Shown here: positions 1 through 64,000 of the stretch, in pieces
Layout of the letters: every line of letters begins with the position of its first letter
Position numbering within the stretch: the first letter of the stretch is position 1
Origin: Gardnerella vaginalis
GTDB taxonomy: Bacteria; Actinomycetota; Actinomycetes; Actinomycetales; Bifidobacteriaceae
Length of the DNA: 64,000 bases
Direction: 5' to 3'
Assembly: GCF_001546455.1 (NCBI RefSeq)
Contig: NZ_KQ956813.1
Location: forward strand, 124,001 to 188,000
Translations under genes and position numbers: made by a program
The notes under the pieces: model-generated
What the model saw: the letters and a program-made list of their open reading frames with translations, nothing else
What the model was told of the DNA's origin: nothing
Database searches by the model: none

Positions 1-729
1 CTGTTTTCTTGCTTAATACTTATGTTTAGTGCGTTTAGTATTACAAACTTTATTCAGCTGGCAATGCTTACGCTATCAACTCTTGCATTAGCGATTTGTT
101 CAAAAATGAACATTATAAAACTCTTACAATCAATCCACATGTTCATTGCAATATTTGTATTTTCTGGATTGCTTAATATGCTGGTAGTTCGCTCTGGGAC
201 TGAAATTTTTAAAATTTTTACAATACCAATTACAAGCGATGGAATAAAGTTTGCAATATTATTCTCCGCAAGATTTTCACTAGTTATAATAATCGGATTA
301 ATAATCGTATTAGCAATAAGTCAAACGCGACTAACTGAAGCATGCGCATCTATTATTTCACCGCTTAAAATCGTAGGATTGCCAATCCAGGAAATTGCTC
401 TTATTATGAGCCTTGCTCTGCGATTTTTGCCAACTCTTATAAAAGAGGCAAAGTCAATTGCGCTAGCACAAACTGCAAGAGGCGGAAGCATAAAAGAAGG
501 ATCAATAAAAAAACGACTACACGCAATTACGTCTCTTATAGTTCCAGGATTTGCAAGCGTTATTCGCCACGCAGATATTCTTGGACTTGCGTTAGATTCC
601 AGATGCTACGTACCTGGCGCAAAACGAACGCACTTGCATGCGCAAAAAATACAGCTAAAAGACATTGTTTTTGTAATAATTACCCTGGCCATTGTGTGCG
701 GAATAATTTTTGCTGGAATATTTATATAG
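1..729 (+). CDS. ECF transporter transmembrane (T) component, EcfT family, 5' end cut by the window
   Basis: Membrane-embedded coupling subunit of an energy-coupling factor vitamin/metal importer; it links the two ATPases to a substrate-binding S component. The reading frame is open back to base 1, so the N-terminus probably lies outside; the first ATG inside is at 22. Hydrophobic helices fill the first ~120 residues. Two short cytoplasmic motifs typical of EcfT follow: an ARG motif (QTARGGS, about residue 153) and a second one of the form DSRCY (about residue 193), which contact the ATPases. A last helix ends the protein. The ATPase partner genes are presumably upstream of the window. The substrate cannot be told from this subunit. 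Family call is firm. Confidence 0.85.
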   Translation: MFSCLILMFSAFSITNFIQLAMLTLSTLALAICSKMNIIKLLQSIHMFIAIFVFSGLLNMLVVRSGTEIFKIFTIPITSDGIKFAILFSARFSLVIIIGLIIVLAISQTRLTEACASIISPLKIVGLPIQEIALIMSLALRFLPTLIKEAKSIALAQTARGGSIKEGSIKKRLHAITSLIVPGFASVIRHADILGLALDSRCYVPGAKRTHLHAQKIQLKDIVFVIITLAIVCGIIFAGIFI

Positions 730-920
730 ACGGAATATTTATATTAAACGCGCCATATTAATCGCGATTCTTACGGTTACTGTATAATCCGATAAGCATT
801 AAAATTTAAGCGTTACAAATAGATAGTCGCATTTGTGTAAGTGTTTTGTTTAGTATTTACTGTTTAAGTTTTAATACTTTGCACTCGGCAAATTTAAACT
901 GCGATTTGGAAGGAATAATA

Positions 921-1226
921 ATGGCATTAACTAAAAAGCAGATTAAGCAATTGCGTGCGCTCGCTAACACTTTAAGCCCATTGCTTTACGTTGGAAAGAA
1001 CGACATTAGCGACGCTGCTGTTAAGCAGGCGGATGAAACAATGCAATCGCACGAGCTTATGAAGTGTGCTGTGCAAGACGGCTCTGGCTTAAGCGCAAAA
1101 GAAGCTGCGACTGAGCTTGCGGAGCATCTTGGTGCAGAAGTTGTGCAAGTAATTGGAAACCGCTTTGTGCTGTTCCGTGTTTCCAATCGCGAAGATATTG
1201 ACCACATTATGCTTGTTCGTGAATAA
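921..1226 (+). CDS. YhbY/CRM-domain RNA-binding protein
   Basis: Small (101 aa) protein made of one CRM domain, a family associated with 50S ribosome precursors. Visible family features are an N-terminal TKKQIKQLRALA helix, the LYVGKNDI strand (GKNG-like turn) and the C-terminal GAEVVQVIGNRFVLFR strand. An upstream ATG at 846 is open in frame, but the start at 921 is preferred: it has GGAAGGA at 908-914 and begins exactly where YhbY proteins begin. It appears to be transcribed alone, with a weak hairpin plus T5 about 100 bases downstream. Biochemical role is inferred from the family. Confidence 0.9.
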   Translation: MALTKKQIKQLRALANTLSPLLYVGKNDISDAAVKQADETMQSHELMKCAVQDGSGLSAKEAATELAEHLGAEVVQVIGNRFVLFRVSNREDIDHIMLVRE

Positions 1227-1328
1227 ATTATGCTCCATGACTCTAAGGCTTATTCGTAATCAATTTTATATCCTAGTGAATCATTGAGCATTTTATATTT
1301 GACTATGTTAAACTCTAATTCCTATTTT

Positions 1329-1351
1329 CCCATGTTAATTACTGGGTTTTT
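1329..1351 (+). terminator. weak intrinsic terminator candidate after the YhbY gene
   Basis: A short imperfect hairpin (CCCA/TGGG plus two more pairs across a bulge) is followed by TTTTT. The stem is short, so the call is tentative. It separates the YhbY gene from the surface-protein operon. Confidence 0.3.
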
Positions 1352-1421
1352 CAAAATGCGTTTTATTTATTTAGATGGTAAATAAAGCCAAAAATTTTCT
1401 GTGTTTAAATAGTTTTGCATA

Positions 1422-1451
1422 TAGACATACCCCCCCCCGTACATGTAAAAT
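1422..1451 (+). promoter_or_regulatory. promoter with a 9-C homopolymer in its spacer, ahead of the surface-protein operon
   Basis: A -35 like TAGACA (1422-1427) and a -10 like TAAAAT (1446-1451) are 18 bases apart. The spacer contains nine consecutive C (1430-1438). An in-frame TGA at 1478-1480 shows the tract is not in the coding region of the gene at 1535. Slipped-strand changes of one C would move the spacer to 17 or 19 and alter promoter strength. The boxes are one mismatch each from consensus. Confidence 0.6.
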
Positions 1452-1534
1452 GCAATTGTATTGCAATATCCCTTGTGTGAGGCACTGCACACATTCGTAA
1501 TAATTTACTCAAAATTTTTACAAAAGGATTAAAC

Positions 1535-2281
1535 ATGCGTTTGCATATTTTAGCGCGAGTTGCAACGTCTGCTTTACTCGCATTCAGTATAATTCCAGCC
1601 ACTGCTGTGGCAGCAAATTCTAACGTCTCAATTTCATTTAGCAATCCGGATACAGTTCCGATTACAGGAACCGCAAAGTTATCGCAAACACTGATTAAAA
1701 ATAAAGGTAGCGTAAGCGATAACGGAAAAACATATAATGGAAAACTCCAAGGCGAAGTAGATGCGAAAGACCTATTTGATGACGCATATACCATGTATAA
1801 GGATCATATGGAGAAGAAATTCGTTGGCCCATTTTTCTATAGACGTCCTGTAAAGAATTTTATTATGTATGATAATGGCGAAAAATTCCCAACCATGCAT
1901 CTTAAAGTCAAATTCCCGACTAATTTTACGGTAAACAAAGATAATATTGAAGCAACTGCTAGCACTTCTATTATTAGCGAAGTTTCACAGGTATATGATT
2001 CCGCTAACAATACCGTTGACATTACTTATAATCTTGGTAATTGGAATGATTATGAAGGTTTCTTCAAACTTGTTGAAGCAGAACGTAATAGCAGTAATAA
2101 TCACCCACTAAAGCTCTCAATACCTTATTCGGTAAAACTTGACAACACAACTGAGCAAAAACTAGGCGATATTACTCTTCAGGGAGATTGTCATCTTTAC
2201 AAATATGGCAGACTCAATCCTAAAGGAACGCCGATTCTCAATATTACATCAACTATGACTGTTCCCGTAAATAAGAGGTGA
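1535..2281 (+). CDS. secreted protein of unknown function, first gene of the surface-protein operon
   Basis: 248 aa with a clear Sec signal peptide (positively charged start, hydrophobic core, likely cut after ...ATAVA near residue 26). The rest is rich in Ser, Thr, Asn and beta-type alternation. I see no catalytic motif, sortase signal, lipobox or second membrane segment, so it is presumably released or held by its partner. It starts at an ATG with AAAGGA at 1523-1528. Its stop (TGA 2279-2281) lies inside the ribosome-binding site of the next gene, so the two are translationally linked. A segment around residues 120-180 resembles in texture the middle of the next protein and may be a related beta-sandwich, but this is weak. 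Family not recognised. Confidence 0.75.
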   Translation: MRLHILARVATSALLAFSIIPATAVAANSNVSISFSNPDTVPITGTAKLSQTLIKNKGSVSDNGKTYNGKLQGEVDAKDLFDDAYTMYKDHMEKKFVGPFFYRRPVKNFIMYDNGEKFPTMHLKVKFPTNFTVNKDNIEATASTSIISEVSQVYDSANNTVDITYNLGNWNDYEGFFKLVEAERNSSNNHPLKLSIPYSVKLDNTTEQKLGDITLQGDCHLYKYGRLNPKGTPILNITSTMTVPVNKR

Positions 2282-2289
2282 GTGAAGCA

Positions 2290-4077
2290 ATGAAGAAATA
2301 TCGCGCATTTATAGCATTATTATTAGCATCAATACTTGTTACACCGTCGATAGCATATTGCGTACCAGAAACCGTAAAACCTGCTGATAATAAAGTAGAC
2401 GATGACTACTATTGGGCCAAGCTAAGTGATTATACTCCATCAAATTCATCATTTAAAATCAACAAGTACCCAACAGGTTTACTTAAACCAGAAAACAGTA
2501 AAAACAATTGGTTTACACCACCAACTGACAGCGCAGATAGTAGCTATACAACTACTGGAAACGTTTCAGGCCTCCCAGTAACAAATAACATTTCATCCAC
2601 TGATTACTGGAAAACTAATGACGTATGTTCACCTAAGAATGCTGGCTCTTCTTTAAATACATTGGAAGAGTACAAAAGTAAAAATATTGACTTAGTTTGT
2701 GCAGCTGATTCCCCAAACCCAAACATCTATGGAGATTTAAGCATAGGCAATGATACTGGGAACAAAAGTATACCTGAATTTAAAGATGGAAGTAAAGTTA
2801 ATCTTAATTTTTCTCTTAATATGAGAACATTTAGAGAAAGCTATAATTCATCTCTGTTACTTGAAAAACAACCAATTTGGGTAGATAGCAATACTAAGAT
2901 TAGTGGAACTAACCATTCTGATACTGGAGAAGAAGCATTAGTGAATTGGTATTTTGCCAATGATGCTGAACTTATGTTTGTACTTAATCTTCCAAAAGAA
3001 GCGAAAGTAGATAATTCAACAAAATATTCAATTACTGGACTTGGTGAAAAAAAGTTTAATAATCCTGTTGCAACATCTACGAGTAACAATGATGGAACTA
3101 CTACACTTACAATCAAAGTAAGAAAGAAAGATGCAACTCCAATAACTTACAAAGATCTTACTATTGCAATTAATAGTATTGAAAATGTTTCTCTTAAAAT
3201 TGAAAACGTTACGTTATCACGCAAAGATAGTAATGACAAACCGGCTCGCATCACAGGATACGCGTACGGAATGCTTGATATGCTTGCTAGCCCTAACAAA
3301 GATAGTGTCGTAAAACCTTCCGCTAATCAAAATACAACAGGAAATAATAATAATCAGGTTTTCATCGCTCGCACAAATTATCTTTTTGCAGCCAAGCAAA
3401 GCGACGAAGGTAGAGATGCTAATGCCGAAAAGGGCAAGGATAGCAAACCTACAAAACCAAATCTGATTACGTTTAGTTTTAAGGTAAAGAAACCAGAAAC
3501 TTATAGCGTAACGTATAGCTTCAAATCTGGAACTAGTGAAAAATCACTTCCTGCAGAAGTAACAGCTTTGCTTCCTGCAAGCACATCTGGGCATAATAAT
3601 GGAGTAAACATTACGCCTGCGAAACCTTCAAAAACTTCTGTTGATATTAAGGATAAAGACGGCAAAAAGCTAGGAACATGGAATTTCGCTGGATGGAGCC
3701 CAACATCAGCTATTATAAATAATGCTGATGTTTCCTTCGTTGGCACATGGAATTTCACTCCAGTAGAAGAACCAAATCCAGGTTCTAATACTCCACCAAT
3801 TCCGGACCATCCTCACGATCCAGAGACGCCAGATAAACCAGATACACCGGTAACTCCAAAGAATCCAAATAAACCACAGGAAGAATTACAAACGAAACAA
3901 GTATCACCTGAACCTAATACAGGCGCAGCACAGACAGAAAAAAGCGAAGATCAGCAAATTCTTGCAAAAACTGGTGTAAACACTGTATTTATTGCAATAT
4001 TTGCAATATTTATGTTATTACTAGCTGCATCATTGCGAAAAATTCTTCCACGTCAACAAATAAAACATCTACGATAA
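2290..4077 (+). CDS. cell-wall-anchored surface protein with SHIRT-like domain and LAKTG sorting signal
   Basis: About 595 aa: a signal peptide (MKKYRAFIALLL..., cut near residue 24), a long Ser/Thr/Asn-rich beta region, one SHIRT-like domain at about 400-492 (VTYSFKSGT...LPAEVTALLP followed by WNFAGW), a proline-rich wall-spanning stretch at about 492-537, then LAKTG at 558-562, a hydrophobic helix and a basic tail. This is a sortase substrate; LAxTG is the class E type motif of actinobacteria. A GTG at 2278 is in frame, but ATG 2290 is preferred because AGAGGTGAG (2274-2282) sits just ahead as its ribosome-binding site. A strong terminator follows. Known SHIRT proteins are adhesins that project from the surface, sometimes with variable repeat number; here I see only one copy. 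Ligand unknown. Confidence 0.85.
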   Translation: MKKYRAFIALLLASILVTPSIAYCVPETVKPADNKVDDDYYWAKLSDYTPSNSSFKINKYPTGLLKPENSKNNWFTPPTDSADSSYTTTGNVSGLPVTNNISSTDYWKTNDVCSPKNAGSSLNTLEEYKSKNIDLVCAADSPNPNIYGDLSIGNDTGNKSIPEFKDGSKVNLNFSLNMRTFRESYNSSLLLEKQPIWVDSNTKISGTNHSDTGEEALVNWYFANDAELMFVLNLPKEAKVDNSTKYSITGLGEKKFNNPVATSTSNNDGTTTLTIKVRKKDATPITYKDLTIAINSIENVSLKIENVTLSRKDSNDKPARITGYAYGMLDMLASPNKDSVVKPSANQNTTGNNNNQVFIARTNYLFAAKQSDEGRDANAEKGKDSKPTKPNLITFSFKVKKPETYSVTYSFKSGTSEKSLPAEVTALLPASTSGHNNGVNITPAKPSKTSVDIKDKDGKKLGTWNFAGWSPTSAIINNADVSFVGTWNFTPVEEPNPGSNTPPIPDHPHDPETPDKPDTPVTPKNPNKPQEELQTKQVSPEPNTGAAQTEKSEDQQILAKTGVNTVFIAIFAIFMLLLAASLRKILPRQQIKHLR

Positions 4078-4110
4078 TTTAACGAAATTAGTTGAAATTA
4101 TTTAGAACAT

Positions 4111-4160
4111 GTAAAAGGCTCATAGTTTGCAATACTTACTATGAGCCTTTTACATTTTTT
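4111..4160 (+). terminator. strong intrinsic terminator of the surface-protein operon
   Basis: A perfect 16-bp stem (4111-4126 with 4138-4153), an 11-base loop, then T6 at 4155-4160, 30 bases after the sortase-substrate stop codon. Confidence 0.9.
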
Positions 4161-4386
4161 GTGTAGCATTAATGTATTACACATACATACGCTAGTTCCA
4201 AAATAGGATAAAAGACATAATAGAACTGTTATCAGCTAACACCTTTAGCTTATATTTGCGCAAATTTTTTAGAATCTTTCGACACCAATAGTTTATGATT
4301 CAAAATCAACAATTGTTACTTTTCTATTGCAAAACTAGTATTTTGTTTTTTAGTTTTGATAAATACAAATAATCATCAATTAATCA
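4161..4386. other. AT-rich intergenic stretch between converging genes
   Basis: Part of a 309-base gap. No supported gene, RNA or promoter was seen. Just beyond the rarA stop there is an 11-base tandem duplication (about 4370-4391, unit AATCATCAATT), and a weak AT hairpin lies at about 4331-4356 that could help end rarA transcription. Confidence 0.4.
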
Positions 4387-5760
4387 TCAATTTTTATCTT
4401 CATGATTGTGAAGAATATTGCGAATTTGAGATAAACGTTGCGAAATCTCGTGCTCGTAGCCGCGATTATTTGGGTGGTAATATTCTCTGCCAACCAACTC
4501 GTCTGGCATATATTGTTGAGGAGCAACCGCACCTGGATAATCGTGAGCATACTTATATCCATCATGATTACCCCAGCTTTTCATCAAAGCAGTTGGAGCA
4601 TTGCGCAAATAAAGCGGCACTTGACCAATATTGCCAGAATCAACATCTTTAAGAGCCTGATTAATAGCATTGTAACTTGCGTTTGATTTAGGAGCAGTTG
4701 CTACAGCAATAACAGCTTCCGAAAGAATAATGCGTGCTTCTGGCATGCCAATTAGAGCAACTGCTTGAGCTGCAGCAACAGTTACTTGCAAAATTTGAGG
4801 AGCAGCCATTCCAACTTCTTCGGCAGCAGCAATCATAATGCGTCTTGCAATAAAACGCGGGTCTTCCCCAGCTCTAAGCATACGTGCTAAATAATGCAAA
4901 GAAGCATCAACATCACTTCCACGCATTGACTTAATAAAAGCAGAAATCACATCGTAATGATCGTCGCCATCTTTGTCGTAGCGAACTGTATTAGTATCCA
5001 TTACGTTAGAAACAATATCGGCAGTAATTACAGGCTTTTTCTTGCCGTGCTGCAGCGCAATATCTCCAGTTACCGCTCCTGCTGCCGCTTCTAGAATCGT
5101 AAGAGTTTTGCGCGCGTCTCCCCCGCTTAAGCGAATAATAGAATCAATAGCTTCATCATCAATTTTAAGCTGATTATTAAGTCCATTTTTGCTTGCAACA
5201 GCTCGTTCTACAAGCGTGTGCAAGTCTTCTACACTAAGCGACTCAAGTTTAACAACTACTGATCTGCTAAGCAGCGGCTTGATAATTGAAAAACTTGGAT
5301 TTTCGGTTGTAGCACCAATAAAAGTTATATCGCGATTTTCTACGCTTGGAAGCAAAGCATCTTGCTGCGATTTAGAAAAACGGTGAACTTCATCAATAAA
5401 CAGTACTGTTTCTTGGCCTTTACTAACTAAACGCTCATGCGCGCGATCTAGAACTGCGCGAATGTCTTTAACTCCAGAAGTTACAGCAGAAAGCTCTTCA
5501 AATACACGACCAGACTGATGAGCCACAATATACGCAAGAGTGGTTTTGCCAACACCTGGAGGGCCAAATAACACAACAGAGCTTGGAGATGTAAGAGAAC
5601 CTTTAGATTGCGGATTTGCAAGCCTTCGCAAAGGCGAACCATCTTTTAGCGCATGAGTTTGACCCAGTACATCTTCAATTGCACTTGGACGCATGCGAAC
5701 AGCCAGAGGACGAATTAAATCCCCTGGATTGCTGCTTGCTGTAAATAAATCCTGAACCAT
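4387..5760 (-). CDS. rarA: replication-associated recombination protein A (RarA/MgsA), AAA+ ATPase
   Basis: 457-aa clamp-loader-like ATPase that acts at stalled replication forks. Walker A is GPPGVGKT (66-73), Walker B LFIDEVH (120-126), and a sensor-1 region IGATTENPSF follows. The C-terminal half has the RarA-specific tetramerisation region (DVDASLHYLARMLRAGEDP and the C-terminal LPDEL/GREYYHP-type motif). Length fits the family. The ATG at 5758-5760 has no Shine-Dalgarno; a perfect TATAAT ends six bases upstream of it, so the mRNA is probably leaderless. A LexA-type palindrome overlaps the -35 position, suggesting DNA-damage induction. It is transcribed alone; the helicase gene behind it runs the same way and ends 78 bases upstream. 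Confidence 0.95.
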   Translation of the reverse strand: MVQDLFTASSNPGDLIRPLAVRMRPSAIEDVLGQTHALKDGSPLRRLANPQSKGSLTSPSSVVLFGPPGVGKTTLAYIVAHQSGRVFEELSAVTSGVKDIRAVLDRAHERLVSKGQETVLFIDEVHRFSKSQQDALLPSVENRDITFIGATTENPSFSIIKPLLSRSVVVKLESLSVEDLHTLVERAVASKNGLNNQLKIDDEAIDSIIRLSGGDARKTLTILEAAAGAVTGDIALQHGKKKPVITADIVSNVMDTNTVRYDKDGDDHYDVISAFIKSMRGSDVDASLHYLARMLRAGEDPRFIARRIMIAAAEEVGMAAPQILQVTVAAAQAVALIGMPEARIILSEAVIAVATAPKSNASYNAINQALKDVDSGNIGQVPLYLRNAPTALMKSWGNHDGYKYAHDYPGAVAPQQYMPDELVGREYYHPNNRGYEHEISQRLSQIRNILHNHEDKN

Positions 5761-5766
5761 AATCTA

Positions 5767-5772
5767 ATTATA
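5767..5772 (-). promoter_or_regulatory. -10 box of rarA, leaderless geometry
   Basis: Read on the minus strand this is TATAAT followed by TAGATT and then ATG, so +1 coincides with the A of the start codon. No ribosome-binding site can fit. Confidence 0.6.
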
Positions 5773-5782
5773 CGCAATCTAT

Positions 5783-5796
5783 AGAACAAACGTTCG
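5783..5796. promoter_or_regulatory. LexA/SOS box upstream of rarA
   Basis: AGAACAAACGTTCG matches the Gram-positive/actinobacterial box CGAAC-N4-GTTCG at 9 of 10 fixed positions and overlaps the expected -35 of rarA. Confidence 0.7.
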
Positions 5797-5838
5797 ACTA
5801 TATTTTGTATCTTGCTCTAAATCTTAAGTAAAACAAGA

Positions 5839-8367
5839 CTAAACGTGCGACACGCTGTAATCAAAGAAAACAACTTCGCCCGTATCTTGTGTGGAGTCCA
5901 AATCAACAATTCCAGTAATAGCCCAATTACGGTCTCCGTCCGAGTCGTCAATAATCTGCCGAACTTTCCACGAATGCTCACTCTTCTCTAGCGAATCGTC
6001 CAAAATAAACAAGTCGCCACCACGAGCTTTGGCATCAATACCAACATATTCATGCTCATCGTAATAGTCGTCGAGCACATCATTCCACTCGTGAACGCCG
6101 TAGCCCCAAGCTTTATCAAGCTCTCCTAAAGTATCCGCATCTTCCAAATCCATAAGCTGCACGCGGCGGAACATTGCGTTTCGAATCAACACAACAAGTC
6201 CACGACGATCCTCAACTACAGACTCAGAAGTTCCAGGCGCGGCCATAGTTACAGCGCTAGCTTCAGCGTCCGACCCTCCAGCACTCTCCCACTCGTCAAC
6301 AAGACTAGAATCAATAGAGCGCACAACAAGGCGAAGCCAAGAAATAATATCACGCAATTCTTCGTTAAGCATATCTTCTGGCACAGTGCGAGCAAGCGAA
6401 CGGTAGGCATCCGAAAGGTAACGAAGAAGCGTTCCCTCACTTCTAGCAATGCCATAGCGCGAAATGTAGCCAGTAAAATCGGAAGCAGTTTCAACCATGT
6501 CTCGAAGCACAGATTTAGGCTTTAGCCAGTAGTCGTTTGCCCACGGAACATCTTTGCGATATTGCGCAAAAGCAGGAGTTAGCAAATCTTCCAAAGGCTT
6601 AGGATAGCTAACTTCCGCCAAGCGTTCCATGCGCTCTTCGTAATCAATACCATCATCCTTCATGCCAGCCATTGCAGCATCGCGAGCCTTGCGTTCTTGA
6701 GCGCGCAGAACAGGCTTAGGGTCATCCAAAGTTGCTTCAACCATAGAAATTACGTCAAGAGCGTAGCTTTCAGATTCTGGGTCTAGAAGTTCCAAAGCTG
6801 CGAGCAAGAATGGAGAAAGCGGCTGATCTAGCGCAAAACCTTCAGGCATAGCAACATCAAGATCATAATCACAAGAACCGTCTGAAAGCTCTCTGCATTC
6901 AATGACTTGAGTATCAAGCAAAGTTTGGAAAATATCGTCGCAACGCTCAAGCAATTTTTCTTTATCTTGCGGCTTTTGTGCGCTATCTTCAATAAGTTTT
7001 TCAACGCGTGCTCTAGCATCCCCACCTTGCGTAACTTCGTTCAAAATCATTGAGTGTGTTACAACCATGTGAGGATTCAAAGTTTCTGGAGCGCTTTCAA
7101 TAAGCTTAGTAAACGTTGGCTCGCCCCAAACTACAAAGCCTTCTGGAGCTTTCTTACGCTTAACTTTTTTAAGCTTTTTAGGATCATTTCCAGCTTTTGC
7201 AACAGCGCGCGCGTTTTCAATCTCGAACTCTGGAGCCTCTGCAACTACTAAGCCCTCAGTATCGAATCCCATTCTGCCTGCACGTCCTGCAATTTGATGA
7301 AACTCGCGAGCGCGAAGCTTTCTACTACGATTTCCATCAAATTTTGTAAGAGCTGTAAGCACAACCGAGTGAATTGGCACGTTAATACCAACGCCAAGAG
7401 TGTCTGTTCCGCAAATAACTGGCAGCAATCCCTGCTGTGCGAGCTGTTCGACGAGCCTACGGTATCGCGGAAGCATACCAGCATGATGCACGCCAACTCC
7501 TGTGCGCAGTAGTCTTTGCAAAATTTTGCCGAAGCCTGTAGTAAATTTAGTACCTTTAATTGCTTGAGCAATTTTGTCTCGCTGCTCTTTGCTAGAAACT
7601 CCAGTACTTGCGAGCGCTTGAGCTGTTTCTAGAGCTGCATCTTGCGAAAAATGAACTACGTAAATCGGCGTTAAACCCTTGTTAAATAAGAGTTCTACGG
7701 TTGTAGCAAGTGGCTTATCTGTGTACTCGTATTCGAGTGGGATTGGCCTTGGCGCGTCTGCAATAATATCAACACTTCTTTTTGTTGATTTTTCTAAGCG
7801 TTCCGCAATATCCGTTACGTCTCCAAGAGTTGCGCTCATAAGCAAAAATTGCGTGTTTGCAAGAGTAAGTAGCGGAACTTGCCAAGCCCATCCTCGCTCT
7901 GGGTCTCCATAGTAGTGGAATTCGTCCATTGCAACGCAATCAACTTTTGCGTTTGCACCTTCGCGCAGAGCTTGATTTGCTAAGATTTCCGCCGTGCAGC
8001 AGATTATTGGAGCATCCGCGTTAATATGCGAGTCGCCAGTAATCATGCCTACGTTGTCTCGCCCAAAAATCGCAACTAAATCGAAGAATTTTTCGGATAC
8101 AAGTGCTTTGATTGGCGCAGTGTAGTAGGAGCGTCTGCCTGTGGCGAGTGCCGCAAAATGCATGCCGAGGGCGACTAGTGATTTTCCAGAACCTGTTGGA
8201 GTGTTTAAGACTACGTGGTCTCCTGCAAGCAAATCCATAACGGATTCTTCTTGATGCGGCCACAAATCTACATGCTTATTAGTCTTAACCCAATCAACAA
8301 ATGCTTGAAAAATCTCGTCTTCGCTAGCATGATGCAAATCAAGAGCTAACTCGCCTAATCCAGCCAT
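5839..8367 (-). CDS. DEAD/DEAH-box helicase with C-terminal DUF3516 domain
   Basis: 842-aa superfamily 2 RNA/DNA helicase of the actinobacterial Ski2-like type. The N-terminal helicase core shows a Q-motif region (LWPHQEESV), motif I GSGKS (59-63), motif II DEFH (148-151), motif III SAT (about 178) and motif VI HQIAGRAGRMG (about 355). The remaining ~400 residues form the acidic DUF3516 region, ending close to the C-terminus. The true substrate is unknown; a role in RNA processing or repair is inferred from the fold. It is the last gene of a minus-strand group with the pseudouridine synthase and cmk-der genes (31-base gap to cmk-der). No frameshift or missing motif was seen. Confidence 0.9.
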   Translation of the reverse strand: MAGLGELALDLHHASEDEIFQAFVDWVKTNKHVDLWPHQEESVMDLLAGDHVVLNTPTGSGKSLVALGMHFAALATGRRSYYTAPIKALVSEKFFDLVAIFGRDNVGMITGDSHINADAPIICCTAEILANQALREGANAKVDCVAMDEFHYYGDPERGWAWQVPLLTLANTQFLLMSATLGDVTDIAERLEKSTKRSVDIIADAPRPIPLEYEYTDKPLATTVELLFNKGLTPIYVVHFSQDAALETAQALASTGVSSKEQRDKIAQAIKGTKFTTGFGKILQRLLRTGVGVHHAGMLPRYRRLVEQLAQQGLLPVICGTDTLGVGINVPIHSVVLTALTKFDGNRSRKLRAREFHQIAGRAGRMGFDTEGLVVAEAPEFEIENARAVAKAGNDPKKLKKVKRKKAPEGFVVWGEPTFTKLIESAPETLNPHMVVTHSMILNEVTQGGDARARVEKLIEDSAQKPQDKEKLLERCDDIFQTLLDTQVIECRELSDGSCDYDLDVAMPEGFALDQPLSPFLLAALELLDPESESYALDVISMVEATLDDPKPVLRAQERKARDAAMAGMKDDGIDYEERMERLAEVSYPKPLEDLLTPAFAQYRKDVPWANDYWLKPKSVLRDMVETASDFTGYISRYGIARSEGTLLRYLSDAYRSLARTVPEDMLNEELRDIISWLRLVVRSIDSSLVDEWESAGGSDAEASAVTMAAPGTSESVVEDRRGLVVLIRNAMFRRVQLMDLEDADTLGELDKAWGYGVHEWNDVLDDYYDEHEYVGIDAKARGGDLFILDDSLEKSEHSWKVRQIIDDSDGDRNWAITGIVDLDSTQDTGEVVFFDYSVSHV

Positions 8368-8398
8368 ACTACGCTCCTACTCAACTTTACTTGCGATT

Positions 8399-10591
8399 TT
8401 ACTTGCGCTTCTTTTTATCTCGTACTTTTACGGAGATTTGAATAGGAGTTCCCTCAAATCCAAACTCTTCTCGAAGAGAACGCTCAATAAAGCGACGGTA
8501 ACCGTGCTCTAAGAAGCCTGTTGTAAAGATTACAAAACGCGGAGGGCGCGTAGAAGCTTGCGTTGCAAATAAGATTCGCGCTTGCTTTCCACCTCGCAAA
8601 GGATGTGGATGAGCAGACTGAATACGACCTAAGAAGGCGTTAAGCTTGCCTGTAGGAATGCGCTTATCCCAGTTTTCTAAGGCTGTTCGCATAGCGCGCG
8701 CAAGACGGTTAGTATGCCATCCCGTTTTTGCAGAAAGGTTCACACGCTCAGCCCAAGTGACGCGTTCAAACTCCGTTTTCCACAAGCGTTCCATACGCTG
8801 CCTGGAGAACTCGTCCATCAAATCCCACTTGTTAAACACAAGTACGATTGCGCGACCTGCATCCACAGCCTGGCTCATAACTTTTAGATCCTGCTCTGCA
8901 ATCGGCTGAGAAGAATCAAAAAGAATCAAAGCAAGTTCCGAGCGTTCAATCGCAGCTTGCGTACGAAGTGAAGAATAGTATTCAGCACCCGTAAGCTTAT
9001 GCTGCCTGCGCTTAATACCAGCTGTGTCAATAAACAGCCAGTCTTCTCCGTCAACTCGCACAACTTCGTCAACAGGGTCTCTAGTGGTTCCAGCTAAGTC
9101 GTTTACAACAGAACGCTCCTCGTGAGCCAAATGGTTTAGGAGCGAAGACTTTCCAACATTTGGTCTGCCAACTAAAGCAACCCTACGAAGACCTTGCGGA
9201 GTTAAGAATCCAGAAGTCTTATTCGCTTTCTTTAAAGATGCAAGAGCCGCGTCAAGCAAATCTCCAACGCCTCTTCCGTGCATTGCAGAAATTCCGTAAG
9301 GCTCGCCCATTCCAAGCTTCCAAAACTCTGCCGTTAAATACTCGCTTCTAGCGTCATCAACCTTGTTAACAGCCAAAGTAATAGGCTTACCAGCAGCACG
9401 AAGCATGGAAACAATGCGCTCGTCGGTAGCTGTTAAGCCAACTTGACCATCTACTAGAAAAATCACAGCGTCACTTAAACGCACTGCTACTTGCGCTTGC
9501 TGAGCAATCGAAGAATCAATGCCTTCAACATCTGCTTCCCAGCCGCCTGTATCTACCAGCTTGAAGTTGGTTCCGGCCCACTCAGCATCGTAGCTTACGC
9601 GATCCCTTGTAACACCTGGAGTATCTTCTACAACAGCGACCCTGTGACCCAAAATACGGTTTACAAGCGTTGATTTTCCAACGTTTGGTCGGCCTATAAC
9701 GGCAATTACTCCAACCGCTTTAGTATCTTTCGATTCATCTTCGCCTGCTAGATCTCCGCTAAGAAGCGCACGGTCTTCATCATCAAGATCGTAGCCTTCA
9801 AGATTCGCTGCGTAACGGTCGTATTCGTCTTGCTCAATAGCAGCGTCAACCATCTCCACAAGCGCGTCGAGAGTCTGCTCAAAAGTCAAATCAGAATTAT
9901 CGAGCGTCGTAACACCGTCTGCTGCTTGAAGAAAATGCGTTACTTTAGCATCTTTAGCATCGCGAGCGCGAATATTGTCTTCTTCAGACGATTGATTATT
10001 TTGCAAATTTTCTTGATTACTATCTTGCTTATTTCTACGCGCCTGACGCACATCTTCTCTTGCAGTAAGAAGCACGCGAACTTGCGCATTAGGGGCTACA
10101 ACAGTAGTAATATCACGGCCTTCTGCCACTATTCCTAAGCCAGCCGAGAATGATTCTTCACTAGATTCTGCCGATATATACGCGCGCTGAGCAGCAATTA
10201 GCATGCGGCGCACTGCAGGAATAGAAGATACGGTAGAAACGCACGAAGAAACATCGCTAGAGCGTAATTCTTCGCTAACATCTTTTCCGTCGAATTTAAC
10301 TACGGGATTTTTTGGATCCACACTAAATTCAGCATGATCTTCGGTAAATAATGCTCCAACGGCTTCAATAATTTGATCAAAACGCTTAGAATCCGCACTA
10401 TTTGCAGGCTGGCCATCTTCATTCAATTCAAGCTGTGTGCTTAAATCAATACCTTGCTTTAAGCAAAATAACGCTGCAGCTCTATACATTGCACCCGTAT
10501 CTAAATACGCAAAGCCGTAGTATTGTGCTAACGCGCGAGAAGTAGAGGATTTTCCAACTCCTGCAGGACCATCAATTGCTACGCAAATCAC
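8399..10591 (-). CDS. der: fused cytidylate kinase and GTPase Der (EngA)
   Basis: 730 aa, two enzymes in one chain. Residues 1 to about 255 are cytidylate kinase (CMP + ATP to CDP): P-loop GPAGVGKSS (8-16), DTGAMYR (31-37) and [10 protein letters not shown] (156-165), with a low-complexity Asn/Gln/Ser insertion near 190-210. From about 293 it is the ribosome-assembly GTPase Der: first G1 GRPNVGKS (300-307), G3 DTGG, G4 NKVD (409-412), second G1 GRPNVGKS (474-481), G4 NKWD, and a KH-like C-terminal domain ending in basic residues. The fusion is known in bifidobacteria. Its start overlaps the pseudouridine synthase stop by 4 bases (ATGA-type coupling). Confidence 0.95.
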
Positions 10592-11361
10592 AGACCAACC
10601 TCCTTAGAAAGCGAGCGCACTTCTACTTGCGAAAGAACGCGATATGACCCAGCTTTTAAGTCTCCTAATTTAATCGGGCCAATTTGCGTTCTAACAAGAC
10701 GTTTTACTGGGAATCCAACGGCTCCAAAAATCCTACGCACAATGCGATTTTTGCCAGAGTGTAGAACAACTTTTACCATTGTTGTATCGTGATTTTGGTC
10801 GATTATTGCGCAGCGATCTAGCTTAATCCACCCGTCGTCTAAATTTACGCCTTGGGAAACTAGTCTGCGGCAAATCATGCCGTTAATCTTGCCTTCAACG
10901 GTTGCAATATATGTTTTTTCAACTTCATACTTTGGGTGCATTACGTGCTGGCTTAACTCACCATCGTTGGTCATTAAAATAAGACCTTCCGAATCGTAGT
11001 CTAAACGACCCATGTGGAAGATTCGCTCGTACTTATCTCCAACAATATCTCTTAAAGTAAAGCGACCTTTAGGATCATCCATTGCACTCAAAACTCGTTT
11101 TGGCTTGTTAAGAGCCAGCGTTACAAGCTTGTGATTGAACTTTACTCTAGAGCCGTCTACACGAATCTTTTGCTTGCTTGGATCTACTCGAGTTCCGAGT
11201 GTTGTTACAAGCTCATCATCTACTTCAACACGCCCATCAAGGATTATTTCTTCGCATTTGCGTCTCGAACCAAATCCAGCTTCTGCTAGTAACTTTTGCA
11301 GTCGAACGGCGTTTTTGTCATCTGAATGCGCCTGATTGGCGCGGGAATATGCGTTTGGCAT
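10588..11361 (-). CDS. RsuA/RluB-family ribosomal pseudouridine synthase
   Basis: 257 aa. An S4 RNA-binding domain ([20 protein letters not shown]..., about 19-65) is followed by the synthase domain with the catalytic motif [10 protein letters not shown] (118-127, Asp121 as nucleophile) and a C-terminal [10 protein letters not shown] motif. Likely target is 23S rRNA (RluB type), but RsuA-type 16S modification cannot be excluded from sequence alone. First gene of the group with cmk-der and the helicase; the 4-base overlap with cmk-der indicates translational coupling. An upstream region of 209 bases separates it from the divergent aquaporin gene. Confidence 0.9.
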
Positions 11362-11570
11362 CGTTCTCCCAACGTGACCTAATTAATGTTATTTACTAAT
11401 TTTGTGGCTATTTTTGCATATTTTTTTAATATTTTTTAATAATCACAGCAAATTACCACGTTTTTCTATGTTAGCGTATGGCATAGCCGTGATACTATAG
11501 CAAACGTTTGGTTGTGTTGTAAATAACAAAAACAATACAACAATATACAAAATTAACGTAAGGAATTGTT

Positions 11571-12530
11571 ATGACTAACACTTTGCAAGCGGAGTGCTCA
11601 GCTTCTAAACAAAAATCAGCTGCTAGTGCACCTCTTATTTTTAGAATTTTTGCAGAATTTGTTTCAAGCGTTTTTGCTTTGTTTACTGTTTACATGTTTT
11701 CGTCTGTTGTAACAGCAATGTATGGCGTAAACGTTCTTTTGATTGCTGCAGGAACTGGCTTAGCTTATGCTGCAGCAATTAGCATATCTGCTAAAGTTTC
11801 GGGCGGACACGTTAATCCTGCGGTAACTATTGCATCTATGCTCACTGGAAGAACGTCTTATATTTCGGGAATTTTGTACATTGTGGCTCAGGTTATAGGC
11901 GCTATTGTTGCTGCAGCTTTAACCGTTTTTATTCTTCCACAAACTAAGATGGTTCCAGCAAAAACATGGTTTGCTCCAGTTGTAAACGGTTTTGAAAGCG
12001 CTTCTATCTCCGCAAACCAGCTAAAGAGTGTTAATGCTTCTTTTGGCGTTATTGCAGCCCTGATTGTTGAAGTCATTGCCGTTCTTATTATTGTTGCAAC
12101 CGCAATGACTTACACTCGCGAAGATGGTAGTGCAAAATGCACGTACGCAGCACACATGGGCATTGCCTATTCCGTTGGCACTTTTATTACCTACCAAATC
12201 ACTGGAACAGGTCTTAATCCAGCTCGCTCCACCGGAATTGCTATTTTTGCTCAGTCAAAGAAGTTGGCTGTTGCTCCGTTAAGCCAGCTTTGGGTATTTT
12301 GGATTGCTCCTATTTTTGCGGCAGCTCTAGTTGGATTTGTAATGCTTATTTCTAAGCTTGTAAGCACTCCTTCTATACACGAAGCTAGCAGCATTAACAA
12401 CTCCAACAATGCTGGCGATTCTTCCTTAAACGATTCTTTGCAAAACAATTCAGCACTTAACGCAGAATCGGAAAATAGCGAGAGCAAGGAAGACAAGGAA
12501 ATTAACCCGTTCTATAACGAAGATAAATAG
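11571..12530 (+). CDS. MIP-family channel (aquaporin type)
   Basis: 319-aa membrane channel with six helices and the two NPA half-helices: NPA at 82-84 and at 216-218, the second followed by the selectivity-filter Arg219. After the second NPA the residue is Ser (NPARS) rather than the Asp (NPARD) typical of glycerol facilitators, which points to a water channel; this is an inference from one position. A Ser/Asn/Glu-rich cytoplasmic tail of ~55 residues (from about 265) is unusual in length. The ATG has AAGGAATTGTT directly upstream. It stands alone, divergent from the pseudouridine synthase and convergent with the DUF3017 gene. Confidence 0.9.
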   Translation: MTNTLQAECSASKQKSAASAPLIFRIFAEFVSSVFALFTVYMFSSVVTAMYGVNVLLIAAGTGLAYAAAISISAKVSGGHVNPAVTIASMLTGRTSYISGILYIVAQVIGAIVAAALTVFILPQTKMVPAKTWFAPVVNGFESASISANQLKSVNASFGVIAALIVEVIAVLIIVATAMTYTREDGSAKCTYAAHMGIAYSVGTFITYQITGTGLNPARSTGIAIFAQSKKLAVAPLSQLWVFWIAPIFAAALVGFVMLISKLVSTPSIHEASSINNSNNAGDSSLNDSLQNNSALNAESENSESKEDKEINPFYNEDK

Positions 12531-12547
12531 TTATATAAACAAAAAGA

Positions 12548-12949
12548 TTACATAAAAACAAAAATGGAAAAATACGTTACTAAGAGTCCAACTCCTAGTG
12601 CGATGCTTATAAAAGAGTCAAAACCAACTGATCTGACTTTCCAAGGGCTTCGTTGAGTAAAAATTAAACGTATTGCTCCAAGAATAATGGCTGTTGCAGA
12701 AATAATAACTGTTGCAGCCATTATTTTTCCAATAAAAGCTAATATTGCGCACACACATACAATTGCTGCCACAAACCATTGAGCATACGGCTTTCCCTCT
12801 TTTGCTTCCGAAACATAAATGTGATTATTTGCCGGATTATTTGCTGGATTATTTGCTGGATTATTTTCCAGATTGTTGACGCTATTGTTTGTGCTTTCTT
12901 TAAACGCGATTTTTGATTCTTGTTCGTTGCTCTGCTGGTTAATTGTCAT
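12548..12949 (-). CDS. DUF3017-family membrane protein
   Basis: About 133 aa. After a polar N-terminus containing a (NPAN)n repeat come three hydrophobic helices, separated by the conserved QRSPWKVRSVGFDS segment that resembles the VRSRW-D pattern of DUF3017. In actinobacteria this family sits beside purH, as here. The open frame extends 45 bases further upstream, into the purH terminator; ATG 12949 is preferred because TATTAT lies exactly six bases ahead, giving a leaderless start, and no Shine-Dalgarno is present. Function unknown. Confidence 0.7.
   Translation of the reverse strand: MTINQQSNEQESKIAFKESTNNSVNNLENNPANNPANNPANNHIYVSEAKEGKPYAQWFVAAIVCVCAILAFIGKIMAATVIISATAIILGAIRLIFTQRSPWKVRSVGFDSFISIALGVGLLVTYFSIFVFM
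12824..12871. repeat. four tandem 12-bp units inside the DUF3017 gene
   Basis: Units at 12824-12835, 12836-12847, 12848-12859 (second and third identical) and a diverged fourth at 12860-12871. Each encodes four residues (NPAN), so copy-number change would keep the frame. Confidence 0.9.
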
Positions 12950-12955
12950 ACTTGT

Positions 12956-12961
12956 ATAATA
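12956..12961 (-). promoter_or_regulatory. -10 box of the DUF3017 gene, leaderless geometry
   Basis: Minus strand reads TATTAT, six bases, then ATG, the same spacing as at rarA. The box lies a few bases past the T-run of the purH terminator. Confidence 0.5.
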
Positions 12962-12964
12962 CAT

Positions 12965-13005
12965 AAAAAGCCTTGGAAAGTATATTAAACACAATCCAAG
13001 GCTTT
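12965..13005 (-). terminator. intrinsic terminator of purH
   Basis: An 11-bp perfect stem (12967-12977 with 12995-13005) on the minus strand is followed by TTTTT. It ends purH transcription about 80 bases after the stop and directly abuts the promoter of the DUF3017 gene. Confidence 0.8.
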
Positions 13006-13085
13006 ACGTTAATCAATTAATCGAGTTAATCTAACTGACTAATCATCTATTTGCAAAAACACAATCTGCAAATAGCGATTGATTT

Positions 13086-14765
13086 TTAGTGGAAGAAGTG
13101 CCTCGTTCCAGTAGTGTACATTGTAACGCCAGCTTTACGCGCTGCTTCAAACACTTCCTCGTCTCTAATTGAACCTCCAGGCTGAACAATTGCGCGAACG
13201 CCTGCATTAATCAGAATTTGAGGACCATCTGCAAATGGGAAGAATGCGTCGGATGCTGCAACAGATCCTTTAGCACGTTCTAATCCATCTGCCAAAGTAT
13301 TGGCTCTTTCAACTGCAAGATTGCATGAATCAACTCTATTAACTTGACCCATTCCAATTCCAACAGTTGCTAAATCATGCGCAAGCAAAATGGCATTTGA
13401 CTTTACGCATCTAAGCGAACGCCACGCAAACTCTAAGTCTTTTAAGGTGGTTTCGTCTACTGGATCTCCAGAAACAAGAGTCCAATTTTTAGGATTATCC
13501 CCTAAATCATCAATCTTGTCTGCGCTCTGAACCAAAGCTCCGCCGTCAATAGGATGCACTTGCAAACCTAGAAGAGGAGGATTTGCAACCTTTAGGATTC
13601 GCAAATTCTTCTTTTTTGTGCGCAATAATTCTAATGCTTCTGGATCATAATCTGGAGCCACAATTACTTCTGTAAAGATTGGACGCACACTTTGCGCCAT
13701 TTCTAGCGTAACTGTTGAATTACAGGCAATCACTCCGCCATATGCGCTTACAGGATCGCATGCATGAGCCTTTCTATGAGCCTCTGCAGCCGTTTTTCCA
13801 ATCGCTAAGCCGCAAGGATTGTTATGCTTGCAAACTGCAACTGCAATTTGTGGAGCAAAATCCCAAACAGCACGCCATGCCGCATCCGCATCAACATAAT
13901 TGTTATAGCTCATTGGTTTTCCGCCAAGAAGTTCAGCTTGCGCTAAACCACCTTTATGCAACGGGTCAAGGTAAAGCCCCGCCTGCTGGTGCGGATTTTC
14001 GCCATATCGAAGATTATGCTCTAAATGCCAAGTGCGTGTGTAATCTGCAGGAAGCAACTCTTCACTTGATTTATCAAGAGAATCCTCGCTGTTTTCTGTA
14101 TTTTCTAGCATGCTTTGCGGCATTGGCCAAGTGTTATTTGTCCATTGGCATATTGCAGCATCGTAAGCTGCTGTATGAGCAAATGCTTTACCAGCCAAAT
14201 ATTCACGCTCTTGCAAGCTAAAGCCTTCTCCAGAAGCAATTCGATTAGCTAAAAGTTTATAATCTGCAGGATCTGTAATAACTGCCACAGATTTATGATT
14301 TTTAGCAGCTGCTCGAATCATTGATGGACCACCAATATCAATTTTTTCAATAATGGCGTCATTTTCCGCACCACTCATAACCGTGTTTACAAATGGATAC
14401 AGATTCACAACAACAGCGTCAAATGGCTGGATTTCTAAGTCTTTAAGCTGCTTTACATGGTCTGGATTGCTCATATCTGCTAAAATGCCAGCGTGAATAT
14501 GAGGGTCTAGAGTCTTAACTCTACCATCTAAGCTTTCTGGGAATCCTGTTACATCCGCAACCTGAGTAACGCTAACACCCAATTCTTGAAGCTTTAAAGC
14601 AGTTGAACCTGTTGAAACAACCTGAGTTCCACACTTTTTAAAAGCTTCTGCAAGCGTTTCTAACCCTTCTTTGCAAAATACCGAAACCAGTACTCGCTTT
14701 ATAGACCTTTTACCTGTGGTTATCAGCACATCTGCACTTGATTCTTGCGCATGTATCTGTTGCAC
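13086..14765 (-). CDS. purH: bifunctional AICAR formyltransferase / IMP cyclohydrolase PurH
   Basis: 559 aa, performs the last two steps of purine synthesis (AICAR to FAICAR to IMP). The N-terminal MGS-like cyclohydrolase domain starts near residue 20 ([12 protein letters not shown], then [13 protein letters not shown] and [15 protein letters not shown]). The transformylase domain carries the KHNNPCG catalytic motif near 315 and ends with [11 protein letters not shown] and TRHFFH. Full length for the family. It follows the PerM-like gene by 29 bases, an order also seen in mycobacteria; the rest of the pathway lies at 34-44 kb on the other strand. Confidence 0.97.
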
Positions 14766-14794
14766 GGGGTTCCCTCCTTGTGTTGGATGAGGAT

Positions 14795-16114
14795 TTATTT
14801 TTTATTAGCTTTTGAACTAACTATTCTAGAATTTCTAGTTTCAGTTTTGTTCTCAAGCAAAGGTTGATTTTTGGATAAAATTTTGCTTCTTAAAACTTGA
14901 ATTCCAACTATTATTGCGCAAACTAAAAGAACAATAAGCCAAGCGCAGCCAAAACCGTATATTGTTAAATGACCCAAGGAACGAACACTTCTGCTTACAT
15001 TAACTCCAACATTCGCTAATCTAAATCTACCTAAGCTTCCGTTTGCAAATATAAGCAATATGCTCATGGAAAGTATTACAACCATACAAGACGCAACCAA
15101 TACTATTGCAGACTGCGCAAATGCGAAAGCCGTTTTTTTCCAATCAACTTTATTTTCATCAAAGCAAATTCTAAGATTGCACAACTTTGAATACAAGATT
15201 ACAAACAAAGCCAAAATAGTGCATAGAACAAACAATATGCTAACTGTGGCTGTTCTATACAGTGAATCTTTTATAGCATCTGGAAATATTGAAAATAGTG
15301 GAACAGGAGGCAATGATTTTTTGTTAGTAGAAAAAACACTAAAGCTTGCAACACTTCCAATGTTAAATCCTGATCCAGCAATCCAAGATAACGCCCATAA
15401 CGCAATATTTGGAAGCCAAACTAAACAAGCAATAGAGGTTAAAATCCTAGATCCGATTTGCATTCCAAGTTTAGAAAAAGCAATCTCAACGTTGCTTGAA
15501 CCAATTACACACCAAAAGATAATTGTTAAAACCGCAACAATCGCATAAATAGCCAAAACACTTATAGAACAATAAGCACAAGTTTTTACAGATTTAATCG
15601 TTCGTTCGGAAAAATGTTTTGCTAATTCTTGTTTTATTTGAGCAAACGCGGAAGAGTGTGGTGCAACTACAATAATCATTGCTAAAACATACACACAAAT
15701 GCTTTTTAGCAATATTATTGGCAAAGAATCCAATAGCTCAATATTTGTATTTTGAGATATTACAGCGTTTATAAACACCCAAACAAATAGGCCAATTAAA
15801 TTTTCAACCTGCCCGCTTTTTAGTTTTTTCATTGCAATTGCAAGAGTAGAAACTAAAAGAATCGTTAGTCCAAGAGGAATAATCGTAAGAATAAAATCAT
15901 TAAATCCAAGCCCTACTCCTTGAGAAAAAAGAAGCAAAGCCCAAGTTAAAGACATTGAAGAATCCGAAAGATTGCCAGTTCCTTCTTCAATAGATATAAC
16001 CAAAAGCGTTAAAGACATAAACAATCCAACAACAAGAGCAAAAACAAAAATTGTTATTGCTGGAATAGCTAAACCCTTTAAAACACTAATAAGAGAAGAC
16101 TTTAGCTTTTTCAC
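14795..16114 (-). CDS. DUF6350/PerM-like polytopic membrane protein
   Basis: 439 aa with about nine to ten hydrophobic helices and a short basic C-terminal tail; no soluble catalytic domain. Position immediately upstream of purH matches the actinobacterial DUF6350 family, whose mycobacterial member PerM stabilises the divisome protein FtsB under stress. Identification rests on topology, length and synteny rather than a sharp motif. Its upstream neighbour apt is 87 bases away, so it may have its own promoter or be read from apt. Confidence 0.65.
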
Positions 16115-16201
16115 AATTACTTCCCCTCCTACTGTTTAAGGTTTATTTTGGATTATTTATATATTTAACGCTTTAGGCTTAAACAACAATCTGTAGTATT
16201 T

Positions 16202-16783
16202 TTAGGCTGGCATTCTCATTAGACTAGAGCATTTATAGGATTGCAAATCGCTCATTCCATTAATGCCAGTTAACTCCATTACAAAGCAGAATCCAGCAAC
16301 AACACCTTCAGCTCTTTCAACAAGCTTTGCGGCGGCTTTTGCTGTTCCTCCTGTTGCAATTAAATCATCCACAATAAGAACACGCTGACCAGGCTTAATC
16401 AAACCTTTTTCTATCTCGATTTTAGCTTCGCCATATTCAAGAGAATATGATTCACTAATAACCTCTGGAGGTAATTTTCCAGCTTTTCTTACTGCAATAA
16501 AACCTTTATTTAAGCGCGCAGCTAATGCTGGGCCAAATAAGAATCCACGAGCTTCAAGACCTGCAACCAAATCAAATGAGTCTTTAGAAACAGGTAAAGA
16601 ATCAACAAGTGATTCAATAAGAATTTGCATTGCACGAGCATCTGCAAATACAGGTAGAAAATCGCGAAAAACAATCTTTGGATTTGGGAATCCTGGGATT
16701 GTGCGAACAAGAGACGCTAAATAATCAGCATCCTGATTGCTAACATTCTTTAAAGGCTTTACAGTAATATCAGTTGTTGTCAT
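16202..16783 (-). CDS. apt: adenine phosphoribosyltransferase
   Basis: 193-aa salvage enzyme: adenine + PRPP to AMP. The type I phosphoribosyltransferase PRPP loop is VLIVDDLIATGGTA (135-148); the upstream GLEARGFLFGPALA (75-88) and RKAGKLP (99-105) segments are characteristic of Apt. Family length is ~170-185, so it is full length with a slightly long N-terminus. Last gene of the yebC-ruvCAB-yajC-apt group, 18 bases after yajC. Confidence 0.95.
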   Translation of the reverse strand: MTTTDITVKPLKNVSNQDADYLASLVRTIPGFPNPKIVFRDFLPVFADARAMQILIESLVDSLPVSKDSFDLVAGLEARGFLFGPALAARLNKGFIAVRKAGKLPPEVISESYSLEYGEAKIEIEKGLIKPGQRVLIVDDLIATGGTAKAAAKLVERAEGVVAGFCFVMELTGINGMSDLQSYKCSSLMRMPA

Positions 16784-16801
16784 AATCCAAATGTTCTTAT
16801 T

Positions 16802-17227
16802 TTAGTTTTCTTTATTTTCACCAGATTCATTAGATTCTGGAACCTGATTAGAATCGTTGGATTCTTGCGATTCATCAACATTTTCAGAGTTTGAATCTTC
16901 AGCGCTGTTAGCATCTTGAGAATTATCTTCTTTATCGTAGCTATTAAAATCTACGCGAACATAAACTCTATTAACAGCACGGAAAGATACGCGCAACAAA
17001 CTGTTTTCAGAATCTATAACAATCTCTTCGTGATCGGCATCAACGCTAACAACCTTACCAATAATTCCACCAATGGTTATAACCTCAACACCAGGCTTTA
17101 GTGAATCATGGAAAGAGCGCAATTCGGTTTGACGCTTCTTCATGCTACGAGATTGGAACCACATGATACCAACCATGGCTACTACAAGAACAATAAGCAT
17201 GCCATACTGGCTAAAGAATTGGGGCAC
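16802..17227 (-). CDS. yajC: preprotein translocase accessory subunit YajC
   Basis: 141 aa: one N-terminal membrane helix (LIVLVVAMVGIMWF), then the conserved RSMKKRQ...GVEVITIGGIIGKV core, and an acidic Asn/Ser/Glu tail of ~50 residues. YajC associates with SecDF/YidC at the Sec translocon. In many actinobacteria secD and secF follow yajC, but here apt follows at once, so no SecDF is encoded at this locus. Read with ruvB, 64 bases upstream. Confidence 0.9.
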   Translation of the reverse strand: MPQFFSQYGMLIVLVVAMVGIMWFQSRSMKKRQTELRSFHDSLKPGVEVITIGGIIGKVVSVDADHEEIVIDSENSLLRVSFRAVNRVYVRVDFNSYDKEDNSQDANSAEDSNSENVDESQESNDSNQVPESNESGENKEN

Positions 17228-17291
17228 AATAAACTCCTTAAGTTATCCAACCCTAAGACGGTAAAACACCGCCCAAATCAAGAATTTTAGG

Positions 17292-18392
17292 CTATCTATC
17301 TGACATTTTTGGCGACTCCAGACCCAAATGCTCCCAAGCTTTTTTGGTTGCAACGCGACCCTTTGGAGTACGAATAAGAAAGCCCTCGCGAACTAAATAT
17401 GGCTCACAAACAGTTTCAACTGTTTCTGACTCTTCTCCAACCATTGCAGCCAAATTGTTAAGGCCAACAGGGCCTCCATTAAATTGGCTAACAATAGCTT
17501 TTAGCACAGCAATATCTAGTCTATCTAAGCCCTGCTTATCAATCTGGTATAAAGCTAAAGCTTTTACAACCGATTCACAATCTACTTCTTTAAGATTGTT
17601 AACAACAGCCCAATCTCTAACGCGCCTTAAAAGACGGTTTGCAATCCTAGGAGTTCCTCTAGAACGCATTGCGAGTTCTTTAGCAGCCTGATCTGCAAGT
17701 TTTACGCCTAAAACTGTAGAAGAACGCTCAATAAGTTTTTCTAGCTCATCTTTAGGGTAAAAATCAAGATGCGCTGTAAAACCAAAACGAGCACGAAGCG
17801 GAGAAGGAAGCATGCCTTCTCTTGTAGTAGCTCCAACAACAGTAAAATGCGGCAATGTAAGCGGTATAGAAGAAGCTCCAGGGCCTTTTCCAACCATAAC
17901 GTCTACTCTAAAATCTTCCATTGCAATGTAAAGCAATTCTTCAGCAGCGCGAGGAAGTCTGTGAATTTCGTCAATAAATAGTACCTCGCCCGTATCTAGC
18001 GAACTTAAAATCGACGCTAAATCGCCAGCATGTTGAATTGCAGGACCAGAAGTTACACGAATAGACACACCAAGTTCGTTAGCAACAATCATTGCTAACG
18101 TTGTTTTTCCAAGACCTGGAGGACCCGCAAGAAGTATATGATCTGGCGGAACATTACGTAATCTTGCCGCATCCAAAAAAAGTTGCAGCTGAGCTTTTAA
18201 TAAAGGCTGACCAATAAAACCTTCTAGAGCATGAGGCCTTAGCTCTTCGTCGCTAATCTGCTCGTTTTCTATAGGAGACGAGGAAACCATTCTTAAAGAA
18301 TTTTCTAGCACGCCCGTATTTAACGCTTGCGTATCTTGCATATTATTGTTTACGCTGTTAGAACTGTTTTCTTTTAAAGTCACCATTATCAC
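17292..18392 (-). CDS. ruvB: Holliday junction branch-migration ATPase RuvB
   Basis: 366 aa. AAA+ motor with Walker [10 protein letters not shown] (90-98), Walker B LFIDEIH (138-144), the family-specific [11 protein letters not shown] segment and sensor GATTREG, then a C-terminal winged helix ([12 protein letters not shown]...TPKGRVAT). An Asn/Ser-rich N-terminal extension of ~45 residues precedes the conserved start. The frame opens at GTG 18392, overlapping the ruvA stop by 4 bases; ATG 18386 is an alternative. AGGTGA just upstream could serve either. It works with RuvA as ring motor on Holliday junctions cut by RuvC. Confidence 0.97.
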
Positions 18393-19027
18393 CTGCCTCT
18401 ATCGAGCGAAGATAAAGCCATACGCAAAACTTTTGGCATATCTGCATCACTAATTGGCAAAGAAATATCTTCCTGAGCACAAACATTTTCCACCGCTTTT
18501 TGAGCGTCAAACTGCTTCCAGCCTAAAGACATTAATCCAACAACAACTTTGCGCATAGAAGAATCGCCAAAATCACTAATATTCTTGTTTGTATTTTTAT
18601 CTACACTATCTTTGCTTAGCAAAGACATGTCGATAGAGCCTTTAAGTTCAAGAATTATTTTTTGCGCGCCCTTTTTGCCTAACCCAGGAGCGGAAGAAAG
18701 CGCAGAAACATCTGAATCTGCAATAGCCTGCATTAAACGATCTACACTTAACGTTGACAGCAAAGAAAGAGCCACTTTAGGCCCTACTCCACTAACTTTT
18801 TGTTGAATTTGAAGAAAAATACGTTTTGATGCAATGCTTGTAAAACCATAAAGCGTAATAGCATCTTGACTAACTTGCAAAGACGTATAAACCTTAACTT
18901 CTTGACCTTCTCGCAAAGACGACAAATCTGAAGAAGGCATATAAACCTCGTAGCCAACGCCACAAACACAGATAAGCGCACAGCGAGAATCAATAGACTC
19001 CACAACGCCACTAAGCATACCAATCAT
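18389..19027 (-). CDS. ruvA: Holliday junction DNA-binding protein RuvA
   Basis: 212 aa: N-terminal OB fold ([13 protein letters not shown]...), two helix-hairpin-helix motifs ([21 protein letters not shown] and [19 protein letters not shown]), and a C-terminal RuvB-binding domain ([19 protein letters not shown]) after a flexible linker. It holds the Holliday junction square-planar and loads RuvB. GAAAGGTGAG lies directly upstream of the ATG. A LexA-like palindrome at 19061-19074 and a TATAAA overlapping it indicate a dedicated promoter for ruvAB inside the group. Confidence 0.96.
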
Positions 19028-19060
19028 GCGCTCACCTTTCGGATAAAATCTGCAATTTAT

Positions 19061-19074
19061 AGAACAGATGTTCT
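19061..19074. promoter_or_regulatory. LexA/SOS-like box between ruvC and ruvA
   Basis: AGAACAGATGTTCT keeps the GAAC-N4-GTTC core (8 of 10 positions of the extended box). A minus-strand TATAAA (19056-19061) touches its end and could be the ruvAB -10. Confidence 0.6.
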
Positions 19075-19083
19075 ATAAATATC

Positions 19084-19665
19084 CTACATACCTCGCCCGA
19101 CAGAACTTGATCCGCGCGCCGCACGCAAAGATTCAGCCCACTTTCTTTGAGCAGCCGTTAAATGTTGTTCTCTCTCCCCTCCCTGAAGTGCTCCAGCAGG
19201 CCTAAGAGCATGGCAAATAGCCTGAGCTAAAGCATCGGCAGCATCTGCAGGAGTTGGCAAAACATTAAGATTTAAAAGACGAGCAACCATGCGCTCCACT
19301 TGCTGTTTTCCAGCACCGCCATTGCCAGCAACAGCCAACTTAACCTCTGTAGGAGTATGCAAAGCAACAGGAATACCCCTTTGAGCTGCAGCAAGCATTG
19401 CTACTCCAGCAACTTGAGCAGTACCCAAAACGGTATTTAGATTTTCTTGAGCAAATACTCGCTCAATCGAAACAACATCTGGCGAAAACCGCTCTATTTT
19501 TTCAACCAGTCCGTTGTAAATCTCAAGAAGTCGTAAATCCTGAGAAGTCTTTGGATTACTTCTTAAAACGTCGACGTGAATAAAAGAAAGCCGACGAGAA
19601 ACGCCGGCTTCAATCACGCCGACCCCGCAGCGAGTAAGCCCGGGGTCAACGCCCAAAATCATCAT
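19084..19665 (-). CDS. ruvC: Holliday junction endonuclease RuvC
   Basis: 193-aa RNase-H-fold resolvase. The four acidic catalytic residues are visible at the expected places: Asp7 (LGVDPGL), Glu68 (SIERVF), Asp141 and Asp144 ([10 protein letters not shown]). A Gly/Arg-rich tail extends beyond the fold. It follows yebC by six bases, and the start codon is one of two consecutive ATGs. The gap to ruvA holds an SOS-type site, so ruvC may be expressed with yebC while ruvAB can be separately induced. Confidence 0.96.
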
Positions 19666-19671
19666 TGGAAA

Positions 19672-20430
19672 CTATTCTGCTTCCTCAAGCTGAGCCATAA
19701 CTTCATCCGAAGCGGTCCAGTTGCTATAAATGTTCTGAACATCGTCCAAATCATCGAGATTGTCAATCAAGCGAGACACCTTTTGAGCATCTTCAAAGCT
19801 CAACTCAACCTCATTATTTGGATGCATAACGATTTCAGCAGAATCGTAGTCAAAACCAGCCTCTTGCAAAGCCTTACGAACCGTTACCAAATCGCTAGAA
19901 TCCGTGTATACAGAATACACATCTCCATCATCAGCAACGTCTTCTGCACCTGCTTCTGCAGCAATATCAAAAAGCTTGCTGTAGTCAACACCTTCGCTAG
20001 GAACTTCAATCAAGCCCTTGCGCTCAAAGTTAAAGCTCACAGAACCGCTTGTAGCCAAAGATCCATTGCCCTTTGTAAGAGTAGAGCGAACATCTGCTGC
20101 AGCGCGATTACGATTATCTGTAAGGCACTCAATAATCAAGCCAACGCCTGCAGGAGCATAGCCTTCGTAAACAATCTCTTCGTAGTTTGCGCCGCCTGCT
20201 TCTTCGCCAGAACCACGCTTAACAGCGCGCTTAATGTTATCTGCTGGCATAGAAGCTTTCTTAGCTTTAACAATTGCATCGTACAAAGTTGGGTTACCAT
20301 CTGGGTCTCCACCACCAAGACGAGCTGCAATTTCAATATTCTTAATAAGCTTGGCGAAAAGCTTGCCGCGCTTTGCGTCGATAGCGGCCTTCTTGTGCTT
20401 TGTGGTCGCCCACTTGGAATGACCTGACAT
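19672..20430 (-). CDS. YebC/PmpR-family protein
   Basis: 252 aa, the normal family length, starting with the signature [20 protein letters not shown] and ending in the acidic [14 protein letters not shown] region. Members act as transcription regulators or, in later work on YebC-type proteins, as ribosome-associated factors for difficult peptide stretches; which applies here cannot be told from sequence. The classical position next to ruvC is kept. A long antisense frame over this gene is a shadow. Confidence 0.92.
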
Positions 20431-20506
20431 GATACTCCTAAAAAGTGTACGGTTACGTAAACGTGATGATTTTAATGCGCTTTAGCGACAAATCACCAAA
20501 TTTGAT

Positions 20507-21157
20507 TTAGTCAAGCGCATTTTTAACTTCAAAAATACGCTGAACAACGGTTATGGCTCCACCAACGCAAAGAATAATCATTGCCAAGCAAAGCCACAGT
20601 AGCCAACCAGTTAATCCACTTAATCCCATTGCAACTAAAATTATGGCCACTCTATCGGCGCGAGTAATCAAGCCTTTTTTAGCATCCACTCCAACAGACT
20701 CGCCTCTTGCTCTTGCATATGACGTTACAAAAGCAAACATCATAGCAACTAGAGAGCAGACTAATCCGCAAGAACGCAAAAAATTATTTACGCAAAATGG
20801 CAAATATAAACAAATGCTTAGATTATTTGAGCGATATAAACAAATGCAAACACACGCAAAAAGCGACCAATCCGCAATCCTATCGAGCGTAGAATCTAAA
20901 AATGCACCAAATTTAGTTCCACCGTTCTTATTTGTTAAAGCAGCAACAGAACCATCCAAAGCGTCTGCAAGAACAAAAATCGTAAGTAAAATCGTACCAA
21001 ACAAAAGTTGGCCAGTTATTGAAACAAAAATAGCCGTTGCAACAAGTGCCAAGGCACCAAAAACAGTAACACCGTTAGCAGTACAACCAAATTTAACAAG
21101 AAGCTTTGCAACCGGCGAAATAACACGTTTGAATCCGCTTCTTAAAGATTCCAACAT
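20507..21157 (-). CDS. CDP-alcohol phosphatidyltransferase, likely phosphatidylinositol-phosphate synthase
   Basis: About 216-aa membrane enzyme. The CDP-alcohol motif is DALDGSVAA...GTKFGAFLDSTLD: all four catalytic Asp are present, but the usual Arg after the Ala is replaced by Ala, and the spacer to the Gly is two residues longer. GTKFGAFLDSTLDRI resembles the actinobacterial enzyme that joins inositol phosphate to CDP-diacylglycerol. ATG 21157 is preferred over the upstream open frame, with AGAAAGG seven bases ahead. In mycobacteria the PIM acyltransferase and PimA genes lie between this gene and yebC; here they are absent from the locus. Confidence 0.8.
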   Translation of the reverse strand: MLESLRSGFKRVISPVAKLLVKFGCTANGVTVFGALALVATAIFVSITGQLLFGTILLTIFVLADALDGSVAALTNKNGGTKFGAFLDSTLDRIADWSLFACVCICLYRSNNLSICLYLPFCVNNFLRSCGLVCSLVAMMFAFVTSYARARGESVGVDAKKGLITRADRVAIILVAMGLSGLTGWLLWLCLAMIILCVGGAITVVQRIFEVKNALD

Positions 21158-21254
21158 ATTAAGCCTTTCTTTGAAAACAAGCACAAAACACGCACAAAAC
21201 AAGTACTACAAACTCGTTTTAAAACCCGTTTTAAGCTACAACAGCTATGTTAAC

Positions 21255-21281
21255 AAAAACGCCGCTTAAAACTAAGCGGCG
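21255..21281 (-). terminator. intrinsic terminator after tRNA-Gln
   Basis: A 9-bp GC-rich stem (21260-21268 with 21273-21281), four-base loop, then TTTTT on the minus strand, directly downstream of the tRNA. Confidence 0.9.
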
Positions 21282-21291
21282 CTAATTCTAG

Positions 21292-21362
21292 CTCCCTCAC
21301 CTGGATTCGAACCAAGACAAAGGGTTCCAAAGACCCGTGTGCTGCCATTACACCATGAGGGA
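21292..21362 (-). tRNA. tRNA-Gln (anticodon TTG)
   Basis: Minus-strand cloverleaf: acceptor TCCCTCA pairs with TGAGGGA, discriminator G, D arm GGTGTAATGGCAGC, anticodon loop CTTTGGA, T arm with GGTTCGAATCC. The U1-A72 pair and G73 are usual for glutamine tRNAs. CCA is not encoded. Confidence 0.95.
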
Positions 21363-21437
21363 ACGGCGGAAAAACCGCCAAGTCACTATTATGCCATAAC
21401 AATCGACATCGTCAAGTTTGGCGTGGCGAAATAGGAT

Positions 21438-22460
21438 TTATGCAAATAAGAACCCTTGTCCATGATGCTCTGGATAGGTGTCAAACAGCTTTGCAACAGA
21501 TCCATCTTCAAACACAGCCTTAATTGCACTAGCCAAAAGCGGAGCAATAGAAAGAACTGTTAAACCATCCCAACGCTTTTCTTGTGGAATAGGAACAGTA
21601 TCTGTTAACACCACTTCGCGAGCGCCGCAATTCTTTAAGCGCTCAACGGCAGGCCCCGAAAGAACGCCGTGCGTTGCAACAACAGTTACAGACTTGGCTC
21701 CAGCGTCTTTAAGAACGCTACAAGCTCCAGCAATTGTTCCAGCAGTATCGATTAAATCGTCAACCATAACGCAATCGCGACCAGCAACATCTCCAACAAC
21801 ACGATTTGCTACAGCTTGATTTGGACGCGTAATATCCCTGGTTTTGTGCACAAATGCAAGAGGACCTCCGCCTAAGCGCTGCGCCCACTGTTCTGCAACA
21901 CGAATTCGACCTGCGTCTGGCGAAACAACTGTTACATTGCCTAAATCTTTGCTAAAGCGGTCTCTCACATAATCTACTAGCACTGGCATAGCAATCAAAT
22001 GATCGACTGGGCCATCAAAGAATCCTTGAGATTGTGCCGCGTGCAAGTCAACGCTCATAATACGATCGGCGCCTGCGGTCTTAAGCAAATCAAACATCAA
22101 ACGGCAAGAGATAGGCTCACGACCGCGATGCTTTTTGTCTTGTCTTGAATATCCAAGCAACGGGCACACAGCGGTAATAGAACGGGCAGATGCGCGCTTT
22201 AAAGCATCAATCATAATCAACTGTTCCATAATGGACTTATTGACTGGATCGCTGTGACTTTGAAGCACAAACACGTCTGTTCCTCGCACAGACTGAGTGT
22301 ATCGAACATACATTTCGCCGTTAGCAAAATCGTATGCCGTTGTTTCCAATACTTCTATACCAAGCTGATTCGCAACATCTTTAGCAAGCTTAGGATGCGC
22401 GCGACCAGTTACGAGAACAAGGTTTTTATCTGGCTTTCCTTCAAGGATGATGCTCACCAT
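21438..22460 (-). CDS. prs: ribose-phosphate pyrophosphokinase (PRPP synthase)
   Basis: About 340 aa; makes PRPP from ribose 5-phosphate and ATP for the purine, NAD and Apt enzymes also encoded in this window. Visible are the N-terminal LVLVTGRAHPKLA, the GYSRQDKKHRGREPIS flexible loop, the divalent-metal segment SVDLHAAQSQGFFDGP and the PRPP loop VMVDDLIDTAGT. The frame is open from a TTG at 22493, but homologues begin at MVS. ATG 22460 leaves only two bases after GGAG; the GTG at 22457 has better spacing and could be the real start. A convergent tRNA is not involved; tRNA-Gln is downstream on the same strand. Confidence 0.95.
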   Translation of the reverse strand: MVSIILEGKPDKNLVLVTGRAHPKLAKDVANQLGIEVLETTAYDFANGEMYVRYTQSVRGTDVFVLQSHSDPVNKSIMEQLIMIDALKRASARSITAVCPLLGYSRQDKKHRGREPISCRLMFDLLKTAGADRIMSVDLHAAQSQGFFDGPVDHLIAMPVLVDYVRDRFSKDLGNVTVVSPDAGRIRVAEQWAQRLGGGPLAFVHKTRDITRPNQAVANRVVGDVAGRDCVMVDDLIDTAGTIAGACSVLKDAGAKSVTVVATHGVLSGPAVERLKNCGAREVVLTDTVPIPQEKRWDGLTVLSIAPLLASAIKAVFEDGSVAKLFDTYPEHHGQGFLFA

Positions 22461-22554
22461 ATCTCCAAACGCTAGTTCGCTAACCGCCCACAAAAACGGA
22501 CTGTTTTTAATACTATCTATTTGCGCAGACTATAAGTCTCAAGCTGTTTCGTAC

Positions 22555-22615
22555 ATAACAAATCGTTGCAAAGAATTGCAAATCGTTACAAAAAACATTA
22601 CAAATCATTACAAAT
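22555..22615. repeat. imperfect direct repeats between nadD and prs
   Basis: Four copies of a unit near CAAATCGTTRCAAA/CAAATCATTA run through the gap, beginning at the nadD stop. Units are about 10-20 bases and diverged. No array spacing or flanking cas genes. Confidence 0.5.
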
Positions 22616-23390
22616 CGCGCATATACAATCCGTGCTTAACAATATATTGCACAACGCCATCTGGAACCAAGTACCAAACTGGCTCACCATGTTCTGCACG
22701 CTTGCGAACATCTGTTGAAGATATTGCCAATGCTGGAATCTCTAATATGTCAACTGGAAAACGATGATTGTGGCAATTAATCATATCGTCGCAAGAATCG
22801 TAAGATGCAGAACGAGCCTCAATTTGAGCAAACTTCTCAGGATTTGCATACCCTGGCCTGGTAACTGCAACAAATCTTGCTAAATTCCACAATTCCTTAG
22901 CGTCTTTCCATTGCATAATCTCCGCAATGGCGTCTGCACCAGTAATAAAGAACAGGTCTGCTTGCGGATGCTGAGCGCGTATATCTTTAAGCGTATCAAT
23001 GGTGTAGGTAACGCCTGGCCTATCAATATCTACTCTAGAAACAGTAAATTTTGGGTTCGAAGCCGTTGCAATTACGGTCATTAAATATCGGTCTTCCGCA
23101 TTTGTAACTTTTTTATCTAGCTTAAAAATAGGCTTTCCAGTTGGAACGAATATAACTTCATCCAAATCGTACACCCACGCAACTTCGGAAGCTGCCACCA
23201 AGTGTCCATTATGAATTGGATCAAAAGTACCACCCATAATTCCTATGCGCGGTCGCTGATGAACATTACCTCTTGCAGACTGCTTGCGCTTAGAAGCATT
23301 TACCGAAACAGGTGCACTAGTTTGACTCTGATTAATAGATCCTTGGAATAAATCCGACATCCTGCGTTCTGTAGAATTATTACTACTCAT
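22608..23390 (-). CDS. nadD: nicotinate-nucleotide adenylyltransferase NadD
   Basis: 260 aa; adenylates nicotinate mononucleotide to deamido-NAD. The nucleotidyltransferase HxGH region is [12 protein letters not shown] (near residue 52) and the second motif ISSTDVRKR is near the C-terminus. An N-terminal Ser/Asn/Gln-rich extension of ~48 residues precedes the enzyme domain; internal ATGs could shorten it, so the start is uncertain. The frame overlaps the stop of the upstream unknown gene by 8 bases, indicating coupled translation. Confidence 0.93.
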
Positions 23391-23958
23391 TTACTTGAGC
23401 TTTCGCATCTTCCTCATCGTCTGCTTTAGCTTCACTAATCACGCTAGAAGCAACATTCGCCTTGTCGGGATTAATATTGCCCATTTCTTCATTCCACTCA
23501 TCTTGAACAACTCGCTTAATTTCTTCAAAAGTTGGAAGAGGAAAATCAGGCTGGAAAAAGCCTCTAATATTGGCAACACACTCGGTTATTTCAACAAGAA
23601 CTTCGCTCATATTATCAACAAGACCAGCACGCTCAAGTTTACTAAACTCCAATATATTGCTTTCCATTTTTTGCAGATTACAATTAATCGACTCTACTGT
23701 CTCACTGCTATCTGGCCTAATAACATCTCGATTATCCCTATCTGGCCAACCCATTAAAACTGCATCAGCATATTCAAGAGAAGACCTTTGGCTAGCAGAA
23801 GCAATTCCATCTTCTATTTGAACCAAAAACACATAACGAACAATAGACAATCTTTCAGCTGCAATATCTAAAGCATCAAGCACATTAGAATTAGATATGC
23901 TTACAAATCCATTTACGCGTTCTTTATGTGTTTTAGATAATTGTGATGTATCAGGCAT
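23383..23958 (-). CDS. conserved-looking protein of unknown function between proA and nadD
   Basis: 191 aa, acidic, with no signal peptide or membrane helix. A central hydrophobic helix pair ([21 protein letters not shown]) and a C-terminal [17 protein letters not shown] segment are followed by an Ala/Asp/Glu tail. It has proper coding character: it lies snugly between proA (16 bases) and nadD (8-base overlap). I do not recognise the family. Its position suggests co-expression with NAD and proline synthesis genes, nothing more specific. Confidence 0.7.
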
Positions 23959-23974
23959 ATTCTTAACCTTACTC

Positions 23975-25348
23975 TTAAGCCCTTATTTGTCCATCTCCAT
24001 AGCCAATCCACTTTGTAGTTGTCATTTCTATTAAGCCCATTGGTCCTCTTGCATGCAACTTTTGAGTGGAAATTCCAAGCTCGGCTCCAAAACCAAACTC
24101 GCCGCCGTCCGTAAACCTTGTTGAAGCGTTTACCATAACAACAGCACTGTCTATTGACGAAACAAACTCATTAATCGTTAAATAATCTTGTGCAATAATC
24201 GTTTCCGTATGACCCGTTGAATATTTTGAAATATGATTAACGGCATCTTTAACACCATTTACAACTTTTACTCCGATTTGCAAAGATAGATATTCTGTAG
24301 ACCAATCCTCATTATTTGCTCGCTCTAATTTAATGCCATTTATGTTTGCATCGCTTAGAATGTTGTAGGAAATCTCATCTGCATGAATCAAAACATTATG
24401 CTTCGCCAATTCACTTGCAACTTTTGGCAAAAATTCTTTAGCAATGCTTTTGTCTACAAGCAATTTTTCTGCAGCGTTACAAACTCCAACTCGTTGCGTT
24501 TTTGCGTTTATAATAATCGGAATTGCTTCATCAAAGTTTGCCGTTTTATCTACGTAAATATGAACATTTCCAGCGCCAGTTTCAATAACTGGAACTGTTG
24601 ATTCTTTAACAACAGCCGCGATTAGATTTGCACTTCCTCTAGGAACCAAAACATCAATATGACCATGTGCGTGCATCATTGACGTTGCGCCGCTTCTGCC
24701 TAAATCGTCCACAGATTCTATAAGATTTTCGCTTACGCCAGAATCTTTTAAGACTTGCCTAATTACTGTAATTGTTGCACGATTTGTATTCTCGGCCGCA
24801 CTTCCACCTCTTAAAATTACAGCATTTGAAGATTTTATGCATAAAGACGCAACATCCACAGTTACATTTGGCCTGGCCTCATAAATCATTCCCATTACGC
24901 CAATTGGAACTCTAACTTGCGAAAGTCTAATACCATTTTCCAGCGTGTATCCTCGAACAACTTGGCCCACAGGATCTTGCAATTGCGCTATTTTTTTAAC
25001 ACTTTTAGCAGACTGAATTATTCTTTCTTTATTAAACACAAGTCTGTCTAATTTCCCAGCATCCATGCCGTTACTTTTAGCTTTTTCTATATCTTTAAGA
25101 TTTGCTTTTTCAATAAATTCAGCGTTACTTTCAATTGCATTTGCTATAGCGTTTAAAAGATTATTCTTAAAAGTCGCATTAGCTTTAGCAAATTCCCGCT
25201 GAGCGTTTCGCGCATCATCTGCTCTAGAAAAAACAATAGAATCGGCAGCAGAATCAGCAGCAGAATCTAAAGAAGCCCCACATTCTTTAGACACATTGCC
25301 TTGTGCATTATCACGCGTTTTATCAAACTTTATATCACTATTAGTCAT
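23975..25348 (-). CDS. proA: gamma-glutamyl phosphate reductase ProA
   Basis: About 457 aa; reduces glutamyl 5-phosphate to the semialdehyde in proline synthesis. The aldehyde-dehydrogenase-like core shows [16 protein letters not shown], the [12 protein letters not shown] loop, the catalytic Cys in [15 protein letters not shown], and the C-terminal [17 protein letters not shown] motif. The N-terminus has a Ser/Ala/Asp-rich stretch. The frame is open to 25504, but that would overlap thrC; ATG 25348 (or 25357) is chosen. No Shine-Dalgarno sits close to it: an AGAGGTGGAG lies about 20 bases too far upstream. proB is not in the window. Confidence 0.92.
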
Positions 25349-25429
25349 ATTGAACATATTAGCAATAGCAGTGCTTAGGCTCCACCTCTTCGGGTAACAT
25401 GTATAACAATTGGCACAAATGGAGGAATT

Positions 25430-26947
25430 ATGGCAGAAAACACTACGAATGCAGTTATGTTTCATAGCACTAGGTCGAATTCTAAAACCTATACGTCGAA
25501 GCAAGCTATTCGTAGAGGCATAGCCGAAGACGGTGGCTTGTTTGTTACCGATTGCCTTTCAGATGCGCGCTACGATATTTCTAATCTTCCTGGAAAAACT
25601 TATAAGCAGATTGCTAAAGACGTTCTTAAAATCCTCCTTCCAGATTTTACATCTAGCGAGCTTAATGAATGCGTTGAAAATGCTTATGGAAATCAGTGGG
25701 AAGATTGCGAAATTACTCCGTTAAAGCCTCTCGGCACTAACAACGATTTTGTTCTAGAGCTTTTCCACGGCCCTACTTGCGCATTTAAAGATGTTGCTTT
25801 GCAGATTTTGCCACAATTTATTAGTCATGCAAAAGATGCGTCGGATTCTAATCAAAACGTTATGATTCTTACTGCTACTTCTGGAGACACTGGTAAAGCT
25901 GCTTTATCGGGATTTGCAGACGTTGAAGGCACTTCTATGGTTACTTTCTACCCAGAAGGAAAGGTTAGTAAAGTACAAGAGTTGCAAATGACAACTCAAA
26001 GTGGAAACAATGTTAGAGTTTGCGCAGTTAGAGGTAATTTTGACGATGCGCAAAGCGGAGTTAAAAAAATCTTTACCAACACTTCGATTAATGAATCGAT
26101 TAATAACAATAATCACGCTTTGCTTTCTTCTGCAAATTCAATCAATATTGGAAGGCTGATTCCGCAAGTTGTTTATTACTTCTACGCTTATTCAAAGCTT
26201 GTTGAGCGTGGCTCTATAGAACTTGGCAGCGAAGTAGAATTTTGCGTTCCAACTGGCAATTTTGGCAATATTCTTGCAGGATATTACGCAAAAATGCTTG
26301 GTCTTCCTGTAAAGCACCTGATTGTGGCAAGTAACAGCAACAATGTTTTGTTTGACTTTTTGGTTAGCGGAACCTACAACAAAATTCGCCCGTTCCATCA
26401 AACTGTTGCTCCTTCTATGGATATTCTTGTTTCTTCCAACTTGGAACGCATGCTTTATTACATGTGCAATAAAGATACACGACTTATGCAAATGCTTATG
26501 AATGATTTGCAACAATGGGGTGCTTTTGAAATACCAGAAGACGTGCTTTCTAAAATTCGAGAACTCTTTGGATGCGGCTGGGCAAACGAGAACCAGATTC
26601 GCGATTCCATAAAAGAATGCTGGAATAATCACAATTATGTTATTGATCCACATACTGCTTGTGGTTACTTTGTTATGAGCCATATTCCTCACGATTCTAG
26701 TGTCCCTCGTGTTCTTTTAAGCACTGCAAGCCCGTATAAATTCCCTAGAGTTGTTTGCCAAGCATTGGGCTTAAATGTTGAAGGTTTAGATGACTTTGAT
26801 TGCATGGAACTATTAGAGAATACAACTTCTACTAAGGCTCCTAAAATGCTTAGCGATCTTAAGAATAAAACAGCTAGATTCAACGACGTTATTAATGTTG
26901 AAGATATGCCAGATTACGTTCTTAAATGTGCTAATCAGATTTGCTGA
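25430..26947 (+). CDS. thrC: threonine synthase
   Basis: 505-aa PLP enzyme converting phosphohomoserine to threonine. The PLP lysine is Lys120 in [23 protein letters not shown] is the phosphate-binding loop and [15 protein letters not shown] a later cofactor motif. Length and N-terminal [24 protein letters not shown] fit the fungal/bacterial long class. GGAGGAATT directly precedes the ATG. A TATAAC about 30 bases upstream may be its -10. Divergent from proA and convergent with recX (11 bases between stops). Confidence 0.95.
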
Positions 26948-26958
26948 ATCTTTATGAT

Positions 26959-27672
26959 TTAAGACTTAAACAAAGCATAATACACTTCGTTTAGCATGCT
27001 TAAATCATGACCTTTTCTAGCTCCTGCAGAAAAGAATCTTCGTCTTCTAACATCTGATTCTAGACTTTTTGTTCGCTCTGCTGTTTTTTTGCCTAAATCC
27101 CATGCAGCTTGTTCAAAAACACCATTTTCTCTAGCCTCTTGCAAAGATGAGGTTATTATTATAGATGGAACTCCCTTTTTTTGCAGCTCCATGCGAGTTG
27201 CACGTTCTCCTAATGTTCTAGATGCACATGAGCGTATAACAGACTGAGCGTACTGTTCATCGTTAATTAGATGCAAATCTTCTAATCTGCTTACTACAGA
27301 ATCAATAGTGTTCTCGTTATATCCCTTATTTATAAGCCTATCTTTTAAATCATTTGAAGATCTTGGCGCATAATCCAACATTCTTAAAGCAGACTCTCTA
27401 CAGCTATCAAAATCACATGCTTTTTTAGAATCAACTTTTTTAACAGCTTTATTATTGTTAAAAGAACTGTACTTTTGCAATCTATAAGACGAATGGCATG
27501 AGTCTTCTTCGCAATCACCTATTTCAGCACTATTCTCTAAATAATGCGAATTAACAACTTCTAAACTACAATCATCTTCTGCACACACATTCTTGTTTTT
27601 AACATCATTTTCGTTAAAAACAGAAGCATCTGCTGGCTTATGATTGCGAAGAAAACTCTCAACACTAATCAT
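26959..27672 (-). CDS. recX: RecA regulator RecX
   Basis: 237 aa; family members bind RecA filaments and limit or tune them. The conserved region is C-terminal: LRMLDYAPRSSNDLKDRLINKGYNENTIDSVVSRLEDLHLINDEQYAQS, followed by the RTLGERATRMELQKKGV repeat. The first ~110 residues are Asn/Ser/Asp-rich low complexity, making it longer than the usual 150-190. It begins 18 bases after recA, so it is read with it and comes under the same SOS control. Confidence 0.92.
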   Translation of the reverse strand: MISVESFLRNHKPADASVFNENDVKNKNVCAEDDCSLEVVNSHYLENSAEIGDCEEDSCHSSYRLQKYSSFNNNKAVKKVDSKKACDFDSCRESALRMLDYAPRSSNDLKDRLINKGYNENTIDSVVSRLEDLHLINDEQYAQSVIRSCASRTLGERATRMELQKKGVPSIIITSSLQEARENGVFEQAAWDLGKKTAERTKSLESDVRRRRFFSAGARKGHDLSMLNEVYYALFKS

Positions 27673-27690
27673 CTATTAGTCTTCTTACTA

Positions 27691-28851
27691 TTAGTCTTCG
27701 TTCTTGGAATCCTTAGTTGAAGCGTTTAGCTTATCTTCTGCTACAGAATCTGACTTTGCTTTTGCACTATCGTCTTCGTCTTCTACTTCAACAAACTGAT
27801 CTTCTGGTTTCATTAGCCCAAAAGCAACTTTTACCTTATCGCTAATTTCTTCCGTAATAGCTGGATTGTCTTTAAGGAATTGACGAACGTTTTCCCTACC
27901 TTGACCAAGCTGTTCACCCTCATAAGTAAACCAAGAACCAGACTTTTTAATAACATCGCACTGAACAGCCATATCGATTACAGAGCCTTCAGTAGATATT
28001 CCTTCTCCGTAAAGAACGTCAAATTCAGCGGTTTTAAATGGTGGAGCCATTTTGTTCTTAACAATCTTTACTTTAGTTCGGTTACCAACGGCTTCTTCTC
28101 CGTTTTTAATAGTAGAAACACGCCTAATATCCATACGAACAGACGAATAGAATTTAAGAGCTTTACCGCCTGTAGTTGTTTCTGGACTACCAAAGAATAC
28201 GCCGATTTTCTCTCGGAGCTGATTAATAAAGATTGCTGTTGTTCCAGCTTGAGACAAAGCGCCAGTCATCTTTCTTAAAGCCTGGCTCATTAAGCGCGCT
28301 TGCAAACCAACATGGCTATCTCCCATGTCTCCGTCAATTTCTGCCTTTGGAACCAAAGCCGCAACAGAATCAACCACTATAACATCTAGTGCGCCAGAAC
28401 GAATAAGCATATCTGCAATCTCTAAAGCTTGCTCACCATTATCTGGCTGAGAAACAATAAGAGAATCTGTATCAACACCTAATTTACGCGCATAAACTGG
28501 ATCTAAAGCATGTTCTGCATCAATAAATGCTGCAACTCCGCCATTCTTTTGAGCGTTAGCAACAATGTGCAAAGCTAGTGTTGTTTTACCAGAAGATTCA
28601 GGTCCATAAACCTCTACAATACGCCCGCGAGGAACACCACCAATTCCCAAAGCCATATCTAGAGCAAGAGAACCAGTAGGAATAACCTCTACATCTTGTA
28701 GTGGCCTATCTCCTAATCTCATTGCAGAACCCTTGCCGTACTGCTTTTCAACATTTGCAAGAGCCATCTCTAATGCTGCTTTTCTACGAGGATCCGCCTT
28801 GTCGGCATCAATAAGACGATCCACAGCACCCTTTTTTGCTTGTTGTGCCAT
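27691..28851 (-). CDS. recA: recombinase RecA
   Basis: 386 aa. Walker [10 protein letters not shown] (83-91), Walker [11 protein letters not shown], loop L2 region with [21 protein letters not shown], and an acidic C-terminal tail. It catalyses strand exchange and triggers LexA self-cleavage. The frame opens at 28914, but ATG 28851 has GGAG seven bases upstream and matches the family start MAQQAKKG. A 14-base perfect SOS box and TATAAT lie about 150 bases upstream, leaving a ~140-base leader of unknown role. Confidence 0.98.
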
Positions 28852-28996
28852 ATTATTACTCCTTTCGCATGCCGATGTATTGACGACCATACTCAATACA
28901 TGATGCCCGTGCAAGCGTTTTAGAGCAATGTGGTTAAAGGCTTTTTTCCACTAACCAATAGGCACTTACACGCTGCAAGAAGCCCAACAATTAAAT

Positions 28997-29025
28997 ATTA
29001 TACACCATAAACGAACATTTGTTCG
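28997..29025 (-). promoter_or_regulatory. recA promoter with perfect LexA box
   Basis: Minus strand: CGAACAAATGTTCG (29012-29025), a perfect actinobacterial-type box, covers the -35 position (29020-29025); TATAAT (28997-29002) follows at 17 bases. Predicted start is near 28990. Confidence 0.8.
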
Positions 29026-29107
29026 ATAAGCGTGTTGGCTTGAAATTTCAACAAAAATACAGGCAACCAGACATCAACTAAAATAAATCACAAAATAAAA
29101 TAATCAT

Positions 29108-29341
29108 TTATTTTGCTGGAAGTGGCGGAGCATTATGGTCTTTACCCCAACGCTTGCTATCTGGAATATTCATGTGATCGCATAAAACATTCCAAACAAT
29201 CCTAGGCTCCACGCCAGCATCAATTGCCTCGCGCGCGCTCATGCCATCAAGTTTTTGCAGCTCCTGATCTTTAGCAATACTCCTGCCGAATTCTCTGCCA
29301 AAAACCTCTTCAAGAAGCTCCCAAAATTCACGTTCGCGCAT
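29108..29341 (-). CDS. DUF3046 protein
   Basis: 77 aa, starting MREREFWELLEEVFG and containing the LDGMSAREAIDAGVEPRIVW segment typical of DUF3046, an actinobacterial family commonly found just upstream of recA. ATG 29341 is preferred over an open extension because the family begins there; it overlaps the cinA end by 14 bases. Function unknown. Confidence 0.85.
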   Translation of the reverse strand: MREREFWELLEEVFGREFGRSIAKDQELQKLDGMSAREAIDAGVEPRIVWNVLCDHMNIPDSKRWGKDHNAPPLPAK

Positions 29342-30089
29342 AAAAAATCCAATCTTCAAAAATAAGCGCATAAAAAATCTTGATTAGCACATCAACAACT
29401 CCAACGCGAACATCTTGTCTCTGCCCAACAATATTTAACTGCGCACAAATAGTAAATCCGCAATCCAACGAGTCAATATTGCATTTGCTTAAAGAAATAT
29501 TGCTTATTTTGCCGCATCCGCAATCAAAAACATAGTCTTTAATCTCGCTGATTTTTAACGAAACAGAATCAAAATCAAGCAAAGAACAGCAATCTGAAGC
29601 AGAATTGGGAATAAAAATACCAACGTAAGCTAAACCAGCTGGCTTTGTACCATCTGAGCCAGGCCCTGCAACTCCCGTAGTAGAAAATCCAATAACAGGA
29701 AAATCTGCATTATCAACGTCTTTTTTAGGCTCTAAACACTCGTATTGCCACTTGGAGCCGCTATATAATCTTGCACAACCAAACGCCATTTGTTTAGCAA
29801 CGCTAGGCTCTACAGCACCGAAAGTTTTAAGAAAATCGGGGTCCACTCCAAGAATCTTAGATTTTTCGCGAATATCATACGTAACAGCAGAACCGAGAAA
29901 AACCTTTGAAGCTCCAGGAATCTTTACAAACGAATCTGCAAGAAGACCTCCAGTTAAAGATTCTGCACAACAAATATGCAAAGACTTGTTTGCGCAAAAA
30001 TCAAGAATCTTACTTACTAAAACGTCTGTAGAATCATTCACTAAATCGTTTGCTAAAGCGCTTGCTAAGTCGTTACACATTTTTATCAA
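29328..30089 (-). CDS. CinA-family protein (PncC-type amidohydrolase domain) with cysteine-rich insertion
   Basis: 253 aa against ~160-170 for the domain. The PncC core is visible: ICCAESLTGGLLADSF (near 40), GSAVTYDIREKSKILGV, GAVEPSVAKQMA and TGVAGPGSDGTKPAG. Enzymes of this type deamidate nicotinamide mononucleotide. Two insertions stand out: ~15 residues before the TGVAGPG motif and ~50 residues after VGIFI, the latter holding seven Cys (DCC, DCGC, KC, DC, IC). The catalytic Ser/Lys-region motifs are retained, so activity is plausible. It overlaps pgsA by 4 bases. The N-terminal CinA nucleotide domain is absent. Confidence 0.85.
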   Translation of the reverse strand: MIKMCNDLASALANDLVNDSTDVLVSKILDFCANKSLHICCAESLTGGLLADSFVKIPGASKVFLGSAVTYDIREKSKILGVDPDFLKTFGAVEPSVAKQMAFGCARLYSGSKWQYECLEPKKDVDNADFPVIGFSTTGVAGPGSDGTKPAGLAYVGIFIPNSASDCCSLLDFDSVSLKISEIKDYVFDCGCGKISNISLSKCNIDSLDCGFTICAQLNIVGQRQDVRVGVVDVLIKIFYALIFEDWIFYART

Positions 30090-30700
30090 CGCTTAAACGC
30101 ACCGCGAACATAAAGGAATCCAGAATAAAGTGCAAAACCAAGAGCAATGCCAATAAAACCGTAGCAAACAGCGTAATAGCACACAACCCACATCGACACA
30201 TTATAAACACAAAATATTGGAACAATAGGCGCAAGAAGCATTGCTATGCCAACAGATTGAGAAAGCGTCTTATATTTTCCTGCCCAAGATGCTGCAATAA
30301 CTTTTCCGCCTTTATCAATAACATAAAAACGCAAAACAGTAATGCCGATTTCTCTAAGAACAAACAAAAGAGTAATCCACCAATAAAGTTCGCCAAAAGC
30401 AGAAGCAATAATAAGAGCGGAAAGTATTAAAAGCTTATCGGCAATAGGGTCCAAGAGCTTTCCAAGTTCTGTAACTTGATTGTATTTTCTAGCCATCCAC
30501 CCATCAAGCTTATCTGTTGAAGCTGCGACTATAAACAGCACAAATGCGCTCCATCGAACCGAAGTGGACGCATAGCCCCAAGGACCTGAAATAAGGTACA
30601 AAACGATGAATACAACAGAAAGAGCTATTCGCACATAAGTCACAATGTTTGGAGCGCAATTCCAACCTTCAAGCAACTTAGACTTACCTTTTTGCAACAT
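30086..30700 (-). CDS. pgsA: CDP-diacylglycerol-glycerol-3-phosphate 3-phosphatidyltransferase PgsA
   Basis: About 204-aa integral membrane enzyme making phosphatidylglycerol phosphate. It has the canonical CDP-alcohol motif DKLDGWMARKYNQVTELGKLLDPIAD, with all four Asp, and ~5 membrane helices. The frame is open to 30748; ATG 30700 is favoured because GGAGGT lies eight bases upstream. Phosphatidylglycerol is the likely substrate of the MprF-like and LTA-synthase-like proteins encoded further along. Followed with 4-base overlap by cinA. Confidence 0.93.
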   Translation of the reverse strand: MLQKGKSKLLEGWNCAPNIVTYVRIALSVVFIVLYLISGPWGYASTSVRWSAFVLFIVAASTDKLDGWMARKYNQVTELGKLLDPIADKLLILSALIIASAFGELYWWITLLFVLREIGITVLRFYVIDKGGKVIAASWAGKYKTLSQSVGIAMLLAPIVPIFCVYNVSMWVVCYYAVCYGFIGIALGFALYSGFLYVRGAFKR

Positions 30701-30796
30701 TGTTAATACCTCCATAACCGCTACACAAACATGGTATAGCAAACGCAAAACTTAATTAAACATTTATAAAATTTATAAACGATTTATAAACAATCC

Positions 30797-33520
30797 TTAA
30801 TTCAAAGAATCAGACTCACCTTTAATAAAAGCTAAAACTTTAGGTAAATCTTGCGGCTGAACAAGAACTTCACGAGCTTTAGACCCTTCGGAAGGGCCAA
30901 CAACTCCTCTAGACTCAAGCAAATCCATAAGTCTGCCCGCCTTTGAGAATCCAACACGAAGCTTTCGCTGAAGCATAGAAGTAGATCCAAACTGCGCACC
31001 AACAACAAGCTCAGCAGCTTGAAGAAGCTCGTCCATATCGTCACCAATATCCGTTGTTTTAGCTTGAATCTGAGCCTGTTCATCTGCCTTTGCAGCCATT
31101 TGCTCAATATCTTCCCTATAACGAGGCTTTCGCTGAGTTCTAACGTATTCCACAGCTTTACGAATCTCCGATTCACTAACCCAAGATCCTTGAACTCGCT
31201 GCGGCTTAGCAGCACCCATTGGAAGAAACAGCGCATCTCCTTGACCAATCAAAGTTTCCGCACCAACAGTGTCTAAAATAACACGAGAATCTGTAGCAGA
31301 AGACGTAGCAAAAGCTAATCGAGACGGAATATTTGCCTTAATCAAGCCAGTTACAACATCAACGGACGGGCGCTGAGTTGCAAGCACCAAATGCACACCA
31401 GCTGCACGAGCAAGCTGAGTTATTCGCTGAATAGAACTTTCAACGTCATTTTTTGCAACCATCATCAAATCAGCCATCTCGTCTACAACAACAAGCAAAT
31501 ACGGGTATGGCGCAACTTTTCTCTCGGAGCCTTTAGGCGCATGAACCTTACCTTCTCGAACAGCCTTGTTGAAGTCTTTAACATGGCGGAAACCAAAGAA
31601 TTGCAAATCGTCGTAACGCGCATCCATCTCTTTAACAACCCATTCAAGAGCCTGAGCCGCTTTTTTAGGATCTGTAATAATCGGAGTTAGCAAATGCGGA
31701 ATTCCGGCATATGCAGAAAGCTCCACTCGCTTTGGATCTACCAAAATCATGCGAACCTGCTCTGGAGTTGCACGCATAATAATCGAAGTTAGCATAGAGT
31801 TTATAAAGCTTGACTTACCAGAGCCAGTAGCTCCCGCAACAAGAAGATGCGGCATTTTATCGAGCGCTGCTGTTACAAAATGACCCTCAACATCTTTACC
31901 AACACCAGTGAGCATAGGATTTGAATCTTGTCGAGCTTTATCTGATCTTAAAACATCTCCAAGGTTTACAATCTCTCGATCTACGTTTGGAATCTCAATA
32001 CCAATCGCAGACTTTCCTGGAATTGGAGACAAAATACGCACATCCGTGCTTGCCACAGCGTATGCAATATTCTTCTGCAGATTTGTAACCTTCTCAACTT
32101 TTACGCCAGGGCCTAATTCAACCTCGTATTGCGTAACGGAAGGGCCTCGCAAAAAGCCAATAACCTTTGCATCCACTTCAAACTGTTCAAACGTAGATGT
32201 TAACGCGCGAATTACTCGATCGTTTGCAGGAGTTCTAGTTGCGTGAGGCTTTCCATGAACAAGCATGTTTAAATCTGGCAATCTGTACGGTTCTTCTTTG
32301 TAGTCTTTTGAACCATCGCTTAAATATTCATCACCATTATTTGCGCTATTTGCACTAACACTATTTACATCAGCGCTATTTTCATCATTTTCTTGCGATA
32401 ATCTATATTGATCCAATTGCTCGGCAGGAATTTTACTCCAAGGGTCTGCTCCACTATATTGTGAATTGCCACTAATAGGCGCCTTTGGGTACTCATCAAT
32501 ATACATTTTGCCAGACGATTGCAAAGAACCATTAGAGGCAACAATACGAGGATGTTGGCTACGATTCTCATCTTCTTGCTCGCCAATCTTAGAGTCATAT
32601 TCTCCAGCAGGGCCATCTTCTTGATTTGGCTTAGAAGAAGCAGAAATAAAAGCGTCGTCACCAGCATACGCATCTAAAAGCTCGCTGTTATTATCTTTCT
32701 TTTTAGAGCCAAACAGAGTGTTGAAAAGCTTTGAAATTACTGAATTATGCAGAGTTTTGCGCGACTTTTCGCCTTCGGAAGCATCATGAGTTGGAACACC
32801 TTCTGCAAACTCAAGATTTTCACTGTTAGCAGAGCTTAAATCTTTAGAATCATAAGATTCATCATCTGGATTATCTTTAGCATCCCTAGACTTTTTAAAA
32901 ATAACAGAAGATACAAATTGAGTAATGTCTGTAACATGCAGCTTAAGAATCATTAGAAGAGCAAAAATAGCGATAATAACAAAGATTGCAAGAGCAAAAG
33001 TTTTAGATAACCCCCATGCTAATGGCGAACCCAAGGAAAATCCTAATAATCCTCCAGCTTTTTGCAAATCATCTATATTAAATTCCTGATTTTTGCTTGC
33101 AAACAAAATGTCTAAAATGGAGCAAATAGACCATAGTAAAAGAACAAAGCCGCCTATAACGCGCGGATTACCAGATTTAGCACCACTATTTCGCATAAGT
33201 CTAATTGCAACCGCACTAAGCCACACTGGCAAAACAACACTCATAACTCCAAAAACAGCAGAAGACAATGAGTGCAAGGCAATTCCTAAGAATCCGCTAA
33301 CTCTAAACCATTCGGATGCACAAAAAAGAACAGCAAGAATAAGCATTACAAAACACAAGCCGTCCCTGCGATAGGCTTCATCATATTGCCCAACTCCAAA
33401 AAGTGAGCGAACTGCTTTGCCAATAACACGCGGTACAAAAAGAAGAGCAGACTCCCAAAATGGCTCACCAGAAGAGACTTTTGACAATGTTTTAGACTGC
33501 TTACCACCCTTGTCTGGCAT
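30797..33520 (-). CDS. ftsK: FtsK/SpoIIIE-type DNA translocase
   Basis: 907-aa septal DNA pump. Four to five N-terminal membrane helices (to about 195) are followed by an acidic Ser/Asn/Asp linker to ~430, then the RecA-like motor with Walker [10 protein letters not shown] (about 560-568), Walker [13 protein letters not shown], and [12 protein letters not shown]. The C-terminal gamma domain ([24 protein letters not shown]) recognises polar guide sequences. Length is typical. It starts 227 bases beyond the tRNA-His terminator and is followed after 96 bases by pgsA. Confidence 0.96.
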
Positions 33521-33747
33521 ACAACCGCTCCTTTTTAAAATGCTAAGTCTAAGTCCACTAACCGCTAATTACAGCACACAATCGCCAGCTTTTAGCTAAC
33601 TAAGTACCACACCAACCGAATTACTTAAACAATATCCAATCACCTATTAGCAAATCATTAGCCTTAACTATTCTACTCCATTGCATAAAACAACTCGTGC
33701 ATAAATAGGACGGATTATAGGGGTTGGGCTATAGCCTAAAAGTCATG
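33521..33747. other. intergenic region between ftsK and the tRNA-His terminator
   Basis: 227 bases that should hold the ftsK promoter. A short palindrome GGCTATAGCC lies at about 33727-33736. I see no small gene or structured RNA. Confidence 0.4.
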
Positions 33748-33774
33748 AAAAAAAAAACGGCTGGAAACCAGCCG
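33748..33774 (-). terminator. intrinsic terminator after tRNA-His
   Basis: A 7-bp GC-rich stem (33758-33764 with 33768-33774), three-base loop, and a run of ten T on the minus strand. Confidence 0.92.
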
Positions 33775-33780
33775 AATAAG

Positions 33781-33857
33781 TGGGGTGGCTAACGCGGCTT
33801 GAACGCGCGACCTTCTGAACCACAATCAGATGCTCTACCGACTGAGCTATAGCCACC
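33781..33857 (-). tRNA. tRNA-His (anticodon GTG), CCA encoded
   Basis: Minus-strand cloverleaf: acceptor GTGGCTA with TAGCCAC, an extra 5' G (G-1) opposite discriminator C as in histidine tRNAs, D arm TAGCTCAGTCGGTAGAGC, anticodon loop TTGTGGT, T arm CGCGTTCAAGCCGCG, and genomic CCA at 33781-33783. A TATAGT-like -10 (33900-33905, minus strand) lies upstream. Confidence 0.96.
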
Positions 33858-33989
33858 ATTACGGCGCGAAACCCTTCGGGAATCGCACAACAGAGGAATA
33901 CTATACACGATTTTTTTCATTTACGCTAGCCCACACGTTTTCGGCGCGTCGCAAGAAAATACGACATTACTTAATGACACAATATAAAT

Positions 33990-35366
33990 ATGAGTTTTTT
34001 GCAAAAATCGGATGCAAGCATTGCGTCTAATAAAGAGCCAAACAATAACAAAAATGCAAATAACGATTTAAGCAAGAGCATTGCAAACAATCGAACTTTT
34101 GGCATTTTAAATTCAAAATCACACACAACTACAGTCCTTCTTTTAGGTTCTGGAGAACTTGGAAAAGAAATTGCTATAGAACTTATAAGACTTGGCGTTA
34201 AAGTGTGCGCTGCAGACAGTTATGCAAATGCTCCAGCAATGCAAGTTGCACAAGAAAATCGCGTTTTAGACATGAGCGATTCCAAAAAACTGCAAGATTT
34301 AATAGATGATATAAATCCAAACATAATAATTCCAGAAATTGAAGCAATATCAACCGAAGTATTAAGGAATGTTGTAAAAAACAAAAAGATTCAAGTTGTT
34401 CCAAGCTCCGATATTACTGCGATTGCAATGGACCGCGAAGCTTTACGAAAAATAGCACACGAAGACATTGGCTTGCCTACTACACCATATCGCTTTGCTT
34501 CTAGCTACAAAGAATTAGAAGAAGGCGCCAAGCAGGTGGGATACCCTTGTGTTGTAAAACCAATAATGAGTTCTTCTGGGCATGGTCAATCTATTGTAAA
34601 AGATTCTAAAAATCTTCAAGAAGCTTGGTACGAAGCTCAAAACGGAAGAAGATCTAAGCATAAAAGTGCAGATGCACAAAACGATATATCTCGTGTAATC
34701 GTGGAAGCATTAGCACCTTTAGACTATGAGCTAACTGTTTTAACTGTATGCTCTAGCGCTGGAATAACAACATGTGAACCTATTGCTCAATGCCAAAAAA
34801 ATGGCGATTATAGGCAATCGTGGCAGCCAGCAAACATACCAGAAAGCGTTCGTCTTAATGCTCAAAACATTGCTAAACAAGCAGTAGAGGGCTTAAGCAA
34901 AATTGCAAAGAATAACGGCGAAACCGGCTGGGGCGTTTATGGAGTTGAACTTTTTGTTCTTAAAAATGGAGATTTACTTTTTAACGAATTATCTCCAAGA
35001 CCTCACGACACTGGCATGGTAACAATGATTTCGCAATATTACAGCGAGTTTGCCCTACACGTTTTAGCAGTGTTAGGCGTTCCAATTACGCAAAAACACA
35101 CAGCTCTTTGCCTAAAAGATAACGAAGTTGCTTTAAGCTACGCTCTTGTTGTGCAAGGAAACGGAGCTGTAGGATTTACAAATCTTGCGCAAGCATTAGA
35201 TGAAGAAGATTGCCAACGCAGCAGCATACGAATTTTTGGAAAGCCAGAAGTTCACGGCTCAAGAAGGATGGGTGTTATTTTGACAGTGTCAAGCAGCCAG
35301 CAGAAAGCAAAATCTTTTGCGACACGCATTGCAGATTTGCTGCACACAGTTGAACTTCCCGCATAA
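33990..35366 (+). CDS. purT: formate-dependent phosphoribosylglycinamide formyltransferase PurT
   Basis: ATP-grasp enzyme that uses formate instead of formyl-folate for purine step 3. Signature segments: VLLLGSGELGKEIAIE near residue 50, DSYANAPAMQVAQ, IIPEIEAI, VVKPIMSSSGHGQS, and the NELSPRPHDTGMVT metal-binding motif. 458 aa with a ~45-residue Asn/Lys/Ser-rich N-terminus before the fold. The start is uncertain: ATG 33990 has no Shine-Dalgarno and a TATAAA only one base ahead, so a promoter there would begin the mRNA inside the gene; a downstream non-ATG start is possible. First gene of the purine cluster. Confidence 0.93.
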   Translation: MSFLQKSDASIASNKEPNNNKNANNDLSKSIANNRTFGILNSKSHTTTVLLLGSGELGKEIAIELIRLGVKVCAADSYANAPAMQVAQENRVLDMSDSKKLQDLIDDINPNIIIPEIEAISTEVLRNVVKNKKIQVVPSSDITAIAMDREALRKIAHEDIGLPTTPYRFASSYKELEEGAKQVGYPCVVKPIMSSSGHGQSIVKDSKNLQEAWYEAQNGRRSKHKSADAQNDISRVIVEALAPLDYELTVLTVCSSAGITTCEPIAQCQKNGDYRQSWQPANIPESVRLNAQNIAKQAVEGLSKIAKNNGETGWGVYGVELFVLKNGDLLFNELSPRPHDTGMVTMISQYYSEFALHVLAVLGVPITQKHTALCLKDNEVALSYALVVQGNGAVGFTNLAQALDEEDCQRSSIRIFGKPEVHGSRRMGVILTVSSSQQKAKSFATRIADLLHTVELPA

Positions 35367-35475
35367 ACCGTTGAAAAATCAAGGTTTTTACCATTACATT
35401 TACGTAAAAAATCAAAAAATAATCTAACTAAATTGTAGGTAACAATTGTTAGTCTAATCGTGCTGGCAGGTTGAA

Positions 35476-35499
35476 TAAATCATCAAATATGATGATTTA
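35476..35499. promoter_or_regulatory. inverted repeat upstream of purC
   Basis: Perfect 9-base arms TAAATCATC and GATGATTTA separated by six bases, 36 bases ahead of the purC start. No T-run follows, so it is more likely an operator or leader hairpin than a terminator. Confidence 0.45.
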
Positions 35500-35534
35500 C
35501 GCCGTCCGCATAAATGCAACAGAGAGGCACGTCA

Positions 35535-36317
35535 ATGGAAAAACTTGACAAGTTGTATGAAGGCAAAGCAAAAAAATTGTATGCCACCAATAACGATAAC
35601 GTATTGTGGGTTCAATACATGAATCAAGCCACAGCTGGCAATGGTCTTAAAAAAGCTCAAATTGCTGGAAAAGGCAGCTTAAATAATCAAATCACCTCTT
35701 TAATATTCAATCTTCTTAATGCTCGTGGTGTAAAAAGCCATTTTCTTGGAAGAATCTCTAATACCGAGCAACTCGTTAAGCGCATGAAGATGTTTCCGCT
35801 AGAAATAATCATGAGAAACACAGCTGCGGGATCTTTTGCAAAACGATATGCAGTTAAAGAAGGAACTGCCCTAAAAAAGCCTCTTTTGGAATTTTGCGTA
35901 AAGTCAGACGATCTTGGTGATCCATTTATTAACCCAGATGGCGTTGTGGCTTTAGGTCTTGCTAGCGAAAGCGAAATGGCAGAAATTACAAAGCAGGCTC
36001 ATGCTGTAAATAATGCACTTTTAGACATCTTCAACAAAATTGACGTTCAACTCGTTGACTTTAAGATTGAAGAAGGCGTTGACGCGCAAGGAAACATTCT
36101 TCTTGCAGACGAGATAACGCCAGATACGTGCAGACTTTGGGACAAGCGAAATGCAAATGGATCCGAAGTAAGTCACTTAGACAAAGACTTGTTCAGACGC
36201 GATTTAGGAGACATAATCCCAGCCTACGAAGAAATATTCTCAAGGCTTAAATCTCTTGCGCAAAGCGAAGGAGTGAACTTCGACGAAGTCAATCCAAACG
36301 ATTGCACTGAACAATGA
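35535..36317 (+). CDS. purC: SAICAR synthetase PurC
   Basis: 260 aa; joins aspartate to CAIR. Motifs: [13 protein letters not shown] (ATP site), [23 protein letters not shown], and LVDFKIEEG...[14 protein letters not shown]. The frame opens at 35514, but ATG 35535 has AGAGAGG seven bases upstream and matches the family start [11 protein letters not shown]. It lies 168 bases after purT, with a palindrome in the gap, and 130 bases before purL. Confidence 0.96.
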
Positions 36318-36324
36318 TTTTAAT

Positions 36325-36354
36325 GTGGCTCGCATCTTTTAAGGTGCGAGCCAC
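36325..36354 (+). terminator. GC-rich hairpin between purC and purL, no T-run
   Basis: A perfect 10-bp stem (36325-36334 with 36345-36354) begins eight bases after the purC stop. Without a following T stretch it is a weak terminator or an mRNA-stabilising or processing hairpin. Confidence 0.5.
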
Positions 36355-36447
36355 GCGCGTTCTTAAACGAATAAAACAAGTAAAAACAAAAACAAAAATA
36401 GCCAAACTACAAAATAGCAAAAACTACAATTGTAAGGCAGGTTCACC

Positions 36448-39400
36448 GTGGTATTTCGCGTTTATGTTGAAAAACGATCTGGTTTCGATATAAAAGCCCA
36501 ACATCTTAATCACGAGCTTAAAGAGATTCTTGGTATTAATTCCCTAAGATCCACGCGCATAATCAACAGGTACGACGTAGAGGGAATATCTAAAGAACTT
36601 TTTAATACTGCAATTAAAACTGTTCTTAGCGAACCGCCAGTAGATAATACATACGACTACTTGCCTATTAGCACAAATGAACACGTTTTTGCTATAGAGT
36701 TCCTTCCAGGGCAATTTGACCAACGTGCACAATCGGCAAGCGAATGCATACAAATGATTAGTCAGGGAGAATGCCCTAAGGTTAAAACAGCTCAAATTCT
36801 TGCATTTAAAGGCGATTTAACTAAAGAAGACCTTGATGCAATAAAACACTACGTTATTAATCCAGTAGAAGCTCGCGAGGCATCTTTAGATGAAGTTAGC
36901 ACGCTTGCAACCGAAGCGATTGTTCCAGCAAATGTAGAGGTATTAGACGGATTTAACGACTTAGATTCCATTGGATTACAAAAATTCATAGAAGACCGCG
37001 CGCTTGCAATGGACTTAGCTGATGCCAAATTCTGCCAGGATTATTTTAAAAACGAAAATCGTAATCCAACTATTACCGAAATAAAAGTAATAGACACGTA
37101 CTGGTCTGATCATTGCCGTCACACTACGTTTGGAACACATTTTAAAGACGTACAAATAGATGATGAGCAAGTAAAAGATGCTTTTAATCGCTATCTTAAA
37201 TTAAGGGAAGAGCTTAAGCGTACAAATAAGCCGATTTGCCTTATGGACATGGCAACTATTGGCGCAAAATATTTAAAGCATACCGGAAAGCTTAAAAACT
37301 TAGACGAATCCGAAGAAATCAACGCGTGCACAGTAAAAGTAAAGGTTGACGTTAACGGGCACGATGAAGACTGGCTGTTTTTGTTTAAAAACGAAACGCA
37401 TAATCATCCTACAGAAATAGAACCTTTTGGTGGAGCCGCAACATGCATTGGCGGTTGCATTCGTGACCCACTTTCTGGCAGATCCTATGTGTATCAGGCA
37501 ATGCGAGTAACAGGAGCAGCCGACCCTAGAACGCCTATTAGCGAAACTTTAGAAGGAAAACTATCTCAAAGAAAAATCGTAACTTCGGCAGCTGCAGGAT
37601 ATTCGTCTTACGGAAATCAGATTGGACTTGCAACAGGCGAAGTTCACGAGCTTTACCATCCAGGATATGTTGCAAAGCGCATGGAAGTTGGAGCTGTTGT
37701 AGCTGCTACACCAGCAGACCATGTTCGCAGGGAAACGCCTGAGGCAGGAGATGTGATTATTCTTCTTGGTGGCAGAACTGGAAGAGACGGAATAGGCGGT
37801 GCAACTGGTGCTTCTAAAGCTCAAGATACTGAAAGCATTGAAGAATGCGGAGCAGAAGTACAAAAAGGAAACGCACCTATTGAGCGTAAACTACAACGAC
37901 TTTTTAGACGAAAAGATGCATGCCGTCTTATTAAGCGTTGCAACGATTTTGGCGCGGGCGGAGTTAGTGTTGCCACGGGCGAAATCGCAGATGGATTGAT
38001 TATTGACTTAGACAAAGTCTCTAAAAAATACGAAGGGCTTGATGGCACCGAACTTGCTATTTCCGAGTCTCAAGAGCGCATGGCTGTTGATGTTGCCGCA
38101 AGCGACGTAGACGAATTTTTGAGCTACGCTCGTCAAGAGAATCTGGAAGCGCAAGTTGTTGCAACAGTTACAAAAGAAGCTCGAATGAAGATGACTTGGC
38201 GAGGGAAAACAATTGTTGATTTAAGCCGAGAATTCTTAGCTTCTAATGGCGCTTCTAAAACTCAAGATATTCACGTTGAAGGTGGCAAAAACTACACTAC
38301 AAAGTGGCAAGACGCAAGTGACGAATATGCTAATAAGACTTTTAGCGAGCGCATAAAAGATCTTGTTTCAAATATTAATGTTTGCTCAAATAAAGGTCTT
38401 AGTGAAATGTTTGACTCCACTATTGGAGCCGCAACGGTTCTTATGCCATTTGGAGGCCGCCGACAACTCACTCCAGCACAAGCAATGAGCGCAAAATTCC
38501 CAGTATTCGGCGAAACAAACACCGCTTCTGCAATGGCTTGGGGCTTTAACCCGTACATTATGGAAAAGAATCAATTTACGGGCGCTTACTTAGCTGTTGT
38601 AGAATCTTTGGCAAAGCTTGTAGCAAGCGGTTTTACAATCGAAAACGCTTATTTAAGTCTTCAGGAATATTTTGGCAAGCCGCAAAACGTTCCAGAACGT
38701 TGGGGCAAACCTACTGCAGCCGTTCTTGGTGCTTTATGCGCTCAAATTGATTTTGGAGTTGCTGCGATTGGCGGTAAAGACTCTATGAGCGGAAGCTTTG
38801 AAAATCTTGATGTTCCACCAACCCTTATATCTTTTGCTGTTTCTACAGGAGACGCTCGCTTGGCAGTATCTCCAGAGTTTAAGAAAACAAATAGCAAAAT
38901 CCTTAAGATTTCGCCAATCTACAAGCAAGACGGCCTTACTCCTAACGCTCAAAGCTTCTTAGAGGCGATTAGGATTGTGGAAAATCTTACTTCAAATAAG
39001 CATGCGCTCGCAGTTAGTACTCCAGGTTTTGGAGCTAGTGCGGAAAGCTTGTTTAAGATGACTTTAGGTAATCATATTGGCTTAAAGCTTAATGAGTCTG
39101 TTAAAACCGACGACTTATTTAAGCCTAGCTACGGAACTTTCTTTGTAGAAGTAAACGAAGATTTTAACGTTAACGATTTTGCGAGCGAATTTAGCAAAGA
39201 TCTTGTAAATGTTGAATTTATTGGCCAAACTTGCAGTGAATTTAAGTTTTATATTTGCAATGAAGCTATTAGTTTAGACGATTTGCAAGAAGATTGGGAA
39301 AGTCCTCTAGAGGGCATCTTCCCTTACAGAGCTAAGGGCAATGCGGTTCGCGCAATAAATTCCACTAATCGCAAGCCTATTCGAAATCATATGAAATCTC

Positions 39401-40221
39401 ACAGAAGAACGCCGTTAAGCAAGCCGCGCGTTATTATTCCAGTCTTCCCTGGCAATAATTGCGAATACGACACTCAAGCAGCGTTTGAAAAGGCTGGAGC
39501 AGAATGCAAAACGCTTATAATCAACAATTTAAGCGCTAATGATGTTGTAGAGTCTGCACAAGAGCTTGTTAAAGAGATTAATAAAAGCCAGATTGTTATG
39601 ATTCCAGGCGGTTTTTCTGGAGGAGATGAGCCAGACGGTTCTGCAAAGTTTATAGCGGCATTCTTTAGAAATCCTGCTGTTAGCGACTCTGTTCGCGATT
39701 TGCTAAACAATCGAGATGGCTTAATGCTTGGTATTTGCAACGGCTTCCAAGCACTTATTAAGCTTGGTCTTGTTCCATTTGGAGATATTGTTCCAATGGA
39801 TGCAGAATGCCCAACTTTAACGTTTAACACTATTGGAAGGCATCAAAGCAAGATTGTTCGAACTCGCGTTGCTTCTAATCTTTCTCCTTGGCTTTCAAAT
39901 TGCAAAGTTGGAGATATTCATAATGTTGCAATATCTCATGGCGAGGGTCGATTTGTAGCGTTGCCAGAAGTTATGGATGCGCTTATACAAAACGGTCAGG
40001 TTGCCACACAATACGTTGACAGCAATGGCGTTCCAAGCATGAATCTTAAGGTAAATCCAAACGGGTCACTTATGGCTGTAGAAGGAATCACAAGCCCAGA
40101 CGGAAGAGTGTTTGGAAAAATGGGTCATTGCGAGCGCACTGGAAGCGGCTTGTACGTAAATATTCCAGACTTTAAAGAGCAAAACATTTTTAGCGCTGGC
40201 GTTGAATACTTTACGTCGTGA
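36448..40221 (+). CDS. purL: phosphoribosylformylglycinamidine synthase PurL, single-chain form
   Basis: 1257 aa, the large form containing synthase and glutaminase. The FGAR-amidotransferase core contains [38 protein letters not shown], and a second AIRS-like half with GGKDSMSG. The C-terminal class I glutaminase has catalytic Cys1097 (LGICNGFQ) and GHCERTG near 1230. It starts at GTG 36448 with only a weak AAGGCAGG upstream. The first ~150 residues are a PurS-like domain. It sits between purC and purF in pathway-related order. Confidence 0.97.
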   Translation: [1257 protein letters not shown]

Positions 40222-40290
40222 TTGGGGATTTTGTGTTTAAATATTCTAATCAAACTATTTGCAGCAATTTTAAAACAATAGGGGGCGCAA

Positions 40291-41784
40291 ATGTCTGCTG
40301 AGCTTGAAGGTGTTCACGAAGAATGCGGTGTTTTTGGAGTGTGGGGTCATTCCGATGCTGCAAGACTTACCTACTTTGGCTTACACGCATTGCAACACCG
40401 CGGTCAAGAAGGTGCTGGAATAGTAGCCAACAATAATGGCCATCTTAAGGGATACAGAAACTTAGGTCTTTTAACGCAAGTTTTTGCAAACGAAGACATT
40501 ATGAAGCAACTAACCGGAAACAGTGCCATTGGCCACGTTCGCTACGCGACTGCGGGGTCTGGAAGCGTTGAAAACATTCAACCTTTTCTGTTTTCTTTCC
40601 ACGATGGAGACGTTGCTTTAGGCCATAACGGCAATCTTACTAATTGCACAACTCTTAGAAATAAGCTAGAAGATTGCGGAGCTATTTTCCACTCCAATTC
40701 CGACACCGAAGTTCTTATGCATCTTATTAGAAGGTCCACAAAAACTTCGTTTATGGATAAGCTTAAAGAAGCTTTGCGCACGGTTCACGGCGGATTTGCA
40801 TACCTGCTTCTTACGGAGAACTCGCTTATTGGAGCAACGGATCCAAACGGTTTTAGGCCGCTTTCTTTGGGAAGAATGAGTAACGGAGCTTATGTTCTTG
40901 CATCCGAAACTTGCGCTTTAGATATTGTTAGCGCAGAGTTTATTCGAGATATTGAGCCGGGCGAAATAATTGTTATTAATAACGAAGGCTACAAGATTGA
41001 GCGTTATGCAAAAAACATTCAGCACGCTGTTTGCTCAATGGAATTTATATATTTTGCTCGCCCAGATTCCAACATATACGGCATAAACGTTCATTCTGCA
41101 CGAAAACGAATGGGAGCACGTTTAGCTAAAGAGTCTCCTGTAGATGCAGACATGGTTATTGGAGTTCCTAATTCTTCGCTTTCTGCGGCTGGAGGATACG
41201 CCGAAACAAGCGGAATTCCTAACGAGATGGGTTTGATTAAAAATCAGTATGTTGCACGCACTTTTATTCAACCAACTCAAGAACTAAGAGAACAAGGCGT
41301 TCGCATGAAGCTTTCGGCTGTTCGAGGTGTTGTTAAAGGAAAACGCGTAATTGTTATTGACGATTCAATAGTTCGCGGAACCACGTCTAAAAGAATTGTT
41401 CGTCTTCTTAGAGAAGCAGGAGCAAAAGAAGTTCATATGAGAATCTCTTCCCCGCCTCTTAAATACCCGTGCTTCTACGGAATTGATATTCAAACCACTA
41501 AAGAGCTTATTGCAGCTAAACATTCCGTTGAACAAATTCGCGAATATATTGGCGCCGACTCTTTAGCTTTCTTGTCTTTAGATGGTCTTGTTGAGTCCAT
41601 TGGATTAAACAAACCAGCTCCGTATGGAGGATTATGTGTTGCGTATTTTAATGGCGACTACCCTACTGCTTTAGATGACTACCGAGATGAATTCCTCGCT
41701 TCGCTTTCTAAAGAAGATAAGGAAGTTTTAGAAAACATTAAAAAGAATAGTAAATACAATTTTTGCGATTCAAACTGCGATTAA
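40291..41784 (+). CDS. purF: amidophosphoribosyltransferase PurF
   Basis: 497 aa; first committed purine step, PRPP + glutamine to phosphoribosylamine. An 11-residue leader precedes Cys12 ([11 protein letters not shown]), the N-terminal nucleophile exposed after self-processing. The phosphoribosyltransferase part carries [18 protein letters not shown]. The ATG follows AGGGGGCGCAA. Bacillus-type enzymes with such a leader often carry an Fe-S cluster; cysteines late in the chain are compatible but not proof. Confidence 0.97.
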
Positions 41785-41862
41785 ATCTATAACTAAAAAC
41801 AACTAAAAACTGCATTTAAAACTGCGATTAAACACTTAAAACAAACACGAAAGGACTTTTAA

Positions 41863-42897
41863 ATGCCAAACGCATATGAACAAGCTGGCGTTAGCGTAGA
41901 AGCGGGCTACGAGGTTGTGCGAAGAATAAAATCCCACGTAAATCGCACAAAAAGACCAGGCGTTATGGGAGGAATTGGCGGTTTTGGCGGCCTATTTGAC
42001 TTAGCAAGCCTTGGATACAAAGATCCTGTTCTTGTTTCTGGAACAGACGGTGTTGGAACAAAACTGATGATTGCGCAAATGATGAAAAAGCACAATACAA
42101 TAGGCATTGATTGCGTTGCTATGTGCGTAAACGACATTGCTGCTCAAGGTGCACAGCCCCTGTTCTTCCTTGATTATATTGCTTGCGGAAAAAACAATCC
42201 TATAGTTTTAGAACAAGTTGTTTCAGGCGTTGCAGACGGATGTATTCAAGCAGAATCTGGCTTAATTGGCGGAGAGACCGCAGAAATGCCAGGAATGTAT
42301 AAAGAAGACGAATACGATCTTGCAGGATTTGCTGTAGGCGTTGCAGAAAGAGAAAACATTGTTGACGGCTCTAAAATCACACCTGGAGACGTTCTTATAG
42401 GTCTTGCATCATCTGGAGTTCATTCCAACGGATTCTCACTTGTTCGAAAAGCTTTATTTAGCGAAGGCGGCTTAAACGTAAACAGCAAGCCAGAAGAATT
42501 GAGCGGCAAATCTGTTGGAGAAGTTCTTTTAGAGCCTACAAAAATCTATGTTAAAGCTCTAAAGCCTCTTTTTGCCAATCATCTTATTAAAGGCGTGGCT
42601 CACATTACAGGCGGCGGATTTATAGAAAACGTTCCAAGAATGTTTGCAGAAAATCTTGCAGCACAAATAAACACAAACAGCTGGCAAGTACCGCCAATCT
42701 TCAATCTTATTGAAAAATCAGGCAAAGTAGACCACGCAGAAATGTTCAATGTTTTTAACATGGGCATTGGAATGGTGCTGGCAATAGAGAAAGATAAAGC
42801 CGATGAAGCCATGCAAATCCTTAAAAACAATAATGAACAAGCGTATATTATTGGCAAGATAATAAACAGAAACAATAGCGCTATAGAACTGGCATAA
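41863..42897 (+). CDS. purM: AIR synthetase PurM
   Basis: 344 aa; closes the imidazole ring (FGAM to AIR). Motifs: [56 protein letters not shown], and [13 protein letters not shown]. An AAAGGA sits ahead of the ATG (CGAAAGGACTTTTAAATG). It lies 78 bases after purF and 74 before purD in one run of plus-strand genes. Confidence 0.97.
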
Positions 42898-42971
42898 ACG
42901 CAAAGCGCGTAAACAAGTAGAACAAGTAAACCAAGTGAACAAAACGTGTTAACAATACAAAAGGAACAATT

Positions 42972-44249
42972 ATGAAAGTTTTAGTTGTTGGCTCAGGCGC
43001 CCGAGAACACGCAATCGCGACTGCGTTTTTAAATAGTAAAAGTGTTAGCGAAGTTACGGTTGCTCCTGGAAACCCTGGCATGATTAAAAGCGGAATCAAA
43101 GTTGAAGCCATTAGCGAATCAGACCATAACGCTTTAATCGAATTTGTTAAGAACAACAACTACGACTTTGCATTCATTGGACCAGAAGTTCCATTAATCG
43201 AAGGAATTGTTGACGATTTTAAATCACATGGCCTGCTTGCATTTGGACCAAACAAGGCGGCAGCTCAAATTGAAGGCTCCAAAGATTTTGCAAAGCAGCT
43301 TATGCAAAGGCACAACATTCCAACAGCCAGCTACCGCACATTCAGCGAGCTAAACCCAGCGGAAGAATATGTTAAAAAGCATGGTGCTCCAATTGTTATT
43401 AAAGCAGACGGTTTGGCTGCTGGAAAAGGCGTAACAGTTGCAACTAGCGTTGACCAAGCATTAAATGCATTAAATGAGATTTTTGTAGACAACCGTTTTG
43501 GAAAAGCTGGAGCAAAAGTTGTTATAGAAGAATTCTTAGACGGCGAAGAGTTCTCATTAATGAGTTTTGTTAACGGAACAGATTTTTGGGTTATGCCAAT
43601 TTCTCAAGACCACAAGCGCGCTCACGACGGCGACACTGGCCCAAATACGGGCGGGATGGGAGCCTATAGCCCAGTTCCACAAATTAGCGAAGATGTTGTA
43701 AAACAGGCGATTAGCCAAATTGTGCGTCCAACTGTTGAAGCTCTTTCAAGCGAAGGCATGCCTTTTACAGGAGTTTTGTACGCAGGATTGATTAACACAG
43801 CGCAAGGTGCAAAAGTTATAGAATTTAACGCTCGCTTTGGAGACCCAGAAACCGAGGTTGTTCTTCCAAGGCTCACTAGCGACTTTGGCGAAGCCATTTT
43901 TAACATTCTAACTGGCAAAAAACCAACGTTTACTTGGGCTAAAAATGGCGTAACTCTTGGCGTTGTTCTAGCAAGCAAAGGTTACCCTGGAAAGCTTGTT
44001 ACAGGCACACCTCTACCCCAAATTAGCCTTAATAGTAGCGACCAGCATGTTTACTACTCTGGCGTTAAATTAGACGAAAACAATAATCTTGTAACATCTT
44101 CTGGAAGAGTGGCACTTTTGCAAGTAAACGGCAAAGACGTTAAAGATGCGCAATCAAAAGCCTACAGCATATTAGACAATATTGATTTTTCTAACATGTT
44201 CTATAGGCACGACATTGCATCCAAAGCGCTTAAAGCGTTGCAAAGCTAG
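42972..44249 (+). CDS. purD: phosphoribosylamine-glycine ligase PurD
   Basis: 425-aa ATP-grasp enzyme. N-terminal KVLVVGSGAREHAIA, GPEVPLIEGIVDDF, KADGLAAGKGV, the DHKRAHDGDTGPNTGGMGAYSP segment and FNARFGDPETEV are all intact. AAAGGAACAATT precedes the ATG. Last gene of the purine cluster; its stop overlaps the stop of the convergent sulfatase gene by 4 bases, leaving no room for an intergenic terminator. Confidence 0.97.
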   Translation: MKVLVVGSGAREHAIATAFLNSKSVSEVTVAPGNPGMIKSGIKVEAISESDHNALIEFVKNNNYDFAFIGPEVPLIEGIVDDFKSHGLLAFGPNKAAAQIEGSKDFAKQLMQRHNIPTASYRTFSELNPAEEYVKKHGAPIVIKADGLAAGKGVTVATSVDQALNALNEIFVDNRFGKAGAKVVIEEFLDGEEFSLMSFVNGTDFWVMPISQDHKRAHDGDTGPNTGGMGAYSPVPQISEDVVKQAISQIVRPTVEALSSEGMPFTGVLYAGLINTAQGAKVIEFNARFGDPETEVVLPRLTSDFGEAIFNILTGKKPTFTWAKNGVTLGVVLASKGYPGKLVTGTPLPQISLNSSDQHVYYSGVKLDENNNLVTSSGRVALLQVNGKDVKDAQSKAYSILDNIDFSNMFYRHDIASKALKALQS

Positions 44250-46309
44250 AAGTCAAGAAAGTTTGTGTTTTTAAGATAATGCTTTCCTGCTGTAATATCG
44301 TATTGAATCAAGCGGTAGTCATGCAATAATTGCTTAGTTTTTTTGCTCATTTTACTAGCAATCATTGGCTTTCCGCTTGGATTCAAGTAAATTGGCTGGC
44401 CTTGCGGAATTCTATCCCACCCCTGAATCTTATTTACTACAGGCGGCTCCATTGCACTAATCTTTTCGTGCAATCTTGTAAGGAATGCAAGATATGGCGA
44501 AACTTTAGAATTTGTGTGAGACGCCACTTGCGATATAAAGAAGTTTGGAGAAGAATAATAGTCCCTGATTTTGTTTGGAGCTTTATTATTTTCTTTAGCT
44601 TTTTTATTTGACCAAATAAAGTAATCAGTTAGATGCAAATCAAGAGAATTATTTTCATCATCGCTTGCTGTGCTATATATTCCAGGAAGATGATCGCCAT
44701 AGAATACAACAGTCACTGGCTTATCTATAGAATCCAAGTCATTTAAGAATGATTGAGTTGCCTGATCTGTGTACTTTACACCCTTAGCATATGTTTCAAT
44801 CGAAGATATCTCCGACCTTCCAAGCTTTGGCGAACCGTGCTTTGCACTAGCCTTAAAATCATTGTTTTTATACCAGTTTCTAAATGGCATATGATTTTGC
44901 ATTGTGACTATTTGCACAAACTGGTTATTCTTGCTTGAGGCGATTTTTTCGAACGCACTTTTATACGCAGACTCGTCACAAACATAAGGCGACTTATCAA
45001 GCATATTTTTATGTGCAATAACATTTGGAGCTTCTAGAGAGTAGAACTTGCTAAAACCAAACTTCTTATAGTTTGTTGAACGCAAGTACATACTCGGCTC
45101 GTATGGATGGAATGCTATTGAATTACTTTCGCTTCCCCAATATTGATTAATTGTAGGAGTCCAAGAAGAATTTGGAACAAGCTGCTGATACGGGCTTGTA
45201 AGAGATGAGTTAAAGTTAACCATGCTCAATCCCGTAAGAGACATGTATTCAAGGTTTGCTGTTCCGCCGCCGTAGCCAGATGAAAGCATTAATCCACTAT
45301 CTGTATGCTTTTTTAAAGCACTTATAAATGGCATTGGATTTTTATTTAATTGCAATCCAGGAACCCTCATTGGATTAGAGAATGATTCCGAAAGAACATA
45401 AACAACAGTGTTATCGGAGATTTTTGACTTTCTAGAAGCATTTATTTTTTTAGCCTCATTATTGTATTTTTCTAGCAAAGCCTTCATAGTTTGCTCGCTA
45501 TAATCCGAAGGCTTATCCATAACCTTTGGATTCACTTGCCTTAAAAAGGCCACTAAAGTACCGTTTCTTTGAGCGTCGTAAACGGAATCCCACATAGATG
45601 GGGAATCTCCCATAAACTTAGAGAAATTATTTGCATTAGAATCAACAGTTCCAACTGTGCAAACGTACCATCCAAAAACCGCTGATAGTGCGATTACAGT
45701 TGCAATACGAACCAAAATCGCAGTTCTTAAATCTGCAATAATAACAATTTTCCCATGATTTGCATCCAAAACATGCATTAAAACAGCAACAATCCAAGTT
45801 ATTATAACGGCAACAATAGAGCTAAAAATAACGGCGTTAGCATTGTCTGGAAGAAAAGATGCAATGTTTCCAGTGTTGCTTTTTAAAAAGTTTAAGTCGG
45901 CTGGAAGAATCGTTTCGTATCGAACGTTTACCTTCATATATTCAATAACAGAAACAATTATTGACGCACTAACCAAAATTGCAGACGCAATCCAAAAACG
46001 ATTTATGATTATTAACAAAATCCCATAAATCAACGCAACAATAAGAAGATTAAGCACAAAAACAAAATTAAGCTTAAGCCACATTTTTGAAATTATGTTC
46101 CATGCGCTAGCCGAAAGCGAGGAAGTCATTTCCACTCGCCCAGAACGCTGAACAGAAAGCTGCACAATCATAACTGTTATTGCGCATAAAACAACAAACA
46201 TAACAGAGTACGCCCAGCGAGCAATCGTAAGCTTAAAATGCTCAAATCGCCTAAAAATTGTAAGAGAATTGCTTAATGGCAATTTTTCACCCTTCTGATT
46301 CATGCCCAT
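44246..46309 (-). CDS. LTA synthase-like membrane sulfatase
   Basis: 687 aa: about five N-terminal membrane helices (to ~220), then an extracellular alkaline-phosphatase/sulfatase fold. The catalytic Thr is about residue 350 (GYGGGTANLEYMSLTG), and metal-site segments VVFYGDHLPG and the VVYVLSESF strand are present. Members transfer glycerol phosphate from phosphatidylglycerol to lipid-anchored polymers; bifidobacteria carry glycerol-phosphate lipoglycan, a possible product. Two ATGs (46309, 46303) are possible starts with no clear Shine-Dalgarno. Divergent from the esterase-MprF pair. Confidence 0.85.
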   Translation of the reverse strand: MGMNQKGEKLPLSNSLTIFRRFEHFKLTIARWAYSVMFVVLCAITVMIVQLSVQRSGRVEMTSSLSASAWNIISKMWLKLNFVFVLNLLIVALIYGILLIIINRFWIASAILVSASIIVSVIEYMKVNVRYETILPADLNFLKSNTGNIASFLPDNANAVIFSSIVAVIITWIVAVLMHVLDANHGKIVIIADLRTAILVRIATVIALSAVFGWYVCTVGTVDSNANNFSKFMGDSPSMWDSVYDAQRNGTLVAFLRQVNPKVMDKPSDYSEQTMKALLEKYNNEAKKINASRKSKISDNTVVYVLSESFSNPMRVPGLQLNKNPMPFISALKKHTDSGLMLSSGYGGGTANLEYMSLTGLSMVNFNSSLTSPYQQLVPNSSWTPTINQYWGSESNSIAFHPYEPSMYLRSTNYKKFGFSKFYSLEAPNVIAHKNMLDKSPYVCDESAYKSAFEKIASSKNNQFVQIVTMQNHMPFRNWYKNNDFKASAKHGSPKLGRSEISSIETYAKGVKYTDQATQSFLNDLDSIDKPVTVVFYGDHLPGIYSTASDDENNSLDLHLTDYFIWSNKKAKENNKAPNKIRDYYSSPNFFISQVASHTNSKVSPYLAFLTRLHEKISAMEPPVVNKIQGWDRIPQGQPIYLNPSGKPMIASKMSKKTKQLLHDYRLIQYDITAGKHYLKNTNFLDF

Positions 46310-46350
46310 GCTTAATGCCTAATGTTTAATACATGTTTAAGTCTTAATAC

Positions 46351-46373
46351 ATATTACGTATTGATATTACGTA
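46351..46373. repeat. 10-bp direct repeat in the divergent envelope promoter region
   Basis: ATATTACGTA occurs at 46351-46360 and 46364-46373, separated by TTG (13-base period). It lies between the divergent LTA-synthase-like and esterase genes. A TATAAT on the plus strand (46487-46492) and one on the minus strand (46432-46437) lie downstream of it as candidate -10 boxes. Confidence 0.6.
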
Positions 46374-46590
46374 CGCATCTGCTTTACACATACATCTTAA
46401 GTATCACTATCGTCATACCAGCAATCGCAGTATTATAAATATTCATACTTTTGGTGTATTGTAATAAGTTCTACAGTCTATATCATTATAATAGATGACA
46501 AAATATAGAAAATTTTAAGGATTATATACTATATTTGCAATGGTTGTGTTTGTTGGCTCCAATCTAGCGAGGTTTTAAGGAACAGTAAGA

Positions 46591-47970
46591 ATGAAGCAAT
46601 TTGTTGCCACAATTAACTTAATGCACGGCATTTTACCTGTAAGCGTATTCGCAATATCTGGGTTATGCCTAGCTGTTCTTTTAATTACAAAACCTAAAGG
46701 GTCAAAGTATTTTTCAAAACTCTTAACTCAACTAGGCTCGGCATTTTTATTCGCCATTATTTTTGGATTCATAACTTGGCTTATATCCGACGTTTTTCTT
46801 GTGTTTGGCGTAAGTCTGGGATGGCTTGTTATCTCCTCTATTGCAGCAGGATTTGCAGCCGTAGGTTTTGCACTAAGCGCAGCAATAATATCTAAAGGAT
46901 TTAGAAGAGCCTTTGCTATTTTTTCAATCATCTTGTTTGTTCTGGCAACAATGATTCGCGTAAACATGATTTACGGAGAATACACAACAATCGGGTCTGT
47001 TTTTGGATTAGGAAACTACCCAAAGCTAGAAGAGCACAATAAGCATAATGCCATTATGGAAATTAAAGATTGGAATTTGCTAGCAGAACAAAACAAACTG
47101 CCTAAAATGCCAGCTAAGGGTATTAGCCGTTCAGTTAGAATTCCTGCAACTCAATCCGATTTTCGCGCACGAATCGCAAACGTATATCTGCCTCCAGCAG
47201 CTCTAACGCGATTAGCGCCAAAACTTCCTGTAATGGTTCTTCTTTCTGGACAGCCAGGAAGCCCTAATAGACTATTTGCTGCAAGCGAAATAGTGAATAC
47301 TTTAGACGCTTACGCTAAAAAACACAATGGTTTAGCTCCGATTGTTGTTTCCCCAGACCAAAATGGCACTTCAACGCACAATTCACTTTGCGCAGACACA
47401 AAGATTTATGGAAACGCTCAAACTTATTTAACTAAAGATGTTGTTAACTGGATTCGTAAAAATCTTCCAGCAAGCACAAATCCAGCACTTTGGCTTATGG
47501 GAGGATTTTCTCAGGGAGGAACTTGCGCAACTCAAATAGTTCCAGCATATCCAAAGTTGTTTGGAAACATGTATTCTGCTGGCGGAGAGCTAGAACCAAC
47601 GTACAAGAATCGAAAAGAAACAATAAACCGTTATTTTAACGGCAATCGCAAGGAATACGAAAAGCATATTCCGTCAAACATAATGAGAAAAAATGCTCCA
47701 TTAAATCAAAACTATTATTCAGTAGCTGGAGCTTGGGATCCTAAGTCTCAAGTAAATCAGTCTACTATTGCAATGGCAGCGCATAAGGCTGGAATAAGCG
47801 TTATAACAATGATTTCTAAAGGCTCTGGCCACGATTGGCATACGGTTCAAAACGGATTAAAGGTTGCAATTGATCATCTTTGCAAAGACGCTGGAATAGC
47901 AAAGCATGATCCAGATTTAAGCTCTTATAGTAATATTCAAGTGGTTGTTAATCAGAAGGTGAGGCGATAA
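46591..47970 (+). CDS. membrane-anchored alpha/beta-hydrolase (esterase family)
   Basis: 459 aa: four N-terminal membrane helices (to ~130), then an extracytoplasmic esterase-D-like fold. The nucleophile elbow is GGFSQGG with Ser307; the late GSGHDWHTV segment supplies the likely catalytic His, and the Asp is probably in the preceding GAWDPKS. AAGGA lies nine bases ahead of the ATG. The next gene, an MprF-type enzyme, begins two bases after its stop, so the two products probably act on the same lipid. Substrate not known. Confidence 0.85.
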   Translation: MKQFVATINLMHGILPVSVFAISGLCLAVLLITKPKGSKYFSKLLTQLGSAFLFAIIFGFITWLISDVFLVFGVSLGWLVISSIAAGFAAVGFALSAAIISKGFRRAFAIFSIILFVLATMIRVNMIYGEYTTIGSVFGLGNYPKLEEHNKHNAIMEIKDWNLLAEQNKLPKMPAKGISRSVRIPATQSDFRARIANVYLPPAALTRLAPKLPVMVLLSGQPGSPNRLFAASEIVNTLDAYAKKHNGLAPIVVSPDQNGTSTHNSLCADTKIYGNAQTYLTKDVVNWIRKNLPASTNPALWLMGGFSQGGTCATQIVPAYPKLFGNMYSAGGELEPTYKNRKETINRYFNGNRKEYEKHIPSNIMRKNAPLNQNYYSVAGAWDPKSQVNQSTIAMAAHKAGISVITMISKGSGHDWHTVQNGLKVAIDHLCKDAGIAKHDPDLSSYSNIQVVVNQKVRR

Positions 47971-47972
47971 AC

Positions 47973-50660
47973 ATGCCAAACTTTTTATCAAAAAATCACA
48001 ACTCAACAGCAAAACATCATTTATCTATACTAACTAATGATGTTAGACTCTGGCTATCTCAGCGAGTTCTTGCTGTAAAAATCACGCTTGTCTTTTTGCT
48101 TATAAACCTTGTACATTGGATTTTCCGTACTGTAATGCACATTTACACTTACGGCACAAATGCTACACTTGCACAGTTTTTCTCGTACCATAAGCCAAAA
48201 ATTGGCTCTACATTCCTTTTTGGGCATAGAAACATTCCTCAGCTTTTAATTAAACTATTCCATTCGCTTTTCTTTGTAAATAGTTTTCCGTCTCTAGCTG
48301 TTAACGCTATTCTTTCTTTGGTTTTAATCGGATTAGCAGAAACAAGAATTGGAAAAATGCGCTTGCTTTTTGTTTCTATAGCAAGCACGCTTGTTGGAAC
48401 ACTACTAGGGCTCACACTAATTGGCAATCTTTCGGCAATTATTCGCAACATGCATTGGATTACGAGAATACCAATTAGACTTTCACCTTTTACGCTTTTT
48501 GTTGGCGCGTTTATGTCTGCAGCAACATGCGAATCAATATTGTGGCGTAGACGAATGCTTGTTTTGGGATATTCAATAACCTCGGCAATGCTTCTTTATA
48601 GTGGAAATCCTGGGGATTATTGCACGATTTTTGCGGCGATTTGCGGCCATATTATTGGCAATGTAATGAACAAAAACAACAAAACTAATACCGCTAAAGT
48701 CGCAAGCTGGTGGCATGGAACAGACTACGAAATTAGGCGTCTTTTTTCAATAACGCAGCTTATTATGGCTTTGGGTCCTGTTCTTGCATTGTCTTCAAGA
48801 TCTCACGCTGGAATACTAACAACACTAGGCTTGTTTATGTCTCCACAAATGGGTACAAAACCTTGGCTTGCAAGATGTATATCGAACTATAGTTCCAGCA
48901 GCTGTTTGCTTCATTCTGGCTTGCAACACGCAACAATTGGCGGTCTTTGGATTCGCATTCTTTTGCCTATTGTTACTCTAATGATTATATCTTGGGGTCT
49001 TTTACGCGGAAGGCGACTTGCAGCCTATGCCGCTATAACAATTAACGCGCTTACGGCTGTGTATGCAACCATGTACTTTGCAATTTTGCCGTTGATTGCA
49101 GCTAAGCAAGCTATGATTTCTCACAAGAATAATGCCACTTCTATAGCCTTTATGCTTACCGCTCTGCCTCCGCTATTAATTGCAATACTATTGTTTATAA
49201 ACATAAAGCACTTCCAAAATCATAGCGACAAGTTTGAGCGAAGAATTGGCTTAACAGCAATAGTTTTGTCCATATTATCTACTGGAATAGGCTATATTTG
49301 CTTTGGATTAATTGCGCCTAACGAGTTTAAACCTCATGCAGACTTGCATCATTTACTGCAAGATCTTCCAGGGCGTTGGATGCCTATGGGATTTGGCTTA
49401 AGATCAAACGCAATGCTGACTCCTCTAACGCCTCTTGCATCTGCTATTGCTCAGTGCGTGGGAGTTCTTCTTTGGATTGTTCTTTTTGTTGTTTGCCTTA
49501 TGTGGTTTAAAAACAAAGTTACAATTAACGAAGAAGACCGCAAAAAAGCAAGTCAGTTAGTTCATTTTGGCGGAGACACAATGAGCTTTATGACTACTTG
49601 GCCAGATAATCACTATTGGTTCTCCAACACAGAACGCTCGGCAATAGCGTACAGGCTTAAATACGGAATTGCTTTAACTTTGACTGGTCCTTTTGGAGAC
49701 AAATCTGAATATAATCAAGATTTAAAATCATTTATTAAGCTTTGTGAGCAAAATTCTTGGTCTCCAGCATTCTACGCTGTGCACGATGAAGATAGAAAAA
49801 ACCTAGAATCTCTTGGTTTTATGTCTATTAAAGTTGGAAGCGATATGCTAGTTTACCCTAAAGAATGGCAAACTAGAGGTAAAAAATGGCAGGATATTCG
49901 TACTGCTATAAATAAAGCTAAGCGCGATGGCATAACAGATGTTCTTAGCACCTACAACGAAGCTCCGTGGAATGTTAAGCAACAGATTATTGAGATTTCG
50001 GAAGAGTGGGCAGAACTTAAATCTCTTCCCGAGATGAAATTTACTCTTGGCGGATTAGAAGAATTGCACGATTCTAGAGTAAAGATTTTGTACGCGATTG
50101 ACGATAATGGCAAAGTTCTTGGCGTAACCAGCTGGATGCCTACTTATAGCAACAATCGTGTAATCGGTTGGACTCTTGATTTTATGCGTCATAGAACAGA
50201 TAGTCCTAATGGAATTATGGAACTTCTTATTGCGCGAATGGCAGAACGCTTAAGAGACGAAGGCCTTGAGAATCCAGAATCTGCTGTAGAGTTTATGAGC
50301 CTTTCTGCAGCTCCTCTTGCAGGAATAACCGATATTTGCGATTCGGAAGATTCTAGTAATTCGGCCTCTTTGCAAAATAAAGATAGCGTTATTAATAACC
50401 AAAACGAAATAATTGTTCATACTCTAGAGATGATGTCGGATATTTTGGAGCCAGCGTACGGTTTTAAATCGTTGTACTTCTTTAAGAAAAAATTCCAACC
50501 AACTAATAGGCCTGTGTATATATGCTATTGTGATTCTGCAAAGCTTGCGCAAATATCTCTAGCTGTTACAAGCTCTTATTTGCCAGAAACAAATCCAAAG
50601 CAAATTCTAGAAATGATAAAAACGCTTAAAAAAGACACGAATCAAAAAAATCTCCGTTAA
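47973..50660 (+). CDS. MprF-like DUF2156 protein with multi-helix membrane domain
   Basis: 895 aa. The N-terminal part has ~6 helices in rhomboid-like arrangement (to ~210), then further helices to ~510, followed by a soluble DUF2156/phosphatidylglycerol lysyltransferase-type domain from about 530 (HFGGDTMSFMTTWPDNHYWF) with the KWQDIRTAINKAKRDGI and GVTSWMPTY segments. Such domains transfer an amino acid from tRNA to phosphatidylglycerol, changing surface charge. Which amino acid is used is unknown. GGTGAGG within the end of the esterase gene is its ribosome-binding site. Its stop codon is inside the stem of a terminator hairpin. Confidence 0.85.
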   Translation: MPNFLSKNHNSTAKHHLSILTNDVRLWLSQRVLAVKITLVFLLINLVHWIFRTVMHIYTYGTNATLAQFFSYHKPKIGSTFLFGHRNIPQLLIKLFHSLFFVNSFPSLAVNAILSLVLIGLAETRIGKMRLLFVSIASTLVGTLLGLTLIGNLSAIIRNMHWITRIPIRLSPFTLFVGAFMSAATCESILWRRRMLVLGYSITSAMLLYSGNPGDYCTIFAAICGHIIGNVMNKNNKTNTAKVASWWHGTDYEIRRLFSITQLIMALGPVLALSSRSHAGILTTLGLFMSPQMGTKPWLARCISNYSSSSCLLHSGLQHATIGGLWIRILLPIVTLMIISWGLLRGRRLAAYAAITINALTAVYATMYFAILPLIAAKQAMISHKNNATSIAFMLTALPPLLIAILLFINIKHFQNHSDKFERRIGLTAIVLSILSTGIGYICFGLIAPNEFKPHADLHHLLQDLPGRWMPMGFGLRSNAMLTPLTPLASAIAQCVGVLLWIVLFVVCLMWFKNKVTINEEDRKKASQLVHFGGDTMSFMTTWPDNHYWFSNTERSAIAYRLKYGIALTLTGPFGDKSEYNQDLKSFIKLCEQNSWSPAFYAVHDEDRKNLESLGFMSIKVGSDMLVYPKEWQTRGKKWQDIRTAINKAKRDGITDVLSTYNEAPWNVKQQIIEISEEWAELKSLPEMKFTLGGLEELHDSRVKILYAIDDNGKVLGVTSWMPTYSNNRVIGWTLDFMRHRTDSPNGIMELLIARMAERLRDEGLENPESAVEFMSLSAAPLAGITDICDSEDSSNSASLQNKDSVINNQNEIIVHTLEMMSDILEPAYGFKSLYFFKKKFQPTNRPVYICYCDSAKLAQISLAVTSSYLPETNPKQILEMIKTLKKDTNQKNLR

Positions 50661-50693
50661 CTTGCGGCATTATAGCTTGCATGTTAACGGAGA
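50644..50693 (-). terminator. terminator of clpC, overlapping the MprF-like gene's stop
   Basis: An 11-bp perfect stem (50651-50661 with 50683-50693) with a 21-base loop. On the minus strand it is followed by T7, so it ends clpC; on the plus strand the tail is not T-rich. Confidence 0.75.
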
Positions 50694-50736
50694 CTAAATT
50701 ATTAAGAAATCTTAATTAAGATTTTAAATCGTACAA

Positions 50737-53328
50737 CTAAGATTCAGATTCAGCGGATTCTTGCGATTCTGCGGATTCTTGCGATTCAGTTGAATCTAAA
50801 GAATCAGTTGCATCCAAAGATTCAACTGGCTTAGAGCTGCTATCTGCTGAATCAAACTTTCTGCCACGGAAAATAAATTCTCCAAGCAATCCTTCGCCTT
50901 CAGCATCAACCTCAACGCATTCGCCGTCTGTTAAATCGCCAAGCAAAATCTTCTCGCTAATTGCATCTTCAATGTCTCGCTGAATAACTCTGCGTAGCGG
51001 CCTTGCTCCAAGAAGTGGATCAAAGCCCTTCTGCGCAAGAAGATTCTTAGCTTTGTCTGTAAGTTCCAAAGCCATATGGCGCTCAAAGAGTCGATCATTC
51101 AAACGCTTAACGTCTAAGTCAACAATCTGGCGAACTTCTGGCTCCGTAAGCTGACGGAACACAATAGTATCGTCTAAGCGATTTAAGAACTCTGGGCGGA
51201 ATTGACGCTTAAGCTCGGAATTAACCTGATCCTTCATGCGCTGATAAGACGCATCCGCATTGTTTCCAAGACTAAAGCCAGTATTTGCCGCCTTAGCAAT
51301 ATCTCGAGTACCAAGATTTGTAGTCAAGATAATAATAGTGTTCTTAAAATCAACTTTTCGCCCCTGACCATCTGTTAAGTGGCCATCGTCCAAAACTTGC
51401 AACAATGTGTTGAAAATATCTGGATGAGCTTTTTCAATCTCGTCAAACAAGACCACAGAGAATGGCTTTCTACGAACCTTCTCTGTAAGCTCGCCACCTT
51501 CCTCGTAGCCAACATAGCCTGGAGGCGCACCAAAAAGACGGGAAGCTGCATACTTTTCTGCAAACTCCGACATATCTACACGAATAAGAGCATCGTCGTC
51601 ATCAAACAAGAACTGAGCCAAAGTCTTAGCAAGTTCCGTTTTACCAACGCCAGTAGGTCCAGCAAAAATAAACGATCCAGAAGGACGCTTTGGATCTTTT
51701 AAGCCAACTCGCGCACGACGAATAGAGCGAGAAAGCGCACAAACAGCCTCATCTTGGCCAATAATGCGCTTATGCAGCTCTGCTTCCATACCAAGCAGCT
51801 TTTTAGATTCTGCCTGAGTTAGCTTAACAACAGGAATACCAGTTGTATTCGAAACAACAGATGCAATAACATCTTCGTCTACAACCATATTCACATTGGA
51901 TTCGCCTTCTCGCCAAGCTTGCTCTTTAGTCTTGCGATCTTCCTCTAGCTTTTCTTGCTCATCGCGCAAATCAGCTGCTTTTTCAAAGTCTTGATTCTTA
52001 ATAGCTTCGTCTTTTTTATCGGAAAGCTTAGAAATCTTAGAATCAAGTTCTTTAAGCTCAGGAGGCTCTGTTAAGCGCTTAATACGCAAGCGAGCGCCAG
52101 CTTCGTCAATCAAGTCAATTGCCTTATCTGGCAAATTTCTATCTTGAATATATCGAGCAGACATTTCGGCTGCAGCTTGTAAAGCACCATCTGTAATAGT
52201 CACATGATGATGATTCTCGTAACGCGCACGCAAGCCCTTTAGAATCTCAATTGTTTCTGCAATAGAAGGTTCTTGAACCTGAATAGGCTGGAATCTGCGT
52301 TCCAAAGCCGCATCCTTTTCAATATACTTTCTATATTCGTCTGTAGTTGTAGCACCAATTGTTTGTAGCTCACCACGCGCAAGCATAGGCTTAAGCATAT
52401 CGGAAGCACCTAAGGCACCATCTGCAGAGCCCGCTCCAACAATAGTGTGAATCTCGTCAATAAATAGAACAATATCTCCGCGAGTCTTAATCTCTTTAAG
52501 CACCTTCTTTAAGCGCTCTTCAAAATCACCGCGGTAACGAGACCCAGCAATCATTGAGCCAAGGTCAAGAGAATAAACTTGCTTGCCTTTTAGTGTTTCT
52601 GGCACATCCCCAGCAACAATCTTTTGCGAAAGACCTTCTACAACGGCTGTTTTTCCAACACCTGGCTCGCCAATAAGAACAGGATTATTCTTTGTTCTTC
52701 TAGAAAGAACAACCATAACGCGTTCAATCTCTTTAGAACGCCCAATAACAGGATCAAGCTTACCCTGCTGCGCTTCGGTTGTAAGATTTCTTCCAAACTG
52801 ATCTAGCAAAGCAGAACCAGACTGATTGCGCTTATCTTGTACTCCTCCAGCGTTGGCAAGATCGGCACCTTGACCATCTGCAGGTATGCCAGAATTGCCA
52901 CGAATCAAATCCATTGCTGTGCTACGAAGGTCGCCTAAATCAACCTCCATTTTAATAAGCACTTGCGTTCCAACGCCTTCGCCTTCTCTAATAAGGCCTA
53001 AAAGAATATGCTCTGTGCCAATGTAACTATGGCCAAGCTGTAAAGCTTCACGCAAACTAAGCTCAAGCACTTGCTTAGCATGCGGAGTAAAAGGTATGTG
53101 GCCACTAGGAGAAACCGTTCCAATGCCAATCATCTCTTTTACTTGTTTGCGCGTACCGTCTAAATCTACACCTTTTGCACTCAAGGCTTTTGCGGCTATT
53201 CCTTCGCCTTCTCTAATAAGGCCTAAAAGAATATGCTCCGTGCCAATGTAGTTATGCTGAAGAGCGCGCGCTTCTTCTTGAGCTAACACAATAACACGCC
53301 GAGCGCGGTCAGTGAACCGTTCAAACAT
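50737..53328 (-). CDS. clpC: Clp ATPase ClpC
   Basis: 863-aa unfoldase that feeds ClpP. Two N-terminal Clp repeats ([13 protein letters not shown] occurs in both), first AAA+ with GEPGVGKTA and [13 protein letters not shown], a middle domain with a UVR-type motif ([21 protein letters not shown]), second AAA+ with GPTGVGKTE, and a C-terminal Ser/Glu/Ala repeat tail (SAESQE units). GGAAGGCAATT precedes the ATG. A HAIR-like palindrome lies 35-55 bases upstream. ClpC also serves quality control; no ClpP gene is in the window. Confidence 0.97.
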
Positions 53329-53362
53329 AATTGCCTTCCGTTTTTATCCTTCGTTCCATGGT

Positions 53363-53383
53363 AACGAGTTGCCATGACTCTAG
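53363..53383. promoter_or_regulatory. HAIR-like site upstream of clpC
   Basis: AACGAGT-N7-ACTCTAG matches the HspR operator CTTGAGT-N7-ACTCAAG at 10 of 14 positions, including both inner GAGT/ACTC quartets with exact N7 spacing. Confidence 0.4.
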
Positions 53384-53413
53384 CACAATGCCACAGTCTA
53401 GAATCTTCCAGCA

Positions 53414-54403
53414 CTAATCATTGGATTCATTAGATTGCGAATCATCGTCGTTATTTTTTTCGCTATCCAACTCGTTTTCAACGTGTGTATGCTTAAGTTG
53501 CGTCTGGCGATTTTCTTTACTATCTTCGATTGCCTCTTCTATAAGCTCAACGTCTGCACGCTCTTCTCTAGGTGATTGAGGCACAATTTCAATGTGATAA
53601 TCGTCGTAAGCTGGCTCCGATTGAATCCAAAGCTGAGAAGGCTCTGGAGGCTCTATTTCGGAATGTTCTCCACATCCGTGATCAAGCGCCACCACTCGCC
53701 CATCATCTGGACTCCACATATTTGCGCAAACGCCAAACATGTTTCCCAAGCTTCCTGCAAGTGGAATCATAAAACCACAAGATGAACATGCTTTTCCGTC
53801 TGCAATCTTAGTAGAAAGCGACTTTGGTCCATGCTGGCCTGCATACCATCTTTTTGCAGTTTGAGCTATAGCCTGAGCGGTCATAACCCTTTTTCTGGTT
53901 AATCGGAAAGTTTCAACAGCCTCTTCAAAATCTTCTGTTGATTCGCCATTTTCCGTATTCTCTGTATGCTCTGCGTCTGTATGCTCTACATCTTTTTGCT
54001 CTGTGTCTGCTGGCGATTCTTGAGCGTCTTCATTATTTTGCTCATTAACGCCTTCTTCTAGCCTGGAGTCATCTTCGGCAGTTCCAATGGAATCCATAAC
54101 CGAAAGATCTGTAGGCTTAAGCCTGTCTTTCCAAGGAATCCAAGGAGGAGGAAGTAACGAATCTTCTGTTGGAGCAAGACTGGATTCGTTAACCGTCCAA
54201 CGCCCAGCATCTTCGTCGTGATACAGCGTTACCGACCATTGCCAGCCTTCATACCCAAGCATAGTGCAGGCAAAACGAAAATCGGTAACATTGCTACCAA
54301 TATCCACTTTCCCTACAAAATCGCCTACAGCGTTTTCGCGCTCAGAAGTTTCCACAGCAACTTTATAAGCAAGATCCTGTGGATTTATTACTTCATCTTC
54401 CAT
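53414..54403 (-). CDS. DUF3027 protein
   Basis: 329 aa, very acidic. The conserved part is split: an N-terminal region with ENAVGDFVGK...FACTMLGYEGWQWSVT and LLPPPWIPWKDRLKP, and a C-terminal one with CSSCGFMIPLAGSLG...CANMWSPDDGRVVALDHGCGEHSE, whose Cys/His spacing could bind zinc. A Glu/Asp/Thr-rich low-complexity linker lies at about 115-160. The family is actinobacterial, of unknown function, and often sits by a cold-shock gene, as here. AGGA precedes the ATG. Confidence 0.85.
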   Translation of the reverse strand: MEDEVINPQDLAYKVAVETSERENAVGDFVGKVDIGSNVTDFRFACTMLGYEGWQWSVTLYHDEDAGRWTVNESSLAPTEDSLLPPPWIPWKDRLKPTDLSVMDSIGTAEDDSRLEEGVNEQNNEDAQESPADTEQKDVEHTDAEHTENTENGESTEDFEEAVETFRLTRKRVMTAQAIAQTAKRWYAGQHGPKSLSTKIADGKACSSCGFMIPLAGSLGNMFGVCANMWSPDDGRVVALDHGCGEHSEIEPPEPSQLWIQSEPAYDDYHIEIVPQSPREERADVELIEEAIEDSKENRQTQLKHTHVENELDSEKNNDDDSQSNESND

Positions 54404-54421
54404 AAAAAATCCTGTTAACTG

Positions 54422-54811
54422 TTAATCTTGTACGTCAAAATTATCTGCCACAGCACGCAGCAAATGAGCAAGCTTCTTACTTTCTGCACTAGACGGATAA
54501 TGGCGTCTGCGCAAGCCGTTGCCAGCAGAATCCAAAAGCTTAATAAGATCTTCTACAATTGCAGCCATGTCTTCTGCCTTTGGCCTTGTAGCTTTTACCA
54601 AAGAAGGAGCAGAAGCCACAAGCGTAAGTCCCATTGCCTGCGGACCTTTACGACCTTCTACAACAGAAAATTCAACGCGTGCACCTTTACGCAATTCTTT
54701 TACTGATTCTGGCAATGCAGAAGAAGGCAAAAACACATCTTTGCCGTCTTCATCTACTATAAAGCCATATCCCTTTTTGGAATCATACCAACGAACGCGC
54801 CCGTTGGGCAT
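54422..54811 (-). CDS. cold-shock domain protein with C-terminal extension
   Basis: About 129 aa: an N-terminal cold-shock fold (GRVRWYDSKKGYGFIVDEDGKDVFLP, with RNP1 KGYGFI) to residue ~65, then a ~60-residue helical extension containing LIKLLDSAGNGLRRRHYPSS, common in actinobacterial members. Binds single-stranded nucleic acid. ATG 54811 is preferred to the frame's earlier start because GAGGTGTG lies just upstream and it gives the family's MPNG-type N-terminus. It precedes DUF3027 by 18 bases. Confidence 0.9.
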   Translation of the reverse strand: MPNGRVRWYDSKKGYGFIVDEDGKDVFLPSSALPESVKELRKGARVEFSVVEGRKGPQAMGLTLVASAPSLVKATRPKAEDMAAIVEDLIKLLDSAGNGLRRRHYPSSAESKKLAHLLRAVADNFDVQD

Positions 54812-54912
54812 AACACACCTCACTCAAATTCACTAAACTTTATGCGAACTATCTATTTTACTACAATCCACATAATCTCTAAAGATTCACACTGCTTCCA
54901 TTGTAGCGCATG

Positions 54913-54948
54913 AATCTAGAACAATCTAAATAATCCAGAACAATCTTA
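54913..54948. repeat. 17-base near-identical direct repeat upstream of the cold-shock gene
   Basis: AATCTAGAACAATCTAA (54913-54929) and AATCCAGAACAATCTTA (54932-54948), period 19; a partial third (AGAACATCT) is at 54961. It lies in the gap between the histidine kinase end and the cold-shock gene. Confidence 0.5.
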
Positions 54949-54982
54949 AAAACAATATGCAGAACATCTAGAATAGATTAGT

Positions 54983-56953
54983 CTATTTTTCTGTTTTCTC
55001 TACATCGATTGTATTGCTAGCATTATTAGTATTGCTTGTATCCTCATCAAGAATAACGTTTGGAAGCACAACCGTAAGCGTTAAGCCATGAGGCTTAGAA
55101 TCCTCCGAGCCATCATTTTTCAATTCAACGCCACTCATTGTGTTATCAATAGAATCATCTTCATTATCTTGATTAGAACTAGTTCTATATGCACAAGACG
55201 TTGTTGCACAAATAAAACCATGATGTGCCTTAACAACAGATTGCGCAATAGACATACCCAGACCCGTACCGCCTTTTTCTCTGGCTCTAGAAGGATCAGC
55301 AATATAGAAACGCTCGAAAATATGAGGCAAGGATTCTTCTGGAACACCAGGACCGTGGTCAACAACTCTAATAACAACATACGAATTGCCAGCGCCCGTT
55401 GATTGGCTAACTTCTGCAGCTTCCAAAAAATCCTTAAGAGACTTAGAAACAGAGCTCATTTTTTGCAAAGCTTCGGGACTAATCGAAGCTTTAAAAATCC
55501 CCATTCCTATTTCTACTGGAGAATCAGTTGGAGTATAACGATGAATGTTTCCAACAATATTAGTAAGAACTTGGCGTAATCTTGCCCCATCGCCCTTTAA
55601 CATAACATTAGGCAGCTGCCCTGGAGTAAAAATAAATTTTCGATCAAGACTACAATTTGTAGGCTTAGAACAATCCATTAGCTTTAAGTCGTCTGCTAAA
55701 TGCAAAGTTCCTTGTTGAACAACTCTAACTTGATCAAGCGCTCGCAAATCATTTGCAGCATCTTTAAGAATTGGCGTTACATTAACAGTTTGAGAAACAT
55801 TGATTCCTCGCCCTTCGTCAAATCGCGCTAGCGAAAGCAAATCTTCAACAAGCTCCGTCATTCTTTCGCTGGAAGCTTTAATGTGAGCAATAGAATCATC
55901 CGCCTTCTCTTGCTGCCCTGGAACACCTCTCCACATGTAATACAACTCGGCATAACCGTGGATTGCTGCCAAAGGCGTTCTAAGCTCATGGCTAGCGTCC
56001 GAAACAAAACGCTTCATTTTTTCTGTCATTGCTTCTTGATCATTAAAGCCTTGCTCAATCCTAGAAAGCATTGAGTTTAGCGAAGCTGCCAAAGAACCAA
56101 CTTCCGTATTTTCTGGAGCCGAAGGAACTCGCCTGCTTAAATCTCCAGAAGCAATTTTAGACGCAGTTTTTTCTATTCGTTTTAGTGGAACAAGCGTTGA
56201 CTGAATAATCAAAGCAGCCAAAACCGCTCCAAGGAGAATCACAGTTATACTAACCATTAAGCAGTATCGCGTAAGCGTATCCAAAGTGTCCATTTGGTCG
56301 CTTAACGAAAGCGCTATATAAACGTAACCCCTAACACGCATTTCTGAGTTGTAACCGCTTCGCTGACCCCATGTAAGAACCAGCACACGCCACGGCGACT
56401 GAGCAACCTTTGCAGTTGCATCATCAATGCTTTTAAGATCACCCTTAACTACTGCAGGAGATGTAAAAGGCTTTCTTTTTACAACAACGTTGTTAATTTC
56501 ACCATCTTCTGGAAGCGTTGGCATAGAAACAACATTCCCCTTAAGAGGTGGAACTAACGGAGTTGTAATAATCTTGTTGTTAGTGTCTCGAATTTGCAAA
56601 AAATAATCGTTAGGGCCAACCGTAGGCTCTTTTGAATCTTTGCTTCTAAGCAAATCTATATTGTCGTAAATAAGCTGAGCCTGGTCTGCCAACTGAGCAT
56701 CAGTTTTATCCAGCAAGTAGCTTCCAACTAACTGCCTAATCGATAAAGATATGCAAAATGCAGCAATAGTTAAAACAACAAGAGTGCATGCCACTAATCG
56801 AGTGCTTAGCGGTATTGCATCAAGATGTTTGCGCATCCATTTTCTTGCTTTATGATCTTTATTAGAATTCGCTTCTTTGCCGTCATAATCCGAGTTCTCG
56901 CTAGCAACAGCAGGATTATAAATAGCGACTTCCGTAGATTTGCCACTATTCAT
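54983..56953 (-). CDS. sensor histidine kinase, PhoR-like
   Basis: 656 aa. First membrane helix at about 45-70, an extracytoplasmic sensor of ~160 residues, a second helix near 235, HAMP (about 255-305), then HisKA with the phospho-acceptor His322 (SDASHELRTPLAAIHGY). The HATPase domain shows the N box (LRQVLTNIVGNIHRYTP), VDHGPGVPEE, and GGTGLGMSIAQ, interrupted by an Asp/Ser-rich insertion near the C-terminus. It resembles mycobacterial PhoR in the H-box. It begins two bases after its response regulator and is co-transcribed. Signal unknown. Confidence 0.92.
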   Translation of the reverse strand: MNSGKSTEVAIYNPAVASENSDYDGKEANSNKDHKARKWMRKHLDAIPLSTRLVACTLVVLTIAAFCISLSIRQLVGSYLLDKTDAQLADQAQLIYDNIDLLRSKDSKEPTVGPNDYFLQIRDTNNKIITTPLVPPLKGNVVSMPTLPEDGEINNVVVKRKPFTSPAVVKGDLKSIDDATAKVAQSPWRVLVLTWGQRSGYNSEMRVRGYVYIALSLSDQMDTLDTLTRYCLMVSITVILLGAVLAALIIQSTLVPLKRIEKTASKIASGDLSRRVPSAPENTEVGSLAASLNSMLSRIEQGFNDQEAMTEKMKRFVSDASHELRTPLAAIHGYAELYYMWRGVPGQQEKADDSIAHIKASSERMTELVEDLLSLARFDEGRGINVSQTVNVTPILKDAANDLRALDQVRVVQQGTLHLADDLKLMDCSKPTNCSLDRKFIFTPGQLPNVMLKGDGARLRQVLTNIVGNIHRYTPTDSPVEIGMGIFKASISPEALQKMSSVSKSLKDFLEAAEVSQSTGAGNSYVVIRVVDHGPGVPEESLPHIFERFYIADPSRAREKGGTGLGMSIAQSVVKAHHGFICATTSCAYRTSSNQDNEDDSIDNTMSGVELKNDGSEDSKPHGLTLTVVLPNVILDEDTSNTNNASNTIDVEKTEK

Positions 56954-56955
56954 AA

Positions 56956-57711
56956 TCAGGCTTGCCCTGCCTTTGGAACACGAATCATGTAACCGATTCC
57001 ACGCTTGGTCTCAATAAGCGGAACAACTTTCTTTAACGAACCATCGTCGTTCTTAATCTCAATGCCGTCGATTTTCTTTCTAAGATAAGAAATGTAGGAT
57101 TCAACAATTGCAGCGTCTCCACCCCAATCGTACTGCCAAACGTGATTAAGAATCTGGCTTTTAGACAAAACTCTGCCTTCGTTATCCATTAAATAATGCA
57201 AAAGCTTGTATTCTGTAGGGCTTAGTTCGATTGGAACTCCAGCTCTAGAAACATCGTGAGAATCCTCATTAATCTCTAAATCTGCAACTTTAACAACAGG
57301 AGTGTCTTCTTCTGCCTCCTGGGTTCTGCGTAGAATTGCTCGAATTCTAGCAACTACTTCTTCTAGGCTAAATGGCTTAGTAACGTAGTCGTCTCCGCCA
57401 ACCGTTAAGCCCATAATCTTATCTTGCGTATCGTCTCTTGCAGTAAGGAACAACACCGGAACAGCTACACCGTTTTGACGAATTCGCCTTGTAACGGTAA
57501 AACCGTCTATATCTGGCAGCATAACGTCCATAACAATAAGATCTGGATGAACACGTTCTATAACTTCAATTGCTTCCGACCCAGAAGCAGCGGTTTCTAC
57601 GTCAAATCCTGCAAAATGCAACGATGCAACTAAAAGTTCGCGAATTGAAGGTTCGTCGTCGACCACAACAATTGATGCTTCTACATTCTTACCCATACTG
57701 TTTAGCATCAC
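56956..57711 (-). CDS. OmpR/PhoP-family response regulator
   Basis: About 251 aa. Receiver domain with VVVDDEPS, phospho-acceptor Asp62 (VMDVMLPD) and KPFSLEE, then a winged-helix DNA-binding domain (LSPTEYKLLHYLMDNEGRVLSKSQILNHVW...ESYISYLRKKID), closest in feel to mycobacterial PhoP. The frame starts at GTG 57711 next to ATG 57708; ATG 57696 is the family-like start, and a -10-like TTTATA at 57713-57718 would favour it. Two 11-base-period repeats just upstream look like its own binding site. Partner is the following kinase. Confidence 0.93.
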   Translation of the reverse strand: MMLNSMGKNVEASIVVVDDEPSIRELLVASLHFAGFDVETAASGSEAIEVIERVHPDLIVMDVMLPDIDGFTVTRRIRQNGVAVPVLFLTARDDTQDKIMGLTVGGDDYVTKPFSLEEVVARIRAILRRTQEAEEDTPVVKVADLEINEDSHDVSRAGVPIELSPTEYKLLHYLMDNEGRVLSKSQILNHVWQYDWGGDAAIVESYISYLRKKIDGIEIKNDDGSLKKVVPLIETKRGIGYMIRVPKAGQA

Positions 57712-57724
57712 TTATAAAGCTGAA

Positions 57725-57745
57725 TGTTTCCTGAGTGTTTCCTGA
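57725..57745. promoter_or_regulatory. 11-bp-period direct repeats ahead of the two-component genes
   Basis: Minus strand: TCAGGAAACA, C, TCAGGAAACA, then TTCAG. An 11-base period is the spacing of OmpR/PhoB-family tandem half-sites. The repeats cover the -35 position of the likely promoter. Confidence 0.55.
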
Positions 57746-57756
57746 AAAAAATAGAT

Positions 57757-58491
57757 TTATTTGTGCGCAGCATGCCTTCTCTTGGCTTTTCTAAATCCTA
57801 GCGCAACTTGCTTTAACACGTAATTTCTTCTATACAAAATAAGCGCAACAATTGCAAATAATGCAAGAATTACAACAATCATCACAACAGTTGCAATAAT
57901 GCTTGTTGAAGGTGTAATCGACGTTCTTTTTGCGCGAATAATCTGCTTCATAAGCGAAATCGCAGATTTAGACCAGTCGGCTCCTTGCGCACTAACTAAT
58001 GGCCTATAGGCTGCATCCGACAACAAGTCGACGGTTGTTTTTCTTTTAAGCCATTCATCGGAATTAGGCGAAACTGCCACAACAAGTCTTCCATCGTGAG
58101 TGGCAACTGCTAAAAGAACAGTATTTGCAGCAGGATTTGTGCTTGTTAATAAATCGCTAGCCCACTTTGATGGATCTTTGCTGCCACTAAAATTAGCTAA
58201 ATAAAGAAGTCGCACAGAAACACCTGTTTGCTTTTTTGTGCTAGCAATCATGTCGGAAACTTTTGCAACAGAGTCCCCTAGAAGATTTTCTGTATCTGTG
58301 ATTGAATCCGTAGTAACAATGCCATAATTATTAGGATTTTTATTTGCCGAATCGCTATTTTTTGACTTTTCTTTAGCAAAAACAGGGCTGGCAAATAAAG
58401 CAATTTGACCCAAAAACACAAGTATTATAAAGGCGCATAAGCCTTTAACCACATTAGTAAAAAAATCTTTGACAAAATCGCTTGACGGCAT
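57757..58491 (-). CDS. TPM-domain membrane protein
   Basis: About 244 aa: an N-terminal signal-anchor (ILVFLGQIALFASPVFA), an extracytoplasmic TPM fold (about 55-190, with LLAVATHDGRLVVAVSP and a long helix), then a membrane helix and a strongly basic tail. TPM domains are small phosphatase-like or scaffold domains; activity here is not shown. ATG 58491 is preferred to the longer open frame because TATTAT lies exactly six bases upstream, giving a leaderless start, and the longer N-terminus is Cys-rich and unlike a signal region. Divergent from the WXG100 gene. Confidence 0.8.
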   Translation of the reverse strand: MPSSDFVKDFFTNVVKGLCAFIILVFLGQIALFASPVFAKEKSKNSDSANKNPNNYGIVTTDSITDTENLLGDSVAKVSDMIASTKKQTGVSVRLLYLANFSGSKDPSKWASDLLTSTNPAANTVLLAVATHDGRLVVAVSPNSDEWLKRKTTVDLLSDAAYRPLVSAQGADWSKSAISLMKQIIRAKRTSITPSTSIIATVVMIVVILALFAIVALILYRRNYVLKQVALGFRKAKRRHAAHK

Positions 58492-58497
58492 ATATTC

Positions 58498-58503
58498 ATA
58501 ATA
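58498..58503 (-). promoter_or_regulatory. -10 box of the TPM gene, leaderless geometry
   Basis: Minus strand reads TATTAT, six bases, ATG: identical spacing to rarA and the DUF3017 gene. No Shine-Dalgarno. Confidence 0.5.
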
Positions 58504-58628
58504 CCGTGTTTTTAGATTACAAGAAACAATAGCAAAAATTGGGTTTAATACGTCATTTCTACACAAGCATTAAATAACACGGAGATAAAGCATAACAAAA
58601 CACAATTTACAAGCATTAAGGAGTAAAA

Positions 58629-58922
58629 ATGGCACAATTTAGAGTTGATTCAGAACAGATTCAGCAATCTGCTGCAGCAGTTGGATCTTCGATTAATGCA
58701 ATTCGAGATGCAACTAACGGAATGTACGCAAATCTTCAGCAGCTGCAAAGCGTGTGGACTGGTCCTGCTGCCACTCAGTTTGCAACAACCGCCACACAAT
58801 GGCGAGCAGCGCACCAGCAAATGGAACAATCACTAGAGGCAATTCAGCTTGCAATGCAAAATGCTTCTAACATCTACATGGATACAGAAGCGCAAGCAGC
58901 ATCACTATTTGCAATGAACTAA
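58629..58922 (+). CDS. WXG100-family (ESAT-6-like) protein
   Basis: 97 aa, the size of the family. Two helices surround the central W-x-G turn (VWTGPA, near residue 43), with Gln/Ala-rich coiled character throughout. Such proteins are usually exported by type VII secretion as dimers. The C-terminal YxxxD/E export-type pattern may be YMDTE at about 84-88. AAGGAG lies seven bases before the ATG. No EccC/EssC or partner gene is near, so the export route is unknown. Ends toward groEL at a shared hairpin. Confidence 0.9.
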   Translation: MAQFRVDSEQIQQSAAAVGSSINAIRDATNGMYANLQQLQSVWTGPAATQFATTATQWRAAHQQMEQSLEAIQLAMQNASNIYMDTEAQAASLFAMN

Positions 58923-58950
58923 ACAAGTTACAAAAACAAGTTACAAAAAC

Positions 58951-58989
58951 AAAAACATGAGCGGCAAAGCCAAAACTTTACCGCTCATG
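58951..58989 (-). terminator. intrinsic terminator of groEL (possibly two-way)
   Basis: A stem of nine pairs plus four more across a mismatch (58956-58969 with 58976-58989). On the minus strand it is followed by TTTTTGTTTTTG. It also lies 33 bases after the WXG100 stop. Confidence 0.75.
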
Positions 58990-59034
58990 CCTGATAACTA
59001 AACAGACTCAATCAAAGAGTTAATTTAATTTAAT

Positions 59035-60720
<1,686 letters not shown>

Positions 60721-60747
60721 TCAGCTGTTGACTAAACCGTTTAAACT

Positions 60748-60790
60748 GAGTGCTAAATGAAGATTAGCACTCTAAGTACCCGAGTGCCAA
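60748..60790. promoter_or_regulatory. CIRCE operator of groEL, with extra half-site
   Basis: TTAGCACTC (60764-60772), nine bases, GAGTGCCAA (60782-60790): the HrcA operator with one mismatch. A further perfect half-site GAGTGCTAA (60748-60756) lies seven bases to the other side in outward orientation. Confidence 0.9.
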
Positions 60791-60836
60791 CTGTATTCAA
60801 AAATCTATAGAAAAAATCTATAGTCAAAAATCAAAA

Positions 60837-60880
60837 ATAGCCAATCAAAAAGCCCTTATTAAGACTTTCCAATTGGCTAT
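60837..60880 (-). terminator. weak terminator after the LytR_C gene
   Basis: A 9-bp stem ATAGCCAAT/ATTGGCTAT with a 26-base loop; minus strand continues TTTTTGATTTTTG. The long loop lowers confidence. Confidence 0.45.
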
Positions 60881-60936
60881 TTAAGCGTTTATTTATTAGT
60901 CAAATCTATTACGTTTATTTATTTTGTACAGCAAAT

Positions 60937-61620
60937 CTACTTGCACAAAACCACAACAATAGTGGTTGCTATTTGATCCGCAGATTCAACATTGCTGATT
61001 CCGAGTGTTTTAGCAATATCTTCAGCAGCAGCTCGATTCTCGCTCCCCTTATACCAAACAACAGAATCAGCAGGAACAGTTCCAGCAGGATTTGCAGCCT
61101 GTACATTTTCGTAGCCCGCTTGCTTAAGCTTTGCAGCTTCTTGAGCAGCATGACCCTGAATCTTTGTTGCATTAATAACTCTTACTGGAACAGTCTTGTT
61201 AACAGATTGCCCAGAAGTGTTTGAGTTGCTTGCATTATTGTCTTTAGAATCCTTAGAGCTATTAGCATTTTTATCTTCTTTATTAGACTTATCGGTTTTT
61301 ACTGGATCCCTATCTTCGTCTGAATCGTCGTCAGCATCATCCGACTTGCTCTTGCTCTCGTCAATTTTGCCGCTCTTAAGTTTAGAAGACTTAGCAGTTG
61401 TTGACTGATTTGTGCTCCATGGCAAACGAATATTGTTGATTTCTCCAGACATAATAGCCCATGCAAAAATACCTAAAACAACAGCAATAGTTACGACTAC
61501 TACATACGGGAACAATACGGCATACCAAGCGCGATTTCCGCGATGTACTCCAACAGGGCCTTCTGGTGGATTATCAAAAGCATCTGGCGTAAACGACACG
61601 TTCTGGCTTTTATGCGCCAT
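60937..61620 (-). CDS. LytR C-terminal-domain membrane protein
   Basis: 227 aa: a short cytoplasmic N-terminus, one membrane helix (VVVVTIAVVLGIFAWAIM, about 34-51), an Asp/Ser/Lys-rich extracellular linker (~70-145), and a C-terminal LytR_C domain (VPVRVINATKIQGHAAQEAAKLKQAGYE ... TTIVVVLC). Proteins of this kind lack the LytR catalytic domain; they are envelope-associated, function unclear. It reads in the same direction as groEL but ends 147 bases before the CIRCE, so it is separate. Divergent from ung. Confidence 0.85.
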   Translation of the reverse strand: MAHKSQNVSFTPDAFDNPPEGPVGVHRGNRAWYAVLFPYVVVVTIAVVLGIFAWAIMSGEINNIRLPWSTNQSTTAKSSKLKSGKIDESKSKSDDADDDSDEDRDPVKTDKSNKEDKNANSSKDSKDNNASNSNTSGQSVNKTVPVRVINATKIQGHAAQEAAKLKQAGYENVQAANPAGTVPADSVVWYKGSENRAAAEDIAKTLGISNVESADQIATTIVVVLCK

Positions 61621-61754
61621 AATTGTATCCCTTCTAAAAAATCAGCTAACAGTATGAGTCCATATTAGCGAATACCGCGCACAAAGCATAAAGAATTTTA
61701 TTTATTTTTACATTTGATTTTGTATTTATCACCCTTGTTTTAGAGTTGATAAAT

Positions 61755-62456
61755 ATGGATATTAAGCAGCGAAAATCTTTGCACGAACTCATAGACCCAG
61801 ATTGGGCAAATGCCCTTGAACCAGTTGAACCACAAATTCATAAAATGGGAGATTTTTTACGGCAAGAATTAGCATGCGGAAGACGATTTTTGCCAGAAAG
61901 TCATAATATTCTTAGAGCTTTTACAATCCCTTTTAATCAAATAAAGGTTCTTATTGTTGGTCAAGACCCATACCCAACACCAGGGCACCCAGTTGGTCTT
62001 AGTTTTTGCGTAGACCCTAGCGTTAAACCGTTGCCTAAAAGTCTAACCAACATCTATAAAGAATTAGTTAATGATTTAAACGTTCCAATGCCTAAAAATG
62101 GCGATTTAACACCTTGGACTAAGCAGGGCGTAATGCTGCTAAACAGATGCCTTAGCGTAGAAGCAGGCAAAGCGAATAGCCATCAAGGAAAAGGTTGGGA
62201 ACAAATAACAGATGCTGCAATAACAGCGCTAAATAATCGCACAGATAATAACGGCAAACCGCTTCCATTAGTGGCAATTCTTTGGGGCAGAAACGCTCAA
62301 AGCCTAGCTCCTCTTCTTACAAACGCAGTGATTATTCAATCCCCACACCCAAGTCCGCTTTCTGCATCTAGAGGATTCTTTGGCTCCAGGCCATTTTCTA
62401 GAACAAATCAAGCATTAATATCAATGGGAGCATCTGCAATTGACTGGAGCTTATAG
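61755..62456 (+). CDS. ung: uracil-DNA glycosylase, family 1
   Basis: 233 aa; removes uracil from DNA for base-excision repair. Catalytic motif GQDPYP (69-74, Asp71 activating water), the LLNRCLSVE uracil-binding strand, and [14 protein letters not shown] with the second catalytic His near 196. ATG 61755 is favoured over a TTG nine bases upstream. No Shine-Dalgarno is visible and the leader is AT-rich. Full length, no neighbour in the same operon. Confidence 0.96.
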
Positions 62457-62499
62457 CAAAAAGAAACTAAGGTAGCGTATATCGGTTAAAATAAAACGC

Positions 62500-63636
62500 A
62501 TGGCATTATTCCCTCCGCAACCAAATAGTCAAAACAATAGCGCAAATACTGGTGTTTTCTCTCTTCCACCCCAGCCTCGCGTACCTGTTTCTAATAGCTC
62601 TATTTCTAATACAGTAGACGAAACAAATCAGCCAATATCTGCAGGCGTTTCTAACGAGAGCATTAAAAAGGCGCAGCAGATTGCAGCGGTTCTTCGCTCA
62701 AGATTTGCTCAAACACTTGTAGGCCAAGATTCACTTAAAGAATCGCTTATTTTAACGCTTATTGCTGGAGGCCACATTCTTATTGAATCTGTTCCAGGTC
62801 TTGCTAAAACAACTGCTGCACAGACTCTTGCAACGGCAATGTCTGGAAGCTTTAAACGAATTCAGTGTACGCCTGATTTAATGCCAGCAGACTTAGTTGG
62901 AACTCAAGTTTTTGACTTTTCTTCTCAAAGATTTACAACACAGATTGGTCCTATTCACGCAAACGTGATTCTGCTAGACGAGATTAATCGATCAAATGCA
63001 AAAACTCAGTCAGCAATGCTGGAGGCAATGGCAGAAGGCGCTACAACAATTGGTGGAGAACGCATTAATCTTCCTCAGCCTTTTATGGTTATTGCTACGC
63101 AAAATCCAATTGAAGAAGAAGGAACTTTTAATCTTCCAGAAGCTCAAATGGATCGTTTTATGCTTAAAGCTGTTATGACTTACCCTTCGTTTAGCGAAGA
63201 GGTGAGCATGTTGGAGCTTTTAACAAACAGAGGAAGCGACGTTTTTAATCCGCAAACACTTAATAGCCAAAAAATAAGTTTGCAAGACGTTACTTTTTTG
63301 CGCGCAGCCGCTAAACGAGTGCATGTTTCGGAAGCTGTTATGAAGTATGCAGTAGATATTGTTGCAACTTCTAGAGGCCAAGGAAGTCACCCTCTTAAAA
63401 CTATTTCTTCACTTGTACGAATGGGTGCAAGCCCTAGAGCTTCTATTGCTTTAATACGCATTGGTCAGGCTCAAGCTCTTCTTTCTGGAAGGGATTACGT
63501 TATTCCAGAAGATGTTAAAAAATTTGCTCACGAAGTTCTTAGACACAGGATTCTTTTGACTTTTGAAGCTTTAGCAGATTCCATTACTAGCGACCAAGTT
63601 ATTGATGCAATAGTGAAGACGGTTCCTGCACCATGA
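62500..63636 (+). CDS. MoxR-family AAA+ ATPase
   Basis: 378 aa. A disordered Asn/Ser/Pro N-terminus of ~55 residues, then the AAA+ core: Walker A-type SVPGLAKTT (near 105-113), Walker B ILLDEINR (near 155), ATQNPIEEEGTF sensor and EAQMDRFML. MoxR proteins act as chaperones that activate partner proteins, usually with a DUF58 and VWA protein, and the DUF58 gene follows with ATGA overlap. A TAAAAT box seven bases ahead of the ATG and no Shine-Dalgarno suggest a leaderless start. Confidence 0.95.
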   Translation: MALFPPQPNSQNNSANTGVFSLPPQPRVPVSNSSISNTVDETNQPISAGVSNESIKKAQQIAAVLRSRFAQTLVGQDSLKESLILTLIAGGHILIESVPGLAKTTAAQTLATAMSGSFKRIQCTPDLMPADLVGTQVFDFSSQRFTTQIGPIHANVILLDEINRSNAKTQSAMLEAMAEGATTIGGERINLPQPFMVIATQNPIEEEGTFNLPEAQMDRFMLKAVMTYPSFSEEVSMLELLTNRGSDVFNPQTLNSQKISLQDVTFLRAAAKRVHVSEAVMKYAVDIVATSRGQGSHPLKTISSLVRMGASPRASIALIRIGQAQALLSGRDYVIPEDVKKFAHEVLRHRILLTFEALADSITSDQVIDAIVKTVPAP

Positions 63637-64000
63637 TTTTTGCAAAACTGTTTAAAACCTATTCACAACCAACTTTTACAGTTAATGCTAAAAGGAATTT
63701 GCTATGCTCCGATTCGTCTAAAAAAGTTAGGCGAAAAATCGAAGCATTAGACAATCGTCTAAATCTTCCACTTGCAAAAAAATCTTTAAGCATTTTTGAA
63801 GGAGAACACCCTTCTAACCAAAAATTTGGTAATGGCGACTTAGTAGACGTTCATGCTTGGCAGCCTGGAGACGAAGCTAGAATGATCAACTGGAAAGCCA
63901 GCGCAAGAATTGGCGAACCAATGGTTTCTTCCAGGCAGCGCGAATCTTCTTCTAAAACTTGGATTCTTGTGGATTCTAGTGTAAATATGAATGCTTCTTG
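63633..64000 (+). CDS. DUF58-domain protein, cut by the window end
   Basis: 122 residues present. ATG 63633 overlaps the moxR stop (ATGA). The conserved core begins near residue 75: GNGDLVDVHAWQPGDEARMINWKASARIGEP, the DUF58 signature (G-x-D-x-x-R/H-Y/W-PGD-R-INW). The expected N-terminal membrane helices are absent: the chain goes from a basic start straight to the domain. Works in the MoxR cluster; the 3' part and any VWA partner lie outside. Confidence 0.9.
   Translation, partial: MIFAKLFKTYSQPTFTVNAKRNLLCSDSSKKVRRKIEALDNRLNLPLAKKSLSIFEGEHPSNQKFGNGDLVDVHAWQPGDEARMINWKASARIGEPMVSSRQRESSSKTWILVDSSVNMNAS

Follow-up and report, generated by a model that had tools for sequence, protein, structure and literature searches.

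Does the run of nine cytosines ahead of a two-gene surface-protein operon in Gardnerella vaginalis act as a length-variable switch of transcription? The run lies in the window, i.e. the whole 64-kb stretch of DNA analysed here, which belongs to a genome of 1.49 Mb in 25 contigs. A sequence-only reading had placed it inside the 18-base spacer between a TAGACA -35 box and a TAAAAT -10 box and proposed that slippage would alter the spacer length and thereby expression, as known from Neisseria. Four elements of the upstream region are at issue:

1299-1328, + strand: rival tract-free promoter TTGACT-18-TATTTT (9 of 12 matches)
1422-1427, + strand: candidate -35 box TAGACA, with GACATA at 1424-1429 as an alternative register (sequence reading, scan and box test)
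1430-1438, + strand: C9 tract, the proposed slippage site in the promoter spacer (sequence reading, shuffles and run counts)
1446-1451, + strand: candidate -10 box TAAAAT (sequence reading, scan and box test)

The C9 tract and its flanking boxes

The placement of the tract was borne out by reading the sequence, in which TAGACA, TA (1428-1429), C9, GTACATG (1439-1445) and TAAAAT follow one another with a spacer of 18, and by a mechanical scan, which recovered the same pair of boxes with 10 of 12 matches. The C9 tract is an extreme outlier among the G/C runs of the window, which have lengths of 1-5 apart from this single 9, and dinucleotide shuffles gave an expectation of 0.05 runs of at least C8 per 64 kb. 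Taken alone, the two boxes are evidence of little weight, because the scan found 10 promoter-like sites in 1.6 kb versus 6.1 ± 3.0 expected. When the flanks of the tract were shuffled, boxes straddling C9 exceeded chance on the sense strand only (p = 0.01 for spacers of 16-18 and 0.035-0.037 for spacers of 15-21, versus 0.28-0.58 on the other strand). The distance from the tract to the ATG at 1535 is 96 nt. A translational switch by frameshift was rejected, since the tract lies outside the reading frame and is followed by an in-frame stop at 1478, between the tract and the ATG. An Rfam search of 1100-1700 matched no family. Separately, a near-perfect palindrome (AATGCAATTG/CAATTGTATT) at 1449-1462 of the window spans the predicted transcript start and is a possible regulator site.

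The operon might be transcribed from the tract-free promoter at 1299-1328, in which case the C tract would belong to the 5′ leader and its length would change little, or only the properties of that leader. The tract-free promoter equals the tract promoter in its score over the intergenic region (7.4 versus 7.3) and sits just past the hairpin that follows yhbY; however, it explains neither the persistence of C9 at a surface operon nor why tracts throughout the genus lie in spacers, as described below, and conservation of its TTGACT box does not extend to the copy of the hairpin element in genome G124. We regard this origin of the transcript as unlikely. Alternatively, C9 could be variable and act through a regulator site spanning the tract, or through DNA shape. 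TTGCAT (1415-1420) and ATGCAA (1450-1455) indeed face each other across the tract, an inverted repeat (1408-1420/1450-1462) is 77% complementary, and at meningococcal nadA a repeat works through the spacing of regulator sites (PMC2791445). Short imperfect repeats occur by chance in A+T-rich DNA, however, and searching turned up neither a regulator nor conservation for the repeat at 1408-1420/1450-1462, so that action by this route is judged quite improbable.

A surface-protein operon in an accessory insert

Downstream of the boxes, and at the left edge of the insert that carries them, the following features were located:

1230-1291, + strand: hairpin after yhbY (ATGCTCCATGACTC / GAATCATTGAGCAT), an inverted repeat and probable end-of-transcript element, at the left edge of the insert
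1524-1528, + strand: ribosome-binding site AAGGA, 6 nt ahead of the ATG at 1535 (sequence reading)
1535-2281, + strand: first gene of the operon, for a secreted protein of 248 aa belonging to no known family (signal peptide by eye)
2290-4077, + strand: gene of a 595-aa surface protein with signal peptide, SHIRT domain and LAKTG signal (Pfam PF18655, E = 1.6e-22)

The two genes had been read as those of a secreted protein and of an LAKTG-anchored SHIRT protein, and both assignments stood, on the signal peptide seen by eye for the former and on the PF18655 match and an ILAKTG close to the C-terminus for the latter. The secreted protein had no match in a Pfam search, and its predicted fold is of low confidence (mean pLDDT 40.7). 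In the second gene, which begins nine nt beyond the first, the SHIRT domain occupies nt 3496-3759 and the LAKTG sortase signal nt 3961-3975, and the protein matches the SHIRT domains of PDB entries 7avh, 7avj and 7avk (best chain E = 6.6e-34). With signal peptides, a SHIRT domain and LAKTG, the operon thus encodes what is expected of surface-exposed products. The two genes are a conserved pair: both are also adjacent in G121, another species of the genus, where the secreted protein is 40% and the SHIRT protein 27% identical.

The operon together with its promoter is accessory DNA inserted at a site of variable content, since rarA directly follows yhbY with nothing between in Gardnerella piotii and G122, and ∼5.5 kb of different cargo fills the yhbY-rarA interval in G009. 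The hairpin after yhbY has 14-nt arms that are 86% complementary and a fold of -12.6 kcal/mol, with a weak z of -1.4. Its element, ATGCTCCATGA.TC...GA.TCATGGAGCAT, is found 3′ of yhbY in the window, in G124 and, as a variant, in G009, and also beside rarA in G124 (window 1230-1291; L180, L191, L181, L091); it marks the edges of the accessory site between yhbY and rarA. None of the 11 other Gardnerella genomes searched carried the operon; the only homologues found were distant ones, in G121, in G134 and, as partial matches, in G132. The C9 tract appears specific to the lineage of the window, because the homologous loci in these three genomes had no G/C run of at least 6 in the stretches examined.

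G/C tracts in Gardnerella genomes

The sequence-only reading did not cover that C9 is one of about 19 G/C tracts, of 8-15 bases, in the window's genome and is of the rarer polarity. This count was made by pattern search and from stretches of sequence, the listed runs being merged by hand and then re-read. In each of eleven further Gardnerella genomes, 7-24 such runs of 8 or more G/C were counted; the genomes nearest to that of the window, among them G. piotii UGent 18.01 (G085) as the nearest named match, show 78-80% DNA identity over cbiQ-yhbY. The tract-linked genes of the window's genome encode mostly secreted or sortase-anchored proteins, including ones with LPRTG, LPMTG, LPNTG and LPGTG ends and with Rib, FIVAR, G5/LRR, pilin D1 and InlB-type repeats. 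In one of them, an LPRTG surface protein (L035), two C10 tracts (G000:C8:5840-5849 and 6086-6095), one upstream and one within the reading frame, possibly form a double switch.

We aligned the flanks of 128 tracts from seven Gardnerella genomes on the tract and assigned the nearest gene by open reading frame, as a proxy for genes. Among the clear intergenic tracts, the gene lay on the G strand in 54 cases and on the C strand in 15, so C9, whose sense strand carries C, belongs to the smaller class. In the G-strand class the three bases 3′ of the G run are T (94%), A (87%) and T (81%), i.e. a -10 box abuts the run, and TTGAnn stands 8-9 nt ahead of it. Two layouts recur, TTGAnn-N8/9-Gn-TATnnT on the G strand and TTGATA-Cn-N9-TATnnT on the C strand. 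Tracts of the same polarity as C9 include TTGATA-C8-17-TATAAT at L045 of the window's own genome (p ∼ 0.003) and TTGATA-Cn-N9-TAT/TAC at L092 of G009 and L152 of G066; no flank family common to C9 and these same-polarity tracts was found (best flank identity 0.48). The boxes in the window follow neither recurrent layout and are therefore a one-off: its sense strand carries C, and the -10 box is 7 nt from the tract, unlike in the G-strand cassette. One promoter cassette, TTGACT-N9-G9..11-TATGTTAATA, was seen 17 times upstream of open reading frames across seven genomes, with no more than four copies in any of them (L079, L080 and L086 of G009; L097, L101, L109 and L113 of G085; L116, L129 and L134 of G122; others), and has the look of a promoter that was copied from one locus to another. 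In a different arrangement, C10 directly precedes an AGGAG ribosome-binding site at L034 (G000:C6:18650-18659) and at L149 of G066, conserved in two species and followed by an open reading frame that, judged by eye, is similar to a NUDIX hydrolase; there the tract may influence translation instead of a promoter.

Assembly gaps start at or near C/G tracts at L033, L040, L043, L044, L137, L138, L157 and L174, and tract lengths in draft genomes may therefore be truncated or inexact. This lends something to the notion that C9 does not vary or is neutral, being a relic or an artefact of assembly with no regulatory role, since its C count may be inexact, and homologous operons in other Bifidobacteriaceae do lack the tract. 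Such neutrality is nevertheless highly improbable in our view, given that the 19 tracts of the genome lie mostly at surface genes, that its relatives are rich in tracts, that boxes are enriched on the sense strand, and that length variation has been published within the genus. Length also varies among related tracts of different species or copies, e.g. 9/12/13, 11/13 and 9/10/15.

Placement of tracts in sense-strand promoter spacers

For each tract, the best straddling pair of -35 and -10 boxes was scored with TTGACA/TATAAT weights and spacers of 15-21, and compared with shuffled flanks; the weights were our choice, and the literature searched contained no mapped Gardnerella promoter. In the intergenic G-strand class, the share of tracts with p < 0.05 was 51% for the sense strand and 0% for the opposite one, versus 4% for coding tracts. 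With one value per tract family, p < 0.1 was obtained in 11 of 26 families on the sense strand and in 0 of 26 on the other. Thus, Gardnerella tracts really lie in sense-strand promoter spacers, and this 128-tract test, together with the sense-strand p of 0.01-0.04 for C9 itself, upheld the promoter-spacer position that had been claimed for the tract. As a promoter mark, ATA before a C run proved too general, since 82% of intragenic tracts likewise carry a T just 3′ of the G run; TA...T after the G run does separate intergenic from intragenic tracts (48% versus 4%).

C9 might also be part of a promoter that reads leftward from the G strand and yields an antisense transcript over yhbY, the rightward boxes then being accidental. 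Most Gardnerella tracts are of the G-strand kind, a TAT comes right after G9, the G strand at C9 reads TTGCAT before and TATGTC after the run, and ACATA-Cn-GT is a recurrent motif of the largest tract family. Against this stand a spacer of 20, a -10 box that lacks its final T, the straddling p of 0.28-0.58, and the genes themselves, none lying to the left and a surface operon lying 96 nt to the right; we consider such a promoter very improbable.

Sigma70-type promoters usually have a spacer optimum of 17. Among the supported G-strand pairs, the spacer was 19 in 18 of 30, two above this optimum, so most genes of the class would have been in a weak state when sequenced, if the assembled lengths are right. 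The spacer in the window is 18, and C8 would give 17.

Probable transcriptional phase variation by spacer slippage

Since tracts sit in sense-strand spacers and C9 itself passes the test, transcriptional phase variation like that of Neisseria fetA is the best reading of the locus, and we judge C9 a probable switch of such a promoter. Replication slippage would add or remove C residues in the tract, and the C count would set the distance from TAGACA to TAAAAT (17 for C8, 18 for C9, 19 for C10). The change in spacing would raise or lower initiation ∼7 nt after 1451, if the promoter is used as we infer, and the levels of the secreted protein and of the SHIRT/LAKTG protein would shift together.

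The Neisseria comparison made at the outset finds support in fetA of N. gonorrhoeae, where poly-C between the -10 and -35 alters expression (PMC5320596). In fetA, as in meningococcal porA with its poly-G, a C or G run lies between the two boxes of a surface-protein gene, which is also the arrangement at C9, whose nine bases exceed the about eight expected of this type, and run length sets the box spacing as proposed here. The Neisseria cases differ in that bacterium and gene are unrelated and that length variation and expression were measured there; for C9 they are predicted.

Gardnerella genomes are rich in G/C tracts of 8 or more bases, ∼70% of which lie within 300 bp upstream of open reading frames, often at genes of LPXTG/Rib/FIVAR/InlB-type surface proteins, and one tract went from 9 to 10 among colonies from one streak (Garcia et al. 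2024, PMC11287997). C9 resembles these tracts in genus, in having at least 8 G/C and in its place upstream of surface genes, and at 96 nt it falls within their 300-bp limit. Promoter boxes lay outside the analysis of PMC11287997, in which the word ‘promoter’ appears once, in the reference list. Its sole Sanger-verified tract is a coding one, because the Sanger primers match locus L130 of G122 exactly, around a G11 inside an open reading frame, and this intragenic position counts against the promoter-switch reading of C9. Apart from this, the published forward primer TTCGACCAAGAATCACCCAG lies within an interspersed repeat, of which G000, G009, G085 and G122 have 4-18 copies and eight other Gardnerella genomes none.

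Bifidobacterium breve, of the same family as Gardnerella, controls its pili, a sortase-dependent surface structure, by slippage in a G run (PMC9187656); that tract differs from C9 in being coding, and the same paper touches on spacer tracts only briefly, as an unpublished observation. The 595-aa protein shares the SHIRT domain and sortase signal with the ‘periscope’ proteins, unlike which it has one SHIRT copy only and a secreted partner of no known family. The mechanism of spacer slippage and the variation of Gardnerella tracts are therefore known and the window locus is a new example, while the genus-wide placement in sense-strand spacers appears unreported in the open-access literature searched.

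Meaning for Gardnerella

On a broader reading, to which we give an even chance, Gardnerella would have a genus-wide set of promoters with spacers made up mostly of a G/C run, in at least two layouts and some copied as a cassette (TTGACT-N9-Gn-TATGTT, 17 members), with the window operon as one unit; each cell would produce its adhesins in a random combination, and the deposited genomes would mostly hold the weak state with spacer 19. With the window operon, a two-gene SHIRT surface module at the yhbY-rarA accessory site joins the list of candidate slippage-prone loci. Gardnerella has a central place in bacterial vaginosis, and a molecular cause is lacking for its colony variants and for the heterogeneity of its surface. 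If many of its surface genes have slippage-prone spacers, tract lengths in routine sequence data, those of clinical samples among them, could reveal the expression state of each gene.
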